Shown here: positions 1 through 64,000 of the stretch, piece after piece | Numbering within the stretch: the stretch's first letter is position 1 | Layout of the letters: every line of letters begins with the position of its first letter | DNA from: an uncultured Methylococcales bacterium | Lineage (GTDB): Bacteria; Pseudomonadota; Gammaproteobacteria; Methylococcales; Methylomonadaceae | Length of the DNA: 64,000 nucleotides | Assembly: GCA_903902705.1 (NCBI GenBank) | Contig: CAIUVX010000079.1 | Location: 1-64,000 of the forward strand | Reading direction: 5' to 3' | Notes under the pieces: model-generated | Database searches by the model: none | What the model saw: only the letters and a program-made list of their open reading frames with translations | What the model was told of the DNA's origin: nothing | Translations under genes and position numbers: made by a program

Positions 1-1
1 G

Positions 2-2524
2 ACTACCCGCCAAACTACCGTACAGGAAACTGCCCGCGTAAGCGTACAAAGTAAAAATCAAGGCAATGCTGGAACTATCGGTATTTTTGCCAACATGAAA
101 ACTGGCACAGTCAATGTTGCGGGCAAACTCGATGCTTCCGCCCCTAAAAATGGCAATGGCGGTTTTATCGACACCTCAGCAGCCCATGTTAAAGTGGCTG
201 ATACCGCCAAAATCAGCACCAAAGCCAACAACGGCACAACAGGAAACTGGTTAATCGACCCGCAGGATTACACCATCGCCGCCACAGGCGGTGACATCAC
301 AGGCGCGGCACTCAGCGCGAATCTGGCAAACACAGGCGTGACTATTGCCAGTACATCAGGTGCAACAGCGGGTAATGGCGATATATTCGTCAATGACATC
401 GTTAGCTGGGCAGCCAATACCCTGACCCTGAATGCACTGCGCAATATCAACATTAACGCCAATCTGAACGGCTCAGGCGCGGCAAAACTGGCGTTGGAAT
501 ATGGACAAGGCGCGGTAGCATTAAACAACACTAGCGATTACAACATCAACAACGGCGCGAAAGTCAACTTAGCGGCTGGGCAGAATTTCAGCACTAAACT
601 GGGGTCAAATGGTATTTTGACACCCTACACCGTGATTACCAGTTTGGGTGCAGAAGGGGATGCAACGAGTGGTACAAATCAAAGCTTACAAGGCATAGCA
701 AGAACCGCTAATTTATCGGGCAAGTATGTATTAGGGGCGGATATTGATGCCACTGCAACCAGCGGTTGGAATACGGGTGCGGGGTTTACGCCTATCGGTA
801 CATATTTTACTGGTCTTTTTTTCGTGGGCAAGTTTGACGGCTTAGGTCACACCATTTCATCGTTAACAATTAATAGCCCAAGCATTCTCAATGATGTTGG
901 TTTGTTCGGTGATATTACTTTTAATAGTGTTATTCGTAATGTCGGTTTGATCAATGCTAACGTCGCCGCGCCTGTAGCAGGTGGTCAACAATACACAGGT
1001 GCATTGGTCGGATGGAACCAAGGCGGCACTATCAGCAACAGCTATGCGACAGGCTTTAGTGTCTTTAGTGGTGCTTGGTATGTCGGCGGGCTAGTGGGAT
1101 ATAACGAGGGCACTATCAGCAACAGCTATGCGACGGCTAATGTCACTGGGCCTAACTATGTCGGCGGGCTGGTGGGAGCTAACACTGGTACTATCAGCAA
1201 CAGCTATGCGACAGGTAGTGTCACTGGGACTAGCCAAGTCGGCGGGCTAGCGGGAAGCAACGAGGCAGGCGGCACTATCAGCAACAGCTATGCGACGGGT
1301 AATGTGAATGGCGGCGTAACAAATGTCGGTGGTTTAGTTGGTTGGAACAGAGCAAGCAGCACTATCAGTAACTCTTTCTGGAATACTCAAACGCAAACCC
1401 ACGGCATAACGGCGACTGTTGGTTCAAATGCTGGCACTGTAACCAACACCACAGGCAAAACCACCGCGCAAATGAAACAACTGGCAACCTTTAGCGGTGC
1501 AGGGTGGAATATTTCCAACACAGGCGGTAGCACAGCGGTTTGGCGGATTTATGAAGGCAACACCGCGCCGCTGTTACGCTCCTTTTTAACGCCTTTAACT
1601 GTCGCTGCCAGCAGTTTTACTAAAACCTACAACGGACTCAGTGATTCTTCCACTTATACCAATCCCACAACGGGAGCGGCTATTGGAACGGCTATTACTC
1701 CTTATACCAATACCACAACGGGAGCGGCTATTACTCCCAGTACGAATTTACTTGGTTCTGCCACTTTTTACGACACGGCAAAAAATGTAGGTATTTATAC
1801 AGCTTCCACCACAGGCTTGTTTTCCAATCAACAAGGCTATGATATTTCAAATGGTACGGGTACGCTGACCATTACCCCAGCCACATTGACTTACACCGCC
1901 AACGCAGCAAGTCGTTTATATGGTGCGGCTAATCCCACCTTTTCAGGCACGGTGACGGGCTTTGTTAATCGAGAGTTGCTGGCTAATGTCACTACGGGAA
2001 CAGCAAGCTATTCCAGTCTGGCTAACAATACCAGCAATATCGGTAATTACCTGATTACAGGTTCAGGACTACTGGCTAATTTTGGCAACTATATCTTCGT
2101 CCAAGCTCCGAGTAACAGTACGGCGTTAACTATCAAACTATCCGATGACATTAAACCTGTGGTAAAACCATCCGATGACGTTATCCCTGAGAAAAAACAA
2201 GAGCTAGAGCTTGTTAAGCCCGTTATTCAAGTCAATCTGAATTTCATTACGCCATTGCAAGTCTCCACTACATTTTTAGAGCAATATTATGAAAAACACG
2301 CTCATTTTAATGACTATGTCGATGCGGATTACGGGCAGTACGAAAACAATGATGAGACATCAACTACCGTGAATTATCAATGGCATCAAGATCATGGCAA
2401 AAAACACTGGTATGAAAAGAAACAGGATCATAACAATACCAGCCTTTATACCGCTCTGTTGTACATCCTTGAAAAGAACGGCATAAAACTACCCGTAGGA
2501 TTGTTGGATAATCTTAAGTTTTAA
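2..2524 (+). CDS. C-terminal part of filamentous haemagglutinin/TpsA-like exoprotein with GLUG repeats and MBG-like domains (5' truncated by window edge)
   Basis: Reading frame is open from base 2 through the listed ATG at 95; repeated GTISNSYATG/VGGLVG (GLUG) motifs; LTYTANAASRLYGAANPTFSGTVTGF is MBG-like; C-term ILEKNGIKLP resembles the C-term of the next gene. Confidence 0.85.
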   Translation, partial: TTRQTTVQETARVSVQSKNQGNAGTIGIFANMKTGTVNVAGKLDASAPKNGNGGFIDTSAAHVKVADTAKISTKANNGTTGNWLIDPQDYTIAATGGDITGAALSANLANTGVTIASTSGATAGNGDIFVNDIVSWAANTLTLNALRNININANLNGSGAAKLALEYGQGAVALNNTSDYNINNGAKVNLAAGQNFSTKLGSNGILTPYTVITSLGAEGDATSGTNQSLQGIARTANLSGKYVLGADIDATATSGWNTGAGFTPIGTYFTGLFFVGKFDGLGHTISSLTINSPSILNDVGLFGDITFNSVIRNVGLINANVAAPVAGGQQYTGALVGWNQGGTISNSYATGFSVFSGAWYVGGLVGYNEGTISNSYATANVTGPNYVGGLVGANTGTISNSYATGSVTGTSQVGGLAGSNEAGGTISNSYATGNVNGGVTNVGGLVGWNRASSTISNSFWNTQTQTHGITATVGSNAGTVTNTTGKTTAQMKQLATFSGAGWNISNTGGSTAVWRIYEGNTAPLLRSFLTPLTVAASSFTKTYNGLSDSSTYTNPTTGAAIGTAITPYTNTTTGAAITPSTNLLGSATFYDTAKNVGIYTASTTGLFSNQQGYDISNGTGTLTITPATLTYTANAASRLYGAANPTFSGTVTGFVNRELLANVTTGTASYSSLANNTSNIGNYLITGSGLLANFGNYIFVQAPSNSTALTIKLSDDIKPVVKPSDDVIPEKKQELELVKPVIQVNLNFITPLQVSTTFLEQYYEKHAHFNDYVDADYGQYENNDETSTTVNYQWHQDHGKKHWYEKKQDHNNTSLYTALLYILEKNGIKLPVGLLDNLKF
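1020..1370 (+). repeat. GLUG-type coding repeats (ACTATCAGCAACAGCTATGCGAC recurring)
   Basis: About five near-identical copies of the nucleotide string within the ORF. Confidence 0.85.
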
Positions 2525-2532
2525 GCGATCGT

Positions 2533-2599
2533 AGCATGACTGCCAGTCCTTTAAAGGACTGGCAGTCATTAATTCGCTATAATCAGGTTTAACCCACTA
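2533..2599. repeat. Palindromic MITE/REP-like element, family A copy 1 (perfect 34-bp palindrome 2536-2569 plus GTTTAACCCACT end)
   Basis: ATGACTGCCAGTCCTTTAAAGGACTGGCAGTCAT; related copies at 19922-19998 and 35774-35870. Confidence 0.85.
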
Positions 2600-2692
2600 G
2601 CCCGTTTTTTAACACTCATCCAACGCAGATAATAAAATTTTGACTATTATGTAAGCATCGAGTGTAACCCTTCAAAAAAAGACATTACCATC

Positions 2693-5600
2693 ATGAATCA
2701 CACCTATCACAGTATCTGGAATGACGCATTAGGCGCGTGGGTTGCGGTTTCGGAAATTGCCAAAGGGCAAGGAAAACGCTCTTCAAATCGCCGTAAAAAT
2801 ACAAAAGACTGGCAGTCATTTACGCCGTTATTGACAACAGGTTTATTGGTTTGCTCAAACCCTGTGTGGGCATTGCCGACGGGTGAACAACTGATGGCTG
2901 GGCAAGCGACTGTGAGTACGCCTAACGCCAATCAAATGCAAATTGACCAAACTAGCCAAAAAGCGGTTATTAATTGGCAAGATTTTTCCGTTCAGCAACA
3001 TGAAAGCGTTACTATTCAACAGCCCAATGCCAATGCCGCGTTATTGAATCGGGTAGTCGGACAAGATGCCAGTCAGATTCAAGGGCAAATCAAAGCCAAC
3101 GGGCAAGTGTATATCGTTAATCCCAATGGCGTGGTCTTCGGTAAAAATGCGCAAGTGGATGTCGGTGGTTTAGTTGCCACTACCCACAATATCAACGATG
3201 CCGATTTTATGGCGGGCAAAAATCACTTCACTCAAAACGGCGCGAAAGGTAGCGTTGAAAACCACGGCACGATAAAAACCCCAGAAGGCGGCGTGGTGGC
3301 ATTGATTGGTGAAAAAGTCACTAATACGGGGTCGATTAACACCCCGAAAGGCACAACGGTTCTCGCCGCAGGTAAAACTGTAGACCTAGATTTTAAGGGT
3401 GATGGGCTAGTCGAAGTCAAAGTTTCCGAAGCCGCGTTAAATGCGCAAATTGCCAACAAAGGCGCGATTCAAGCTGACGGTGGCAGAGTTGTCCTGACGG
3501 CTAAAGCCGCTGGAAAACTAATGGACACCGTGATTAATCAAGACGGTATCGTTCGCGCTCAAGGCATGGTAGAACGCAACGGTGAAATTATTCTCGAAGC
3601 TGATACTGTGGTACAAACAGGAACACTGGATGCCTCAGGAAAAACAGGCGGCACAATCAATATCAACGCCCGCGCTATTCTTGATACAGGTACAAGCAAT
3701 GCAGACGGAGTTACAGGCAGTGGCGGAAAAATAACTCTAACTGCCCGTGATTCCATTATCCAAACTACCGCCGCTAATACTCATGCCAACGGCAAAACCA
3801 CAGGCGGCACAGTCCACCTTGAAGCCGCTAACAGCGTGTACAGCTCAGGAAAACTCAGTGCGACGGGTGAGCAAGGCGGCACAATTCGCGTAGACGGAAA
3901 TTTTCATAGCACGAAAACCAAACTCTCCAACACTGCAAAAACCACTACTGTCAACAGCACGCACCACCTAACAGCCGATGGGAGTGACACGGGGATAACA
4001 CACGTCAGCGGTACTCTCAATGCCAGCGGTAACGGTGTGAGTAAAACAGGCGGCAAGATAGTGGTTACAGGTGACAATATATTAATAGACAGTACCGCTA
4101 AATTGAGTGCAACAGGTGTGTCAGGCGGGGGTGATATTCTCGTCGGTGGTAGCTGGAAAAACTCCGATACCAGCATACGCCAAGCCAATACGACTGTTGT
4201 TAAACAAGGCGCGGTTCTCGATGCCAGTGCAACTGATAAAGGCAAAGGCGGTACTGTGGTTGTGTGGTCAAATGTTCAGAATGAAAAATCAGCTACTCGC
4301 GCTCAGGGTACGTTGCTCGCTAAAGGGGGGCTAAATGGTGGCGACGGTGGTCGCATTGAAACTTCTGGGCATTGGTTAAATACCGATAATATTAAAGTGG
4401 ATGCTTCTGCATCGCACGGTAACAGCGGCTTATGGTTGCTTGATCCGTGGAATGTCATTATTGGCAATGTATCGGCAAGTGGCACTCCGTTTGCTAATCC
4501 ATTTTCACCCACACAAGACTCCATTATTCTTGCCTCAGACATTGAAACGGCACTTAACACAGGAAGCAACGTTACTATTACCACAGGTTTAACTGGCACG
4601 AGTGCAGGTGACATCACAGTAAATTCATCAATAGCCAAAACGAATGGCACAAGTGCAACATTGACCTTAGCGGCTGCTAACGCCGTCATCATCAACAGTA
4701 GTGTCGATATCAGTTCTATCAGCAATGCACTCAATGTTATTCTTAACGCCGATGCGGATAGTAGCGGAGCAGGCAATATCCAAATGCAGGCTGGTTCAAG
4801 TATCAGCACCAACGGCGGTAATATTATTATGGGTGGAGGCACTTGTACTGCCTTGAGTTGCACTGGCGCAGCGACTGGCTATGATGCGAACAACCAATTT
4901 ATGAGTAACGGCATCATTTTCGGTGGTAACGTCGACTCTTCCATCGCGCTCAACAGCAGTGGCGGCAATATGTGGCTGCAAGGTCAAGGCATCAATGATC
5001 CATTAACTGGCTCAGCACTAACAACACATACTGGTATTATTACATTTTATCTGGCTCTCAATTCTGGCGGTGGTGATATTAGCTTTCAGGGCGTAAGCGG
5101 TACTGGCATCAGTTTCAATCGTGGCATAGATATTGAAAATAGTAGCTTGCTTAGTGAGGGAGGGGCTATGACGCTGAACGGTAAAGAAGTATCGGCAACA
5201 ACGACTACCGAGAATAATATAGGCATAGCACTTTTTTCCTCTACGCTTGCCAGCAATAGCGGAACTATGACGTTGAACGGCTCTAGCTTACATGATGTCG
5301 GCTTGTTTGTGGATCAGGGTAGCAGTATCGGTAACAGAGGACAGTCGGGGGCGATTATTATCAAAACGGACACAACTACTGCATCTGATAGCATTAAGCT
5401 GAATCCCAGTGCGATTACGGGTACGGGTAACTTATTTTTATTACCTGTGAATCCTGCAACCACCATTGGCTTGGCTGGCGGAGCGGGGACATTCAATTTC
5501 GACGCAACTGAATTAGCTACTATTGCAAACGGCTTTTCCAGCATCACTATTGGCAATCAATCAGGCACTGGATTGACTAACGTAGGTACTTGGGCAGCAC

Positions 5601-6616
5601 CCAGTTCAGCGGATTTAACTATTTTTGGTAGCGGTATCACGCAAACAGGTATCCTCACTATTGGTTCAGGTAAAAATTTGGTTCTTGTCAGTAATAATGG
5701 TATTGCTAATAGTTTTACTGGCAATTATATAAATACATTCGGCAGCACTGCGATCAACGTTTCTGGCGGCGGTCGTGCGCTAATATATTCCACCGATCCT
5801 AGACTCAATAGCCTTAATGGCTTAGTCGCCGATTTTAAACATTACGCGCAACCCTACACAGGTATCACACCTAGCTATGCCAGTTCAGGCAATTGGTTTT
5901 TTTATGGCATGACCCCTGTGTTGACCGTAACTCCTAACAGTCAAACAATAACTTACGGCGGCACACCCGCTAATTTTGGCTCTACCCTAACGGGTTTTAT
6001 TGATGGCGATACCGTCAACACATCGGGTATTAATGGTTCAGCACTGTTTGGTATTGATAATTTCACAGGGGCGATTGGTAGTTACAATGTGGCTTACTTA
6101 AGCGGTTTAGCCAGTAGCTTAGGCTATCTTTTTGTTGATAATACTGGCTCTATTAATGAACTAACAGTGATTCCACCTGTTGAAATACCCGTTGTTCCAC
6201 CACCTGTTGTTGAACCGCCTGTTACTCCAATTGAGCCAGTGATTCCACCTGTTGAAATACCCATTGTTCCACCACTTGTTGTTGAACCGCCTGTTATTCC
6301 AATTGAGCCAGTGATTAAGGTTAATTTTATTAACTCAAATTTTTTCGTGTCACAAACAAGCTTATTGCAACAATCGACAATATTTTTGCCTTTGGAACAC
6401 GAAAAATTAGCTAACGATGATGAGGATACTCTCGATATAAAAGATGAAGGTATGAAATTACCTGTTATTAATATTAGCGATCCTTTCAACACAAGCTGCC
6501 AAAATCCAGTAGCCAGCATTGGCGGGGTGTCGCGTAATTGGATGTTAGCAAGCCCTGCCAGCATGACGGCTTTTGTTAATTTAGGAACTCTTTTTAATTG
6601 GATAGACGCGCATTAG
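2693..6616 (+). CDS. Filamentous haemagglutinin/TpsA-like two-partner secretion exoprotein
   Basis: ESPR-type extended signal peptide (MNHTYHSIWNDALGAWVAVSEIAKGQGKRSS), TPS domain (VNWQDFSVQQHESVTIQQPNANAALLNRVVGQDASQIQGQIKANGQVYIVNPNGVVFGKNAQVDVGGLVATT). Confidence 0.93.
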   Translation: MNHTYHSIWNDALGAWVAVSEIAKGQGKRSSNRRKNTKDWQSFTPLLTTGLLVCSNPVWALPTGEQLMAGQATVSTPNANQMQIDQTSQKAVINWQDFSVQQHESVTIQQPNANAALLNRVVGQDASQIQGQIKANGQVYIVNPNGVVFGKNAQVDVGGLVATTHNINDADFMAGKNHFTQNGAKGSVENHGTIKTPEGGVVALIGEKVTNTGSINTPKGTTVLAAGKTVDLDFKGDGLVEVKVSEAALNAQIANKGAIQADGGRVVLTAKAAGKLMDTVINQDGIVRAQGMVERNGEIILEADTVVQTGTLDASGKTGGTININARAILDTGTSNADGVTGSGGKITLTARDSIIQTTAANTHANGKTTGGTVHLEAANSVYSSGKLSATGEQGGTIRVDGNFHSTKTKLSNTAKTTTVNSTHHLTADGSDTGITHVSGTLNASGNGVSKTGGKIVVTGDNILIDSTAKLSATGVSGGGDILVGGSWKNSDTSIRQANTTVVKQGAVLDASATDKGKGGTVVVWSNVQNEKSATRAQGTLLAKGGLNGGDGGRIETSGHWLNTDNIKVDASASHGNSGLWLLDPWNVIIGNVSASGTPFANPFSPTQDSIILASDIETALNTGSNVTITTGLTGTSAGDITVNSSIAKTNGTSATLTLAAANAVIINSSVDISSISNALNVILNADADSSGAGNIQMQAGSSISTNGGNIIMGGGTCTALSCTGAATGYDANNQFMSNGIIFGGNVDSSIALNSSGGNMWLQGQGINDPLTGSALTTHTGIITFYLALNSGGGDISFQGVSGTGISFNRGIDIENSSLLSEGGAMTLNGKEVSATTTTENNIGIALFSSTLASNSGTMTLNGSSLHDVGLFVDQGSSIGNRGQSGAIIIKTDTTTASDSIKLNPSAITGTGNLFLLPVNPATTIGLAGGAGTFNFDATELATIANGFSSITIGNQSGTGLTNVGTWAAPSSADLTIFGSGITQTGILTIGSGKNLVLVSNNGIANSFTGNYINTFGSTAINVSGGGRALIYSTDPRLNSLNGLVADFKHYAQPYTGITPSYASSGNWFFYGMTPVLTVTPNSQTITYGGTPANFGSTLTGFIDGDTVNTSGINGSALFGIDNFTGAIGSYNVAYLSGLASSLGYLFVDNTGSINELTVIPPVEIPVVPPPVVEPPVTPIEPVIPPVEIPIVPPLVVEPPVIPIEPVIKVNFINSNFFVSQTSLLQQSTIFLPLEHEKLANDDEDTLDIKDEGMKLPVINISDPFNTSCQNPVASIGGVSRNWMLASPASMTAFVNLGTLFNWIDAH
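6167..6310 (+). repeat. 72-bp tandem duplication encoding a Pro-rich linker (VIPPVEIPVVPPPVVEPPVTPIEP x2)
   Basis: Copies 6167-6238 and 6239-6310 differ at only a few bases. Confidence 0.9.
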
Positions 6617-6686
6617 AATATTAACAAACAAAATATGTGTGTAATTAGTAAAACAATTGGTCATCATAATGCCAGCTATCTAAAAG

Positions 6687-7092
6687 GTTAAGCCAGTAGT
6701 TTAGGCTATGTTTTCGTTGATAACACAGCCTCTATCGATGAACTAATTATTCAAACTAAGATCATTGACTCAAACTTCTTGGTGTCGCAGATTAGTCCGT
6801 TACAACAATCCGCATTATTCTTGCCTTTGGCTAATGAAAAAGTAGCCAATGACGATAATTTTCTGGCGATATAGCTGGCGCAGTATTTGTGATTACAAAA
6901 CCGTTCGCGCTGAGCCTGTCGAAGCGTGAATGTGGTTCGACTGTTCGACAAGCTCACAGCTCACCACGAACGGTATCATTTTATTGTGCTTTAGCGATAG
7001 AAGACGACGGTATAAAATTACCCATTAAGCTTCGTACCATTGGCATCCATGTCTATCTGTTCAGTTGGGACGAGTATTTAAGCTATGCTTAA
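6687..7092 (+). pseudogene. Decayed 3' fragment of a TpsA-like gene, split by a REP/MITE-like element
   Basis: ASSLGYVFVDNTASIDELII...KIIDSNFLVSQISPLQQSALFLPLANEKVANDDNFLAI* (6689-6874) and LAIEDDGIKLPI (from about 6990) match the end of the 2693-6616 protein. Confidence 0.8.
6891..6980. repeat. REP/MITE-like element, family B copy 1 (GATTACAAAACCGTTCG...GAGCCTGTCGAA...TTCGACAAGCTCA...CGAACGGTATCATT)
   Basis: Near-identical copy at 16841-16929; internal inverted repeats. Confidence 0.88.
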
Positions 7093-7931
7093 TCATCTTG
7101 CTGATATTTACGGCGGATTGCCTCTTCGCGAGCATCGTCAATTTCTCGCATAATGCTTTTAACATCGGCGCGTTTTTCGTTACTTTTAAACTGCCCTGTT
7201 AATTCAACCTCTGGGTGTAATAAACCACTTTGATACAGCTTCCAGATTTCTTTGCCGTATTGGGTGGTCAATAGTTCAGACGCGAATTGCCCAAAATAAT
7301 TTGCCAAATTATTCACATCACGTTCCAGCATTTGTGCGGCATTATTATTTGCCGCAGCATTCACCGCTTGCGGTAAGTCAATAACAACTGGGCCATGGGT
7401 ATCAATCAGAATGTTGTATTCAGATAAATCACCATGCACTAGCCCTGCACACAGCATACGCACCACTTCTTTAATCAATATCGCGTGATATTCCAACGCT
7501 TGCTCACGGCTTAAGTCAAGATCATTCAATCGTGGCGCGGCATTACCATCTGCATCAGTCACTAACTCCATCAGCAACACGCCTTCGATAAAGTTATAAG
7601 GCTTTGGCACGCGCACACCCACAGCCGCAAGCTGGTATAAAGCCTCGACTTCGGCATTTTGCCACGCGGCTTCTTGCTGTTTTTCGCCAAAGCGTGAGCC
7701 TTTTTGCATCGCCCGTGCTTGCCGACTATTACGCACTTTACGACCTTCTTGATACACTGTTTGTTGCTGAAAACTACGTTGGCTGGCATCTTTATAGACT
7801 TTTGCACAACGAATTTCACCTTCTGAGCGCACGACATAAACCGCTGCTTCTTTGCCACTTTTTAATGGGCGCAACACCTCATCAATTAAACCATCACGCA
7901 CCAAGGCTTCAAGTCTTGTTGGAGTTTTCAT
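7089..7931 (-). CDS. RIO1-family serine/threonine protein kinase
   Basis: LKSGKEAAVYVV, CAKVYK, LVHGDLSEYNILI, VVIDLPQAV catalytic and metal-binding motifs. Confidence 0.9.
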   Translation of the reverse strand: MKTPTRLEALVRDGLIDEVLRPLKSGKEAAVYVVRSEGEIRCAKVYKDASQRSFQQQTVYQEGRKVRNSRQARAMQKGSRFGEKQQEAAWQNAEVEALYQLAAVGVRVPKPYNFIEGVLLMELVTDADGNAAPRLNDLDLSREQALEYHAILIKEVVRMLCAGLVHGDLSEYNILIDTHGPVVIDLPQAVNAAANNNAAQMLERDVNNLANYFGQFASELLTTQYGKEIWKLYQSGLLHPEVELTGQFKSNEKRADVKSIMREIDDAREEAIRRKYQQDD

Positions 7932-9174
7932 TACCGTCCTTTAATAACCATGTTAATACACCTTCTCCCGCCGCTCGCCCACTGGCAAAGCAGGCGGTTA
8001 ATAAATAGCCGCCCGTTGGTGCTTCCCAATCGAGCATTTCACCCGCACAAAACACGCCCGATAAGGCGCGTATCATTAAATTTTCATCCATTGCTTCAAA
8101 TTTTACCCCACCCGCGCTACTAATTGCCTCATCAATTGGTCTGGGTGCAATTAAAATAATCGGCAAGGCTTTAATAGTAGTTGCCAGTTTTACAGGGTCA
8201 TTAAACTCTGCTGCGGTCATTACTTCGCGTAACAAACCCGCTTTGATACCCGTAATTCCTAGTCGTTTGCGTAAATGATTTGCCATAGAATCTTTACCGC
8301 GTGCGTGCGATAAACGGGCAATTAATGATGACAAGTCTTTATCAGGTGCCAAATCAAGATGAAGCAGTGCTAATCCTGTCTCAGCACAATTATCGCGTAG
8401 CAATGCTGATGCGGCATAACACAATCCACCTTCAATGCCTGTTTTAGTGATGATTAAATCACCGCGCTGAAAAAAACTAACACCATTAGCATTGCTAAAG
8501 CTTAAAGTCACCGACTTTAACGGTTGCCCTGCAAAACGACTGGAAAAATACTCACTCCAGCCGACATCAAAACCACAGTTGGCAGGTTTTAGTGGCGCAA
8601 GTTCAACGCCGCGTTGTTGTAGCATCTCTACCCACGCGCCTGTAGAACCTAATCGCGCCCAACTGCCACCACCCAACGCTAACACGATGGCATCAGCATT
8701 AATAATCCGTTCACCATCAGGGGTAGCAAATCGTAATTGACTATTGTCATTAGCAAGCCAGCCTAACCAACGATGACGCACATGAAACACTACCCCAGCC
8801 CTACGCAAACGCTGTAACCATGCGCGTAATAAAGGCGCGGCTTTCATATCAGTTGGAAATACTCGCCCCGATGAGCCAACAAAGGTATCAATCCCCAGAT
8901 TTTTTGCCCATGCTCTGACAGCCTCAGGGGTAAAATGTTTAAGTATCGGTTCAAGATAAAACCGTTGCTCTCCATAACGCGACAAGAAGGTCTCGAAGGC
9001 TTCAGCATGAGAAATATTTAACCCACCTTTGCCCGCCATCAAAAACTTTCGTCCGACCGATGGCATTGCATCATACAGTTCAACTTTGACACCTGCGTGA
9101 ATTAACACGTCAGCCGCCATTAAACCCGCAGGACCGCCGCCAATGATTGCGACCGTCTTATCGACTAAAGACAT
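7909..9174 (-). CDS. HI0933/BaiN-like NAD(P)/FAD-dependent oxidoreductase (ORF track start 9204; Met at 9174 is equally plausible)
   Basis: VAIIGGGPAGLMAADVL Rossmann motif; GRKFLMAGKGGLNISHAE; C-term GEMLDWEAPTGGYLLTACFASGRAAG. Confidence 0.9.
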   Translation of the reverse strand: MSLVDKTVAIIGGGPAGLMAADVLIHAGVKVELYDAMPSVGRKFLMAGKGGLNISHAEAFETFLSRYGEQRFYLEPILKHFTPEAVRAWAKNLGIDTFVGSSGRVFPTDMKAAPLLRAWLQRLRRAGVVFHVRHRWLGWLANDNSQLRFATPDGERIINADAIVLALGGGSWARLGSTGAWVEMLQQRGVELAPLKPANCGFDVGWSEYFSSRFAGQPLKSVTLSFSNANGVSFFQRGDLIITKTGIEGGLCYAASALLRDNCAETGLALLHLDLAPDKDLSSLIARLSHARGKDSMANHLRKRLGITGIKAGLLREVMTAAEFNDPVKLATTIKALPIILIAPRPIDEAISSAGGVKFEAMDENLMIRALSGVFCAGEMLDWEAPTGGYLLTACFASGRAAGEGVLTWLLKDGNENSNKT

Positions 9175-9501
9175 GAATAGAATTCCTTTCGATGTAGTTG
9201 GCATTTACAGCCGACATTGAATATTAATTATTGATTTTAAAGTATTTTAATTTTCTAACACGCCTAAAAAACAAGGCTTAGGATACAGCATCAAATGCCT
9301 TAGAACAAAAGAGCCTTGTATTATGAATGGGGTGTAGCACATTTATAGGGGAATTTTTGATCATTAGAAAATAATTTTAGCGTACCAGACAAATAATTGC
9401 GTTCAGTCAGTTGCCGTTAAGTTTGGCACGAGTATTATAGCTTCCGTGTTCGTAACTAGACTGTTAAACCCTCTTGATAACTTACCTGAAGGAATATAAC
9501 A

Positions 9502-9807
9502 ATGAAAAAAATACTTTTTTTTACTGCTATGATTTTATTTTCACCACTGTCTTACCCTGATTTTAATTTTAATGATGGGCAATTTGCGTGGGGCAATGAA
9601 CATCGTGAGCATCGACATCATCATCGCCATAATGATAGTTACCAGCAAGGCTATTATCAACAGGCACCCAATGTTTATTACCAGCAACCACAGATTCGCT
9701 ATTATTCACAACCACAACAACCGCAAATTTATTATTCCCCGCAGCCACAAGTTCCCATCTATGTACGACCAGGCGAAATAAACCCTAATTTACGTCCCCC
9801 TTGGTAA
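9502..9807 (+). CDS. Small secreted His- and Gln/Tyr/Pro-rich protein of unknown function
   Basis: N-terminal signal peptide MKKILFFTAMILFSPLSYP; HREHRHHHRHND; QQ/YY/QP-rich; GGA-type SD upstream of 9502. Confidence 0.65.
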   Translation: MKKILFFTAMILFSPLSYPDFNFNDGQFAWGNEHREHRHHHRHNDSYQQGYYQQAPNVYYQQPQIRYYSQPQQPQIYYSPQPQVPIYVRPGEINPNLRPPW

Positions 9808-10104
9808 GTTATCGTGATTTTTGCATTGCAGTCGCTTAATGGCGGCTGTGAAAGTATTTTGGTATGGAGTTAAAAATATGTTTTTTGACTCCATAGTCAT
9901 ACAAAAATGAGTTAAAAATAACATTGAGGGTTATTCTAAATTCTTTCATGGTCTCGAAGAATGGCAAACTCACGATAATTCCCGTAATTATCAAACTTTG
10001 TGAATCCCCAGCAGACTTATATTTTTATTGATCTCACTCTCCTTAAAATTGACTATATCGGGTATGATTGCCTAGCTTATTTAATTATTTTAGGAGAAAA
10101 CAAT

Positions 10105-10314
10105 ATGAATGAATCAAGTGAATTAACGGTGACGGGCATGAAATGTGGCGGCTGTGAAAACACGGTCAAAGGTAAATTACAGTCCGTTGACGGTATCACC
10201 GCAGTGAGCGCGTCTTCCAAAACTAACACAGTAAGTGTTGAATTTAACAGTGCGGTCGTTAATCTGGATACCATTAAAAAGGTTATCGTAGAAGCGGGTT
10301 TTTCCGTCGAGTAA
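10105..10314 (+). CDS. Heavy-metal-associated domain protein, CopZ-like copper chaperone
   Basis: GMKCGGCENTVKGKL metal-binding motif; AGGAG SD before ATG at 10105 (listed ORF starts upstream at 10000). Confidence 0.88.
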   Translation: MNESSELTVTGMKCGGCENTVKGKLQSVDGITAVSASSKTNTVSVEFNSAVVNLDTIKKVIVEAGFSVE

Positions 10315-10335
10315 CTTTTGCTTTAGGGGGTCTTT

Positions 10336-12585
10336 ATGTCTCAAGAACAAACAGCGGATGGCATACGCTTATCCATTTTGGGAATGCGTTGTGCAGGCTG
10401 CGTGAGTGCGGTGGAAGGGGCATTAGCTGGCGTGGCGGGTGTGAATGAAGTCACGGTAAATTTTGCCGATCATTCAGCATTGGTAAAAGGTACTCCCGAT
10501 CCTGAACAGCTTAAACAAGCAGTCAAAGAGTCTGGCTTTGATGCCGCTATTATGGAAGGCTTTGAAGACCCTGCTGAGCAAGAGCAACAAGAACACCAAC
10601 GCTATCAACAATTGATGCAAAAAGCCAAAGTTGCGGGTGGCTTTGGCGCGTTTTTAATGCTCATCGATATGTTAGGCTTGATGCCACACATGGGTTCACC
10701 CGCTGGGCAATGGTTCTGGCCTATTGTAGCGGTGATTACACTAGGCATTATGGCGTATTCGGGTGATCATTTTTATAAAGGTGCTTATAAATCGTTGCTG
10801 TTAAAGCAAGCCAATATGGATACGCTGATTGCCTTAGGCACGGGTTCAGCGTGGATATATTCTTGCATCGTTATTGACTATCAAGCCATGTTGCCGACGT
10901 TAGCTGCTCATGCCTATTTTGAAGCTGCTGTAGTGATTTTGGCATTTATCAATTTAGGTACAGGGTTAGAAACCTTAGCTAGAGGGCGTACCTCATCGGC
11001 GATTCGACAATTAATTGGTTTACAACCGCGCACGGCTCGTGTGATTAGAGACGGTGAAGAATTAGACATTGCCATTGAACACGTTGGTTTAGGCGAAACT
11101 TTGCGCGTTAGACCTGGGGAAAAAATCGCCGTCGATGGGGTGCTGATTGAAGGGCATTCCAGTGTCGATGAATCGATGCTCACTGGTGAATCATTGCCGA
11201 TAGAAAAAACCGTTGGTATGCAGGTGGTGGCAGGTACGATGAATCAAACAGGCAGTTTTTTATTTACTGCGACACGCATTGGCAGAGATACCGCCTTAGC
11301 GCAAATTATTAACAGCGTTCGACAAGCCCAAAGTAGCAAGCCTGAAATCGCCCGTTTAGCCGATAAAATTTCAGCGGTATTTGTACCAGCAGTGGTTGGC
11401 TTATCGATATTTACCTTTTTAGTTTGGATCATTTTTGGTCCCGAACCCTCATTAGGTTATGCGTTTGTCACTTCCATGACCGTGCTAGTTATTGCTTGCC
11501 CTTGTGCTTTAGGTTTAGCAACCCCGATTTCGGTGATGGTGGCAGTAGGCAGAGCCGCGCAATCAGGCATATTAATTCGTAAAGGCGAAGCACTACAAAC
11601 CGCTGGCAAAATTAGTTGTTTAGTGCTAGATAAAACAGGCACAATCACCGAAGGAAAACCCACAGTTGCCGCTGTTTCAGCCTTAGCTGATTTGAACGAA
11701 GATGAAGTTTTACAGCTTGCTGCTAGTATTGAATCAGGTTCAGAACATCCATTAGCTGCCGCAATTTTAGCTGCCGCCGAACAAAAACAATTGCCCTTAT
11801 CCAAAGTCAGTCAGTTTGCAGCCAGTGCAGGTCATGGTGTCAGCGCAAATATTGATGAGCAAGCTTTATTGTTTGGCAATACTGCGTTAATGGCAGAACA
11901 TAAGATAGCAACCGATGGCTATAACGAGCAATTGGAACAATTTGCTCATTTAGGACAAACGCCAATGTTGTTGGCAGTCAATCAACGCATAGTCGGTATT
12001 ATTGCCGTGTCTGATCCCATTAAAAAAGATTCTGCCGCAGCAGTTCAACATCTGCAACACCTTGGTATTCGACTTATCATGGTAACAGGCGATAACAAAA
12101 TCACTGCGAATGCCATTGCCAAACAAGCGGGTATCAGTGAAGTGCGAGCGCAAGTGTTACCGCAAGATAAAGCCGCAGTGGTCAAAGAATTGCAACAACA
12201 AGGCGAGATTGTCGGCATGGTGGGCGATGGTATTAATGACGCGCCCGCATTAGCACAAGCGAATGTTGGTTTTGCTATTGGCACAGGCACAGATGTTGCC
12301 ATTGAAAGTGCTGATGTGGTGATTTTGCAAGGCTCATTACTGAAAGTCCCTGAAGCGATTGCCTTGTCTAAAGCCACGGTGATTAATATCAAACAAAACC
12401 TATTTGGCGCGTTTATTTATAACTCACTGAGTATTCCTATTGCGGCAGGGTTGTTATACCCAGTATTCGGTGTGTTATTAAATCCAATGATTGCAGGAGC
12501 GGCAATGGCAATGTCTTCGGTAACAGTAGTAACTAATGCCAACCGTTTGCGTTGGACGAAATTAGACGATACCAGTAATCGTTAA
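10336..12585 (+). CDS. copA: Copper-translocating P1B-type ATPase
   Basis: N-term [14 protein letters not shown] motif ([12 protein letters not shown]); [29 protein letters not shown]. Confidence 0.95.
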
Positions 12586-12670
12586 AACGATTGCTGAATT
12601 CAAGCAAAGAGGGCGTGACTTGTCGCGCCTACTTTTTGCCCGCTATTAAAAAATACATGAGAATGAAAAC

Positions 12671-13381
12671 TCAGCATCCCACTAAAATACAAAGTGCGCG
12701 GTAATTCAGAATAGTTAATTCACGTTTATGTATTTCCAGCAAACCGTCATCCTTTAAAGCGTGTAAGGTACGGTTGACATGTATTACCGTCAATCCAAGC
12801 ATATCGGCTATATCTTCTTGCTTAAGTGGAAATTGAATCGCATATTCTCTGTTTAGACCACGCCGCTGGAGTCGATGATAAAGTTCCAATACCATAAAAG
12901 CGATCTTTCTCCGCGCACTGTAATGCGTAATATGAGTCAGATACCGCTCAGTCAACATCATGTCACGCGCCGCCGCCGAAGCAAAACTAAAAGCCAGCTC
13001 TGGTCGTGTAGCACATAACTCTATAATATTCGGCATCCTACAGACAACACTGTCCAATAAAGCGATAGCCGAATAAATAGAAGGTTCTTGAAGATGGACT
13101 TGAAATCCGAATAGTTCTCCAGGCAATACTGAGCGAAAAACTTGGCGTTCACCATCTTCAGAAAGTCTGGTTAACATGACCCATCCCTCTCGCAAGACAA
13201 ATAGCTCATGATTCATATCCCCTTCATGATATAAATATTGCTTAGCAGTAAAGCTCATATTTTTAACCCCATGAGCATCAAACTCGGTTGATGAACCATT
13301 TAACAGGTTTTTGCAAAAGTGAAAATGTCGATTAGGACAACTATAGCAAAGTCCTCTTGAATCATTTGAACGACCATTCAT
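12671..13381 (-). CDS. Crp/Fnr-family regulator with FNR-like cysteines
   Basis: C12-x2-C15-x7-C23 plus C114 (SVVCRMPN, aligned by eye with the FNR region around C122); cNMP-like beta-roll; HTH IADMLGLTVIHVNRTLHAL. Confidence 0.9.
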   Translation of the reverse strand: MNGRSNDSRGLCYSCPNRHFHFCKNLLNGSSTEFDAHGVKNMSFTAKQYLYHEGDMNHELFVLREGWVMLTRLSEDGERQVFRSVLPGELFGFQVHLQEPSIYSAIALLDSVVCRMPNIIELCATRPELAFSFASAAARDMMLTERYLTHITHYSARRKIAFMVLELYHRLQRRGLNREYAIQFPLKQEDIADMLGLTVIHVNRTLHALKDDGLLEIHKRELTILNYRALCILVGC

Positions 13382-13729
13382 TTTATCTAAATCCCGATAA
13401 CAGTTTAAACAACAATGAAAACTCAGACTAAAAGCTTAAATCGCTGTTTTAGATAGATATAAATGTGGATCGGATTTCAGTTTTTTTGTCCATCAAGCAA
13501 TGCCGTTTTGTCATTAGTTCTTACGAAAACCACATCCATCCACTCCCCCTGAGATCACTATTTTTGCGTAGCAGAGTAAAAAGGGCAAGCACTTAGAATG
13601 GGGTATTAATGGATATAAAATGGATACTAAAAATACCCACCACTGAAAATACCTAAGATAATACATTGATATTAAAGGACAATATTTTTATTTGAATGCA
13701 GTTAACTTTTCGCTAGAAATTTATTTTTC

Positions 13730-13755
13730 AAAAACTTAACTTATGTTAAGTTTTT
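13730..13755. promoter_or_regulatory. Perfect 11-bp-arm palindrome AAAAACTTAAC-TTAT-GTTAAGTTTTT, candidate operator
   Basis: Directly visible; central TTAAC-N4-GTTAA has Crp/Fnr 5-4-5 geometry; located in the divergent intergenic region. Confidence 0.5.
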
Positions 13756-13914
13756 AATATGGAATTGTGGATATGATAAATTCGCTTTATGAGTTAAGCG
13801 AAGTCAAGTGAAGAAGTTAGTTTTTGATGCTTGATTTTTTACCAAAACCATGAGGCAAATTAAATGGAAGTTCTTCCAGATTTTAGTCACTAAACTTTTT
13901 AAAGGGGATCGAAC

Positions 13915-14544
13915 ATGAATGAAGAAAACAAGATATACAAGATTTCTGGTGTTCTGACCAATAACAGAAGCCATCAAGGAATTACAGGGCTGAGGGTTGA
14001 GGCATGGGACAAGGATTTTATATTTGATGATCTAGTCGGCGATGCTATTTCGAACGAGCAAGGGGCTTTCCAGATAGAGTTTAAAGCAAGCTATTTTCGA
14101 GAACTTTTTTTGGACATCAGACCAGATTTATATTTCAAAATTTTCCACGGTAACAAGTTCATCGATAGCACTGAAAATTCGGTACTCTGGAATGTCGATC
14201 AGGAACTGACCCATGTCAACATAGAAGTGGATTATGAAAACAACCAAGGGTCTGAGTCTCGTCTTAAAATAAATACCTATGAGGAACTGTTGGCACATGA
14301 GTCGCAGATTGTAGAGCGCATAGCCAACACACCGAATGGCGGTAACTTATTCTTGATTCATCCATTCTTGCTATTCGAAGATATAGGCGTGGAGTTATCA
14401 GAGAATGCCAAAGCGGAAATCCTTGCGACAGAACCTCGTTTAGCGGGTTTTTCTACACTGCCTTATCAGGCATTGAAGGCAAGTAATTCGCCGCAAAATG
14501 TTCGCGTTCATGTACGCGGTCTATTCGCAAGGAGATCAGTATGA
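13915..14544 (+). CDS. Unknown protein with N-terminal transthyretin-like/carboxypeptidase-regulatory-like domain
   Basis: ISGVLTNNRSHQGITGLRVEAWDKDFIFDDLVGDAISNEQGAFQIEF pattern; SD AGGGGA upstream. Confidence 0.7.
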   Translation: MNEENKIYKISGVLTNNRSHQGITGLRVEAWDKDFIFDDLVGDAISNEQGAFQIEFKASYFRELFLDIRPDLYFKIFHGNKFIDSTENSVLWNVDQELTHVNIEVDYENNQGSESRLKINTYEELLAHESQIVERIANTPNGGNLFLIHPFLLFEDIGVELSENAKAEILATEPRLAGFSTLPYQALKASNSPQNVRVHVRGLFARRSV

Positions 14545-16742
14545 GTACTTTAGCAGGTTTTGATTTCGTAACCGAGATATCTAATGCCACAATTTTGAAG
14601 CTAATCAAAAACAGCTTACAAATTGGTGGCGTGTCGGTGAACCCACCTTTTGAAGTGACCTTGCCGTTTGTCGGTGGCAGTGGGCATCTCATTGTTGATG
14701 ACCTCCAACTAAATTTTAATAATGATGATACGATGACTTTGTTGTTTGTATTCTCTCATTCCTCGATTGCAGTCCAGTCTCCTTTAAAGCTAGTGGTTTG
14801 CCCATTAAGTGGCACACTTAAAGTCACTGCACCAATCAAGCTTGTTCTGGTGTCATCACAAGAGCATACCTACAAGTTATCAGCATCTATGGGCGAATCC
14901 GTAGTAGACATTGTTTACACGCCGCAGGCAGAACAGGAGATTATCAATGATCTTGCTGGACTTATCAACGCCGCACAGTTCAAAACGATGGTTCGGGACG
15001 CGGTTACAGGCTTCGTGCATAGTGTGCCAGAAGTTACCTTACCCATGAGTTTTAAAGTTGTACCAGGAACGAACGGATCGTTTTCCCCATTACAATTTAG
15101 CAGCCTTCAGGTTCATTGCATCGGTAACAATGATCCGAGTAGGCAGGCACTGGGAATATTTGGTAATCTGCTGGCATCGACCCAAAACAACGGCAACCAT
15201 GCCAATAAAACATCGACGGCTATCATGTCAGGACGTGATATGGCGACTTCAATTTCGCCCGGAGCTTTCCACGCACTGGTGTTCTGTCCCTCGGTCGCAT
15301 CTTCCCTGAACTTGGGGCAGGATAATCTGCCGCCTAGCTGTGGTGGTTCGGGTGGTGTGGATGTTGGAGGCGTAACGCTCAACTCCATTGCTGACAGTTT
15401 CGGGAACGAGCAAATCAATATTAATGGTAGCGTCTATAAGTCAGGATTCTGCTACGAGGCCAACGGCACTTTCAGCGGCAGCGTAACTCTCGCGGTAAAC
15501 GGCACTAGCATCAACCCGACGATAAGTATGAATGATCCGAATGTCGATATAAGCATTCCTTGGTACTGTTGGATTGCCATTGGCGTAGTGTTGGGACCAA
15601 TCGGCATTGCTGTGGCGGCTATACTCGATTCAGTATTGGATGATGTTGCCAACAATTTGGCAAAATCGGCACTGAAAGATGCCTTGGGTTCTGGCATAGG
15701 GTCGGTTGGTTTGGGCGGATTAAGCGGTGCAACATTTTCATCTGTCTCGATCAAGCCTGACGGGTTAACCCTGCAAGGAATGATTCCAGTTTATGTGAGT
15801 AGCTCAAGCTTCTATCAGGCTTTATATCTCGATGGTTCGGTTACTACCTCATCGAAATCGGTTGTCAGTACTGGAGCATGGACAACTAAAATTTGGTGTA
15901 AAGAAGAGGAAAAAACATATCCCTATACTGAATATGCGCAAAGTCAAGTAGCAACAGAGGATATCACTGCTAAAATGCTGACAACGCCAATCAGCGCGAC
16001 TTATACAGTAAGAAGGGCAACGACTCCATCCACTGTGATAGCGTTGAGTGGAAACAGCGGCAGCGTAACTATTCCAGATGTCGAATGTACTTATCCCATG
16101 CCGCTCGGTAGTGGAGGTCACAAGGTTACTCAACCCGTACACATCGATTACCAGATTAACGGTACGCTGGTAAAGTTAAGAAATAGAGCCGAAGAAGGAA
16201 ATTTTTCCATCATTCTTGAAGCATCGGTGCTGGACTGTTCGGGATCAACACCTGTTGTCGGAAGTTACGCGACACCACCTCAGGATTGGATAGTCTTTCA
16301 AGGTAGTTCCGTCGAAGTGGGCGGTAGTTATTTGGATGATTACCAAGAATGTGCAGCCAAATTCAAAGACTGGTTTAGTCATTTTAATGATCAGTACAAA
16401 AAATGGAAATGGCAACCAAAGTGGGTTCTGGTGAATTATCCTGCACCTGATGCCATTTTTGATCTAATTCGAATATTGACCGAAATAGACACGCCGCTGG
16501 CTCAAGAAATGCTGCTACACACTCGTGTCGCTCATGGTTCCAGCTTTGTCAGGGCTTACCATTCCCCTACAAGTGTGCAATTGGATAAGGCGGTGACAGT
16601 CTCTGCCAAGATGCTAGATGTTAAAGCAACTGAAACCGACCTCAAAGCACAGATTGTCATGCTAACAGATCAATTAAAACAGGTAGAGCAAGTTATAGCA
16701 TTCGGCGACCGTGCAAAAATGTCCAACAAGCTGCTTGGATAG
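14541..16742 (+). CDS. Large orphan protein, possible lipid-binding/TULIP-like beta-rich protein with a hydrophobic helix
   Basis: ATGA overlap with upstream gene; alternating beta-rich text; WYCWIAIGVVLGPIGIAVAAIL hydrophobic segment; no family recognised securely. Confidence 0.6.
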   Translation: MSTLAGFDFVTEISNATILKLIKNSLQIGGVSVNPPFEVTLPFVGGSGHLIVDDLQLNFNNDDTMTLLFVFSHSSIAVQSPLKLVVCPLSGTLKVTAPIKLVLVSSQEHTYKLSASMGESVVDIVYTPQAEQEIINDLAGLINAAQFKTMVRDAVTGFVHSVPEVTLPMSFKVVPGTNGSFSPLQFSSLQVHCIGNNDPSRQALGIFGNLLASTQNNGNHANKTSTAIMSGRDMATSISPGAFHALVFCPSVASSLNLGQDNLPPSCGGSGGVDVGGVTLNSIADSFGNEQININGSVYKSGFCYEANGTFSGSVTLAVNGTSINPTISMNDPNVDISIPWYCWIAIGVVLGPIGIAVAAILDSVLDDVANNLAKSALKDALGSGIGSVGLGGLSGATFSSVSIKPDGLTLQGMIPVYVSSSSFYQALYLDGSVTTSSKSVVSTGAWTTKIWCKEEEKTYPYTEYAQSQVATEDITAKMLTTPISATYTVRRATTPSTVIALSGNSGSVTIPDVECTYPMPLGSGGHKVTQPVHIDYQINGTLVKLRNRAEEGNFSIILEASVLDCSGSTPVVGSYATPPQDWIVFQGSSVEVGGSYLDDYQECAAKFKDWFSHFNDQYKKWKWQPKWVLVNYPAPDAIFDLIRILTEIDTPLAQEMLLHTRVAHGSSFVRAYHSPTSVQLDKAVTVSAKMLDVKATETDLKAQIVMLTDQLKQVEQVIAFGDRAKMSNKLLG

Positions 16743-16765
16743 CCAAATTAAGTCAGCATAACCCC

Positions 16766-16798
16766 ATGCGGCGAAACCTATCCTTGGTTTCGCCGCAT
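16766..16798. terminator. Strong hairpin ATGCGGCGAAACC-TATCCTT-GGTTTCGCCGCAT after the 733-aa gene
   Basis: 13-bp perfect arms 24 nt after the stop codon. Confidence 0.65.
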
Positions 16799-16840
16799 TT
16801 GATAACTGAATCCAAGTGTATAGCTAACAGTTAATCAAAT

Positions 16841-16929
16841 GATTACAAAACCGTTCGCACTGAGCCTGTCGAAATGTGTTGTGGTTCGACTGTTCGACAA
16901 GTTCACAGCTCACCACGAACGGTATCATT
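16841..16929. repeat. REP/MITE-like element, family B copy 2
   Basis: Near-identical to 6891-6980. Confidence 0.88.
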
Positions 16930-17009
16930 AGCTCTATCGTTAAGTCTGATTGCTACTCAAATCACATTGTTTGTGCGGCAACACATCAACAATTATGAGG
17001 AATACGATA

Positions 17010-18872
17010 ATGAAATATATGAAAGAAAAATGTGGTGCTTGGCAAGTCGGTAATGATCCAAAATCGGGCAAAGCGCGATTTAGGCTATTTTTCCCGAAGG
17101 AAAGTAGCGGTTTACAGCACAATATTAAATCCATACAGGTGTGCGGTAGTTTTCAAACGGCATTAGATCAGGCACAAGAGAATTGGAAGCCTAATCCAGC
17201 TAACGAGATGAGTAAGTCGCCGCATCTCGAAGGTAAAATATCCGATGGTGAAATCTGGGAGTGGCAAACTCCAAACAAACTCCTGCACGGTTTTTACCAG
17301 TATAAATATTATGTGACTTTCAACGATAACGAAACGCGATGGGTTAGCGACCCCTGCACTCGTTACGGCGGCAAAGACAATATGAATGCGGCTTTTGTTA
17401 TCGGTGGCAGCCAACCCAATGACAATGCCATTGCACCGATAAAAGATGGACGCAAGCCATTGCGTGATTTGGTAATCTACGAACTGATGATAGACGATTT
17501 TACCTCAGAGTTTCGTGAGGTACGCGCACCACTGGATGCTGTGAAGGATAAGCTGCAATATTTACAAGATTGCGGATTTAACGCTATTTTGTTGATGCCG
17601 TGGACAGCGTGGAATAACGATAAATTCAGTTGGGGTTACACGCCAGCCTTGTATTATTCAGTCGAATACCGTTACGCCAACGATCTTAATCACCCAGAAG
17701 AAAAGCTGTCTTGGCTGAAAAAACTGATGGATGAATGTCACAAACTCGGCATTCATGTGATTATGGACGGCGTTTTTAATCATGTGTCTCCTAGTTTCCC
17801 CTACAAGGCTTTTTATCAAAAATATGATGAGACTTGCCCATATACAGGTAAGTTTTACGGTGAATTTGCTGGTCTTCAAGATTTAGATTTCCACAATACC
17901 TGTACGCAGGAATTTATTTTCGATGTTTGTAGTTATTGGATAGAGGAATTCAACATTGACGGCATTCGTTTTGATAATACCGTCAACTTCTACAACCGTG
18001 GCGACAACAAAGGGCTACCTAAATTAATGGAAGATATAGCCAGCCTTGGCAAAAACCGTTTTTCAATGACACTCGAACACCTACAAATGGATGCGGTGGA
18101 CGTAACCAAAAGCACTGATGCCAACAGCTATTGGGATAACGCTCTGTACGGCGAATGTTTCGGTGGTTTGTGGGACGGTGAAATTAAGCCAAGCCTACTG
18201 AATGCGCTGAACAATAACCGCTATTTGCAAGGTACTGGCAAAGTACCGACGATTTACCTCGGCAATCACGATCACGCCGATGTCGCTTGGCAAGCGGGCG
18301 CGAAAAATAATGCAGGGGCATTGGAATGGTATCGTACTCAGCCTTACGTCATCGCCATGCTGACCGCACCCGCTGCAATTTTGATTAAAAATGGTCAAGA
18401 GTTTGCCGAAGATTATTGGATACCCGAAGATGATAAAGGCAGTAGCCGACGTGTACAGCCGCGACCCTTACATTGGGACTATCCAAACGATAGATTCGGC
18501 GGGTTCTTGAAAGCGGTTTATACCAAGCTCATCAACTTACGTCATGAGTATGAAGTATTGCGCGGTGATGGTTTTTACCCCGATTATTGGGAGGAATGGC
18601 AAACCCGTTTCAATTCAGTCGGTGTCGGTATAGACACGGAAAGGCATTTACTGGTGTATCGCCGCTATTGTGTAGACAGCCAAAACAAACTACATCATGC
18701 GGTGATTGCGTTGAATTTTTCTGGCAACGCGCAATGGCTGGATCTGACTTTTCCAGAAGATGGGCAATGGCTTGATTTGCTAAGCGAATCGCAATGGACG
18801 ATTACCGTTACCAACCGCAGTTATCACCTAAATATCAGCTCCAACTGGGGGCATATTTTTTACCGTACATAA
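17010..18872 (+). CDS. GH13 alpha-amylase-family glycosyl hydrolase with N-terminal CBM48-like domain (ORF track start 16950)
   Basis: GH13 motifs DGVFNHV, DGIRFDNT, TLEHLQM, LGNHDHAD. Confidence 0.9.
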   Translation: MKYMKEKCGAWQVGNDPKSGKARFRLFFPKESSGLQHNIKSIQVCGSFQTALDQAQENWKPNPANEMSKSPHLEGKISDGEIWEWQTPNKLLHGFYQYKYYVTFNDNETRWVSDPCTRYGGKDNMNAAFVIGGSQPNDNAIAPIKDGRKPLRDLVIYELMIDDFTSEFREVRAPLDAVKDKLQYLQDCGFNAILLMPWTAWNNDKFSWGYTPALYYSVEYRYANDLNHPEEKLSWLKKLMDECHKLGIHVIMDGVFNHVSPSFPYKAFYQKYDETCPYTGKFYGEFAGLQDLDFHNTCTQEFIFDVCSYWIEEFNIDGIRFDNTVNFYNRGDNKGLPKLMEDIASLGKNRFSMTLEHLQMDAVDVTKSTDANSYWDNALYGECFGGLWDGEIKPSLLNALNNNRYLQGTGKVPTIYLGNHDHADVAWQAGAKNNAGALEWYRTQPYVIAMLTAPAAILIKNGQEFAEDYWIPEDDKGSSRRVQPRPLHWDYPNDRFGGFLKAVYTKLINLRHEYEVLRGDGFYPDYWEEWQTRFNSVGVGIDTERHLLVYRRYCVDSQNKLHHAVIALNFSGNAQWLDLTFPEDGQWLDLLSESQWTITVTNRSYHLNISSNWGHIFYRT

Positions 18873-18902
18873 TAGGCAGCAAATCTTTCCCTAGGAGGAA
18901 TT

Positions 18903-19916
18903 ATGTCACTTAAAAAATATGGTGTGCTAAAAGGAAAAGCCATCAATAAAATTATTGGGCAAGGATCAAGCCCGCACTATGAAGTTCATCTTATCGACAA
19001 TACCACCGACTACCGTATTGCTATTAATGTGAAATCTGCTCTTGCTCCCTCAGAGTTATTGTATTTGATTGTTGATGATTTTCAGCATCCAATTCTGGCA
19101 AAATTGAGTACGCTTGCGACGGGATTTACGGCGTTGCAAAGTGTGCCGAATGCTATGGCGTTGGATTTTATACGCGGTAATTTATTTGATGCCAAACTTA
19201 TGCGCCCTTTACCACATAACGTTCCTGGCCCTGATAATGATCTTAACGAAAAAATAGATGCCTATGTGCAACGCGCCATCGGTGATGAACGTGCCAGTGT
19301 TTATGCGTTCGGTGAACGTTGGGGACCTGAAACAGTAAAAGACCAATATTTTGGCTTTCTACCAGGTAACGGTATTCATGATATTCACATGAATCAAGGT
19401 AACAGTGGAAAATTTGTTGGTGATGATGGTGTTTGGCAGGATGGCGGTTTACTGTTTCATTTTCCAAGCGTAGCGAGTGCGGGTGTTGAAACTGTGGCAG
19501 AAAAATGGGTTGCTATTTTTCTGGCTTTTCAGTCACAGTGCTGGCATACCGACGATCAAACAGGTCATTGCCTCGGTATTATTCCGCCCACTAATCCAAG
19601 TATCAAAATTGTCGCAGCACTGGTCAATCCAGAAGGTGACGATGTGGGTCATGAGACGGTTACTTTAATTAATCTTGCTCCAACTGTTGTTGATTTGTCG
19701 GGTTGGTTTATTGCCGATAAAAACAAAAACCGTTCAGTTATCGGTAATCTACTGCTGAATGCAGGAGTGACCGCTGTAGTGAAACTCGATGGCAAAGGTG
19801 CGCAGCTAGGTAATAGTGGTGGCATTATCACCCTGCTAAATCCCAAAGGTATTAAACAAGACGGTGTATCCTATACCAAAGAACAAGCACTCAGTGGCTG
19901 GACGGTGTTGTTTTGA
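18903..19916 (+). CDS. DUF2278 (YukJ-like) protein with C-terminal lamin-tail-like domain
   Basis: MSLKKYGVLKGK...GSSPHYEVHL; LDFIRGNLFD; YAFGERWG; C-term ETVTLINLAPTVVDLSGWFIADKN (LTD-like). Confidence 0.82.
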   Translation: MSLKKYGVLKGKAINKIIGQGSSPHYEVHLIDNTTDYRIAINVKSALAPSELLYLIVDDFQHPILAKLSTLATGFTALQSVPNAMALDFIRGNLFDAKLMRPLPHNVPGPDNDLNEKIDAYVQRAIGDERASVYAFGERWGPETVKDQYFGFLPGNGIHDIHMNQGNSGKFVGDDGVWQDGGLLFHFPSVASAGVETVAEKWVAIFLAFQSQCWHTDDQTGHCLGIIPPTNPSIKIVAALVNPEGDDVGHETVTLINLAPTVVDLSGWFIADKNKNRSVIGNLLLNAGVTAVVKLDGKGAQLGNSGGIITLLNPKGIKQDGVSYTKEQALSGWTVLF

Positions 19917-19921
19917 AGAGT

Positions 19922-19998
19922 AGTGGGTTAAATGACTGCCAGTCCTTTAAAGGACTGGCAGTCATGCTCAAAAATAAAAACAACAGATTTAACCCACT
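19922..19998. repeat. MITE-like element, family A copy 2 with 12-bp perfect TIRs and central 34-bp palindrome
   Basis: AGTGGGTTAAAT ... ATTTAACCCACT; palindrome 19932-19965; TTTTGAAGAG direct repeat on both flanks (19911-19920 and 20002-20011). Confidence 0.9.
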
Positions 19999-20080
19999 GC
20001 CTTTTGAAGAGCTATAAAAATTGCATGAGTGAAGTCAAAAATAAGTTTTTTGACTGCCGCTAGTTTTAGTCTATGTCGAA

Positions 20081-20818
20081 TTACCGATTTTGACTGGTTA
20101 TTTGTTGTGCAACCGCCGCGCTTAAACTGTTCAACTCATTGCGACCCAATGCGGGTAATTGTGACAATAAATGCCCTAGTGTCGGGCTTCCTAACGCCAG
20201 CTCAGAAGATTGAATCAACACTGTTCCCTCACCCCTAAAATCAATTTGTTTCTCTTCGCCTGATAAGGTGATGCCCGTCATGACACCTACCAATGAAAGC
20301 AAGTCATTGACGTGCGCATAATCATAGCGATATGACGGACTTGGACAATCTGCCCAGCCCAGTATTGCTTGTTCATCAACACGACAGGGTAAATCAAGAA
20401 AGTGAACAGGTCCATTACTAGAGGCAAGTATTTTGCCCGTACCCATTAAGGTTAAAAAACCAATCATGGTGGATTCTTGGCAAACAATATCTTTGGTGAA
20501 GCCCAGCAAATGCTTGGCTTTAATGGTCATATTAGCATTGTCTAAATCATAACTGGCAATGTCGTTGCCATTATCACCCAGAATTAACTGCCCATGTCCT
20601 TTGGCAATAATAAAGTGCTGAATGTAAGCGGGGGCATTGAAAGCTTCTTTAATTAAAATATCGACAACACTAGAGCCAAGGGATTCAAACTGCAATTGTC
20701 CGTAAAAGGCGACCATTTTTCCTTTACGGATAAAAATTTCTTCTTCCACATCCACGACAAAGGCGAAACGACTCAAATTGTCGTTTTTAGGTAAAGTATT
20801 AGGATTATAGCTAGTCAT
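20081..20818 (-). CDS. AIM24-family protein (most divergent paralogue of three)
   Basis: EIFIRKGKMVAFYGQLQFE; GHGQLILGDNG; FRGEGTVLIQSSE. Confidence 0.8.
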   Translation of the reverse strand: MTSYNPNTLPKNDNLSRFAFVVDVEEEIFIRKGKMVAFYGQLQFESLGSSVVDILIKEAFNAPAYIQHFIIAKGHGQLILGDNGNDIASYDLDNANMTIKAKHLLGFTKDIVCQESTMIGFLTLMGTGKILASSNGPVHFLDLPCRVDEQAILGWADCPSPSYRYDYAHVNDLLSLVGVMTGITLSGEEKQIDFRGEGTVLIQSSELALGSPTLGHLLSQLPALGRNELNSLSAAVAQQITSQNR

Positions 20819-20820
20819 GA

Positions 20821-21462
20821 TTAACGCTCGCTTGCTTGAATGTAAACAGTCCCCTGCCCTGTGAACTTAACTTGATAGGATTCACCCGAAGCCTGACCAA
20901 TGAGATTTTTCCAATTAAGATCAGTGACAATGTTGGAACTCAACTCGCCTTTATGAGCAATATAGGCATCGGGATCAACAAATACGGGTTGTTGCGGGGT
21001 AACAGGCAGACCGATGGCATTACCATCCGATAAAATGGCAATCTCGCCTGTGCCTTGTAGTGTGGTGGTAAACAAACCCTGACCACTGACTGCACCACGC
21101 AAAATCCCCTGCACTCCGCCTTGATTACCCAAAAACATTGTTCCAGTGCGCAAGCGTGCATCAAACGCCAATAAGGTGTCACTTTCAACAAACACGGTTT
21201 CATTCACCACCTGAATAATACTGACAAAAAAACCGTTGTAACCGTAATACACTGTGCCTGTGCCTTCTGCCACCATCAGCGCGTAACCTTCGCTGGTTAA
21301 GACTCGCATGGCAAAATCTTGCACACCATTGCCCGCGAGAAAAGAACGCCTAAAAACAACATTGCCCTGATAAGAAATCATCGCGCCTTTTTTGGCAAAC
21401 ACTGCCTCGCCATTTAGCGAGACTTCCATCAATTTTTCATTAATTTGCTGATACCTTGGCAT
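20821..21462 (-). CDS. AIM24-family protein
   Basis: AVFAKKGAMISYQGNVVFRRSFL; SGQGLFTTTLQGTGEIAILS; GQGTVYIQASER. Confidence 0.88.
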   Translation of the reverse strand: MPRYQQINEKLMEVSLNGEAVFAKKGAMISYQGNVVFRRSFLAGNGVQDFAMRVLTSEGYALMVAEGTGTVYYGYNGFFVSIIQVVNETVFVESDTLLAFDARLRTGTMFLGNQGGVQGILRGAVSGQGLFTTTLQGTGEIAILSDGNAIGLPVTPQQPVFVDPDAYIAHKGELSSNIVTDLNWKNLIGQASGESYQVKFTGQGTVYIQASER

Positions 21463-21472
21463 TGCAAGCTCC

Positions 21473-22090
21473 TTAGCGTTCGGCAGGTTGAATGTAAACT
21501 ACGCCCTGCCCTGTGAACTTGAATTGATAGGATTCTCCCGATGCCTCACCAATCATATTGCGCCAGTTGACATCAAAAACAAATTCTTGGCTGATATTGC
21601 CCTTGTAACCAATGAACGCATCAGGATCAACAAACAACGGATATTTTGGATCAACTTCGAGGGTAATCAGATTGCCGTGCGAAAAAACAGCGAGATTGCC
21701 ATACCCTTCTATGGTGGTGGTAAATAGCCCCTGCCCCGATGTTGCACCACGCAAACCAGCAAACGTAGTATTCGTCTTAAGGCTGTCATCGTAAGCCAGC
21801 AAACTGCTACTTTCGATAAATAATTTCTCATTAACCAACGGAATAACGGTAATTTCTGCGGCATTGTGGGCAAAAAATACCGTACCATTCCCCGTTGTTT
21901 GCATTAATGACAGTCCTTCATTCGTCACTTTACGCTTTAGCGCACCGAATAAACCTTCACCGCCTAACAGTGATTTCTCAAATTTCATCGTCCCCATGTA
22001 GCCAACCATCGCACCTGAAATAGCCATGACTTTTTCGTTATGCAAATCGACTTCTAACAAGCGATCTGTATTTATTCTGAAATTACTCAT
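21473..22090 (-). CDS. AIM24-family protein
   Basis: VMAISGAMVGYMGTMKFEKSLLG; SGQGLFTTTIEGYGNLAVFS; GQGVVYIQPAER. Confidence 0.88.
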   Translation of the reverse strand: MSNFRINTDRLLEVDLHNEKVMAISGAMVGYMGTMKFEKSLLGGEGLFGALKRKVTNEGLSLMQTTGNGTVFFAHNAAEITVIPLVNEKLFIESSSLLAYDDSLKTNTTFAGLRGATSGQGLFTTTIEGYGNLAVFSHGNLITLEVDPKYPLFVDPDAFIGYKGNISQEFVFDVNWRNMIGEASGESYQFKFTGQGVVYIQPAER

Positions 22091-22121
22091 TAAAATATTC
22101 CTTTGACCAATGATTAGATAG

Positions 22122-22967
22122 TTAAGCGCGTATAGGCAAACGTGAAATTAACACCCGCAGTAGTGATACTCCAAAAGCAGGTAGTGTTTGAGCCAGTTCA
22201 AGAAGTGTTTGCCGATTGATAGCAAGTAACGAACAGCGTGTTTCAGCTACTACACTTGCCGTCCGCGAATGTTGAGCTACCAGTGCAATTTCACCCACTA
22301 TATCGCCCGCTCCACTTCGTCCGACAACGTTATCGCCAACACTTATTGTCATAGTGCCATCAAGAACCACATACATCAATGATGCAGCCGCACCTTTTTG
22401 AAAAATTACGCGCTTTTCAGGCACAACCGTAAGCGCAGTTTCTCCAAGTGTGCTTCTTAAATCATTGAGCATTTTGGCACTCAATACAGCATCTTTTTTA
22501 GTGTCTCTATGTTTAGTAGGCAAGGAAGCCCCTTTTTTTTCAATACTTTTCTCAGCACCTGTTTTCTGTAAATACTTGACTAAGCCATCCATAAGCATAA
22601 ACAAAAACTCTGGCTTTTTCTTAAGACTAGCCACAAGTTGCTTTTCGCTAAGCGATAGTAGCTTACAGGAAGTATTAGCGATAGCAGTGGCATTATTCCT
22701 TGAGTAAGGAGTGAATTCACCAAATATTTCGCCTGACTCAATATTGATAATATCTCCAAAGTCTGTTTGAATAGCTACGCTACCATCCACTAATAAATAG
22801 ATTTTATCGGCTTGCAAGAAGGGTAAAAAACTAGACTGTCCCTGCACAAAAAACTTTTCCCCATCCTTAACTGACTCCAATTTGCCAACCAGTTTAAAAA
22901 ACTCAAGCGCAGCATCAGGGTCGTAAGTCGTGTTATATTCAGATTTTTCTTGATTCGACATATTCAT
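22122..22967 (-). CDS. Protein with two cyclic-nucleotide-binding-like domains, no recognisable HTH
   Basis: Two beta-roll segments (IESGEIFGEFTPYSRNNATAIANTSCKLLSLS; GAGDIVGEIALVAQHSRTASVVAETRCSLLAIN). Confidence 0.88.
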   Translation of the reverse strand: MNMSNQEKSEYNTTYDPDAALEFFKLVGKLESVKDGEKFFVQGQSSFLPFLQADKIYLLVDGSVAIQTDFGDIINIESGEIFGEFTPYSRNNATAIANTSCKLLSLSEKQLVASLKKKPEFLFMLMDGLVKYLQKTGAEKSIEKKGASLPTKHRDTKKDAVLSAKMLNDLRSTLGETALTVVPEKRVIFQKGAAASLMYVVLDGTMTISVGDNVVGRSGAGDIVGEIALVAQHSRTASVVAETRCSLLAINRQTLLELAQTLPAFGVSLLRVLISRLPIRA

Positions 22968-23080
22968 TATGACCTTTATATCTTAATGTGGTCGCCGCGC
23001 CGTGTGGCACAGTTCCACTAGGGGTATTGTTTTAGTTTAATGATTTCATTTCAATTTACTAATCTTTTTTACAAATACCG

Positions 23081-24886
23081 TTATTGGTTACGACCATACT
23101 GATACTTAAATTTACGTCTTAACAAGCCAGCTGGATCATCAGGAATACGGTTTAGCCATTGCTCATTGGCTTGTTGTTTTTCATTTTTTGCTGACGAGTC
23201 GGCGGGTTTGGCTTGTTGTGCTGCTTGTTTTTTGGTTTCGTCTTTTTTCTGTTCAGCTGGCTGCTCGGTTTTTGATTGCTCTTTTGGCTTAGAATCTTCT
23301 TGTTGCTCTAGTTGTTCCTGCCCTTTTTCTTGCTTTTGGTTTTTTTGTTGTTCATCCGATTGCTGTTCTTGTTGCTCAGATTGTTGGTTTTTTTGTGAAT
23401 CTTGCTGTTGTTGCGATTGTGAGTCTTTATTTTCAGATGATTGTTGCGTGTCCGATTTTTCTTGTTCTTTATTTTGATCGGATTTTTGCTGTTTGTCTTG
23501 GTCTTGTTTGGGCGGTTGTTTTTCCAGCTCTTTTTCTACTAACTCTTTGTTATATTTAGCATCATCATGGTTTGGATTCAGATTCAAGGCTTGTTGATAA
23601 GCGGCGATAGCTTCTTCTAATTTCCCAGCTTGCGCGAGCGCGTTGCCTTGATTGTAAATATTATCAGCGGTTTGTTCTGTTTGCGTTTGATAGGTTTTTA
23701 AAGCTTTTTCATACTCGCCCGCTTGATAATGCGCGGCGGCTTGCCAGTTTGGGTTTTCAAATTTCTCTGCGGCTTTGGCATAATCGCCTTGTTGATAGGC
23801 TTTCAGTGCTTGTTGATCTGGGCGTTGCCATAAATCTTGCCATTCAAACGCATAGCTGTTTTTGGGTAGCGGTAATAACACCAATAAAGCTACGCATAAT
23901 AAACCTTTTCTAAAAAATAACGCAGCCAACGGTAACACCAATAACAATAACCACGCGCCCTGGTCGTTCCATTGTTCCAACATCATGTCATTATCGGCTT
24001 TGCCTTGTTGTATGGGCTTATCAAAGGCGTTTAATAGTGACTTTATGTCTTCATCATCGGCAGTTAGAGTTTGATAAAGTCCGTGTCCTGTTTGGGCTAA
24101 GCTACTTAAGTTAGCTACATTCAATTTGGTGACGACAATTGAACCTTGATCGTCTTTTAAAAATCCACCTTCGGGTAACGCGATAGGTGCGCCGTCTTCT
24201 GTACCTACCCCTAAAACGGATAATTGAAAGTTAGCCAGTTTTTTTACCGTGGACAAGGTGGTATTCATTTCAACGGTATCGGTAATTAATAAAATCTGCC
24301 CAGTTTGTAAGCCCGCTTGTTTAAACAAGGCAACGGCTTTTTCTAATGCAGCGGCAGTATTATTACCCTGACTGGGCATAATATCGGTGGCCAACGCCGC
24401 TAATTGGCTATCGATGGTATTAGTATCATCGGTGAGCGGAGTCACAGTAAACGCATCGCCTGAGTAAACGATTAGAGCAGTTTGTCCGTCTTTACGTTGT
24501 TTTAAAATATCGGCAATTTTGTAGCGGGCAATGGTTAAACGACTGGGTTTAATGTCAGCGGCATCCATTGATGTTGATAAATTTAACGCAATCACTAAAG
24601 CAGCATCATTTCTAAACGCAGGCGATGGTAAACGCTGCCAAGTGGGTCCTGCTAAAGCAATAATCATCAATAAGGTACTGATAACACCTAGCGTCAACCA
24701 TAGTCTACTTTGATTAACGGTTTTATCTTGCAATAAAAAAGGCAGTAATTCGGCATCACAACACGCAGTCCAATTTCCACGATTGAGCTTGTTGCGTAAC
24801 ATTAATACCGAGATAACGACGGCGGGTAATATCGCCAACAACCAGTACGGTCTAATAAAATGAAAGTCCGCTAGATTCATGACCAC
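23081..24886 (-). CDS. BatB/BatC-like VWA + TPR protein with Gln/Lys/Glu-rich tail
   Basis: VWA ALVIALNLSTSMDAADIKPSRL; TPR LEEAIAAYQQALNLNPNHDDAKYN; low-complexity Q/K/E/S tail. Confidence 0.9.
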   Translation of the reverse strand: MVMNLADFHFIRPYWLLAILPAVVISVLMLRNKLNRGNWTACCDAELLPFLLQDKTVNQSRLWLTLGVISTLLMIIALAGPTWQRLPSPAFRNDAALVIALNLSTSMDAADIKPSRLTIARYKIADILKQRKDGQTALIVYSGDAFTVTPLTDDTNTIDSQLAALATDIMPSQGNNTAAALEKAVALFKQAGLQTGQILLITDTVEMNTTLSTVKKLANFQLSVLGVGTEDGAPIALPEGGFLKDDQGSIVVTKLNVANLSSLAQTGHGLYQTLTADDEDIKSLLNAFDKPIQQGKADNDMMLEQWNDQGAWLLLLVLPLAALFFRKGLLCVALLVLLPLPKNSYAFEWQDLWQRPDQQALKAYQQGDYAKAAEKFENPNWQAAAHYQAGEYEKALKTYQTQTEQTADNIYNQGNALAQAGKLEEAIAAYQQALNLNPNHDDAKYNKELVEKELEKQPPKQDQDKQQKSDQNKEQEKSDTQQSSENKDSQSQQQQDSQKNQQSEQQEQQSDEQQKNQKQEKGQEQLEQQEDSKPKEQSKTEQPAEQKKDETKKQAAQQAKPADSSAKNEKQQANEQWLNRIPDDPAGLLRRKFKYQYGRNQ

Positions 24887-25857
24887 CTCAGTTTTGAACC
24901 ACTCAAAAATGCCACTAGCCCCAAGGCAAATGCTAGGGGGTACATATACAATTCAGTGCGGGGTCGAAAATATTGTTTATCTTTTTCTACGGGTTCAAGC
25001 TCATCTAAGCGCATATAAATATTATTGAGTTCATCGGTATTTTTGGCGCGATAATAATAACCGCCTGTGCTTTCGGCAATTTTAATAAGGGTTTTTTCAT
25101 CTAAATCCAGCGACGGATTGACTTTACGATTACCAAATAAACTGGGTACTAACATTTCATCAGCACCAATACCGATGGTATAAATTTTTAGCTTATTCGC
25201 CGCTGCTAATTCAGCAGCTTTTAAGGGTGTGACTTCGCCCGCCGTATTCGCGCCATCGGTTAATAAAATTAACACATGACTGTTATCAGGTTGATTTTTA
25301 AGCCGCTTAACTGCTAAACCGATAGCATCACCTATCGCAGTATTATCACCTGCCAAACCAATCACCGCTTCATCCAATAAAGTCTGCACAGTTTTACGAT
25401 CAAAAGTGAGCGGGGTTTGTAAATAGGCTTGTGTACCAAATAAAATCAGCCCAATACGGTCACTAACACGGCGATTAATAAAGTCGCTGGCAATCGCTTT
25501 AATGGCGGTAAGTCGATCCACTGGGCGTTTATTGAGCATAAAATCCTGTGCTTCCATACTGCGAGATAAATCCACCGCCATCATTAAATCGCGTCCACTA
25601 ATCGCTTGTTCAATAGGTTCACCTAACCATTGCGGTCTAGCGCAAGCAAGCACTAACAATATCCAAGCGACCGTTGCTAACCACAATCCCCATGAATTAA
25701 CTTTTAATGTTGCTTGGGTTTGTAACTCCGCAATGTCGTTTAAAAACGGCACTTTCAACGCCGCCTGTTCGACAGGATTACACACGGGCAACAACCAGCG
25801 TACTAATAACGGTAACGGTAAGGCAAGCAATGCCCAGAGCCATACAAAATGAATCAT
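24877..25857 (-). CDS. BatA-like VWA protein
   Basis: LMMAVDLSRSMEAQDF; DRIGLILFGTQAYLQTPLTFD; N- and C-terminal TM segments. Confidence 0.9.
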   Translation of the reverse strand: MIHFVWLWALLALPLPLLVRWLLPVCNPVEQAALKVPFLNDIAELQTQATLKVNSWGLWLATVAWILLVLACARPQWLGEPIEQAISGRDLMMAVDLSRSMEAQDFMLNKRPVDRLTAIKAIASDFINRRVSDRIGLILFGTQAYLQTPLTFDRKTVQTLLDEAVIGLAGDNTAIGDAIGLAVKRLKNQPDNSHVLILLTDGANTAGEVTPLKAAELAAANKLKIYTIGIGADEMLVPSLFGNRKVNPSLDLDEKTLIKIAESTGGYYYRAKNTDELNNIYMRLDELEPVEKDKQYFRPRTELYMYPLAFALGLVAFLSGSKLRWS

Positions 25858-26321
25858 GATTTTTTTTGTGCTTTCAGCCAGTCTTCACACAGACTGATGA
25901 GTTGAAAAATTTCTTGTTCCGAGGGCGGCGATTTTCGATAAGGTGCATCTGCTAAACACCGCCCTGCCCCTTTGGTAAACGGTGCATCGTTTAATGAACC
26001 ATCCAGAAAGGCTAACCACGCTTGCCCCGTCAAACTTGCCGTTTGTGCGCGTGGTGCAACGCTGATCGCTACCCGCCGTAGCAACGCAGATAGCTCTACG
26101 AGCTTTTCGCTATTATTCGCCGTGCTATTTTTAATGGTATTCAAAAGTTTTTTTGCTGTTTTAAGCGAAGTCTTGCGGGTCAGGCGTTGATAGCACCAAT
26201 ACAAAAACATCAAAAGCAAAGGAATCAATACAACTAGCAACCACCAACCAAACGCTGGCGGAAACCAGCCGATAGCGTCGGGTAGATGCAAGTCTTTAAG
26301 CGGGAGTTGAGTTGGCTGCAT
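25854..26321 (-). CDS. DUF4381-family membrane protein
   Basis: LPLKDLHLPDAIGWFPPAFGWW followed by TM; position between BatA and DUF58 genes. Confidence 0.85.
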   Translation of the reverse strand: MQPTQLPLKDLHLPDAIGWFPPAFGWWLLVVLIPLLLMFLYWCYQRLTRKTSLKTAKKLLNTIKNSTANNSEKLVELSALLRRVAISVAPRAQTASLTGQAWLAFLDGSLNDAPFTKGAGRCLADAPYRKSPPSEQEIFQLISLCEDWLKAQKKS

Positions 26322-26334
26322 AGTTATTGTTAAG

Positions 26335-27255
26335 TCATCGTAAGCATTGAATAGGATCGTCTGCGGTACTGCATTGTATAAAAGTTAAGCCGCGCTTTTT
26401 TGCAAACTGCTGTAATCGTTCTAGTCGTTGTTCAAAATGCTGGTGATAGGTTAATAAGCGTTGCTGATCGCTGGCATCGATAAGTACATCACGCTCGCCA
26501 TCGGTAAATCGATAGCGACCTTGGCTGGGTAAATTATTTTCCAGTGGGTCATAAATAAAAATTAACACCACTTCACAATGTTGTGACAATTTAGCCAGAT
26601 GCACTTCTGACGCATCATTGATGCCGCGAAAATCGCTGATTATAGTCACCAAACTACCAGGGTGAGCGTGCTGTGTTAGTCGGGCGAGTACATGATCTAA
26701 GGTAATGACTGGCACGTTTTCGACTGGTTTTTCAGAGTCATTACCACTGACTAGGGTACTTAAAAAACGCAATACCGCGTGTCTGCCATTTTGTGGTTTT
26801 AATTCGCGGCAACTTGTGTCAGAAAAAAATTGTCCTCCAATACGATCGCCTTGGTGTTGCGCTGCCCACGCTAACAATCCTGCTAATTTAGCCGCTAATA
26901 CCGATTTAAAAACCCCACGGGTGGCAAAGTGCATGGTGAGGCGGTTATCGACAGAAATAAATACGGGGCGTTCACGTTCTTCTCGAAACACTTTGGTTTG
27001 AACTTTTCCTGTCCGTGCGGTAACGTGCCAATCGATATTGCGTATATCATCCCCTGCTTGATACGCACGCACTTCTTGAAATTCCATACCGCGACTTTTG
27101 AAGTGCGATAAATAACCGCCGCTGGTTTGCGCACGAATAGAGCTGCGTTTTAGATTTAAGCTTGCCGCAGGTTTTGCCAGATTAATCAAAGTTTTTAGCG
27201 AGATAAAAACCCGTTCACTGGCATCAATATTTGTTTTTTTTAACATGGTACTCAA
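26335..27255 (-). CDS. DUF58-family protein
   Basis: GMEFQEVRAYQAGDDIRNIDWHVTARTGKVQTKVFREERERPVFISVD. Confidence 0.93.
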   Translation of the reverse strand: MSTMLKKTNIDASERVFISLKTLINLAKPAASLNLKRSSIRAQTSGGYLSHFKSRGMEFQEVRAYQAGDDIRNIDWHVTARTGKVQTKVFREERERPVFISVDNRLTMHFATRGVFKSVLAAKLAGLLAWAAQHQGDRIGGQFFSDTSCRELKPQNGRHAVLRFLSTLVSGNDSEKPVENVPVITLDHVLARLTQHAHPGSLVTIISDFRGINDASEVHLAKLSQHCEVVLIFIYDPLENNLPSQGRYRFTDGERDVLIDASDQQRLLTYHQHFEQRLERLQQFAKKRGLTFIQCSTADDPIQCLR

Positions 27256-28259
27256 GGGACGGCAATGCGGGCAATCAGTTCTTTGATGACATGATCGGCA
27301 GTAATGCCCTCGGCTTCGGCTTCATAAGATAGGATTATCCGATGCCGTAACACATCAAAAGCAATGTCTTGTATATCTTCAGGCGCGACAAAATCGCGTT
27401 GTGCTAACCATGCTTTGGCTTTGGCGCAACGGTCAATAGCAATACTGGCGCGTGGACTTGCACCATATTGTAACCATGAAGCTAAGTCTGCACCGTAAGC
27501 TGCTGGATTGCGGGTCGCTAACACGATTTGCAATAGATAATTTTCCAAGCTGTCTGCCATGAACACATCGAGTATTTCATTACGCGCTTCAAATAGGGTA
27601 GCTTGGCTTAGTGGTACAAAGGGTGATGGGCTTTTTTCCTGTTTTGAATCTGGGTGAATTTGCCGTGCTTCCGCTCTGACTAAATGCAGGATATTTTTTT
27701 CGTGTTCAGCACTGGGATAATCCACTTTAACGTGCAGTAAAAACCGATCCAATTGCGCTTCGGGTAAAGGATAGGTGCCTTCGTGTTCAATGGGATTTTG
27801 AGTTGCCATCACCATAAACAATTGTGGTAACGGATACGTCATTTTTCCGACTGTGACTTGCCGTTCTCCCATTGCCTCTAACAACGCGGCTTGAACTTTA
27901 GCAGGAGAACGGTTGATTTCATCCGCTAAAATCAAATTATGAAACACTGGCCCCGCTTGAAATTCAAATTCGTCTTTTTGAGGACGATAAATTTCCGTGC
28001 CTGTTAAATCCGCAGGTAATAAGTCTGGGGTAAACTGCACACGATGAAAATCGGCTTCTATACCTTTGCTCAGCACTTTAATGGCGCGGGTTTTAGCAAG
28101 ACCAGGTGCGCCTTCCACTAAAATATGCCCATCGGCTAATAAGCCAATTAACATACGCTCGACCAGTACATCTTGTCCGATGATTTGTTGGTTAATAAAG
28201 TCTTGCAAGCGTTTTACTGCCGATTGCGTTGAATCTGTCGTGTTGTTTTGTTCTGACAT
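27252..28259 (-). CDS. MoxR-family AAA+ ATPase
   Basis: GHILVEGAPGLAKT Walker A; LILADEINRSPAKVQAALLEAMGE. Confidence 0.95.
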   Translation of the reverse strand: MSEQNNTTDSTQSAVKRLQDFINQQIIGQDVLVERMLIGLLADGHILVEGAPGLAKTRAIKVLSKGIEADFHRVQFTPDLLPADLTGTEIYRPQKDEFEFQAGPVFHNLILADEINRSPAKVQAALLEAMGERQVTVGKMTYPLPQLFMVMATQNPIEHEGTYPLPEAQLDRFLLHVKVDYPSAEHEKNILHLVRAEARQIHPDSKQEKSPSPFVPLSQATLFEARNEILDVFMADSLENYLLQIVLATRNPAAYGADLASWLQYGASPRASIAIDRCAKAKAWLAQRDFVAPEDIQDIAFDVLRHRIILSYEAEAEGITADHVIKELIARIAVP

Positions 28260-28590
28260 GATGAAATTATCTAGTTTAAAATCATAAAAATGAAGGTTTA
28301 AGCGTCAATTAAGGTATTTTTTAACTTACATGACGACAAAAATGGGTTAAAACGTTTGTTTAAAGTAGCCGCTTAATAAAGATGTTAACTATTTTATACT
28401 GAATAGGCTCAGATCAATGCTTAATTACAGTAATAATTAGTAATTTTGTGTGCTGATTTTTACGTTTCTAGTTATTTAACCAGAAACTATGAGTGTAGAA
28501 TGTCTTAGCTGGTGTTACGCATTATCCACGAAAAATGGTATGTAACAGCATTTTTGGTAACCCTCAACATTACTAAATGGTTTTAACAGT

Positions 28591-31410
28591 ATGTCAGACT
28601 ACAACGATTTCTTGGATGATTACGCGTTTATCATGATAGCTGTGTTACTAGCTGCAATGATGCTAGTCGTTATCTTATGGATGCTTTCAAAATGGTTACA
28701 TCCTGTTGAAAAAAACGACACAGCACCTACTCCCATTCAGCACGATTGGCATACGCTATCAATCGCTCAAGCCTTACATAAACTATCAACCCAATTAAGC
28801 AGTGGCTTAACTCAGGCAGATGTCAAAGAACGGCAGAACTATTACGGTTTTAATCGACTCATTGAAAAGCCACCCGAACCAGCTTGGCATTTATTACTGT
28901 CACAATTTAAAAGTGTCTTGATTATAGTGCTGATTGTCGCGGCAATTCTGGCGGCAGCTATCGGTGATTTAACAGACGGTATCGTCATTTTGATTGTGGT
29001 GATGATTAACGCTTGCCTAGGTTTTTATCAAGAATTTCAGGCAGAAAAATCCTTAGCGGTGCTGAAAAAAATGTTGGCATTACAAGCGACAGTGCGTCGT
29101 GATAAAAGCATACAAGAACTATCTGCCGATCAATTAGTGCCAGGTGATATTGTCATTTTAGAAGCGGGCAATAAAATACCTGCCGATGGTCGTATTATTA
29201 AGGCTAATAGTTTAGAAGTCGATGAATCGTCGTTCACAGGTGAATCTGTCCCTGTTGCCAAGCACAAACGCGAACTTAAAAATGCCGATACGCCGTTAGC
29301 CGAACGGATCAATATGCTTTATATGAATAATGCGATAGTGCGCGGACGGGCAGAAATGCTGGTAACCGCAACAGGCATGAATACTGAAATAGGAAAATTA
29401 GCTACTCTATTAGCGCAAACTGAAGATGAAATCACCCCCTTACAAATCCAGCTCGATAGTTTAGGCAAACGCTTGGCGTTGTTCGCGTTGTTCATCGTGC
29501 TGGTATTGTTCGTCAGTACCATTTTGCGTGGCGAACCGCTAACACAATTGTTTTGGCAATCGCCGCAATTCATCGAAACAGTTTTTACCGCTATTGCGTT
29601 AGCAGTCGCAGCAATTCCTGAGGGCTTACCCGCCGTTGTTACCGTAACGCTCTCGTTAGGGATGCACCGCATGGCAAAGCAACGCGCCATTGTTAAACGC
29701 CTATCAGCGGTAGAAACATTGGGGTGTACCACGGTTATCTGTACTGATAAAACAGGAACATTAACAGTGAATCAAATGACCGCACGGTCTTTGTATTATA
29801 AAGGGCAACGCTATAGCGTTAGCGGTGAAGGCTATGAAATAGCAGGTGAAATTTTACCTAGCAATGGATCAATAACAGATTTAACTGAGCTATTGTTAGC
29901 ACTGACATTATGTAATGACAGCTGTGTCCGCGACAATCAGGTGCTAGGTGATCCGATGGAAGGCGCGTTATTGGTGCTTGCTGCCAAAGGCGGGTTAAGC
30001 AAAGAACAAGCCAATGAACAACTGCCACGCGTTGCTGAAATTCCGTTTGATGCTGAGCATAAATTCATGGCGACTTTTCATCGACAAGACAGAGAAGTTA
30101 TCGTATTTATTAAAGGGGCACCTGAAGTATTGCTGGCGTTATGTCAATCAGAACTTAATGAACAAGGCAATATTGTTGCCATTCAACGCCACACTCTGTT
30201 ACAGCAAAATGAGCAGATGGCAAGTACAGGTTTGCGGGTATTAGGGTTGGTCAAGCGGACATTTCCAACGGCAGATTTTTCATGGGAAGATGATTTATTT
30301 AGCTACATTAAAGAACTAACATTTGTCGGGCTAGTCGGTCTCATGGATCCCCCAAGAGTGGAAGTATGCGAGGCAATCAAACTTTGTCACAGAGCAGGTA
30401 TCGCCGTCAAAATGATCACAGGCGATCAAAAACTCACCGCAGCAGCAATCGCTGAAGAAATTGGTTTAGTAGGTGAAGTTATTGACGGCACTGAATTAAG
30501 CACCATGGATGATGCGGCATTGACTGAACGCATTAACAGCATTGGTGTTTTTGCGCGTACCGCACCTGAGCAAAAAGTCAGAATAGTGAATGCTTTAAAA
30601 GCATCAGGTCATATTGTTGCGATGACAGGTGACGGCGTGAATGACGCGCCTGCTCTCAAATGTGCTGATATTGGTATCGCAATGGGCATCACAGGAACTG
30701 ATGTTGCCCAAGAAGCCGCCACCATGATACTGACCGATGATAATTTTGCCACTATCGTCAAAGCAGTGAAAGAGGGACGGGGGATTTACGAAAACATGGT
30801 TAAATTCATTCGTTTTCAATTGTCCACCAATATCGGAGCGATCTTATGCGTAGCCGTTGCGCCGTTGCTAGGCTTACCATTGCCGTTTACTGCAATACAA
30901 TTATTGTGGATTAACATCATTATGGATGGCCCACCCGCTATGTCGCTAGGTGTTGATCCTGCTCGCATTGATAGCATGAATGAAGCACCGCGCAAACCCG
31001 ATGACCGTATTTTGTCATTACGCCGTTTTGGTAATTTATTTAGTTATGGCTTAATAATGGCTATCGGCACGCTAGGTGTTTTGTATGTCGATTTGCAAGC
31101 TGGAGATAAGCTTCATGCCACTAGCTTAGCATTTACTACCTTTGTGCTGTTTCAAGTATTCAATGCCTTTAATGCGCGTACTGAAAAAGGCAGTGCTTTC
31201 AATCGGAATTTTTTTGCCAACAAAATTTTATGGGCATCCATTCTCAGTGTGATTGTGTTGCAAATCGTCATTGTGCAATGGTCATCAGCTGAAATTATTT
31301 TTCATACCACGCCATTAAGCGCGGAAGATTGGTTGCTAGCTACGGGCATTGCTGTATCAGTGCTGGTTTTTGAAGAGTTACGCAAGCTAGTTGTAAAACT
31401 CATTCGGTAG
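28591..31410 (+). CDS. Cation-transporting P-type ATPase (type II, Ca2+/PMR1/SERCA-like)
   Basis: DKTGTLTVNQM; TGESVPV; PEGLPAVVTVTLSLGMHRMAK; TGDGVNDAPALK. Confidence 0.92.
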   Translation: MSDYNDFLDDYAFIMIAVLLAAMMLVVILWMLSKWLHPVEKNDTAPTPIQHDWHTLSIAQALHKLSTQLSSGLTQADVKERQNYYGFNRLIEKPPEPAWHLLLSQFKSVLIIVLIVAAILAAAIGDLTDGIVILIVVMINACLGFYQEFQAEKSLAVLKKMLALQATVRRDKSIQELSADQLVPGDIVILEAGNKIPADGRIIKANSLEVDESSFTGESVPVAKHKRELKNADTPLAERINMLYMNNAIVRGRAEMLVTATGMNTEIGKLATLLAQTEDEITPLQIQLDSLGKRLALFALFIVLVLFVSTILRGEPLTQLFWQSPQFIETVFTAIALAVAAIPEGLPAVVTVTLSLGMHRMAKQRAIVKRLSAVETLGCTTVICTDKTGTLTVNQMTARSLYYKGQRYSVSGEGYEIAGEILPSNGSITDLTELLLALTLCNDSCVRDNQVLGDPMEGALLVLAAKGGLSKEQANEQLPRVAEIPFDAEHKFMATFHRQDREVIVFIKGAPEVLLALCQSELNEQGNIVAIQRHTLLQQNEQMASTGLRVLGLVKRTFPTADFSWEDDLFSYIKELTFVGLVGLMDPPRVEVCEAIKLCHRAGIAVKMITGDQKLTAAAIAEEIGLVGEVIDGTELSTMDDAALTERINSIGVFARTAPEQKVRIVNALKASGHIVAMTGDGVNDAPALKCADIGIAMGITGTDVAQEAATMILTDDNFATIVKAVKEGRGIYENMVKFIRFQLSTNIGAILCVAVAPLLGLPLPFTAIQLLWINIIMDGPPAMSLGVDPARIDSMNEAPRKPDDRILSLRRFGNLFSYGLIMAIGTLGVLYVDLQAGDKLHATSLAFTTFVLFQVFNAFNARTEKGSAFNRNFFANKILWASILSVIVLQIVIVQWSSAEIIFHTTPLSAEDWLLATGIAVSVLVFEELRKLVVKLIR

Positions 31411-31479
31411 TCTAACTTGAATGCTAAGCCTTTAATCGCTTGATTTGATAACAAACTTAGAGATTTTTCAGCCGTATAA

Positions 31480-31509
31480 GTGGGCAAACAGCTTTATCGT
31501 TTGCCCACC
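31480..31509. repeat. Inverted repeat GTGGGCAAACAGCTTTATCGTTTGCCCAC
   Basis: Related sequence inside 44300-44385. Confidence 0.7.
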
Positions 31510-31523
31510 TCACAGAATTATTA

Positions 31524-32714
31524 TTACTTCGCCGTCTTCTGATCTTTCTTCATCATCAAGCGAATACCCCGCACCGCTTGACGGGTACGGTGTTCGTTTT
31601 CAATCAAACCAAAACGAACATGATCGTCGCCGTATTGTCCAAAGCCAATCCCTGGTGCAACGGCGACTTTCGCTTCTAACAATAATTTTTTAGAAAATTC
31701 TAGCGATCCCATTGCCTGATACTGCTCAGGAATTTTTGCCCACACAAACATGGTGGCTTTGGGTTTTTCTACTGCCCAGCCTATCGCATTTAAGCCATCA
31801 CATAACACATCCCGACGTTTGCAATACATTTCAGCAATTTCCACTACGCAGTCTTGCGGACCTTCTAAGGCGGCAATGGCGGCGATTTGAATCGGTGCAA
31901 AGGTGCCGTAATCCAAATAGGATTTAATGCGTGCTAAGGCAGACACCAACTCTTTATTGCCACACATAAAACCCACGCGCCAACCAGGCATATTGTAGCT
32001 TTTAGACAACGAGAAAAATTCTACCGCAATGTCTTTCGCGCCTTCGACTTGTAGAATTGACGGGGCTTTGTAGCCATCAAATACAATATCCGCATAAGCA
32101 ATATCCTGAACCACCCAGATATTATGCTCTTTTGCCACCGCAATAATTTTTTCAAAAAACTCCAGTTCCACGCATTCGCTGGTGGGATTACCTGGAAAAT
32201 TAAGAATCAACATTTTTGGTTTTGGCCAACAATCAACAATGGCTTTTTGCAACTCTTCAAAAAAATTGACACCGTCAATCATCGGCACATGGCGCACATC
32301 CGCACCCGCAATTACCACACCATAAGGATGAATCGGATAGGCAGGATTTGGCACCAGTACCACATCACCAGGGCCTAATGTAGCAAGGGCTAAATGCGCT
32401 AAGCCTTCTTTAGAACCAATAGTAACAATGGCTTCGGTTTCAGGATCGAGATCAACATCAAAACGAATTTTATACCAGTCACAAATTGCTTTGCGTAACC
32501 GTGGTATGCCTTTAGAAACCGAATAACGATGGGTATCAGGGCGTTGTACCGCTTCAATTAGCTTATCAACGATATGTTGCGGCGTGGGTTGATCTGGATT
32601 ACCCATGCCAAAATCGATAATATCTTCACCAGCAGCTCGCGCTTTGGCTTTTAATTCATTAACAATGTTAAAAACGTAAGGGGGTAAACGACTTATTCTA
32701 TGAAATTGTTCCAT
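31524..32714 (-). CDS. alaC: AlaC-type pyridoxal-phosphate alanine transaminase
   Basis: [63 protein letters not shown] lysine motif. Confidence 0.9.
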
Positions 32715-33117
32715 TTAATGACTTATGAGGGTAGGTTTAAAAATGCTGTCTAAGTTACTGTCGTTACTACTATAAGTCAAATGGCAAACTATTGGACAGG
32801 CAGTTCGCCACCATACAACAACGTGTCAATTTGCGTAATGAGATAATAAAAAACTTAAAATCTGCCTTGCAACACCATCTTAACCCATTGTTTTTAATAG
32901 TTATCCTTAATACTAAATATTGGGTAGCAGTAAAAATTAAAGCGATTGAGGTTCAAAATAGTCAAAAAATAGGCTTTTTAATTTCATAACAACATTACTA
33001 TTTTTACAACTATCAACAATTAAAAATTCATTGTCATCAATACTTCTTTTGCCTTGTTTCAGATAATGTGTTAATTATTACGCATTCACCTTACAATGAG
33101 ATAAAGGAAAATGCTCA

Positions 33118-33399
33118 GTGCAGTATGTTTTAATCATTCATGAAGTCGTTGATTACGCCGCGTGGAAAAAAGTTTTCGACCAAGCCTCTGACATCAGAAA
33201 ACAAGCAGGTGAAATAAGTTATCAACTCTTAAATGTCCAACACGATACTAACAATATCGTTCACTTTTCAAAATGGACATCGTTGGATAATGCTAGAAAT
33301 TTTTTTGAATCACCTGCATTGATAGACATTAGAAAAAAAGCAGGTGTTAAATCTCCAGAATTTATCTATTTAAATGAACTGGAAAATCAGATTTTATAA
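33118..33399 (+). CDS. Small antibiotic-biosynthesis-monooxygenase-like (ABM/dimeric alpha-beta barrel) protein, GTG start
   Basis: MQYVLIIHEVVDYAAWKKVFDQ...; SKWTSLDNARNFFESPAL; AAGGA SD. Confidence 0.65.
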   Translation: MQYVLIIHEVVDYAAWKKVFDQASDIRKQAGEISYQLLNVQHDTNNIVHFSKWTSLDNARNFFESPALIDIRKKAGVKSPEFIYLNELENQIL

Positions 33400-33452
33400 T
33401 TAAGCTGTTAGTCGTATTACATTACTTATAATTAACATTAGAGGAAAATAAA

Positions 33453-33818
33453 ATGGAAGAAGACAAAGATTTAACCGCTCCATCCGACTCCGATGTAGAG
33501 GGCGCATTTTTTAGCTCTCTAAAACGCAATAACCGACAAATACGCGATGACAGAGCGACCGCCATTGCCGAAGATACCGAGCTAGTTTACAAACGTAAAA
33601 TCGAAGACCTAGAACTCAATATTAAAAAAATGAAACGCGAACAGGACAATATGTTAGACCTGTCTCCGACTAACGCACAAAGCCTCATTCTCGCCAGTGA
33701 TTTTATTTCTGTCGATTATGTAGAAAAAGATATTGAACTAGGTATTAAAATCCGTAATACCGAAATAACCCTAGAAATAGCCAGAAAGAGATACCAATAC
33801 TTATTTGGAGGATTATAA
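33453..33818 (+). CDS. Charged coiled-coil protein of unknown function
   Basis: Predicted helical KRKIEDLELNIKKMKREQDNM; AGAGGAAAAT SD; 1-nt gap to next gene. Confidence 0.7.
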   Translation: MEEDKDLTAPSDSDVEGAFFSSLKRNNRQIRDDRATAIAEDTELVYKRKIEDLELNIKKMKREQDNMLDLSPTNAQSLILASDFISVDYVEKDIELGIKIRNTEITLEIARKRYQYLFGGL

Positions 33819-33819
33819 A

Positions 33820-34668
33820 ATGGGCATGGGCGATTACTCTCTCGATGATAGAACAACAAGAGCAACAACACTGGGTTATACCACCAAACCTGCCAGCGAA
33901 ATATTCTCACCAAGTGCCAGCAATGCGATGAATCCGCATGGCATAATGCTTCGAGAATCCAGAGATTCTGATGAACATCCTAATACCGTGTCTATTATCT
34001 TAGCACTGGATGTTACAGGTTCTATGGGGTCTATTCCACACTTTCTTGTGAAAGAAGGTTTACCTAAAATTATGGGTAATATTATTCAACGTAATATTAA
34101 AGACCCACAATTATTATTTCTCGCCATCGGCGATCATGAATGTGATAACAGTCCCTTACAAGTCGGGCAGTTTGAATCCAGCGATGAATTATTGGATAAA
34201 TGGCTAACCGAAGTCTATCTCGAAGGCGGTGGCGGTGGTAATGGTGGAGAAAGTTATTTATTAGCGTGGTATTTTGCAGGTTTCCATACTGTATTAGACA
34301 GCGTTGAAAAAAGACAACAAAAAGGTTTTCTATTTACCATTGGTGATGAACCCACATTACGCGAATTACCCATTACCGCTCTTAAAAAAATAATGGGTAA
34401 TGGACAATATCAAAACTACTCTGCCAGTGACTTATTGGATAAAGCGCGTGAACATTATCACGTTTACCATCTGCATATTAAAGAAACCTCCTCAGGTAGC
34501 CAACAAACTGTGATGGATGGATGGAAAGAGTTAATGGGTGATAAACTCATTCTGGTGGAAAAACACGCGGAGATTGCCAAAATAATCCCTGATATAGTGT
34601 CTAAAGTAACCGCTTCAGCAGCGGGATCAGACGATATTATCAAAGAAAAAACGCAGATTATTTTATAA
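33820..34668 (+). CDS. von Willebrand factor A-like domain protein (ORF track start 33805; GGAGG SD favours ATG 33820)
   Basis: MIDAS-like ILALDVTGSMGSIPHFL; GGGNGGESYLLAWYFAGFH. Confidence 0.8.
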   Translation: MGMGDYSLDDRTTRATTLGYTTKPASEIFSPSASNAMNPHGIMLRESRDSDEHPNTVSIILALDVTGSMGSIPHFLVKEGLPKIMGNIIQRNIKDPQLLFLAIGDHECDNSPLQVGQFESSDELLDKWLTEVYLEGGGGGNGGESYLLAWYFAGFHTVLDSVEKRQQKGFLFTIGDEPTLRELPITALKKIMGNGQYQNYSASDLLDKAREHYHVYHLHIKETSSGSQQTVMDGWKELMGDKLILVEKHAEIAKIIPDIVSKVTASAAGSDDIIKEKTQIIL

Positions 34669-34670
34669 CA

Positions 34671-35774
34671 ATGGCAAACAAGGCAGTAATAGGTTTAGGT
34701 TATGGGGACGAAGGTAAAGGTTTATTTATCGATTATCTTTGTTCCCAAACAACTAATCCATTAGTTATTCGTTTTTCAGGTGGACAACAAGCAGGACATA
34801 CCGTTGTCAGTAATGGAATTCGACACGTTTTTTCTAATTTTGGTGCAGGAACATTAAAAGGTGCGCCCAGTTATTTTTCCAAGTTCTGTACCATTGATCC
34901 CATTGGTATCGTTAATGAATTATCAGTATTATTGAATAAAGGCATTAAGCCGCTGTTATTTATCGATGCGCATTGCCCAGTGACTACGCCTTACGATATA
35001 GCGTATAACCAAAAAAATAATAAACACGGCAGTTGTGGTGTGGGTGTTGGCGATACGATAAATCGCGAAGAACATCATTATTCCTTAACCTTTGCTGATT
35101 TATTTTATCCTTGGGTATTAGAAACTAAGATCAAGTTAATAAAAGACTTTTATTCAGCTGATGACACAGTGGATTTAAGTAATTTTTTAGAATGCTGTCA
35201 ACTTATTACCCATTCTATTCACATTGAAAAAAGCCACGATGTACCCAAAAATAATTACAGTTATTTATTTGAAGGATCGCAAGGTTTGCTGCTCGATAAA
35301 AATATTGGTTTTTTCCCCCACGTTACCCGCTCAAATACCGACACGCAAAACGTATTAACTTTATTAGGACATGAAACACTGTCGATTTATTTAATAACTC
35401 GCGCCTATCAAACCAGACATGGTGATGGTCCTTTATCCAATGAATCCATACCCCATAATATTAGTAAAAACCCCCACGAAACTAATATCACTAATAAATA
35501 TCAAGGCGCATTAAGAATCGCACTGCTCGATGTATCATTATTAGAATATGCGATAAATAAAGATGATTATCTACGCTGTACAAAAAATAAATCTTTAGTT
35601 ATTACCTGCCTAGATCATATTCACAATGAATACCGCTTTACCTATCAAAATGCCATTATCTACTGTAAAAATGAAGCGGAATTTGTTAGTAAAATCGCCA
35701 GTATTTTAAATATTAGTAATATTTATATTAGTGCGTCAGAAGATTCTAAAAACATTCACTCATTTTCTGGGTGA
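34671..35774 (+). CDS. Divergent adenylosuccinate-synthetase-like (PurA/PurZ superfamily) protein
   Basis: AVIGLGYGDEGKGLFIDYL, GGQQAGHTVV, FEGSQGLLLDKNIGFFPHVTRSNT, TRHGDGPLSNE; substrate loops diverge from PurA. Confidence 0.85.
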   Translation: MANKAVIGLGYGDEGKGLFIDYLCSQTTNPLVIRFSGGQQAGHTVVSNGIRHVFSNFGAGTLKGAPSYFSKFCTIDPIGIVNELSVLLNKGIKPLLFIDAHCPVTTPYDIAYNQKNNKHGSCGVGVGDTINREEHHYSLTFADLFYPWVLETKIKLIKDFYSADDTVDLSNFLECCQLITHSIHIEKSHDVPKNNYSYLFEGSQGLLLDKNIGFFPHVTRSNTDTQNVLTLLGHETLSIYLITRAYQTRHGDGPLSNESIPHNISKNPHETNITNKYQGALRIALLDVSLLEYAINKDDYLRCTKNKSLVITCLDHIHNEYRFTYQNAIIYCKNEAEFVSKIASILNISNIYISASEDSKNIHSFSG

Positions 35775-35870
35775 TGGGTTAAACCTGTTATAGCTATATT
35801 AATGATTGCCAGTCCTTATAAAGGACTGGCAATCATGCTCAAAAGTAAAAATAACAGATTTAATACACTA
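35774..35870. repeat. MITE-like element, family A copy 3 (palindrome ATGATTGCCAGTCCTT-ATA-AAGGACTGGCAATCAT at 35802-35836)
   Basis: Shares arms with copies at 2533 and 19922; carries a paired C-to-T / G-to-A change. Confidence 0.85.
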
Positions 35871-35883
35871 CCCCAACTAATCT

Positions 35884-37023
35884 ATGATAAATACGCCAAT
35901 AAATCCAGATTTACTGCCTGTATTAGAAGTCTTCAAGCAAGATGATGGTCAAGTGTGTGTCAAATTATCAGGTTGTTGGAATTTGCGTAGTTTGTCGATG
36001 AATGTGGATATACAGCAAAAACTCAAAAACATCAGCGCAAATAAAACCCAACAATGGGATATGCGTTGTGTAGATATGTTAGATAGCGGTGCAGCTTTGA
36101 TACTTTGGCAAGCATGGGGCGAAAAAATGCCGAGTGCGTTGCAAATAAAGCCTGAACATCAAGGCTTATTCGCCCGTTGGCAAGCACAATCTGTTGGTAC
36201 TATTGAAGTCACGCCGTTTCGTTTTCGTTCGCTGTTAGAGCATTGCGGTCAAACTGCGGTAAACTTTTGGATACAGGTATTGAGTTTTTTAAGCTTATTA
36301 GGGCAGTTGGTGCTGGATAGTATTTATTTATTAACCCATCCACAAGATATTCCTTGGGCAGAAATCTCTATCACGATTTACGATGCAGGAGTCAGAGCCT
36401 TAGGTATCACGGCATTGGTGGGTTTTTTAATTGGTATTGTGTTAAGTTATTTATCAGCTCTGCAATTAAAAATGTTCGGTGCGGAAATTTATATTATCAA
36501 TATTTTAGGCTTGAGCATTATTCGTGAATTAGGTCCATTATTGGCAGCTATTTTAGTTGCAGGGCGTTCGGGTTCTGCCATGAGTGCGCAAATTGGTATT
36601 ATGCGAGTGACTGAGGAATTAGACGCGCTATCAGCAATGGGTATTTCGCATTCTGTGCGCTTGGTTTTTCCTAAGGTGATGGCATTGACTATTGTATTGC
36701 CTCTGTTAAGTATTTGGACGAGCATCACAGCATTACTGGGTGGTATGTTTGCCGCGCAAACGACATTGGATATAAGTGTAATGCAGTTTTTTATGAAACT
36801 ACCCGATGTTGTGCCATTGCTCAATGTGTTTATTGGTTTAATTAAAAGTGCGACTTTTGGTTTATTTATCGCCCTGATTGCCTGCCATTTTGGTTTTCGT
36901 ATTAAACCGAATACCGAAAGTTTGGGTAATGAAACCACTAATTCTGTGGTTGCTGCGATTACCATTGTGATTATGGTGGACGCAGTGTTTGCTATTTTAT
37001 TTATGCGTGTCGGAATGCCATGA
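35884..37023 (+). CDS. MlaE-type ABC lipid-transport permease with N-terminal STAS-like domain
   Basis: GLSIIRELGPLLAAILVAGRSGSAMSAQIGIMRVTEELDALSAMGI signature. Confidence 0.92.
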   Translation: MINTPINPDLLPVLEVFKQDDGQVCVKLSGCWNLRSLSMNVDIQQKLKNISANKTQQWDMRCVDMLDSGAALILWQAWGEKMPSALQIKPEHQGLFARWQAQSVGTIEVTPFRFRSLLEHCGQTAVNFWIQVLSFLSLLGQLVLDSIYLLTHPQDIPWAEISITIYDAGVRALGITALVGFLIGIVLSYLSALQLKMFGAEIYIINILGLSIIRELGPLLAAILVAGRSGSAMSAQIGIMRVTEELDALSAMGISHSVRLVFPKVMALTIVLPLLSIWTSITALLGGMFAAQTTLDISVMQFFMKLPDVVPLLNVFIGLIKSATFGLFIALIACHFGFRIKPNTESLGNETTNSVVAAITIVIMVDAVFAILFMRVGMP

Positions 37024-37781
37024 GTGTAAGCTACGCAATTGAACTTAAGCATTTGTGGACGCATTTTGGTGATAAAGTCATTCATCAAGACCTTAATTTG
37101 TGTTTGTCCGCAGGAGAAATACTAGGCTTGGTGGGCGCGTCTGGCTGTGGTAAAACTACTCTGTTGCGCGAAATTATCGGTTTGCATTCACCTAGTCAAG
37201 GTGAGATTTTCGTCTTGGGACAATCTATCAGTGAAGCGAATCAGGGGCAAACGTTACTCAGTAGTTTCGGAGTATTATTTCAAAAAGGCGCGTTATTCAG
37301 TGCGCTGGATGTATTTGATAATATCGCTTTTCCGCTACGCGAATTGGGCTTTCATGATGAAAACCTCGTGCATCGTTTAGTATTTATGAAACTTATTATG
37401 GTGGGATTAACTGAAAGTGACGCACGTTTGATGCCAGCGGATTTATCTGGCGGTATGATTAAACGCGTGGCACTAGCGCGGGCGTTGATTTTAGAACCGA
37501 GTATATTGTTGTTAGATGAGCCTACTGCGGGCTTAGACCCGATTGCCAGTCAAGATTTTGTTGATTTACTCGCTGAACTGCATAAAGAACTTAATTTCAC
37601 CGCAGTAATGGTCACGCATGATTTAGATGTTCTGCGTGATTTATGTACTCAAGTGGCAGTGTTAGCGGAGCATCAGCTCGTGGCTTTTGGAACGCTAGAC
37701 GGGGTGTTGGCGTGTCAACATACTTTTGTTAAACAATTTTTTCACAATAAACGCGCAGAGCGGGTATTTCGTTATGGGTAG
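37020..37781 (+). CDS. MlaF-type ABC transporter ATPase
   Basis: GLVGASGCGKTTLLREIIGL; LSGGMIKRVALARAL; ILLLDEPTAGLDPI. Confidence 0.95.
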   Translation: MSVSYAIELKHLWTHFGDKVIHQDLNLCLSAGEILGLVGASGCGKTTLLREIIGLHSPSQGEIFVLGQSISEANQGQTLLSSFGVLFQKGALFSALDVFDNIAFPLRELGFHDENLVHRLVFMKLIMVGLTESDARLMPADLSGGMIKRVALARALILEPSILLLDEPTAGLDPIASQDFVDLLAELHKELNFTAVMVTHDLDVLRDLCTQVAVLAEHQLVAFGTLDGVLACQHTFVKQFFHNKRAERVFRYG

Positions 37782-38712
37782 AAATAATCACGCATTGATG
37801 ACAGGTTTATTTTTGTTGGTGTTAGTCATTATCACCGCTGTCATTATTTTTTGGATGGGGCATTTTGATCGAAAGCGTAACACTTATACCATTGCTACCC
37901 GCGCTTCGGTGTCGGGGCTTAATCCGCAATCAACAGTATTCTTTCGTGGTATTGAGGTTGGTAAAGTCATCAGTGTGCAGTTTGATCCCAATGACTCAGG
38001 TATTATTTTGGTGCCGATTGAAGTTGATACCAAAATTGTACTCACCAAAGGCGTTTATGCAACATTGCGCTTAAAAGGCGTGACGGGGTTAACACAAATT
38101 GAATTAGCCGATGAAGGTAAAATTACCGAACGCTTACCCGATAATAACAGCGATACCGCTAATCGTATTCCTTTACGCGCCTCAATCACTGATAAATTAT
38201 TAGATTCAGGTGAACGCTTGTTGGCAAAAGGCGATCATATAATGACCCGCTTGGATGGCTTATTAAACGATGAAAACACCGAAAACATCGGCGATATTTT
38301 GGGAAATCTAAAAACGCTCAGCCAAAAATTGAACGATTTGAATAAAAGTATCGATACCGCACTGGCAGGTGTTCCCACCTTAACCCACGATGCCCAAGAT
38401 ACCTTAAAACACATCAATCATTTAACCAATGAATTACAAACCTTAAGCAAAGAACTGCGCGTATTGAGTGTTAAAACAGGCAACTTTACCGATAAAGCAG
38501 GGCAGTTTGCGGATACGGGCAAAAACATAGGCGATATGATGATGCAATCCACCTTACCCAAAATGAACACACTGCTGACAGAATTACAATCGACTTCACA
38601 ACAGGTGAAAAGTACCGCTACCTTGCTAGAAAACAACCCCCAGTCACTGTTACTAGGGCCTAAGTCCTCAGAACCAGGGCCAGGTGAAGCAGGTTATGAG
38701 GAGAGCAAATGA
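37774..38712 (+). CDS. MlaD/MCE-domain lipid transport protein (ORF track start 37726)
   Basis: N-term TM; VSGLNPQSTVFFRGIEVGKVISVQFDP MCE signature. Confidence 0.92.
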   Translation: MGRNNHALMTGLFLLVLVIITAVIIFWMGHFDRKRNTYTIATRASVSGLNPQSTVFFRGIEVGKVISVQFDPNDSGIILVPIEVDTKIVLTKGVYATLRLKGVTGLTQIELADEGKITERLPDNNSDTANRIPLRASITDKLLDSGERLLAKGDHIMTRLDGLLNDENTENIGDILGNLKTLSQKLNDLNKSIDTALAGVPTLTHDAQDTLKHINHLTNELQTLSKELRVLSVKTGNFTDKAGQFADTGKNIGDMMMQSTLPKMNTLLTELQSTSQQVKSTATLLENNPQSLLLGPKSSEPGPGEAGYEESK

Positions 38713-39251
38713 AACAATTAGTTATCGGCTTGATAATCCTGCTTAGCGCGGCGTGTAGTCTCACTAACAAGCAACCTGCACGGCATGATTTTGGTTTATA
38801 TACTTTGCCGACAGGGACACAATCACTGGAAAAATCAGAGATTAGCATTGATTCACCCGCATGGCTTGCCAATGAATGTATTCAGTTTCGCTTACTTTAT
38901 TCTGAACCCACACGGCTACGCTGTTACAGTTTAGATCAATGGATCGCGCCACCGTCCGAATTGTTTAAACAACAATTACAAACTAGCATGAACCCCACAA
39001 AACAGCGATTACAGATTCAACTACTCAATTTTGAACAGCAATTCGACAGTCCGAAGCAAGCGCGAGTCGTGCTAGCTATGGTAGTTAATACTTACCAGCC
39101 ACAGAGCGATCGTCTTATCGCAACGCAAATTTTTAAATTAGAACAGACTAGCGCAAGCCCAGACGCGGCAGGAGCTGTGCTAGGATTTACACAATTAACG
39201 CGCCAAGCAACCGATAAAATTCAGCATTGGTTGATAAATTTAGCGAACTAA
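38709..39251 (+). CDS. ABC-type transport auxiliary lipoprotein (PqiC/DUF330-like)
   Basis: Lipobox LSAAC; HDFGLYTLPTG; RLLYSEPTRLRCYSLDQWIAPPSELFKQQL. Confidence 0.88.
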   Translation: MKQLVIGLIILLSAACSLTNKQPARHDFGLYTLPTGTQSLEKSEISIDSPAWLANECIQFRLLYSEPTRLRCYSLDQWIAPPSELFKQQLQTSMNPTKQRLQIQLLNFEQQFDSPKQARVVLAMVVNTYQPQSDRLIATQIFKLEQTSASPDAAGAVLGFTQLTRQATDKIQHWLINLAN

Positions 39252-39344
39252 ATTATTAACTATCGACAACAACTTGGTTTTTGAAATACTACATTGGGTA
39301 TAATTCCCAGTTGACACCTACAATCCCTTATTAATGCACTAGAT

Positions 39345-41231
39345 ATGTCCACATCCAGCACATCTCATTCTAAAAACCATCTCATACAAATGTCCCTAGG
39401 CGCGATAGGCGTAGTCTTTGGTGATATTGGTACTAGCCCGTTATATGCAGTTAAAGAAGTTTTTGGCGATCATTTACAGATTGATAGAATCCATGTATTA
39501 GGGGTGTTATCGCTGATTCTTTGGTCATTATCCTTAGTGGTTGCCATTAAATACGCCACCTTTATTATGCGAGCTAATAATAAAGGCGAAGGCGGAATCA
39601 TGGCACTGATGTCCTTAGCGTTGAACAGCTCCAAAGATTCGCTCAAACTTAAAGGCTTTATTTTGACCATTGGTTTATTTGGTGCAGCCTTATTTTATGG
39701 CGACGGCATTATCACCCCCGCTATTTCGGTATTAAGTGCGGTTGAAGGCTTGCAAATTGTAGCACCTAAATCCAGTCATTATGTGCTGCCCATTACTATT
39801 GCTGTACTGGGTGGCTTATTTGTTTTGCAATCTAAGGGAACAGGAAAAGTAGGCATTTTATTTATGCCGATTATGTGTATTTGGTTTACGGTTCTGGCTG
39901 TTTTGGGGGTTATCAACATCCTTAAAGTACCCGATGTACTCATGGCAGTTAACCCCTATTATGCGGTACATTTATTAATTGAACTTGGCTGGAAAGGTTT
40001 GTTAATTATGGGTTCAGTGGTGTTGGCAATCACAGGCGCGGAAGCGTTATATGCCGATATGGGACATTTTGGTTTAAAGCCGATTCGTTATGCGTGGTTT
40101 GGTTTTGTGTTTCCCGCCCTGTTACTGAATTATTTTGGACAAGGCGCGTTATTACTAGAGCATCCTGAAGCAGTAAAAAATCCATTTTATTTATTAGCTC
40201 CCCATTGGGCAATGTATCCGCTATTAGTATTAGCAACATTTGCCTCAGTAATTGCCTCGCAAGCCGTTATTTCAGGCGCGTTTTCAGTGACAAGGCAAGC
40301 GATACAATTAGGCTATTGTCCGCGCATGAAAATCTTACACACCTCAGGACGAGAAATTGGACAAGTGTATTTGCCGACCGTTAACTGGCTATTGATGGTC
40401 TGCGTATTTGTTGTGGTATTGAGCTTTCAATCCTCATCCGCACTGGCTTCCGCTTACGGTATTGCGGTGACAGGAACGATGATTATCGATACCGTATTAG
40501 CGTTTATAGTCATTCAGAGACTATGGCAATGGAAAAAATCAACCAGTATTTTATTTTTAGCCACCTTTTTAACGGTCGATTTTTTATTTTTATTTGCCAA
40601 CAGTTTAAAAATTCCCACAGGCGGTTGGTTGCCATTAGTAATAGGCACAGTGTTATTTTTAATTATGACAACATGGATTAAAGGTCGGGCTTTACTTGCC
40701 AAGTATGCCGATGAAAATCGGGTATTGTTTGAGGATTTAGAAGAAAAAGTTCTGCATCATCCAGCGGTTGTCACCCAAGGTACGGCGGTTTATTTAGCCA
40801 AAACCCTGCATGGTGTGCCGCAAGTATTTTTGCATAATTTTGAACATAACCATGTGCTGCATGAACAAATCATTGTATTGACCATCGTCACCAAAGATGA
40901 ACCTTATATCGATTATGAACACCGTATCAAAATTCGCAATTTCGGTAAAAATCATAATTTTTACCGCATAAAATTTTATTATGGGTTTCAACAAGACCCT
41001 GATGTAAGACAAGATTTAGCTCTTTGTGCGAAAGCAGGTATTGATTTGGATTTTAATAACACCTCATTTTTTATTGGTAGTGAACAACTTACTTTCAAAA
41101 AAAGAACTCCGTTACCCGAATGGCGTAAATCCTTGTTTTTATTTTTATTTAACAATGCCGCCAGTGCGATAGACTTTTTTAGAATCCCTGTTGAGCGAGT
41201 GATCGAACTTGGTATTCGCATTGATCTTTAA
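39345..41231 (+). CDS. kup: KUP/Trk-D potassium uptake protein
   Basis: SLGAIGVVFGDIGTSPLYAVKEVF; FYGDGIITPAISVLSAVEGL. Confidence 0.96.
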   Translation: MSTSSTSHSKNHLIQMSLGAIGVVFGDIGTSPLYAVKEVFGDHLQIDRIHVLGVLSLILWSLSLVVAIKYATFIMRANNKGEGGIMALMSLALNSSKDSLKLKGFILTIGLFGAALFYGDGIITPAISVLSAVEGLQIVAPKSSHYVLPITIAVLGGLFVLQSKGTGKVGILFMPIMCIWFTVLAVLGVINILKVPDVLMAVNPYYAVHLLIELGWKGLLIMGSVVLAITGAEALYADMGHFGLKPIRYAWFGFVFPALLLNYFGQGALLLEHPEAVKNPFYLLAPHWAMYPLLVLATFASVIASQAVISGAFSVTRQAIQLGYCPRMKILHTSGREIGQVYLPTVNWLLMVCVFVVVLSFQSSSALASAYGIAVTGTMIIDTVLAFIVIQRLWQWKKSTSILFLATFLTVDFLFLFANSLKIPTGGWLPLVIGTVLFLIMTTWIKGRALLAKYADENRVLFEDLEEKVLHHPAVVTQGTAVYLAKTLHGVPQVFLHNFEHNHVLHEQIIVLTIVTKDEPYIDYEHRIKIRNFGKNHNFYRIKFYYGFQQDPDVRQDLALCAKAGIDLDFNNTSFFIGSEQLTFKKRTPLPEWRKSLFLFLFNNAASAIDFFRIPVERVIELGIRIDL

Positions 41232-41249
41232 CTCGTAACATATAATGCT

Positions 41250-41310
41250 ACTGGAGTGCAGGCTTTGCCTGCAAGTGCAAGCAGAGCTTGTATTCTGCCT
41301 TAAGTCCAGC
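41250..41310. repeat. Intergenic compound hairpin repeat (TGCAGGCTTTGCCTGCA core, CTGGA/TCCAG ends)
   Basis: Inverted repeats visible directly. Confidence 0.6.
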
Positions 41311-41601
41311 ATTACATTTTTAGCACTACCAATTTTTTAGCGTCCAATTACCAGATAAAATTTAATATTGTATTCAAACTGGTTTAGCGATACGTTATCA
41401 ATGGCTTAAGAACACATCGAACAACTAATAAAGCAGCGAGTATTGGCAAAAATTTGGACAACGTAAAAATGGAGAATAATCACATCATAATACTCTGAGC
41501 TTTAATTTCGTTTGCCTCCTAATTTTAAAGTCAGGAGTAAGACTAAAGTTTGTCGGGAGTTCTTATGCCAACTCGATAATAACTTTAGTAGAGGACGTGT
41601 T

Positions 41602-42894
41602 ATGCAACAGAATCCTATGACGGTGATAACGGCAATTAAGCCCAATTCGCTGCAAGCGTTAACAGACTATCTGAAGCCAATTGGCAAAGATATAAAGAAA
41701 AATGACGTTATTCAGTTTTCCCATTATCAGCAACTACATTACTGTAGTTTTTTTATTATTCCCAGCAATCATCCGTCAGGCAATCTATCTGCTACGCCTG
41801 CTTTATTGGTTTTTGAAGCCAATATTGACGGAGAAATCAGCACTTTTATCAACGATTTAATTAACGACAATTCGGTATTTATGAATACCGTTTATAGTTA
41901 TTGTCAGGATTATCAAGACAATGCCCACCTAGGCTCTTATTTACTCAGCCATGATTACGGCGCGAATGCCTTTTATGTCGCCCATCCTGGACAAGCTCGC
42001 AATGTCATTTATGAGCAACAACAATTGCGCAAAGACATTGAACAGTATGTTGATGCTAACCGTTCTACGCTGCTGGAACAACCCGAAAAAATACGCGAGA
42101 CTATCGCTAATCATTTTTCTTCTACCAGCAAACCCAAACCACAACCCTTTTTAAACAGCAATGGCGACATGATTTTCAAAGCCATATTAGCTGTGTTGGT
42201 ATTAACCTTATTGGGAGGGCTATTTGGTTTCTTGGGGTCAATAGCGCAAATAATAGCAATCGCTGTGTTAGTGTTGGCTGCTGTCTATGCGATAGTGCTA
42301 CGTTCACATGAATCTAGCGATAAGCAAGACAGTAGACCGTGGGAATCGCCCAATGTCAGTGCCGTTCAAGATGTCGAAGATCGTCAGTTACAAAATCATT
42401 TGACCAGTGTAATTGAAATTAAATCAGGCTGTTTTCGGTTACTGACTCTAAAAATTGTGCTGTTTGGTATCAATCTAGTTGCCAAATTGGTGGCGACTAA
42501 AGGTGATCTTAGCGGTATCGTCACCATTCATTTTGCCCGTTGGGTCATTCTACCCGATAAAAAACGTCTATTGTTTATGAGCAATTATGACGGCAGTTGG
42601 GAAAATTATCTGGGTGAGTTTATCGATCATGCTAGCCAAGGGCTAACAGCCGTATGGACTAACACCCAATTGGGTGAAAATCGCGGCTTTCCAGATACCA
42701 AGTGGCTATTTTTACAAGGAGGTTCACGCGATGAACAACGCTTTAAAGCCTTTGCCCGTAACAGTCAGCTAGCCGAATTGATTTGGTACAGTGCCTATCC
42801 CGATTTATCGGTTAAAAATATTGGCAATAACCGTAGCATACACGAAGGGCTATTCTCTTCTTCCAATCTGGCTGCTTGGCTTAAATGCTTATAA
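41602..42894 (+). CDS. Unknown protein with central TM segments, directly upstream of Dyp peroxidase (ORF track start 41512)
   Basis: FKAILAVLVLTLLGGLFGFLGSIAQIIAIAVLVLAAVYAIVL; flanking soluble domains; 12-nt gap to the Dyp ATG. Confidence 0.7.
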   Translation: MQQNPMTVITAIKPNSLQALTDYLKPIGKDIKKNDVIQFSHYQQLHYCSFFIIPSNHPSGNLSATPALLVFEANIDGEISTFINDLINDNSVFMNTVYSYCQDYQDNAHLGSYLLSHDYGANAFYVAHPGQARNVIYEQQQLRKDIEQYVDANRSTLLEQPEKIRETIANHFSSTSKPKPQPFLNSNGDMIFKAILAVLVLTLLGGLFGFLGSIAQIIAIAVLVLAAVYAIVLRSHESSDKQDSRPWESPNVSAVQDVEDRQLQNHLTSVIEIKSGCFRLLTLKIVLFGINLVAKLVATKGDLSGIVTIHFARWVILPDKKRLLFMSNYDGSWENYLGEFIDHASQGLTAVWTNTQLGENRGFPDTKWLFLQGGSRDEQRFKAFARNSQLAELIWYSAYPDLSVKNIGNNRSIHEGLFSSSNLAAWLKCL

Positions 42895-42906
42895 AGGACA
42901 TTGACC

Positions 42907-44235
42907 ATGACAACCCTCAATTTACAAGACGTACAAGGCATCGTGTTTAGTGGTTATAACAAATACATGAGCTGCTCTAGTTATTATTTACTGCAAATCA
43001 ATGATGCAAAAAAAACCAAAGCGTGGTTAAAAAACCTGCTTGATCAAGGTCAAATCACTCACGGAGAAGATAAAGCCAACGACAGCACAGAAAATCGCTT
43101 GAACTTGGCGATTAGCTATTCAGGTCTGGAAAAACTACAACTCGATGAAGCCAGCTTAAACAGTTTTGAACGCTCATATCGTGAAGGAATGTACTCAGCA
43201 CACCGCTCAACGTTGTTAGGTGATCAAGATGGTGATGCCCCTGAACAATGGCTATGGGGCAATAAAGCCAATAGCGTGGACGTGTTAGTGCTATTATTTT
43301 CTAAGGATGCCAGCATTCATGCTGCCAGTCAGAAACAACACCAAGCCGCTTTTAAAAAGGCAGGGCTTAGCATCGTTTGGCATTTGGACGCTGGTGAAAA
43401 AAGACAAGATGCTGACGGTTTTGCCGTAGAACATTTTGGTTTTGCCGATGGTATTTCTGATCCGATCGTAGAAGGTTTTCCAACTGCTAGTGGCGCAGCA
43501 GCAATAGCAACGGGGGAATTTTTATTAGGTTATCCCAATCAATATGACGGTAAATTAACCCAAATCCCAATCAGTGAACAGTTTGGTACTAACGGGACTT
43601 ACCTAGTATTGCGCCAGTTGAAACAAGATGTTGCCGCGTTTTGGACATTCATGGATGAAGAAGCCGCACGGCAAGGCATTACTGCCGATTATCTCGCCGC
43701 TAAAATGGTTGGACGTTGGCAAAGTGGCGCGTTAGTAGAACCTAATCAAGACACCGATCCTAAAACTGTCAGTAACGATTTTGATTTCAGCAAAGACCCT
43801 GACGGTAAAGGTTGCCCATTCGGCGCACATATTCGTAGAGCCAATCCAAGAGCAGTAGGACTAGGCACTAGCGATGCGGAATCACTGACCGTCGCTAATC
43901 GCCATCGTTTGTTACGCCGTGGTCGTAGTTACGGCAAGGCACTGGAAAATCCCAGAAGCGATGACGGTCAAGAGCGTGGTTTAGTATTCATCTGTTTAAA
44001 CGCCAACATCGAACGACAATTTGAATTTGTGCAACACACTTGGATAAACAACGTCAAATTTGCAGGTTTATATGATGAAGACGATCCGTTAATTGGTCGT
44101 GTCGGCAATTTCACCATCCCAGATGAACCGCTACGCCGCCGCGTATGCGGTTTTCAACAATTCGTCTCTACACAAGGCGGTGGTTATTTCTTTTTGCCTA
44201 GCCTTAGCGCGTTGGGGATATTGGGCAATTCTTAA
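42907..44235 (+). CDS. Dyp-type haem peroxidase
   Basis: GxxDG motif FGFADGISDPIVEG; FGAHIRRANPR proximal histidine region; GGYFFLPSL C-term. Confidence 0.93.
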   Translation: MTTLNLQDVQGIVFSGYNKYMSCSSYYLLQINDAKKTKAWLKNLLDQGQITHGEDKANDSTENRLNLAISYSGLEKLQLDEASLNSFERSYREGMYSAHRSTLLGDQDGDAPEQWLWGNKANSVDVLVLLFSKDASIHAASQKQHQAAFKKAGLSIVWHLDAGEKRQDADGFAVEHFGFADGISDPIVEGFPTASGAAAIATGEFLLGYPNQYDGKLTQIPISEQFGTNGTYLVLRQLKQDVAAFWTFMDEEAARQGITADYLAAKMVGRWQSGALVEPNQDTDPKTVSNDFDFSKDPDGKGCPFGAHIRRANPRAVGLGTSDAESLTVANRHRLLRRGRSYGKALENPRSDDGQERGLVFICLNANIERQFEFVQHTWINNVKFAGLYDEDDPLIGRVGNFTIPDEPLRRRVCGFQQFVSTQGGGYFFLPSLSALGILGNS

Positions 44236-44299
44236 GCGTGTTCCCAAGCTCTTGAGACTGTGAAAGAATTGATTGTTGGAGTCCAAACTATTTCGCTAT

Positions 44300-44385
44300 G
44301 TAGGGTGGGCAAACAGCTCTATCGTTCGCCCACGCTGAATTGACATAAACTGGTGGGCAAGTAAAAAGACACTTGCCCACCCTAC
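44300..44385. repeat. 86-bp element with 13-bp perfect TIRs (GTAGGGTGGGCAA ... TTGCCCACCCTAC)
   Basis: Visible TIRs; internal section related to 31480-31509. Confidence 0.85.
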
Positions 44386-44553
44386 CTAACTTCCTTGGCT
44401 GTTGTCTTGTCCGCACTCACTACTTTATTAGCCTTTGGCTTGTTGGCGATTAGTTCAACTGAAATTGTCCATGCGTTTGGTTTTACGGTCGCGGTAGGTA
44501 TACTAACCGCATTGTTAGGTGCGCCGTTGTTGGGTTTAACACGCAAAAGTTAA
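44386..44553 (+). pseudogene. C-terminal remnant of an MMPL/RND-type exporter
   Basis: Open frame LTSLAVVLSALTTLLAFGLLAISSTEIVHAFGFTVAVGILTALLGAPLLGLTRKS*; no upstream start, abuts the TIR element. Confidence 0.75.
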
Positions 44554-44582
44554 TGCTAAATACTGGGCGTTATGGGGGATGG

Positions 44583-47306
44583 ATGTTTGATAGAAAACAG
44601 TTTCAAGACGAAATTAAGGAACGGTTAAAAGATGTGCCTGAAGATAAGTGTGTAGCGTTTGCGGTACGTTCAGCGATGCGGGTGTTGCCACTGTTAGTAG
44701 CAACTACAAAAGGAGTATTTTTAAGTATGTTTACTGGGAAAAATCAAAATAGGGATGCGTTTTGGTTTTGGGAAACAAAATATAGAAACAAGTATTTACT
44801 GGTAGTATTCAAGGCTTATAGTTGTAGCATTGGATTCGTTTCAACGGGAATATGGGTCACCGACCCCTCCTCCGTTGCCGCTGCCGTCAGAGCTGTTGCC
44901 AGCACCAATGTCAACGCCGACTATGTTGCTCCCCACGTCATCAACGCAGCTAGCCCTAATGCTAACGCCACCGCTAATGCTTTCCTTGCCGCCAATAATG
45001 CCTTTCTTGCCGCCGACTATGATGACTATGGCTTTCTTGCCGCAGATACCGACGATATACAGATAATGCAACAGGGTCTGATAGAGGCAATGCAACAGGA
45101 CTTAGTGATGTTGAAAAAACTATCTATAGAGGAATTATTGTGGCAACCACTGTGGTTAAAGGCAGCCTCCAATAAATGGAAACAGTTATACTACGATTTT
45201 ATACAGGATGCCTTAAGTCTAAATGCTGGTTTTGATGTCTGGTTAGATTGGTATGATGATAGACTGCAAGGCAAGCGGATAGATGTTGAATTACTCAAAC
45301 AATGGAATAACATTCCTGAAGAAATTCAGGCTCAAGGTGCGGCGGAAGTTAATGCCTATCTTAAAAATCTGGTACAAAAAACCGCCGTACAACCGTTAAA
45401 CCGAGTCCGCGCAATTTTCCTCGGTTATGGTGAATCGGGTAAAACCTCATTAATCCGCACGTTACACGGTGAACCTGTCATGGAAGGCAAAGAAACCATG
45501 ACGGTGGGCATAGATATTCGTGAATGGTCTGTACCTGACAGCGATATTAAAGCCCATTTTTGGGATTTTGGTGGACAGGTGATGGCACATGCGACCCATC
45601 AATTCTTTTTACGTTCTTCGTGTTTATATGTGTTGGTGCTGAATGCGCGTAGTGAAATTGGTGGCACAGAACAAGCCGAATATTGGTTAGAGCATGTCAA
45701 AGGTTTTGGTAAAAACGCACCAGTGATGATCGTCGGTAATAAAGCCGATCTAGCCAGCATTAATTTGGATATGAGTTATCTCAAAAGCAAATATGCCAAT
45801 ATCGTTGATTTTTATCCAATTTCTTGTACACAGGCAAGCGCACAATTTAAGGCGAAGTTCGATAGTTTTAAACAGGATTTTTGCCAGCAATTACGCGACG
45901 TTGGCACTAACCAAATGCAGTTCACTAAAGAACAATTTGGCGTGTTGGAAGCGTTGCATCATTATTCGCCTCAATCGGCTTTTTTATCGCACCAAAAATT
46001 TATCGATATTTGCGCTGAACATGGCATTGGCACGGAAGGCGTACAAAACAGAGACTGGCTACTGGATATTTTGGATAAATTAGGCGTGGTGATTTATTTC
46101 CCCCAACTAGCCTGTTTGGACGACTATGTATTAAATCCGCGTTGGTTGACTCATGGCGTTTATACCCTAATGTACAAACAACAGCCACGCTTAACCCTGC
46201 GTGATGCGGTTGCCATTTTGCGTGATAAACCAATTAGTGACGAACAAGGTAACAAACTGGATTATCCAATGGATAAATGCCGCTTTATCATGGATGCGAT
46301 GCAGGAGTTCAAATTATGTTATTCGTTGCCGCATGACCGTAACACGTTAATTATTCCAGAATTATTATCCACCGATCAACCGCGTGATATTCCCTTTGAA
46401 CAATTCAAACGTGGGGCGTTAGCGTTTGAATTTGTGTTTCGTGGCTTTTTACCACGTCATATCATGCCTGAACTAATCGTCAATCATCATGAAGAAATTG
46501 TGAAAGACGTTGTTTGGCAACGTGGCGTATTGTTAAGAAATAAAAGCTATCAATCGCTGGCTTTATTAAAAGTGGATTATCATGAGCGGGTATTATCGAT
46601 TTGGGTAAAAAGCGGCGATGCTAGAGATTATCTCAGCCTGTTAAATAATGAAGTATTGCAAATATTGGGGCGGTTGGAGCTGGATTATAAAGAGTGGATT
46701 GCGTTGCCATTATCAGCCTGTATCAGTGATAAAACGCTAATCAGAAGCGAAGAAAAAGCCCCTTATCGGCAGATTTTGGCTTTCGCTAGAAAAGGAGAGC
46801 AAGTATATATTTCTGAATCGGGTTTAGAATATGATTTAGGAAAAGTTTTAGGTGTTATTTTATCCAAGGATGAGCAAGTAAAAGCAGGGATTATTAATGT
46901 TTATGGTGATTATGTAGGGGATAAAAAAGTGAGTGATATAAAAATAGAAATTGGTGATAACGCCAGAATCAATGGCTCAGTCGTTGCCGCTGAAAAAATC
47001 GAAAATAGTTTTAATAATTTAAAAGAATCCAAAGCGGATGATGCGGTGAAAGCGTTGTTAGAACAGTTATTAACTGAAATCAAAACCTTAAATACCAAAG
47101 TACCCGCCGCACAAGCGCAAGCAGTAGAAAATATGGCAAAACGTGCTGATACCTTGGTGACTGAAAGCAAAAGCGCGACACCCGATAAAGAATGGTATCA
47201 ACTCAGTTTTAAAGGGATTAAAGAAGCGGCTTTAGCCATAGGCGATGCAGCTAAACCCGTGCTGGATATTGCTGAAAAACTCAGTCCGTTATTATTAGGC
47301 TTGTAA
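44583..47306 (+). CDS. Roc-COR (ROCO-family) GTPase with unusual N- and C-terminal extensions (ORF track start 44553)
   Basis: FLGYGESGKTSLIRTL P-loop; HFWDFGGQ; IVGNKADL; COR-like LVGIYFPQ/DDYVLNPRWLTHGVY segment. Confidence 0.9.
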   Translation: MFDRKQFQDEIKERLKDVPEDKCVAFAVRSAMRVLPLLVATTKGVFLSMFTGKNQNRDAFWFWETKYRNKYLLVVFKAYSCSIGFVSTGIWVTDPSSVAAAVRAVASTNVNADYVAPHVINAASPNANATANAFLAANNAFLAADYDDYGFLAADTDDIQIMQQGLIEAMQQDLVMLKKLSIEELLWQPLWLKAASNKWKQLYYDFIQDALSLNAGFDVWLDWYDDRLQGKRIDVELLKQWNNIPEEIQAQGAAEVNAYLKNLVQKTAVQPLNRVRAIFLGYGESGKTSLIRTLHGEPVMEGKETMTVGIDIREWSVPDSDIKAHFWDFGGQVMAHATHQFFLRSSCLYVLVLNARSEIGGTEQAEYWLEHVKGFGKNAPVMIVGNKADLASINLDMSYLKSKYANIVDFYPISCTQASAQFKAKFDSFKQDFCQQLRDVGTNQMQFTKEQFGVLEALHHYSPQSAFLSHQKFIDICAEHGIGTEGVQNRDWLLDILDKLGVVIYFPQLACLDDYVLNPRWLTHGVYTLMYKQQPRLTLRDAVAILRDKPISDEQGNKLDYPMDKCRFIMDAMQEFKLCYSLPHDRNTLIIPELLSTDQPRDIPFEQFKRGALAFEFVFRGFLPRHIMPELIVNHHEEIVKDVVWQRGVLLRNKSYQSLALLKVDYHERVLSIWVKSGDARDYLSLLNNEVLQILGRLELDYKEWIALPLSACISDKTLIRSEEKAPYRQILAFARKGEQVYISESGLEYDLGKVLGVILSKDEQVKAGIINVYGDYVGDKKVSDIKIEIGDNARINGSVVAAEKIENSFNNLKESKADDAVKALLEQLLTEIKTLNTKVPAAQAQAVENMAKRADTLVTESKSATPDKEWYQLSFKGIKEAALAIGDAAKPVLDIAEKLSPLLLGL

Positions 47307-47338
47307 ACTTGCTGTCTGTATTTAATTGAGGAGTGACT

Positions 47339-47473
47339 ATGGATATTGAAACTGTATTTAAATTACTGGCTATTGTACTTTGGCCATTTTTACTCGTGTT
47401 TTTATATTATCTATTTGATAGGAAAGGTTTTAAAAAACAACTGGAAAAGTTTAAAAAAGAAGGTTGGTCTTAA
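47339..47473 (+). CDS. 44-aa single-TM small protein (not in ORF track)
   Basis: GAGGAG SD; MDIETVFKLLAIVLWPFLLVFLYYLFDRKGFKKQLEKFKKEGWS*. Confidence 0.6.
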   Translation: MDIETVFKLLAIVLWPFLLVFLYYLFDRKGFKKQLEKFKKEGWS

Positions 47474-47513
47474 ATGAACCTTTAAACGCATCAAGCGGAT
47501 TTGTCAGTGGTTT

Positions 47514-47560
47514 GTCGGAAACACCTGTTTTCGCTATCGCTCAAACAGGCTTATTCCGAC
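47514..47560. repeat. Palindromic intergenic repeat GTCGGAAACACCTGTTT...AAACAGGCTTATTCCGAC
   Basis: Inverted repeat visible directly. Confidence 0.7.
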
Positions 47561-47669
47561 CTACATGGCTAGCAAAAGAATCGACGGATTGCCCCGAATA
47601 AACACAGCTACATTTTTCATACAGTAAATGGGTTAAAATGCTCCTCATTTTTTTAGCCATTATTTCCTT

Positions 47670-47900
47670 ATGATTAAAGCAACTCTCAATGCACGGCGAT
47701 TATTATGCCCCCTGCCCGTCATTCGTACTCAAAATAAAGTCAAGCAACTGCAAGTTGGTGATCAGTTGGAAGTGATTTGCACCGACCCTGGTGTCATGCA
47801 AGATATTCCAACATGGTGTCGTATTAATGGACATAAAGTGCTGGAAACCATGACTGGCGATCATGAATATATTATTCTCCTTGAAGTAGGCGCGGGTTAA
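47670..47900 (+). CDS. TusA/SirA-like sulfurtransferase
   Basis: ARRLLCPLPVIRTQNKVKQL (CPxP motif). Confidence 0.9.
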   Translation: MIKATLNARRLLCPLPVIRTQNKVKQLQVGDQLEVICTDPGVMQDIPTWCRINGHKVLETMTGDHEYIILLEVGAG

Positions 47901-49045
47901 TGGCTGAAATTTCTGAGATTGAACGCGACCGAAAATTAAAAGCTAAAGCCAGTTATGTCGGTGCGGCGATTAATGTCTCGCAAACTTTGCTTAAAATTGG
48001 CTTCGGGATGTTATGGCAATCATCGGCATTAATTGCTGACGGTATCCATTCCTTATCAGATTTACTGAGCGATTTTTTGGTGATTGTTGCAGTACGCATG
48101 GGCAGTCGAGAAGCCGATCACGAGCATCCTTATGGGCATCGACGTTTTGAAACCATCGCCACCATTATTTTAGGACTCAGTTTAATTATTATCGGCGGCG
48201 GTATTGCGTGGTCAGTGATGAAACGCATGGAACAACCTGAACATCTATCGACCCCCGATGTGATGAGTTTAGGCATCGTGGCTATTTCGATTTTGGTCAA
48301 TGAATGGCTATATCATTACACTAAGCGGATTGCTAAAACCACCCGTTCTAAATTACTGTTAGCCAATGCGTGGCATCAACGCAGTGATGCGATTTCTTCG
48401 GTGGTGGTGTTATTCGGTATCGGTGCCGTGCTGTTAGGTTATCCACTTGCCGATGCAATTGCCGCGATTGTCGTTGCCTTAATGGTGGTTAAAATTGGTT
48501 TAAGCCAACTAATTGCCAGTATTAAAGAGTTGGTCGATACCTCATTACCTCCGCACTTACTCGCTGAAATTCGTGCCGCTATTTTGGCGATTGAAGGCGT
48601 TGAAGGTATTCATTTATTGCGCTCACGACAAATGGGTGAAGATGCGTTACTCGATGCTCATGTCATTGTTGACCCACGCATTACCGTTTCTGAGGGGCAT
48701 AATATTAGTGAAGCGGTACGCGATGAATTAGTCAGTCGCTTTGATGATGTCATGGATGTACTGGTTCATATCGATGCTGAAAATGATGAAGGCAAATTTG
48801 AGAAAACTACCCCGCTTTATCGCCGTGACGTAAAAGTATTACTGGATAACTATTTTGCGGCGGTTAAATCTGACATTATCGATTTTAAAATTCATTACTT
48901 AGACGGACAAATCGAAGTCGAAGTGATTTTACCGTTTTTCATGAGTGAACAAGCTGAACAACTCACCCAGCTAAAAGCACAATGTGAACAAATGAAATTA
49001 GACGTTGAAAAAATAGCCAAGGTATTGATATTTTTTAAGATTTAA
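47900..49045 (+). CDS. Cation diffusion facilitator (CDF) transporter
   Basis: ALIADGIHSLSDLLSDFLVI; HPYGHRRFET; AWHQRSDAISSV. Confidence 0.93.
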   Translation: MAEISEIERDRKLKAKASYVGAAINVSQTLLKIGFGMLWQSSALIADGIHSLSDLLSDFLVIVAVRMGSREADHEHPYGHRRFETIATIILGLSLIIIGGGIAWSVMKRMEQPEHLSTPDVMSLGIVAISILVNEWLYHYTKRIAKTTRSKLLLANAWHQRSDAISSVVVLFGIGAVLLGYPLADAIAAIVVALMVVKIGLSQLIASIKELVDTSLPPHLLAEIRAAILAIEGVEGIHLLRSRQMGEDALLDAHVIVDPRITVSEGHNISEAVRDELVSRFDDVMDVLVHIDAENDEGKFEKTTPLYRRDVKVLLDNYFAAVKSDIIDFKIHYLDGQIEVEVILPFFMSEQAEQLTQLKAQCEQMKLDVEKIAKVLIFFKI

Positions 49046-49110
49046 CAACCATACCCGTTTTTGTGCTTGTAACCCCATGCGCACTGAGCCTGCCGAATAG
49101 TGCTGTCTTA

Positions 49111-49201
49111 CAGTGTCGTAGGATGTGCCAACGATAAGAGGCGCATCATTCGTATCAACTCGAACGATGCGCTTCGTACCTCAGCACATCCTATCGCACT
49201 G
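49111..49201. repeat. 91-bp palindromic element (CAGTGTCGTAGGATGTGC ... GCACATCCTATCGCACTG)
   Basis: 18-bp imperfect TIRs plus nested GCGCATCATTCG/CGAACGATGCGC. Confidence 0.8.
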
Positions 49202-49234
49202 TTTATAGTTAAATAATTGGTGTTGTGTATTACA

Positions 49235-49307
49235 TAGGCTGGGATGATGCAAGGAATCCCAGTATAATCTCGACAACATACTGGGACTCGCAATTTATCT
49301 CAGCCTA
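49235..49307. repeat. 73-bp palindromic element (TAGGCTGGGAT ... ATCTCAGCCTA; nested CCCAGTAT/ATACTGGG)
   Basis: Inverted repeats visible directly. Confidence 0.75.
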
Positions 49308-49330
49308 CACGCTAAATTTTTGAGAGACCT

Positions 49331-50398
49331 ATGTCATTTGATTTATTAATCGATAGCTTGAGTAAACGCATTTCTTTTCATGTGATGAGAACAATATTAC
49401 ATCATCATAATATTAAAGTCGGTAGAAATTGGGATGGCACTATTGAAAAGTTTAAGTATATTCTTGATGAAGGTAGTGAAGAAAAAAAGGATAAATTAAT
49501 TGCAATATTAAACTCTGTTTATTTAGAACATCTAATCACAGGAGACAGGTCTGTTCATTTTTTTAAAGAAGATAAACAGACCATCATAAATATAATGGAG
49601 TATTTTAATAATTATAAAATTACTGAGTCATTATTTAAAAGCAATTACCCCTATTTATTAGATGATGTTGCATTAAATGATACTGAAAATAATACTTTTT
49701 TAGTCGATGTAATTAACTGTGAAGAAAAACAAGTATTAATTTTTTGCTCTAAGCGATTTATCAGAGAACGATTTGATATTCCACCAAGAGGCGATTTATC
49801 GGAATATTCTGAAATTATAGGTATCAAAAGACATAATAAACAATCCTTTGATATTATAGTTTTGCATCCATTGACGGAAACCATTGAAATTAGAGTTGAT
49901 GTTGGCAGTAAAGTGCCAGCTGATGATAGAAAAACATCCTTTATTAATATTAAACGTGCATTTCAAGAATTAGTGACTGGTTTTACAGGAACTCAATTTA
50001 TTCTTAATAATGTGGTTAATTTATTTCCTGTCATTAATAAGCTTTATTTGTCTGAAGGAGAAGGTCGTGTTTGTGAGTTAGCTTTTACAACTGATGGAAC
50101 AAGCTCTAATAAACATGAAAAAATGCGGCAGCGACATGAGTGTTTAAGAAGCGAGGCTTACCATAAGGGTGGGTTTGATGCTGTTGAAGGTCGGATTACA
50201 GCTTATAGAATTGCGGTAACTTGGGAGCATGGTACAGGAACATCGTTAGTCACAAAACCTGAGCTTTTTTTAGCGGGTTCTGCAACCATGTTAAGTCAGG
50301 AAGAACCAATTTTGACAGAGGCAATTATTACAGATTGTGCGGGTAAGGAAGATTATAATTTTGTGATTAGTAAATTGAATAGTTTCTTAGAGCAATGA
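49331..50398 (+). CDS. Unknown protein, first gene of three-gene accessory operon
   Basis: 355-aa ORF, ATGA overlap with next ORF; AT-rich; no family recognised. Confidence 0.7.
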   Translation: MSFDLLIDSLSKRISFHVMRTILHHHNIKVGRNWDGTIEKFKYILDEGSEEKKDKLIAILNSVYLEHLITGDRSVHFFKEDKQTIINIMEYFNNYKITESLFKSNYPYLLDDVALNDTENNTFLVDVINCEEKQVLIFCSKRFIRERFDIPPRGDLSEYSEIIGIKRHNKQSFDIIVLHPLTETIEIRVDVGSKVPADDRKTSFINIKRAFQELVTGFTGTQFILNNVVNLFPVINKLYLSEGEGRVCELAFTTDGTSSNKHEKMRQRHECLRSEAYHKGGFDAVEGRITAYRIAVTWEHGTGTSLVTKPELFLAGSATMLSQEEPILTEAIITDCAGKEDYNFVISKLNSFLEQ

Positions 50399-50817
50399 AC
50401 CAAAAACTTAAAAATCAAATCATTTCATATTTTGCCGAGGATTGGGGGGAATCATCACCTCAGTTCGAGGCGTGTACAAAGATATTTGATTATTTATTAT
50501 CTTATCCAGTAGATCAGTTGACGCACTTAACTTACAGCGTTTTAAAAAAAACAATTGGCGATAATTATTCAACTGCTGAGCTTTTGAAAGCAACTCAATA
50601 TTTATGTGGTGATAAAGTATCTCTTTTGTCTTTATATTTTGAAATTTCCGATGAAGATGATTACTATGTTGATATTAATTATGATGATATTAGATATGCT
50701 AGAAAAACTGGTAAATTAATTCATCCCCGTACAGGTGAAATTATTGAAGATTATGAAGCTAAAGTTTTTATTTATTTTAAACCAAGTTCTTTGATTAATG
50801 AGGTTCAAAATAGTTAA
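50395..50817 (+). CDS. Unknown acidic protein, second gene of accessory operon
   Basis: 140-aa ORF overlapping both neighbours by 1-4 nt. Confidence 0.7.
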   Translation: MNQKLKNQIISYFAEDWGESSPQFEACTKIFDYLLSYPVDQLTHLTYSVLKKTIGDNYSTAELLKATQYLCGDKVSLLSLYFEISDEDDYYVDINYDDIRYARKTGKLIHPRTGEIIEDYEAKVFIYFKPSSLINEVQNS

Positions 50818-51452
50818 TGCACAAAGATTTAAAAATAAGTTTGGAGACACTTAAAGATTTTCAAAATGATGTTGATGGAATAGGTAATTTCCCTGATCGT
50901 CTGCTTGCAAAGGATTATGAAGAATTCGTTTCTATTTTGTATGATGACATAAATAAAATCGTGATAGAGATGGAAAGGAATCTTGAGTTAAGAAAGAAAG
51001 ACGGGGAAGATCGATTAACGATTGAAATAAAAGGTAGTTTATGTCATTTTGGATACACGGCTGGGCATGATAATAAAATTGGCGGTCATTGTGATTTGAC
51101 GGTTGAAAAAAAGGAATGGCTATGGATAGGAGAGGCTAAGGTATTTGATAGTCGGGGTTATACATGGGTAAACGAAGGTTTTCAGCAATTGACAACACGA
51201 TATTCAACAGGTGGATATAACAATTGTCATGGGGCGATATTAATTTATATTCGTAAGCCTAATACCAAACAAATCATGGAAAATTGGAAAGCTCATTTAC
51301 TAGCAAATAATGGTGATGTAGAGAATCTTCAAGCTTTTGATTTCCTAGAAAAATCACTAATCTTTTGTTCAGAACATTCTCATCAAAGAACTGGTTTGCC
51401 ATTTAAAGTAAGGCATATTCCGTTTTGTCTTCATTTTGATCCAAAAAAATAA
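50817..51452 (+). CDS. Putative PD-(D/E)XK-superfamily nuclease, third gene of accessory operon
   Basis: GGHCDLTVEKKEWLWIGEAKVF (D-x(n)-ExK) followed by NEGFQQLTTRY. Confidence 0.6.
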   Translation: MHKDLKISLETLKDFQNDVDGIGNFPDRLLAKDYEEFVSILYDDINKIVIEMERNLELRKKDGEDRLTIEIKGSLCHFGYTAGHDNKIGGHCDLTVEKKEWLWIGEAKVFDSRGYTWVNEGFQQLTTRYSTGGYNNCHGAILIYIRKPNTKQIMENWKAHLLANNGDVENLQAFDFLEKSLIFCSEHSHQRTGLPFKVRHIPFCLHFDPKK

Positions 51453-51537
51453 CTTGTAATCGTGTAAATTGGATTGCCGCTTTTGGGCAAACCAACGTTG
51501 ACCTTGCAGATATAAAAACCGCCATATTGGGGAAATA

Positions 51538-51795
51538 ATGATAACTAAAAACGATTTAAAACAGGAAATTGAACAACTCGATGAGGGCTATTTAGAGTTA
51601 GTATTTAAGTTATTGCAGCAATTCCCACATCAACAAAAAATCAAGCCAATAATAGACCCATTAAGTTGTTCTCATCCTATTGATTATGATGTGGATGATA
51701 ATAACGAGCTAGTATTTACTGATATTGAAGATGCCGCTAGTTATGGAAAACAATTAAGACATTCTAGTTGGACAAGAAAAAATAACGATGCCTGA
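51538..51795 (+). CDS. Putative antitoxin of VapBC-type TA pair
   Basis: Small ORF overlapping the PIN-domain ORF by 8 nt; MITKNDLKQEIEQLDEGYLELVFKLLQQF. Confidence 0.7.
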   Translation: MITKNDLKQEIEQLDEGYLELVFKLLQQFPHQQKIKPIIDPLSCSHPIDYDVDDNNELVFTDIEDAASYGKQLRHSSWTRKNNDA

Positions 51796-52171
51796 GTATT
51801 TTCTTTGTGATACTTGCGTCATTATTGATTTTATGAACGGACGTAGCCAAGTATTAAACGATTTATTGCATCATGAAACAACGCTGTTTATTAATTCGAT
51901 TATTGAAATGGAATTATTGCAAGGCGCACATGATAAAAATGAATTGCGCATTATCGAGAAAAAACTACATTCATTTCGATTACTCGATATGCAACAAGCT
52001 ATTTTTGATTTAGCGACACAGTATCTACGCAATTACGGTTTATCTCATACCTTAGCGTTGCCCGATGCAATTATTGCTGCGACCGCTATTTATTATCAAA
52101 TGCCGTTATTTACTTATAATCGTAAAGATTTTAAGTTTTTACCTGATATTCAGTTAACAAATTTTCCCTAA
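51788..52171 (+). CDS. PIN-domain toxin (VapC-like)
   Basis: FLCDTCVIIDFMNG; NSIIEMELLQGA; LPDAIIAATAIYYQMPLFTYNRKDF. Confidence 0.9.
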   Translation: MPEYFLCDTCVIIDFMNGRSQVLNDLLHHETTLFINSIIEMELLQGAHDKNELRIIEKKLHSFRLLDMQQAIFDLATQYLRNYGLSHTLALPDAIIAATAIYYQMPLFTYNRKDFKFLPDIQLTNFP

Positions 52172-52266
52172 TTAATATGTATATGATATTTACTTATTCT
52201 CAAGCTCTGGCTTGGTAATGTTATATTCGAAAAACTAATATTTTTTAAACAAAACGAGGATTAATG

Positions 52267-53481
52267 ATGGCAGTTGGACAGTGTGATTTTCCTATTATGC
52301 CCAGTATTACAGGGATTACTTTAGGGACGGCGAATGCGGGAATTAAGCAAACCGTTAGAGATGATATTTTATTGCTTCATGCGGTTGAGGGTTCGAGTTG
52401 CGCGGGGGTGTTTACCCAAAATGCGTTTTGCGCCGCGCCTGTTCATGTTGCAAAAGCTAATCTAGCCCACGCGCCGCGCTGGTTTTTGATTAATTCGGGT
52501 AATGCCAATGCGGGAACGGGTGACAAAGGAATGCAGGCAGCATTAACTTCTTGTGCCGAATTAGCCAAGCTGACAGGCGATAAGGCAAATCAGGTGTTAC
52601 CGTTTTCTACGGGGGTGATTGGACAATTGTTACCTGTTGCAAAAATTACTGCCGCGTTACCTAGCGCGATTGCCCAGCTTAATAGCGATAATTGGGACAA
52701 AGCTGCTAAAGCGATTATGACCACCGACACTTTCCCAAAAGGTGTGTCTAAAAGTATTACGATTGCTGGCGAAATCATCACCATTAACGGTATATCGAAA
52801 GGCGCGGGCATGATTCAGCCTAATATGGCGACCATGTTGGGTTTTATTGCCACCGATGCCAAAATTCAACAGCCGCTATTGCAACAGTGTTTAGCTCTTG
52901 CCGTTGAACAGTCTTTTAATCGCATTACCGTTGACGGCGATACTTCCACCAATGATGCTTGTGTCATTATGGCAAGTGGTCAAAGTGCCGCGCCTGAAAT
53001 TACCACTGATTCGGGCTATTATCAGGTATTTGCCGATGCGTTAATGAGTGTTTGTAAGCGACTGGCAGAGTTGATTATCAGAGACGGCGAAGGCGCGACT
53101 AAGTTAATGCGCATCGTGGTAGAGGAAGCTTTATCCGATGAAGAAGCGGTGCGAGTTGCGAAAACCATTGCCCATTCGCCGCTGGTTAAAACCGCGTTTT
53201 TTGCCAGTGATCCCAATTGGGGACGGATTCTTGCCGCTGTTGGACGGGCTGGCGTGGAGTCTATGGTGTTGGAAGATGTCCAATTATATTTGGATGACGT
53301 GTGCATAGTCAGAAATGGCGGTTGTGCCGATGACTATACCGAAGCCGCTGGACAAGCGGTGATGGATCAGCAAGAAATTACCGTGACGGTTAAATTAGGA
53401 CGCGGAACAGCAATACAGGAAGTATTGACCTGCGATTTTTCTTACGATTATGTGAAAATCAATGCTGAATATCGGACGTAA
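52267..53481 (+). CDS. argJ: Bifunctional glutamate N-acetyltransferase/amino-acid acetyltransferase
   Basis: KGAGMIQPNMATMLGFIATDA cleavage motif; DGDTSTNDACVIMASG; DPNWGRILAAVGRAG. Confidence 0.95.
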   Translation: MAVGQCDFPIMPSITGITLGTANAGIKQTVRDDILLLHAVEGSSCAGVFTQNAFCAAPVHVAKANLAHAPRWFLINSGNANAGTGDKGMQAALTSCAELAKLTGDKANQVLPFSTGVIGQLLPVAKITAALPSAIAQLNSDNWDKAAKAIMTTDTFPKGVSKSITIAGEIITINGISKGAGMIQPNMATMLGFIATDAKIQQPLLQQCLALAVEQSFNRITVDGDTSTNDACVIMASGQSAAPEITTDSGYYQVFADALMSVCKRLAELIIRDGEGATKLMRIVVEEALSDEEAVRVAKTIAHSPLVKTAFFASDPNWGRILAAVGRAGVESMVLEDVQLYLDDVCIVRNGGCADDYTEAAGQAVMDQQEITVTVKLGRGTAIQEVLTCDFSYDYVKINAEYRT

Positions 53482-53487
53482 TTACCA

Positions 53488-53520
53488 AGACCTGCGAGGT
53501 TTTTAAAACCTCGCAGGTCT
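53488..53520. terminator. Strong palindrome AGACCTGCGAGGTTTTTAAAACCTCGCAGGTCT (terminator or REP-like)
   Basis: 13-bp perfect arms just after argJ stop. Confidence 0.7.
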
Positions 53521-53545
53521 GTCCTAAGCAGACGGCAACATAAAA

Positions 53546-54466
53546 ATGCAGATACGGGTAGCAGTTGGTGTTATTAAAAATCCACAGGGACAGGTATTAA
53601 TCGCCCTGCGTGATGATGCTCGTCATCAGGGTGGCTTGTGGGAATTTTCAGGCGGGAAAATCGAAAGTCATGAAACCACAGAACAAGCCTTAACACGCGA
53701 ACTCAAAGAAGAACTGGGCATAGAGGTGCTTAGCGCGACTCCGTTAATCACTATCAAGCATTCATACCCCGATAGAGTCGTGCAATTAAAGGTATTTTTG
53801 GTTGAGCAGTTTGCAGGTGAAGCACGCAGTGCAGAAGGACAACGCATTGAATGGGTTAATGTGCAGGACTTAAAGCACTACGATTTTCCTGCTGCTAATC
53901 TGCCCATTATCACCGCCACACAATTACCACCGCATTATGGCATTCTCGATGACAGCGAGCCGTCGCTATTAGCGGCTAATCTACAAACGTTATTGGCTAA
54001 CGGTTTGAAGCTGATACAAGCGCGTTTGAAAAACTTATCAGCCGAAGCTAGCCACGCGTTTATTCAACAAGCGTATCCCTTATGCCAACAACATGGTGCG
54101 TTACTGCTCATCAATTCAGCGGTTGAACAAGCTGAACATCTGGCAGACGGACTGCATTTAACCAGTCGTGATTTAATGGCAATGCAGCAACGCCCCGCTC
54201 ATAGCCAATGGTTAGCTGCTTCTTGTCATAACCGTGAACAACTCCAGCACGCTGAACAAATCGGGGTAGATTTTGTGGTACTCGCGCCAGTGTTAGCCAC
54301 CCAAACTCACCCCGACACCGTACCACTCGGATGGCAACAATTCGCTGAATTGGTAAGTCAATGTAATCTCCCCGTATACGCGCTAGGTGGTCAAACACTA
54401 GCTGATTTAAGTAGCGCACAACAAGCGGGTGGACAAGGCATAGCGGCTATTAGGGCTTTTTTGTAG
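53546..54466 (+). CDS. Nudix (MutT-like) hydrolase fused to thiamine-phosphate-synthase-like domain
   Basis: Nudix box GGKIESHETTEQALTRELKEELGIE; C-term ThiE/TenI-like DFVVLAPVLATQTHP...GWQQFAELV...VYALGGQT. Confidence 0.92.
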   Translation: MQIRVAVGVIKNPQGQVLIALRDDARHQGGLWEFSGGKIESHETTEQALTRELKEELGIEVLSATPLITIKHSYPDRVVQLKVFLVEQFAGEARSAEGQRIEWVNVQDLKHYDFPAANLPIITATQLPPHYGILDDSEPSLLAANLQTLLANGLKLIQARLKNLSAEASHAFIQQAYPLCQQHGALLLINSAVEQAEHLADGLHLTSRDLMAMQQRPAHSQWLAASCHNREQLQHAEQIGVDFVVLAPVLATQTHPDTVPLGWQQFAELVSQCNLPVYALGGQTLADLSSAQQAGGQGIAAIRAFL

Positions 54467-54722
54467 GTTCGTGAACCTGATTTAAGCTAGACGTTTTTGA
54501 CAAACCGCTGCATGGTCTTACCATAGAATGACTTTGTTTTGGCAATTTATTTCATTCTATGCGACTTATCATAGACAACTGAATCGTGTTGAGTTATTGT
54601 TTGAAATGAGAAGGCATAATGTGTGAGTGCTTACTCAGATTGGTTTTTTGGTCAGTGTTATAACCACGTTAACAGCCGTTATAACTGACCTGATGGCTTA
54701 TACATTTTAGGAGGAATTAACC

Positions 54723-55127
54723 ATGAATAAAAAGTTATTGACTGCCTGTGTGCTTAGCGGTGCATTACTATTTGTAGCGACTGCTAACGCTGAAGAAGAA
54801 AAAAGTTATTTGTCTGGTTTTAGTGATAGAGCCAGCCAAGGATTTGCCAATACAACGACTGGCTTCATTGAGTTACCCAAAAACGTTATTAACATCAGTA
54901 GTGAAAGCAATGTGTTTGTTGGTTCAACATGGGGCGTGTTACGCGGAACATTTGAAGCTGTGGGTAGAACAGTTGTCGGTGTTGCAGAATTAATTACCTC
55001 ACCTATTCCAACTGACCCTTATATTACGCCGCCCTATGTATGGAATCGTTTTAGCGAAGATACCCGTTATTTTGGTCAACACCTACCAGGCTACTGGACT
55101 ACTTATGGACCTGACGACGGCGAATAA
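54723..55127 (+). CDS. TIGR04073-like exosortase-system-associated secreted protein
   Basis: Signal peptide; FSDRASQGFANTTTGFIELPKNV...GVLRGTFEAVGRTVVGVAELITSPIPTDPY. Confidence 0.75.
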   Translation: MNKKLLTACVLSGALLFVATANAEEEKSYLSGFSDRASQGFANTTTGFIELPKNVINISSESNVFVGSTWGVLRGTFEAVGRTVVGVAELITSPIPTDPYITPPYVWNRFSEDTRYFGQHLPGYWTTYGPDDGE

Positions 55128-55235
55128 AACTCCCTGCTTAAGTGTTTAATGAAAGCTCACTTTTTTTGCTAAGCACTTAAAGCGTTATATTCATCCGCCA
55201 CTAAAAGGTGGGGATTTGACTGAGAGGATAAAATT

Positions 55236-55931
55236 ATGAAAACACACTATAACTACCTAGCCTTTGCTGTGTTAATCACCGCACTCAGTGCTTGCAGTGC
55301 GCCACCGCAAAAAGACATTCCCGCACTTACCGCTGGAATTGATGCGTCAGTTGCTGGTCATTACGGTCAGGCAATACTGCATGAAGATCAAGCCAATAAA
55401 TCACGCGCCGTCGCTAACAAAGTGTTGGATCATTGGACTAATGACCATTATTGGAATATTGACGAATATCAAAAAGGTATGGATGCTGCGTCTGCTTCTG
55501 CTGCACATCGTCTTGAATCTGAAAAAGAGTTATGCCAATGGCTAACCGAGGTTCATGGTCAAAATCATGCCCAAGACACAGCATTTTATCAAGCGGTTGC
55601 CTACTTCCATACAGGTAAAGATAAACCATTTAAAGTCAACAATGAAGACATAGCTGTTGCAGGTCATTGGCTACAACTCTATCCAAATGCAACTGCCGAT
55701 GTCACAGCTTCGGCGGACACCATTGGCAGCACTGGAAGCAATCAGAGCTTATCTGAGAGAAGAGCTTCTGCAATCAGTAACTTACTAATGTCTCATGGAG
55801 CAAGAGCAGAGCAGCTTCATGTAACCGCACTAGGTGAACAAGGACCTCCACACACACCTAGCCAACCACACCGTTCTGGTGCGGTGGGTGCTATTCATTT
55901 CAACTACGCGGATTGTCCGAATTTAAAATAA
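55236..55931 (+). CDS. Lipoprotein with OmpA-like C-terminal domain
   Basis: Lipobox LSACS; SLSERRASAISNLLMSHGARAEQLHVTALGEQGP. Confidence 0.78.
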   Translation: MKTHYNYLAFAVLITALSACSAPPQKDIPALTAGIDASVAGHYGQAILHEDQANKSRAVANKVLDHWTNDHYWNIDEYQKGMDAASASAAHRLESEKELCQWLTEVHGQNHAQDTAFYQAVAYFHTGKDKPFKVNNEDIAVAGHWLQLYPNATADVTASADTIGSTGSNQSLSERRASAISNLLMSHGARAEQLHVTALGEQGPPHTPSQPHRSGAVGAIHFNYADCPNLK

Positions 55932-55941
55932 GTTAAGCTAA

Positions 55942-55968
55942 GTAGGGTGTGTGCGATGCGCACCCTAC
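55942..55968. repeat. Intergenic palindrome GTAGGGTGTGTGCGATGCGCACCCTAC
   Basis: Inverted repeat visible directly. Confidence 0.7.
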
Positions 55969-56110
55969 ACAGTTTACTCAACATCAAACGTCACAAAATA
56001 AACCACCCTGCTTTCAATTGGTCACTGGAATCCATAATTAAAACGTGTTCGCCACTCAAATAACTCATAAACACTCCCCCTCCGCATTTTTAATTTTTAG
56101 GAATTTCGCA

Positions 56111-56938
56111 ATGTCCCCATTCAATAACACTACAGCAAGAAAAACATTGTTCTATCCAATAATATTTATCTGTTTATTTTTATTCAATAACACATTATTT
56201 GCAGACGATACTTGTACGGGCGACTGTATTAATGGACACGGGGAAATTACCTTAGGTAATGGCGATAAATATGAAGGTGAATTTAGAAACGGTAATCCAG
56301 ATGGACAAGGAATCTACAGATTAGCCAATGGTGATAAATATGAAGGTGATGTTAAAAATGGTAAGCCAGACGGAAAAGGAAAGCATAGATTAGCCAATGG
56401 CGATAAATATATTGGTGAATTTAAAAACGGTAAACGCGAAGGTAAAGGCACAATTACTTTAACTAATGGTGATGAATATATCGGTGAGTTTAAAGACGGT
56501 AAGCCAAACGGCAAAGGAACGTATAATTCAGCCAATGGCGATAAATATGTAGGTGAGTTTAAAGAGGGTAAACAAGACGGCAAAGGAACGTATAACACAG
56601 CCAATGGTGATGAATATAGTGGTGAGTTTAAAGATGGTAAATTCGAGGGGCAAGGCACATTCACTTATAAAAATGGTGATAAATATATCGGTGCATTTAA
56701 AAACTCTAAACGTGAAGGTCAAGGATTATTTACTTACAAGAATGGCGATAAATATGAGGGCGAATTTAAAAACGATCTGTCTGACGGAAAAGGTAGTTTT
56801 AGCTACGCCAATGGTGACAAATATGAAGGTGAATTTAAAAATGATAAAGCCGAAGGACAAGGTACATTTACTTACTCAAGTGGCAAAAAATATACAGGCG
56901 AATTTAAGGATGGTCAGCCTGTAAAAACGTCCAAATGA
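56111..56938 (+). CDS. Secreted MORN-repeat protein (ORF track start 56045)
   Basis: About ten repeats of (N)GDKYEGEFKNGKPDGKGTY, 23-aa period. Confidence 0.93.
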   Translation: MSPFNNTTARKTLFYPIIFICLFLFNNTLFADDTCTGDCINGHGEITLGNGDKYEGEFRNGNPDGQGIYRLANGDKYEGDVKNGKPDGKGKHRLANGDKYIGEFKNGKREGKGTITLTNGDEYIGEFKDGKPNGKGTYNSANGDKYVGEFKEGKQDGKGTYNTANGDEYSGEFKDGKFEGQGTFTYKNGDKYIGAFKNSKREGQGLFTYKNGDKYEGEFKNDLSDGKGSFSYANGDKYEGEFKNDKAEGQGTFTYSSGKKYTGEFKDGQPVKTSK

Positions 56939-56997
56939 TTTTCTAATATTCAGGAGTCCAATAGCTTCAGCTATTGGCAAAAGTCAGTATCTATAAA

Positions 56998-57028
56998 CAG
57001 ATAACATCCCTTTAAGGGATGTTATCTG
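56998..57028. terminator. Near-perfect palindrome CAGATAACATCCCTT-T-AAGGGATGTTATCTG between convergent genes
   Basis: 15-bp arms; lies between MORN (+) and bamD (-). Confidence 0.7.
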
Positions 57029-57055
57029 TAACCGCTTGATTTATCGTTAATCTAG

Positions 57056-57922
57056 CTATTTTTCTAGTCCAATAAAATCCCACACCTGATGCGAGAAAGT
57101 GGCATCTTTATGCTCTACAACAGGTGGACCATTTGGGTAGTTGAGTTCATAAACGCGGGAAGCGTCCTGAGCCAAATCAGTCATACCGAGATTATTATAA
57201 GCTTCCTGCATGACCTCTAAGGCATAAGGTACAGCGGGCGTACTTTGATAATGTTCAACGACACCTGACGCACGACTCGCGGCAGCGACATAAGCTTTTC
57301 GCTTCATGTAGTAACGGGCAATATGAACTTCGTGCATAGCTAAATTGTTTCTGACTGCAATCATCCGCAATTTGGCATCAGGCGTGTATTTGCTGCTAGG
57401 AAAACGTTCGACCAGTTCTTTGAAATTATTGTAAGAGGTTTGGGCTTTGCTTTGATCCCGCTGTGCAGTATCAGTGGGTAAAAAGCGGTCAATAAATCCG
57501 ATGTCACGGTTATAATTAGACAAGCCTTTTAGGTATAAAGCATAATCAACCCCTACGCTACGCGGATTCATTTTAATGAATCGATCAGCTGTTGCTACGG
57601 ATTCTTCATACTTGCCAGCCTTGTAATAAGCGTACGCTAAATCGAGTTCGGCTTGCGAAGAACCTTCACCAAAGGGATAGCGAGTTTGAATAGCTTCGTA
57701 GAGTTTGACGGCTTTTTCATAACTGCCAGCATCGAGAGCGGCTTTAGCTTCGTTACGAAATTTGCCCACATCCCAACCCACATATTCGTCTTCAGATGAA
57801 GCAGAGTCGCCAGAAAATAAATTGCTCAGTGTTGAACAACCTGTTTGTGTTAGGCTTAAAAAGCCGATAAATAAAAATTTTATTAAAATTAATCGCATGA
57901 TGCTCGTGACACGTTGTAACAT
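57056..57922 (-). CDS. bamD: Outer membrane protein assembly factor BamD
   Basis: Lipobox LTQTGCS; TPR-like YPFGEGSSQAELDLAYAYYKAGKYEESVATADRFIKMNP; ERFPSSKYTPDAKLRM. Confidence 0.93.
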   Translation of the reverse strand: MLQRVTSIMRLILIKFLFIGFLSLTQTGCSTLSNLFSGDSASSEDEYVGWDVGKFRNEAKAALDAGSYEKAVKLYEAIQTRYPFGEGSSQAELDLAYAYYKAGKYEESVATADRFIKMNPRSVGVDYALYLKGLSNYNRDIGFIDRFLPTDTAQRDQSKAQTSYNNFKELVERFPSSKYTPDAKLRMIAVRNNLAMHEVHIARYYMKRKAYVAAASRASGVVEHYQSTPAVPYALEVMQEAYNNLGMTDLAQDASRVYELNYPNGPPVVEHKDATFSHQVWDFIGLEK

Positions 57923-58000
57923 TAGGGGTTTTCTCGCCGAATGAATGGCTGACTATCGTGCGAGTATAACTTAACTATGTGTTATTCAGAAGAACTTGTT

Positions 58001-58945
58001 ATGACAAAATTAATGGAAGAAGTACCTTACGAAATGGCAGGAATGCGTTTAGATCAGGTACTTGCAGAACTATTTGCGGATTATTCGCGCAGTAAATTAC
58101 AATCATGGGTTAAATCAGGACGCGTCCAAGTCAATGGTTTAACGCTAAAAGTGAAGGATAAATTGGACGGTGGCGAAATTATCACCCTCGATGCGGAAGC
58201 GGAAGTGGTGATTCATGCTGAACCTGAAAAAATTCCCTTGGATATTGTGTTTGAGGATGAGAGTTTACTCATCGTTTTCAAACCAGCAGGCTTAGTGGTA
58301 CATCCTGCTGTGGGCAATTGGAGCGGCACATTAATGAACGCTTTGCTCAATCATAATGCTAATCTGGAAACTTTGCCCAGAGCGGGCATTATTCATCGTC
58401 TCGATAAAGACACCAGCGGCTTATTGATGATTGCCAAAACTTTACAAGCACACAATAGCCTGACGCAACAATTGCAAGAACGCAGCATCACCCGTGAATA
58501 TCTGGCGATTAGCCGTGGACGCATGACCGCAGGTGGAACAATCGATGAACCTATCGGCAGACATCCTCAGGATCGTTTACGTTATGTAGTACGCGAATCG
58601 GGCAAAGAAGCCATTACTCATTATCGGGTGGTACAGCGATTTACTCGTCACACCCTGATTCGAGTGAAACTAGAAACAGGACGCACCCATCAAATTCGTG
58701 TCCATCTGGCGCATATTCGCTTTCCGTTGTTGGGTGATCCTATGTACGGCGGACGTTTTCAAATGCCACCGAATTGCAGCGAAGCTCTGGAAAAAGAATT
58801 GCGTAGTTTTAAACGCCAAGCCTTACACGCGGAAAAACTCGGTTTGCTCCATCCTATTACCAATGAATACATGGAATGGGAACAACCCATGCCTGATGAC
58901 ATGATTCGATTACTCGCCGCCTTGGCTGATAATGAACAAGAATAA
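58001..58945 (+). CDS. rluD: Ribosomal large-subunit pseudouridine synthase D (ORF track start 57977)
   Basis: S4 domain; AGIIHRLDKDTSGLLMIAKT; TGRTHQIRVHLAHI. Confidence 0.94.
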   Translation: MTKLMEEVPYEMAGMRLDQVLAELFADYSRSKLQSWVKSGRVQVNGLTLKVKDKLDGGEIITLDAEAEVVIHAEPEKIPLDIVFEDESLLIVFKPAGLVVHPAVGNWSGTLMNALLNHNANLETLPRAGIIHRLDKDTSGLLMIAKTLQAHNSLTQQLQERSITREYLAISRGRMTAGGTIDEPIGRHPQDRLRYVVRESGKEAITHYRVVQRFTRHTLIRVKLETGRTHQIRVHLAHIRFPLLGDPMYGGRFQMPPNCSEALEKELRSFKRQALHAEKLGLLHPITNEYMEWEQPMPDDMIRLLAALADNEQE

Positions 58946-59666
58946 TCATTGGTTAACGCCTGATTGGCCCGCACCCGCTAACATTCATGCTGCCACTACG
59001 CTACGCACAGGTGGTGTCAGTGTCATGCCTTACGATAGTCTTAATCCTGCTACTCATGTCGGTGATGATGCGGACTGTGTGCGTGAAAATCGTCACCGCA
59101 TTAAAACCATGCTGGCGTTACCTGCCGAACCTGTTTGGTTAGAGCAAACTCACAGTAACCTTGTTATTGATGCGGGACAATCAAATACCGTGCAACAAGC
59201 GGATGCCAGTGTTACCAATGTAGCAGGTGTGGTATGTGCAGTAATGACGGCTGATTGTTTACCGTTATTAATCTGCTCTACCGATGGCAAAAAAATCGCC
59301 GCTATTCATGCGGGCTGGAAAGGTTTATTGGGCGGAATTGTCAGTAATACCTTAGCCGCATTAGCCACCACTGATGTATTAGTATGGTTAGGTCCTGCTA
59401 TCGGTGCGGATTGTTTTGAAGTGGGTGCAGAAGTGCGTACCGCATTTGTGGAAAAATTCGCCCCGTTTACCGCTGGTTTTACCCAAACCAACGAACACAA
59501 ATATCTGGCGGATATTTACCAACTGGCGCGAATTGAACTGGCGGCGCGTGGTGTTGAAGCGGTTTATGGCGGTGATTTTTGCACCTTTACCGATACAGAA
59601 CGTTTTTATTCTTATCGTCGAGACGCACAAACAGGACGCATGGCAACCCTGATCTGGAGAACATAA
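58932..59666 (+). CDS. pgeF: Peptidoglycan editing factor PgeF / multicopper-oxidase-like laccase domain protein (YfiH)
   Basis: LEQTHSNLV; TADCLPLLICS; AAIHAGWKGLLGGIV; GPAIGADCFEVG. Confidence 0.92.
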   Translation: MNKNNHWLTPDWPAPANIHAATTLRTGGVSVMPYDSLNPATHVGDDADCVRENRHRIKTMLALPAEPVWLEQTHSNLVIDAGQSNTVQQADASVTNVAGVVCAVMTADCLPLLICSTDGKKIAAIHAGWKGLLGGIVSNTLAALATTDVLVWLGPAIGADCFEVGAEVRTAFVEKFAPFTAGFTQTNEHKYLADIYQLARIELAARGVEAVYGGDFCTFTDTERFYSYRRDAQTGRMATLIWRT

Positions 59667-59671
59667 GGACT

Positions 59672-60502
59672 GTGAATTTACTGTTATACATTATTATTTT
59701 TACCGCCGTCGGTGGGGTACTCAGTGTGCTAGCGGCGGGTGTGTTTTTATTATTACCTGACCAACAGCGCAACGCGGTATTACCGCACGGCATTAGTTTT
59801 GCCATTGGTGCGTTATTAGCGGTGGCGTTTTGGGGCTTAATTCCCGAAGCCTTTGAAGCCGTTAAACCTGAACAATTTCAATCCCTGTCTGGCACTATTC
59901 TCGTCGGCATACTGGGCTTTTTCGTGTTGGAAAAATTACTCATTTGGCGGCATTGTCATTTTGGTGAATGTGAAGCGCACGGTGATGATGAACATATTCA
60001 CGACCATGACCACGCACACAGTCATCATCACGGCATTGCAAAATCGGCAGGGGCGTTGATTATCATCGGTGACAGCATCCACAATTTTGTCGATGGTGTG
60101 TTGATTGCGGCGGCGTTTTTAACCGATGTGCAGTTAGGTATCGTCACCAGCTTAGCGGTTGCCGCGCATGAAATTCCGCAAGAAGTGGGCGATTTTGCGA
60201 TTTTATTACAAAGCGGTTATGGTAAAGGCAAAGCGTTGTTTTATAACGTGCTGGCTAGCTTAACGACGGTTATCGGCGGCGTGTTAGCGTATTTTAGCTT
60301 AGCTGATTTGCACGCCAGTTTGCCGTATTTTCTCGCACTTGCCGCATCTAGTTTTATTTATATCGCGGTTGCCGATTTAATTCCGTCCTTGCATAAAAAG
60401 ACTGATATGAAAGCGTCATTAGGGCAAATTGCCTTGATTACGGCGGGGGTGTTGTTGATTTGTACGCTACATGATATTGCGCATCATGTGGAGATAACGT
60501 AG
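59672..60502 (+). CDS. ZIP-family metal transporter, GTG start (ORF track start 59579)
   Basis: TM helices; His-rich loop HGDDEHIHDHDHAHSHHHG; GDSIHNFVDGVLIAAAF; AVAAHEIPQEVGDFAILL. Confidence 0.93.
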   Translation: MNLLLYIIIFTAVGGVLSVLAAGVFLLLPDQQRNAVLPHGISFAIGALLAVAFWGLIPEAFEAVKPEQFQSLSGTILVGILGFFVLEKLLIWRHCHFGECEAHGDDEHIHDHDHAHSHHHGIAKSAGALIIIGDSIHNFVDGVLIAAAFLTDVQLGIVTSLAVAAHEIPQEVGDFAILLQSGYGKGKALFYNVLASLTTVIGGVLAYFSLADLHASLPYFLALAASSFIYIAVADLIPSLHKKTDMKASLGQIALITAGVLLICTLHDIAHHVEIT

Positions 60503-60510
60503 AGACAATC

Positions 60511-61107
60511 ATGAGTGATAACAATAATTTGCCACAAAATATAGACAGTGATGATGACTGGCTGGAAGAGTTGATTGATTGGGCAGATGAACATCGTATT
60601 CAGGATTACTATTATGATGATTATATATTCCTGTGCTGGTTTGGTTTTCCGCGAGATAAACAAACCATTTTAGCAATGACGGAATTAAATTTAGAGCGTA
60701 GCAATCTTTATGAATTGCCAGACGCAATTGGCAAGCTGACAAATTTGACTATATTGGATTTAAGAAATAATCAGCTCACCGAACTGCCAGACTCTATCGG
60801 CAAACTGACAAATCTGGATTATTTAACTGTATGGGATAACTGCCTCACCAAATTGCCAGACTCAATTGGCGAGTTGGCAAATTTGACTACGTTGTCTTTA
60901 GTGGGAAACCGACTCACTGAATTGCCCGATTCAATTGGCAATCTATCGAATTTGAAGGACTTAAATTTAGGGAATAACCAACTCACTAAACTATCAGATT
61001 CAATTAGCAAGCTGTCCAATTTAACTGGGCTTAATATCAGAAAAAATTTCATTAAATCACTGCCGCCTAAATTAAGCCATCTTCATGATATAACCCGATT
61101 TGATTAA
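60511..61107 (+). CDS. Leucine-rich-repeat protein
   Basis: Repeated LPDSIGKLTNLTILDLRNNQLTE units. Confidence 0.92.
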   Translation: MSDNNNLPQNIDSDDDWLEELIDWADEHRIQDYYYDDYIFLCWFGFPRDKQTILAMTELNLERSNLYELPDAIGKLTNLTILDLRNNQLTELPDSIGKLTNLDYLTVWDNCLTKLPDSIGELANLTTLSLVGNRLTELPDSIGNLSNLKDLNLGNNQLTKLSDSISKLSNLTGLNIRKNFIKSLPPKLSHLHDITRFD

Positions 61108-61118
61108 TTTACCGCGTA

Positions 61119-61199
61119 CGTTGGGGTAAGCCTTAAGCGAACCCCAACAAAAACAAGCGACTATGTATAAATGTTGGGGTTCGTACCTCACCCCAACCT
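61119..61199. repeat. Palindromic intergenic element (GTTGGGGTAAG ... CTCACCCCAAC, nested GAACCCCAAC/GTTGGGGTTC)
   Basis: Inverted repeats visible directly. Confidence 0.75.
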
Positions 61200-61232
61200 A
61201 CAGACTGAGTTTCGACCTCAATCAAGCCGCAA

Positions 61233-62876
<1,644 letters not shown>

Positions 62877-62947
62877 TTAATGCGACAATTAACGTGGGTG
62901 GTGGAATAAAGTACACCAAAACTCTTTTTCAGTGTAGATTTTAATTT

Positions 62948-63907
62948 ATGTTACGAGCTTGTATATTAGTGTGTTGTAGTTTTTTCTCTTTTGCAGTTAA
63001 TGCAAATAATCCTGTTCCAGTGAATATATTCGTTTATATTCCAGCGAATGTAGTTAGCCGTGTTCCAGCGAGTGCAGTTAGCCGTGTTCCTGCGAATGTA
63101 GTCAGCTCTGTTCCAGCGAGTGCAGTTAGCCGTGTTCCAGCGAATGTAGTCAGCTCTGTTCCAGCGAGTGCAGTTAGCCGTGTTCCAGCGAATGTAGTCA
63201 GCTCTGTTCCAGCGAGTTCAGTTAGCCATGTTCCAGTGAATGTAGTCAGCTCTGTTCCAGCGAGTTCAGTTAGCCATGTTCCAGCGAATGTAGTTAGCTC
63301 TGTTCCAGCGAGTGCAGTTAGCCGTGTTCCTGCGAATGTAGTCAGCTCTGTTCCAGCGAGTGCAGTTAGCCGTGTTCCTGCGAATGCAGTCAGCTCTGTT
63401 CCAGCGAGTACAGTTAATGCAGATAGTGGTATTTGGTTATTAGTGGATACCAAAGCACACAAAATTGAAGTAAAAAAAGGTGAGCTAACGCTCGAAACGC
63501 TGAGTGGCATTGCCATTGGTCGAAAAGGTGCTGGATTAAAAAGTCATCGGGGAGATGATATTACCCCTTATGGCAATTATAGAATTGGCTGGGTGGGTGA
63601 AAAAAGTAATTTTCGTAAATTTTACGGCTTAACCTATCCGTCCAAGCAAGACGCTGAAATTGCATTAAAACGCGGTATTATTAGTCAGTCCGACTATTAC
63701 AGTATTGCGGCAGCGGAACAATTTAACCAAATACCCCCGCAAAACACGCCATTAGGAGGACAAATAGGCATTCATGGGCTAGGTGCAGGGGATGAAAAGA
63801 TTCATGAAATATTTGACTGGACGCATGGGTGTATCGCATTGACAAACGCTCAAATCGATCACTTAAGCCAATGGTTAGATACGGGAACAGTGGTAAAAAT
63901 AAAATAA
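62948..63907 (+). CDS. L,D-transpeptidase (YkuD) with N-terminal octapeptide repeat region
   Basis: C-term IGIHGLG...WTHGCIALTNAQID catalytic motif; repeat region VPASAVSR VPANVVSS. Confidence 0.88.
   Translation: MLRACILVCCSFFSFAVNANNPVPVNIFVYIPANVVSRVPASAVSRVPANVVSSVPASAVSRVPANVVSSVPASAVSRVPANVVSSVPASSVSHVPVNVVSSVPASSVSHVPANVVSSVPASAVSRVPANVVSSVPASAVSRVPANAVSSVPASTVNADSGIWLLVDTKAHKIEVKKGELTLETLSGIAIGRKGAGLKSHRGDDITPYGNYRIGWVGEKSNFRKFYGLTYPSKQDAEIALKRGIISQSDYYSIAAAEQFNQIPPQNTPLGGQIGIHGLGAGDEKIHEIFDWTHGCIALTNAQIDHLSQWLDTGTVVKIK
63038..63421 (+). repeat. 24-bp in-frame tandem repeat, 16 units (alternating A/B octapeptides)
   Basis: GTTCCAGCGAGTGCAGTTAGCCGT / GTTCCAGCGAATGTAGTCAGCTCT repeated. 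Confidence 0.95.
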
Positions 63908-64000
63908 AGCTGGAAAATTCCACATAAAGTGGTAAAATTAGCCCTAGTTTTATGCTCAATATAACTTAACTCTCAAAATATAAGGTAAATAGAAATGAAA

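Follow-up and report, generated by a model that had tools for sequence, protein, structure and literature searches.

A candidate mobile defense cassette combining a predicted PD-(D/E)XK nuclease, a putative adaptor and a protein of probable RdgC/RexA fold

Three overlapping genes at positions 49331–51452 of the 64,000 nt Methylococcales sequence analyzed here (the window) form, with a probability of roughly 0.6, a mobile DNA-targeting defense cassette in which ORF1 would serve as the sensor, ORF2 as the coupler and ORF3 as the nuclease, and for which we infer anti-phage activity. The cassette is mobile, patchily distributed and co-inherited, resides at defense hotspots, and carries an immune effector domain; counted against the defense model is that the ORF1 version lacks a methyltransferase for discriminating self from non-self. 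A sequence-only reading of this DNA had already proposed a candidate undescribed defense cassette, and the proposal is borne out in part: no PADLOC model, those of 3HP included, matches the three proteins, and the occurrence of the nuclease in both NACHT-HEAT proteins and restriction-modification (R-M) systems makes a defense role likely.

All three genes lie on the forward strand: ORF1 (49331–50398, 355 aa), coding for the putative RdgC/RexA-fold DNA-binding sensor; ORF2 (50395–50817, 140 aa), coding for the putative adaptor; and ORF3 (50817–51452, 211 aa), coding for a predicted PD-(D/E)XK nuclease, the presumed effector. Their junctions are as first described, with a 4 nt overlap (ATGA) between ORF1 and ORF2 and a 1 nt overlap (TAATG) between ORF2 and ORF3. 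The cassette is also AT-richer than its flanks, as the sequence-only reading had it, with a GC content of 31.7% versus 42.2% for the window, the lowest among the sampled 2.1 kb stretches. No Pfam or NCBIfam model recognizes any of the three proteins; weak Pfam matches to DUF4424 (ORF1) and DksA_N (ORF3) fall far under the cut-offs and are ignored, and profile searches of the ORF1, ORF2 and ORF3 families against the PDB return nothing credible. Each protein does match a PHROG family of unknown function, ORF1 phrog_12777 (E=4e-66), ORF2 phrog_11490 (E=1e-26) and ORF3 phrog_9664 (E=1e-58), and the cassette therefore has homologues that have been clustered from phage genomes, though unexplained. 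The early impression that ORF1 and ORF2 match nothing is thus correct for Pfam, NCBIfam and PADLOC and incorrect for PHROG.

ORF3 is confidently predicted to be a PD-(D/E)XK nuclease with an intact active site. Its AF2 model, built with 31 sequences (pLDDT 92.9, pTM 0.89), has an alpha-beta-beta-beta-alpha-beta core composed of helix 64–77, strands 81–83, 94–98 and 101–110, helix 114–129 and strand 138–145, in which D93, E106-x-K108 and Q124 occupy the places expected for a PD-(D/E)XK fold. The active-site glutamate E64 (51006–51008) lies in the first core helix; D93 (51093–51095), the predicted metal-binding aspartate of a GHxD motif, at the start of strand 94–98; the (D/E)xK motif, E106-A-K108 (51132–51140), in strand 101–110; and the motif IV-like glutamine Q124 (51186–51188) in the following helix. 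E64, D93, E106, K108 and Q124 are invariant in 56 of 56 ORF3 sequences, with the qualification that the pattern used to scan for 40 of the loci covered the Q124 region, so that conservation of Q124 is partly selected and that of the other residues unaffected. Foldseek comparison to the PDB gives a best E-value of 0.027, with no match below 1e-3; the better matches, all weak, include an R2 retrotransposon (endonuclease) protein, Hjc, Cdn1, Can2 and AF1548, several of which are PD-(D/E)XK nucleases. The restriction-like nuclease motif of the sequence-only reading is present, and structure prediction sets it within a PD-(D/E)XK core.

ORF2 and ORF3 also occur in combination with other systems. 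First, in six cyanobacterial loci (L035, L036, L039, L042, L043 and L052), from which ORF1 and ORF2 are absent, ORF3 constitutes the C-terminal domain of proteins of ~1,000–1,200 residues that begin with a NACHT domain and contain HEAT repeats. These are candidate NLR-like defense proteins, and those that were scanned have no full-length PADLOC match. Second, Type ISP enzymes of Rhizobium sp. RM and of genome G589 and an MmeI-type enzyme of Rhizobium phaseoli all end in an ORF2-like domain and are followed by an ORF3 gene (L120:2457–8410, L051:3–4543 and L070:4594–8540). The ORF2 domain is detected in the three enzymes with E-values of 2.7e-16, 2.7e-12 and 2.8e-10, using a profile built without the R-M enzyme sequences. 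The native nuclease motifs of two of them, Mrr_cat_2 in L120 and MmeI_N in L070, look intact by eye; a role for ORF2-ORF3 as substitute for a lost R-M nuclease is thus not supported, and ORF3 is instead an added effector beside enzymes that appear to keep their own. These exchanges place ORF1 at the position of DNA recognition, ORF2 at the joint between recognition and cutting, and ORF3 in the effector position. The fusions to restriction enzymes, with ORF3 alongside, give ORF2 its putative role of adaptor and make ORF2-ORF3 look like a portable adaptor-nuclease module.

Distribution of the cassette was surveyed by tblastn and annotation for phages and plasmids, and by a GTDB contig scan for database loci. 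ORF1, ORF2 and ORF3 are present in that order in 31 of the 40 loci from the contig scan, and two further loci are fragments at contig edges. Gene order and sizes are constant in phages, plasmids and chromosomes of the Gamma-, Beta- and Alphaproteobacteria and the Cyanobacteria. Phages of Acinetobacter, Klebsiella and Moraxella carry the trio, as do plasmids of Calothrix, Pseudomonas, Vibrio, Pantoea, Klebsiella, Moritella, Enterobacter and Leclercia; a 14.8 kb Vibrio phage of the Vinavirales carries an apparent cargo trio immediately behind its integrase gene (L126:1351–3626), identified by position and size, with similarity confirmed for ORF3 only. Among 399 random genomes of the phylum, ORF3 is found in seven and ORF2 in seven, six of which are shared; the unshared ORF3 is at a contig end, and the unshared ORF2 matches weakly and is interrupted by stops. 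Across 34 loci, the protein distance matrices of ORF1, ORF2 and ORF3 correlate at r=0.87–0.88, a value reached in 0 of 999 permutations. Gene order, shared occurrence and mirrored trees all show the co-inheritance on which the sequence-only reading had depended. Relatives are present in 28 of 5,426 complete E. coli genomes, and in all three loci inspected the cassette lies between the P2-like genes A (replication) and Q (portal), a hotspot for many defense systems (Rousset et al., PMC9122126). P2-hotspot copies include those of NZ_CP026399 and NZ_CP048647, and WP_000148121, WP_001324710 and WP_016239485 are E. coli homologues. In two unrelated genomes, the trio adjoins a gene for a large GHKL-ATPase (HATPase_c_3) protein (L121:4882–7116 and L123:6570–8567), one of which has a weak HSDR_N-like region; these are possibly further conflict-system genes.

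Some of the plasmids that carry the cassette are small and mobilizable, with the cassette beside rep and parA, and in the window a VapBC-type pair adjoins it. Both observations would suit an addiction or toxin-antitoxin-like module, in which ORF3 is a DNA-cutting toxin that is silenced by ORF1 and/or ORF2 and maintains plasmids and prophages. Such a module is unlikely, as ORF1 and ORF2 are both unlike any antitoxin, and coupling of a sensor to an effector better fits the presence of ORF3 in NACHT-HEAT proteins without ORF1 or ORF2 and the fusion of ORF2 to R-M enzymes. The VapBC-type pair (51538–52171, forward strand), which the earlier reading identified correctly, consists of a PIN-domain VapC (PF01850, 1.4e-14) and the gene for an 85 aa partner, and lies downstream of and outside the conserved cassette. 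It was rejected as a cassette component because most of the related loci that were viewed have no such pair next to the trio; it is as AT-rich as the cassette and may have arrived together with it.

Two inverted repeats lie 5' of ORF1, at 49110–49202 and 49254–49289. Both palindromes are real, as reported at the outset, but are taken as neighbors unrelated to the cassette; the first is a copy of a REP-like dispersed repeat (~76 bp at 49119–49194). The repeat has 64 BLAST matches in its own 4-Mb genome, some places being counted on both strands, and is also found in the related genome G007; a role for the first palindrome as a regulatory or guide RNA element was rejected on this basis. Judging from the translations, we take the gene upstream of the cassette to be of cation-efflux type and that on the other side to be of argJ type. 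Genomes of the same genus contain this site without the cassette: in G001 one flank runs straight into the other, and in G006 the flanks are ~93% identical in DNA with ~1 kb of other sequence between them. ORF3 is absent from all seven other genomes of the genus and present in four of 201 genomes of the family, its own genome counted. A 917 aa Roc-COR GTPase (a ROCO protein with Roc, COR-A and COR-B domains) is encoded 2 kb upstream of the cassette at 44553–47306; this stretch and its counterpart in the closely related G006 have nearly equal lengths and no DNA similarity. The housekeeping rdgC of the host is located just past the window (C79:64347–65240), ~13 kb downstream of ORF1. Its proximity to the RdgC-like ORF1 is probably coincidental, because at least two other genomes of the genus also have rdgC close to argJ.

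Structure prediction suggests with fair confidence that ORF1 shares the RdgC/RexA fold, as a matter of fold and not of family membership. The AF2 model of ORF1 (pLDDT 92.7, pTM 0.90) has three E. coli RdgC chains as its top Foldseek matches in the PDB (E-values 4.9e-4, 9.8e-4 and 6.9e-3; probabilities 0.95–1.00 over 340–353 columns, the best match having 340 columns and probability 1.00), with TM-scores of only 0.33–0.43. Nothing credible besides RdgC is found in the PDB, and RexA (8TWQ) is not among the 50 matches listed. In BFVD, ORF1 has further full-length, weak to moderate matches to phage proteins, one of them annotated as an exonuclease. At the sequence level, profile-profile alignment of ORF1 with RdgC (hhalign, 21 RdgC sequences) gives a probability of 0.2–0.3%, indicating no homology, and ORF1, which has no Pfam match, is by sequence not a member of the RdgC family (PF04381). 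Similarly, ORF1 has no BLASTP similarity to RexA, no match to the PADLOC RexA model, and belongs to a different PHROG (12777 versus 12654). RdgC forms a ring-shaped dimer that binds DNA non-specifically, and the lambda exclusion protein RexA, likewise a non-specific DNA-binding dimer, has the same fold (PMC11077077). The modeled fold similarity makes ORF1 a probable DNA sensor. Of the arrangement originally envisaged, a nuclease with two sensor or specificity partners, the nuclease survives, whereas the partners are unequal, one of putative RdgC/RexA fold and the other adaptor-like.

The likeness to RdgC, a recombination protein, and the frequency of the cassette on phages and plasmids might alternatively point to a recombination or replication accessory, in which an RdgC-like protein and a nuclease aid phage or plasmid recombination, repair, or resistance to RecA/RecBCD with no part in defense. 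We regard this as improbable, to about the same degree as an addiction module: copies are found on chromosomes, plasmids and phages alike, the cassette sits at a cargo hotspot and not in replication modules, its effector is common to NACHT and restriction proteins, and its patchy distribution is typical for defense genes. Least probable, by a little, is restriction proper of a modification-dependent, Type IV-like kind, with ORF3 cutting DNA in which ORF1 reads a particular sequence or modification, since the replacement of ORF1 by sequence-specific R-M enzymes in rhizobia and the Type IV-like lack of a methyltransferase are set against an ORF1 without a recognized reader domain and RdgC/RexA proteins that bind DNA without sequence specificity (PMC11077077).

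A DNA-targeting defense cassette could operate as follows. ORF1 dimers would engage invading phage or plasmid DNA, probably recognizing DNA structure or topology and not base sequence; ORF2 would bridge the engaged ORF1 to ORF3; and ORF3, thereby recruited or activated, would cut either the DNA of the invader or that of the whole cell, the latter resulting in abortive infection. How the chromosome would be spared is a matter of speculation, one option being that ORF1 recognizes DNA ends or replication or recombination intermediates. A bolder formulation, to which we give somewhat less than an even chance, is that an RdgC/RexA-fold clamp has been turned into an immune sensor onto which a nuclease is loaded via an exchangeable adaptor, with ORF2-ORF3 also used by R-M enzymes and ORF3 by NACHT proteins. 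If the defense reading is correct, the cassette represents one more widespread uncatalogued defense family, and the RdgC/RexA fold gains a testable role as a nuclease-coupled DNA sensor, which bears on what RexA senses. An adaptor-nuclease module common to restriction enzymes and NLR-like proteins would also link two branches of bacterial immunity. Since P2-like prophages of E. coli contain copies of it, the cassette is directly testable in laboratory strains.

Comparisons with known systems indicate that the cassette is probably an uncatalogued defense system of the nuclease-effector kind. None of the three proteins matches a component model of PADLOC-DB 2.0 at E≤1, though models for gop/beta/cII and RexA are included. 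A full-text literature search, including RdgC together with defense or conflict systems, did not recover a description of the cassette; cassette homologues may nevertheless be among the candidates tested or listed in recent E. coli studies (DefensePredictor, PMC13092281; Brenes and Laub 2025; Rousset 2022). DefensePredictor reports 13 validated PD-(D/E)XK systems. Similar in setting is 3HP (Hp1-Hp2-Hp3), which acts against P1 (Rousset 2022, PMC9122126) and likewise comprises three genes without recognizable domains, located in the P2-like A-Q hotspot that also houses the cassette. The identity of the two, suspected from the shared hotspot, was rejected: the PADLOC Hp1, Hp2 and Hp3 models (333, 359 and 227 positions) match none of the cassette proteins at E≤1 and find no match in the genome containing the window or in phage KP12, which carries a relative of the cassette. 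The cargo of SopEPhi, considered as a possible source of 3HP, corresponds to PDC-M11AB plus ShosTA-like.

Four further comparisons define the features of the cassette. First, lambda RexAB is also a prophage-borne exclusion system with an RdgC-fold DNA-binding protein as presumed sensor; however, its effector is the membrane protein RexB, whereas the cassette has a nuclease and a putative adaptor, and ORF1, which is partnered by ORF2 and ORF3 and not by RexB, falls outside the RexA family. E. coli RdgC, whose fold the ORF1 model resembles without detectable sequence homology, is a stand-alone housekeeping gene that is present in the window's own genome as well. Second, the link to bNACHT or NLR-like defense proteins is the ORF3-type nuclease at the C-terminus of the NACHT-HEAT proteins of six cyanobacterial loci, but the cassette has no NTPase and its putative sensor is ORF1. 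Third, Type ISP and MmeI-type (IIG/IIL) R-M enzymes, in rhizobia and one further example, have an ORF2-like C-terminus and an adjacent ORF3, while the cassette contains no methyltransferase, helicase or target-recognition domain. Fourth, Hachiman, AVAST, Lamassu and DRT systems have repeatedly gained nuclease-protease pairs, where one effector pair likewise serves unrelated sensors, the nuclease being encoded on its own and its partner joined to the sensor (PMC12799240); these pairs consist of an MBL nuclease and a protease, in contrast to the predicted PD-(D/E)XK nuclease and putative adaptor of the cassette. Among these systems, the cassette is probably set apart by its unusual RdgC/RexA-fold partner and its portable adaptor-nuclease module.
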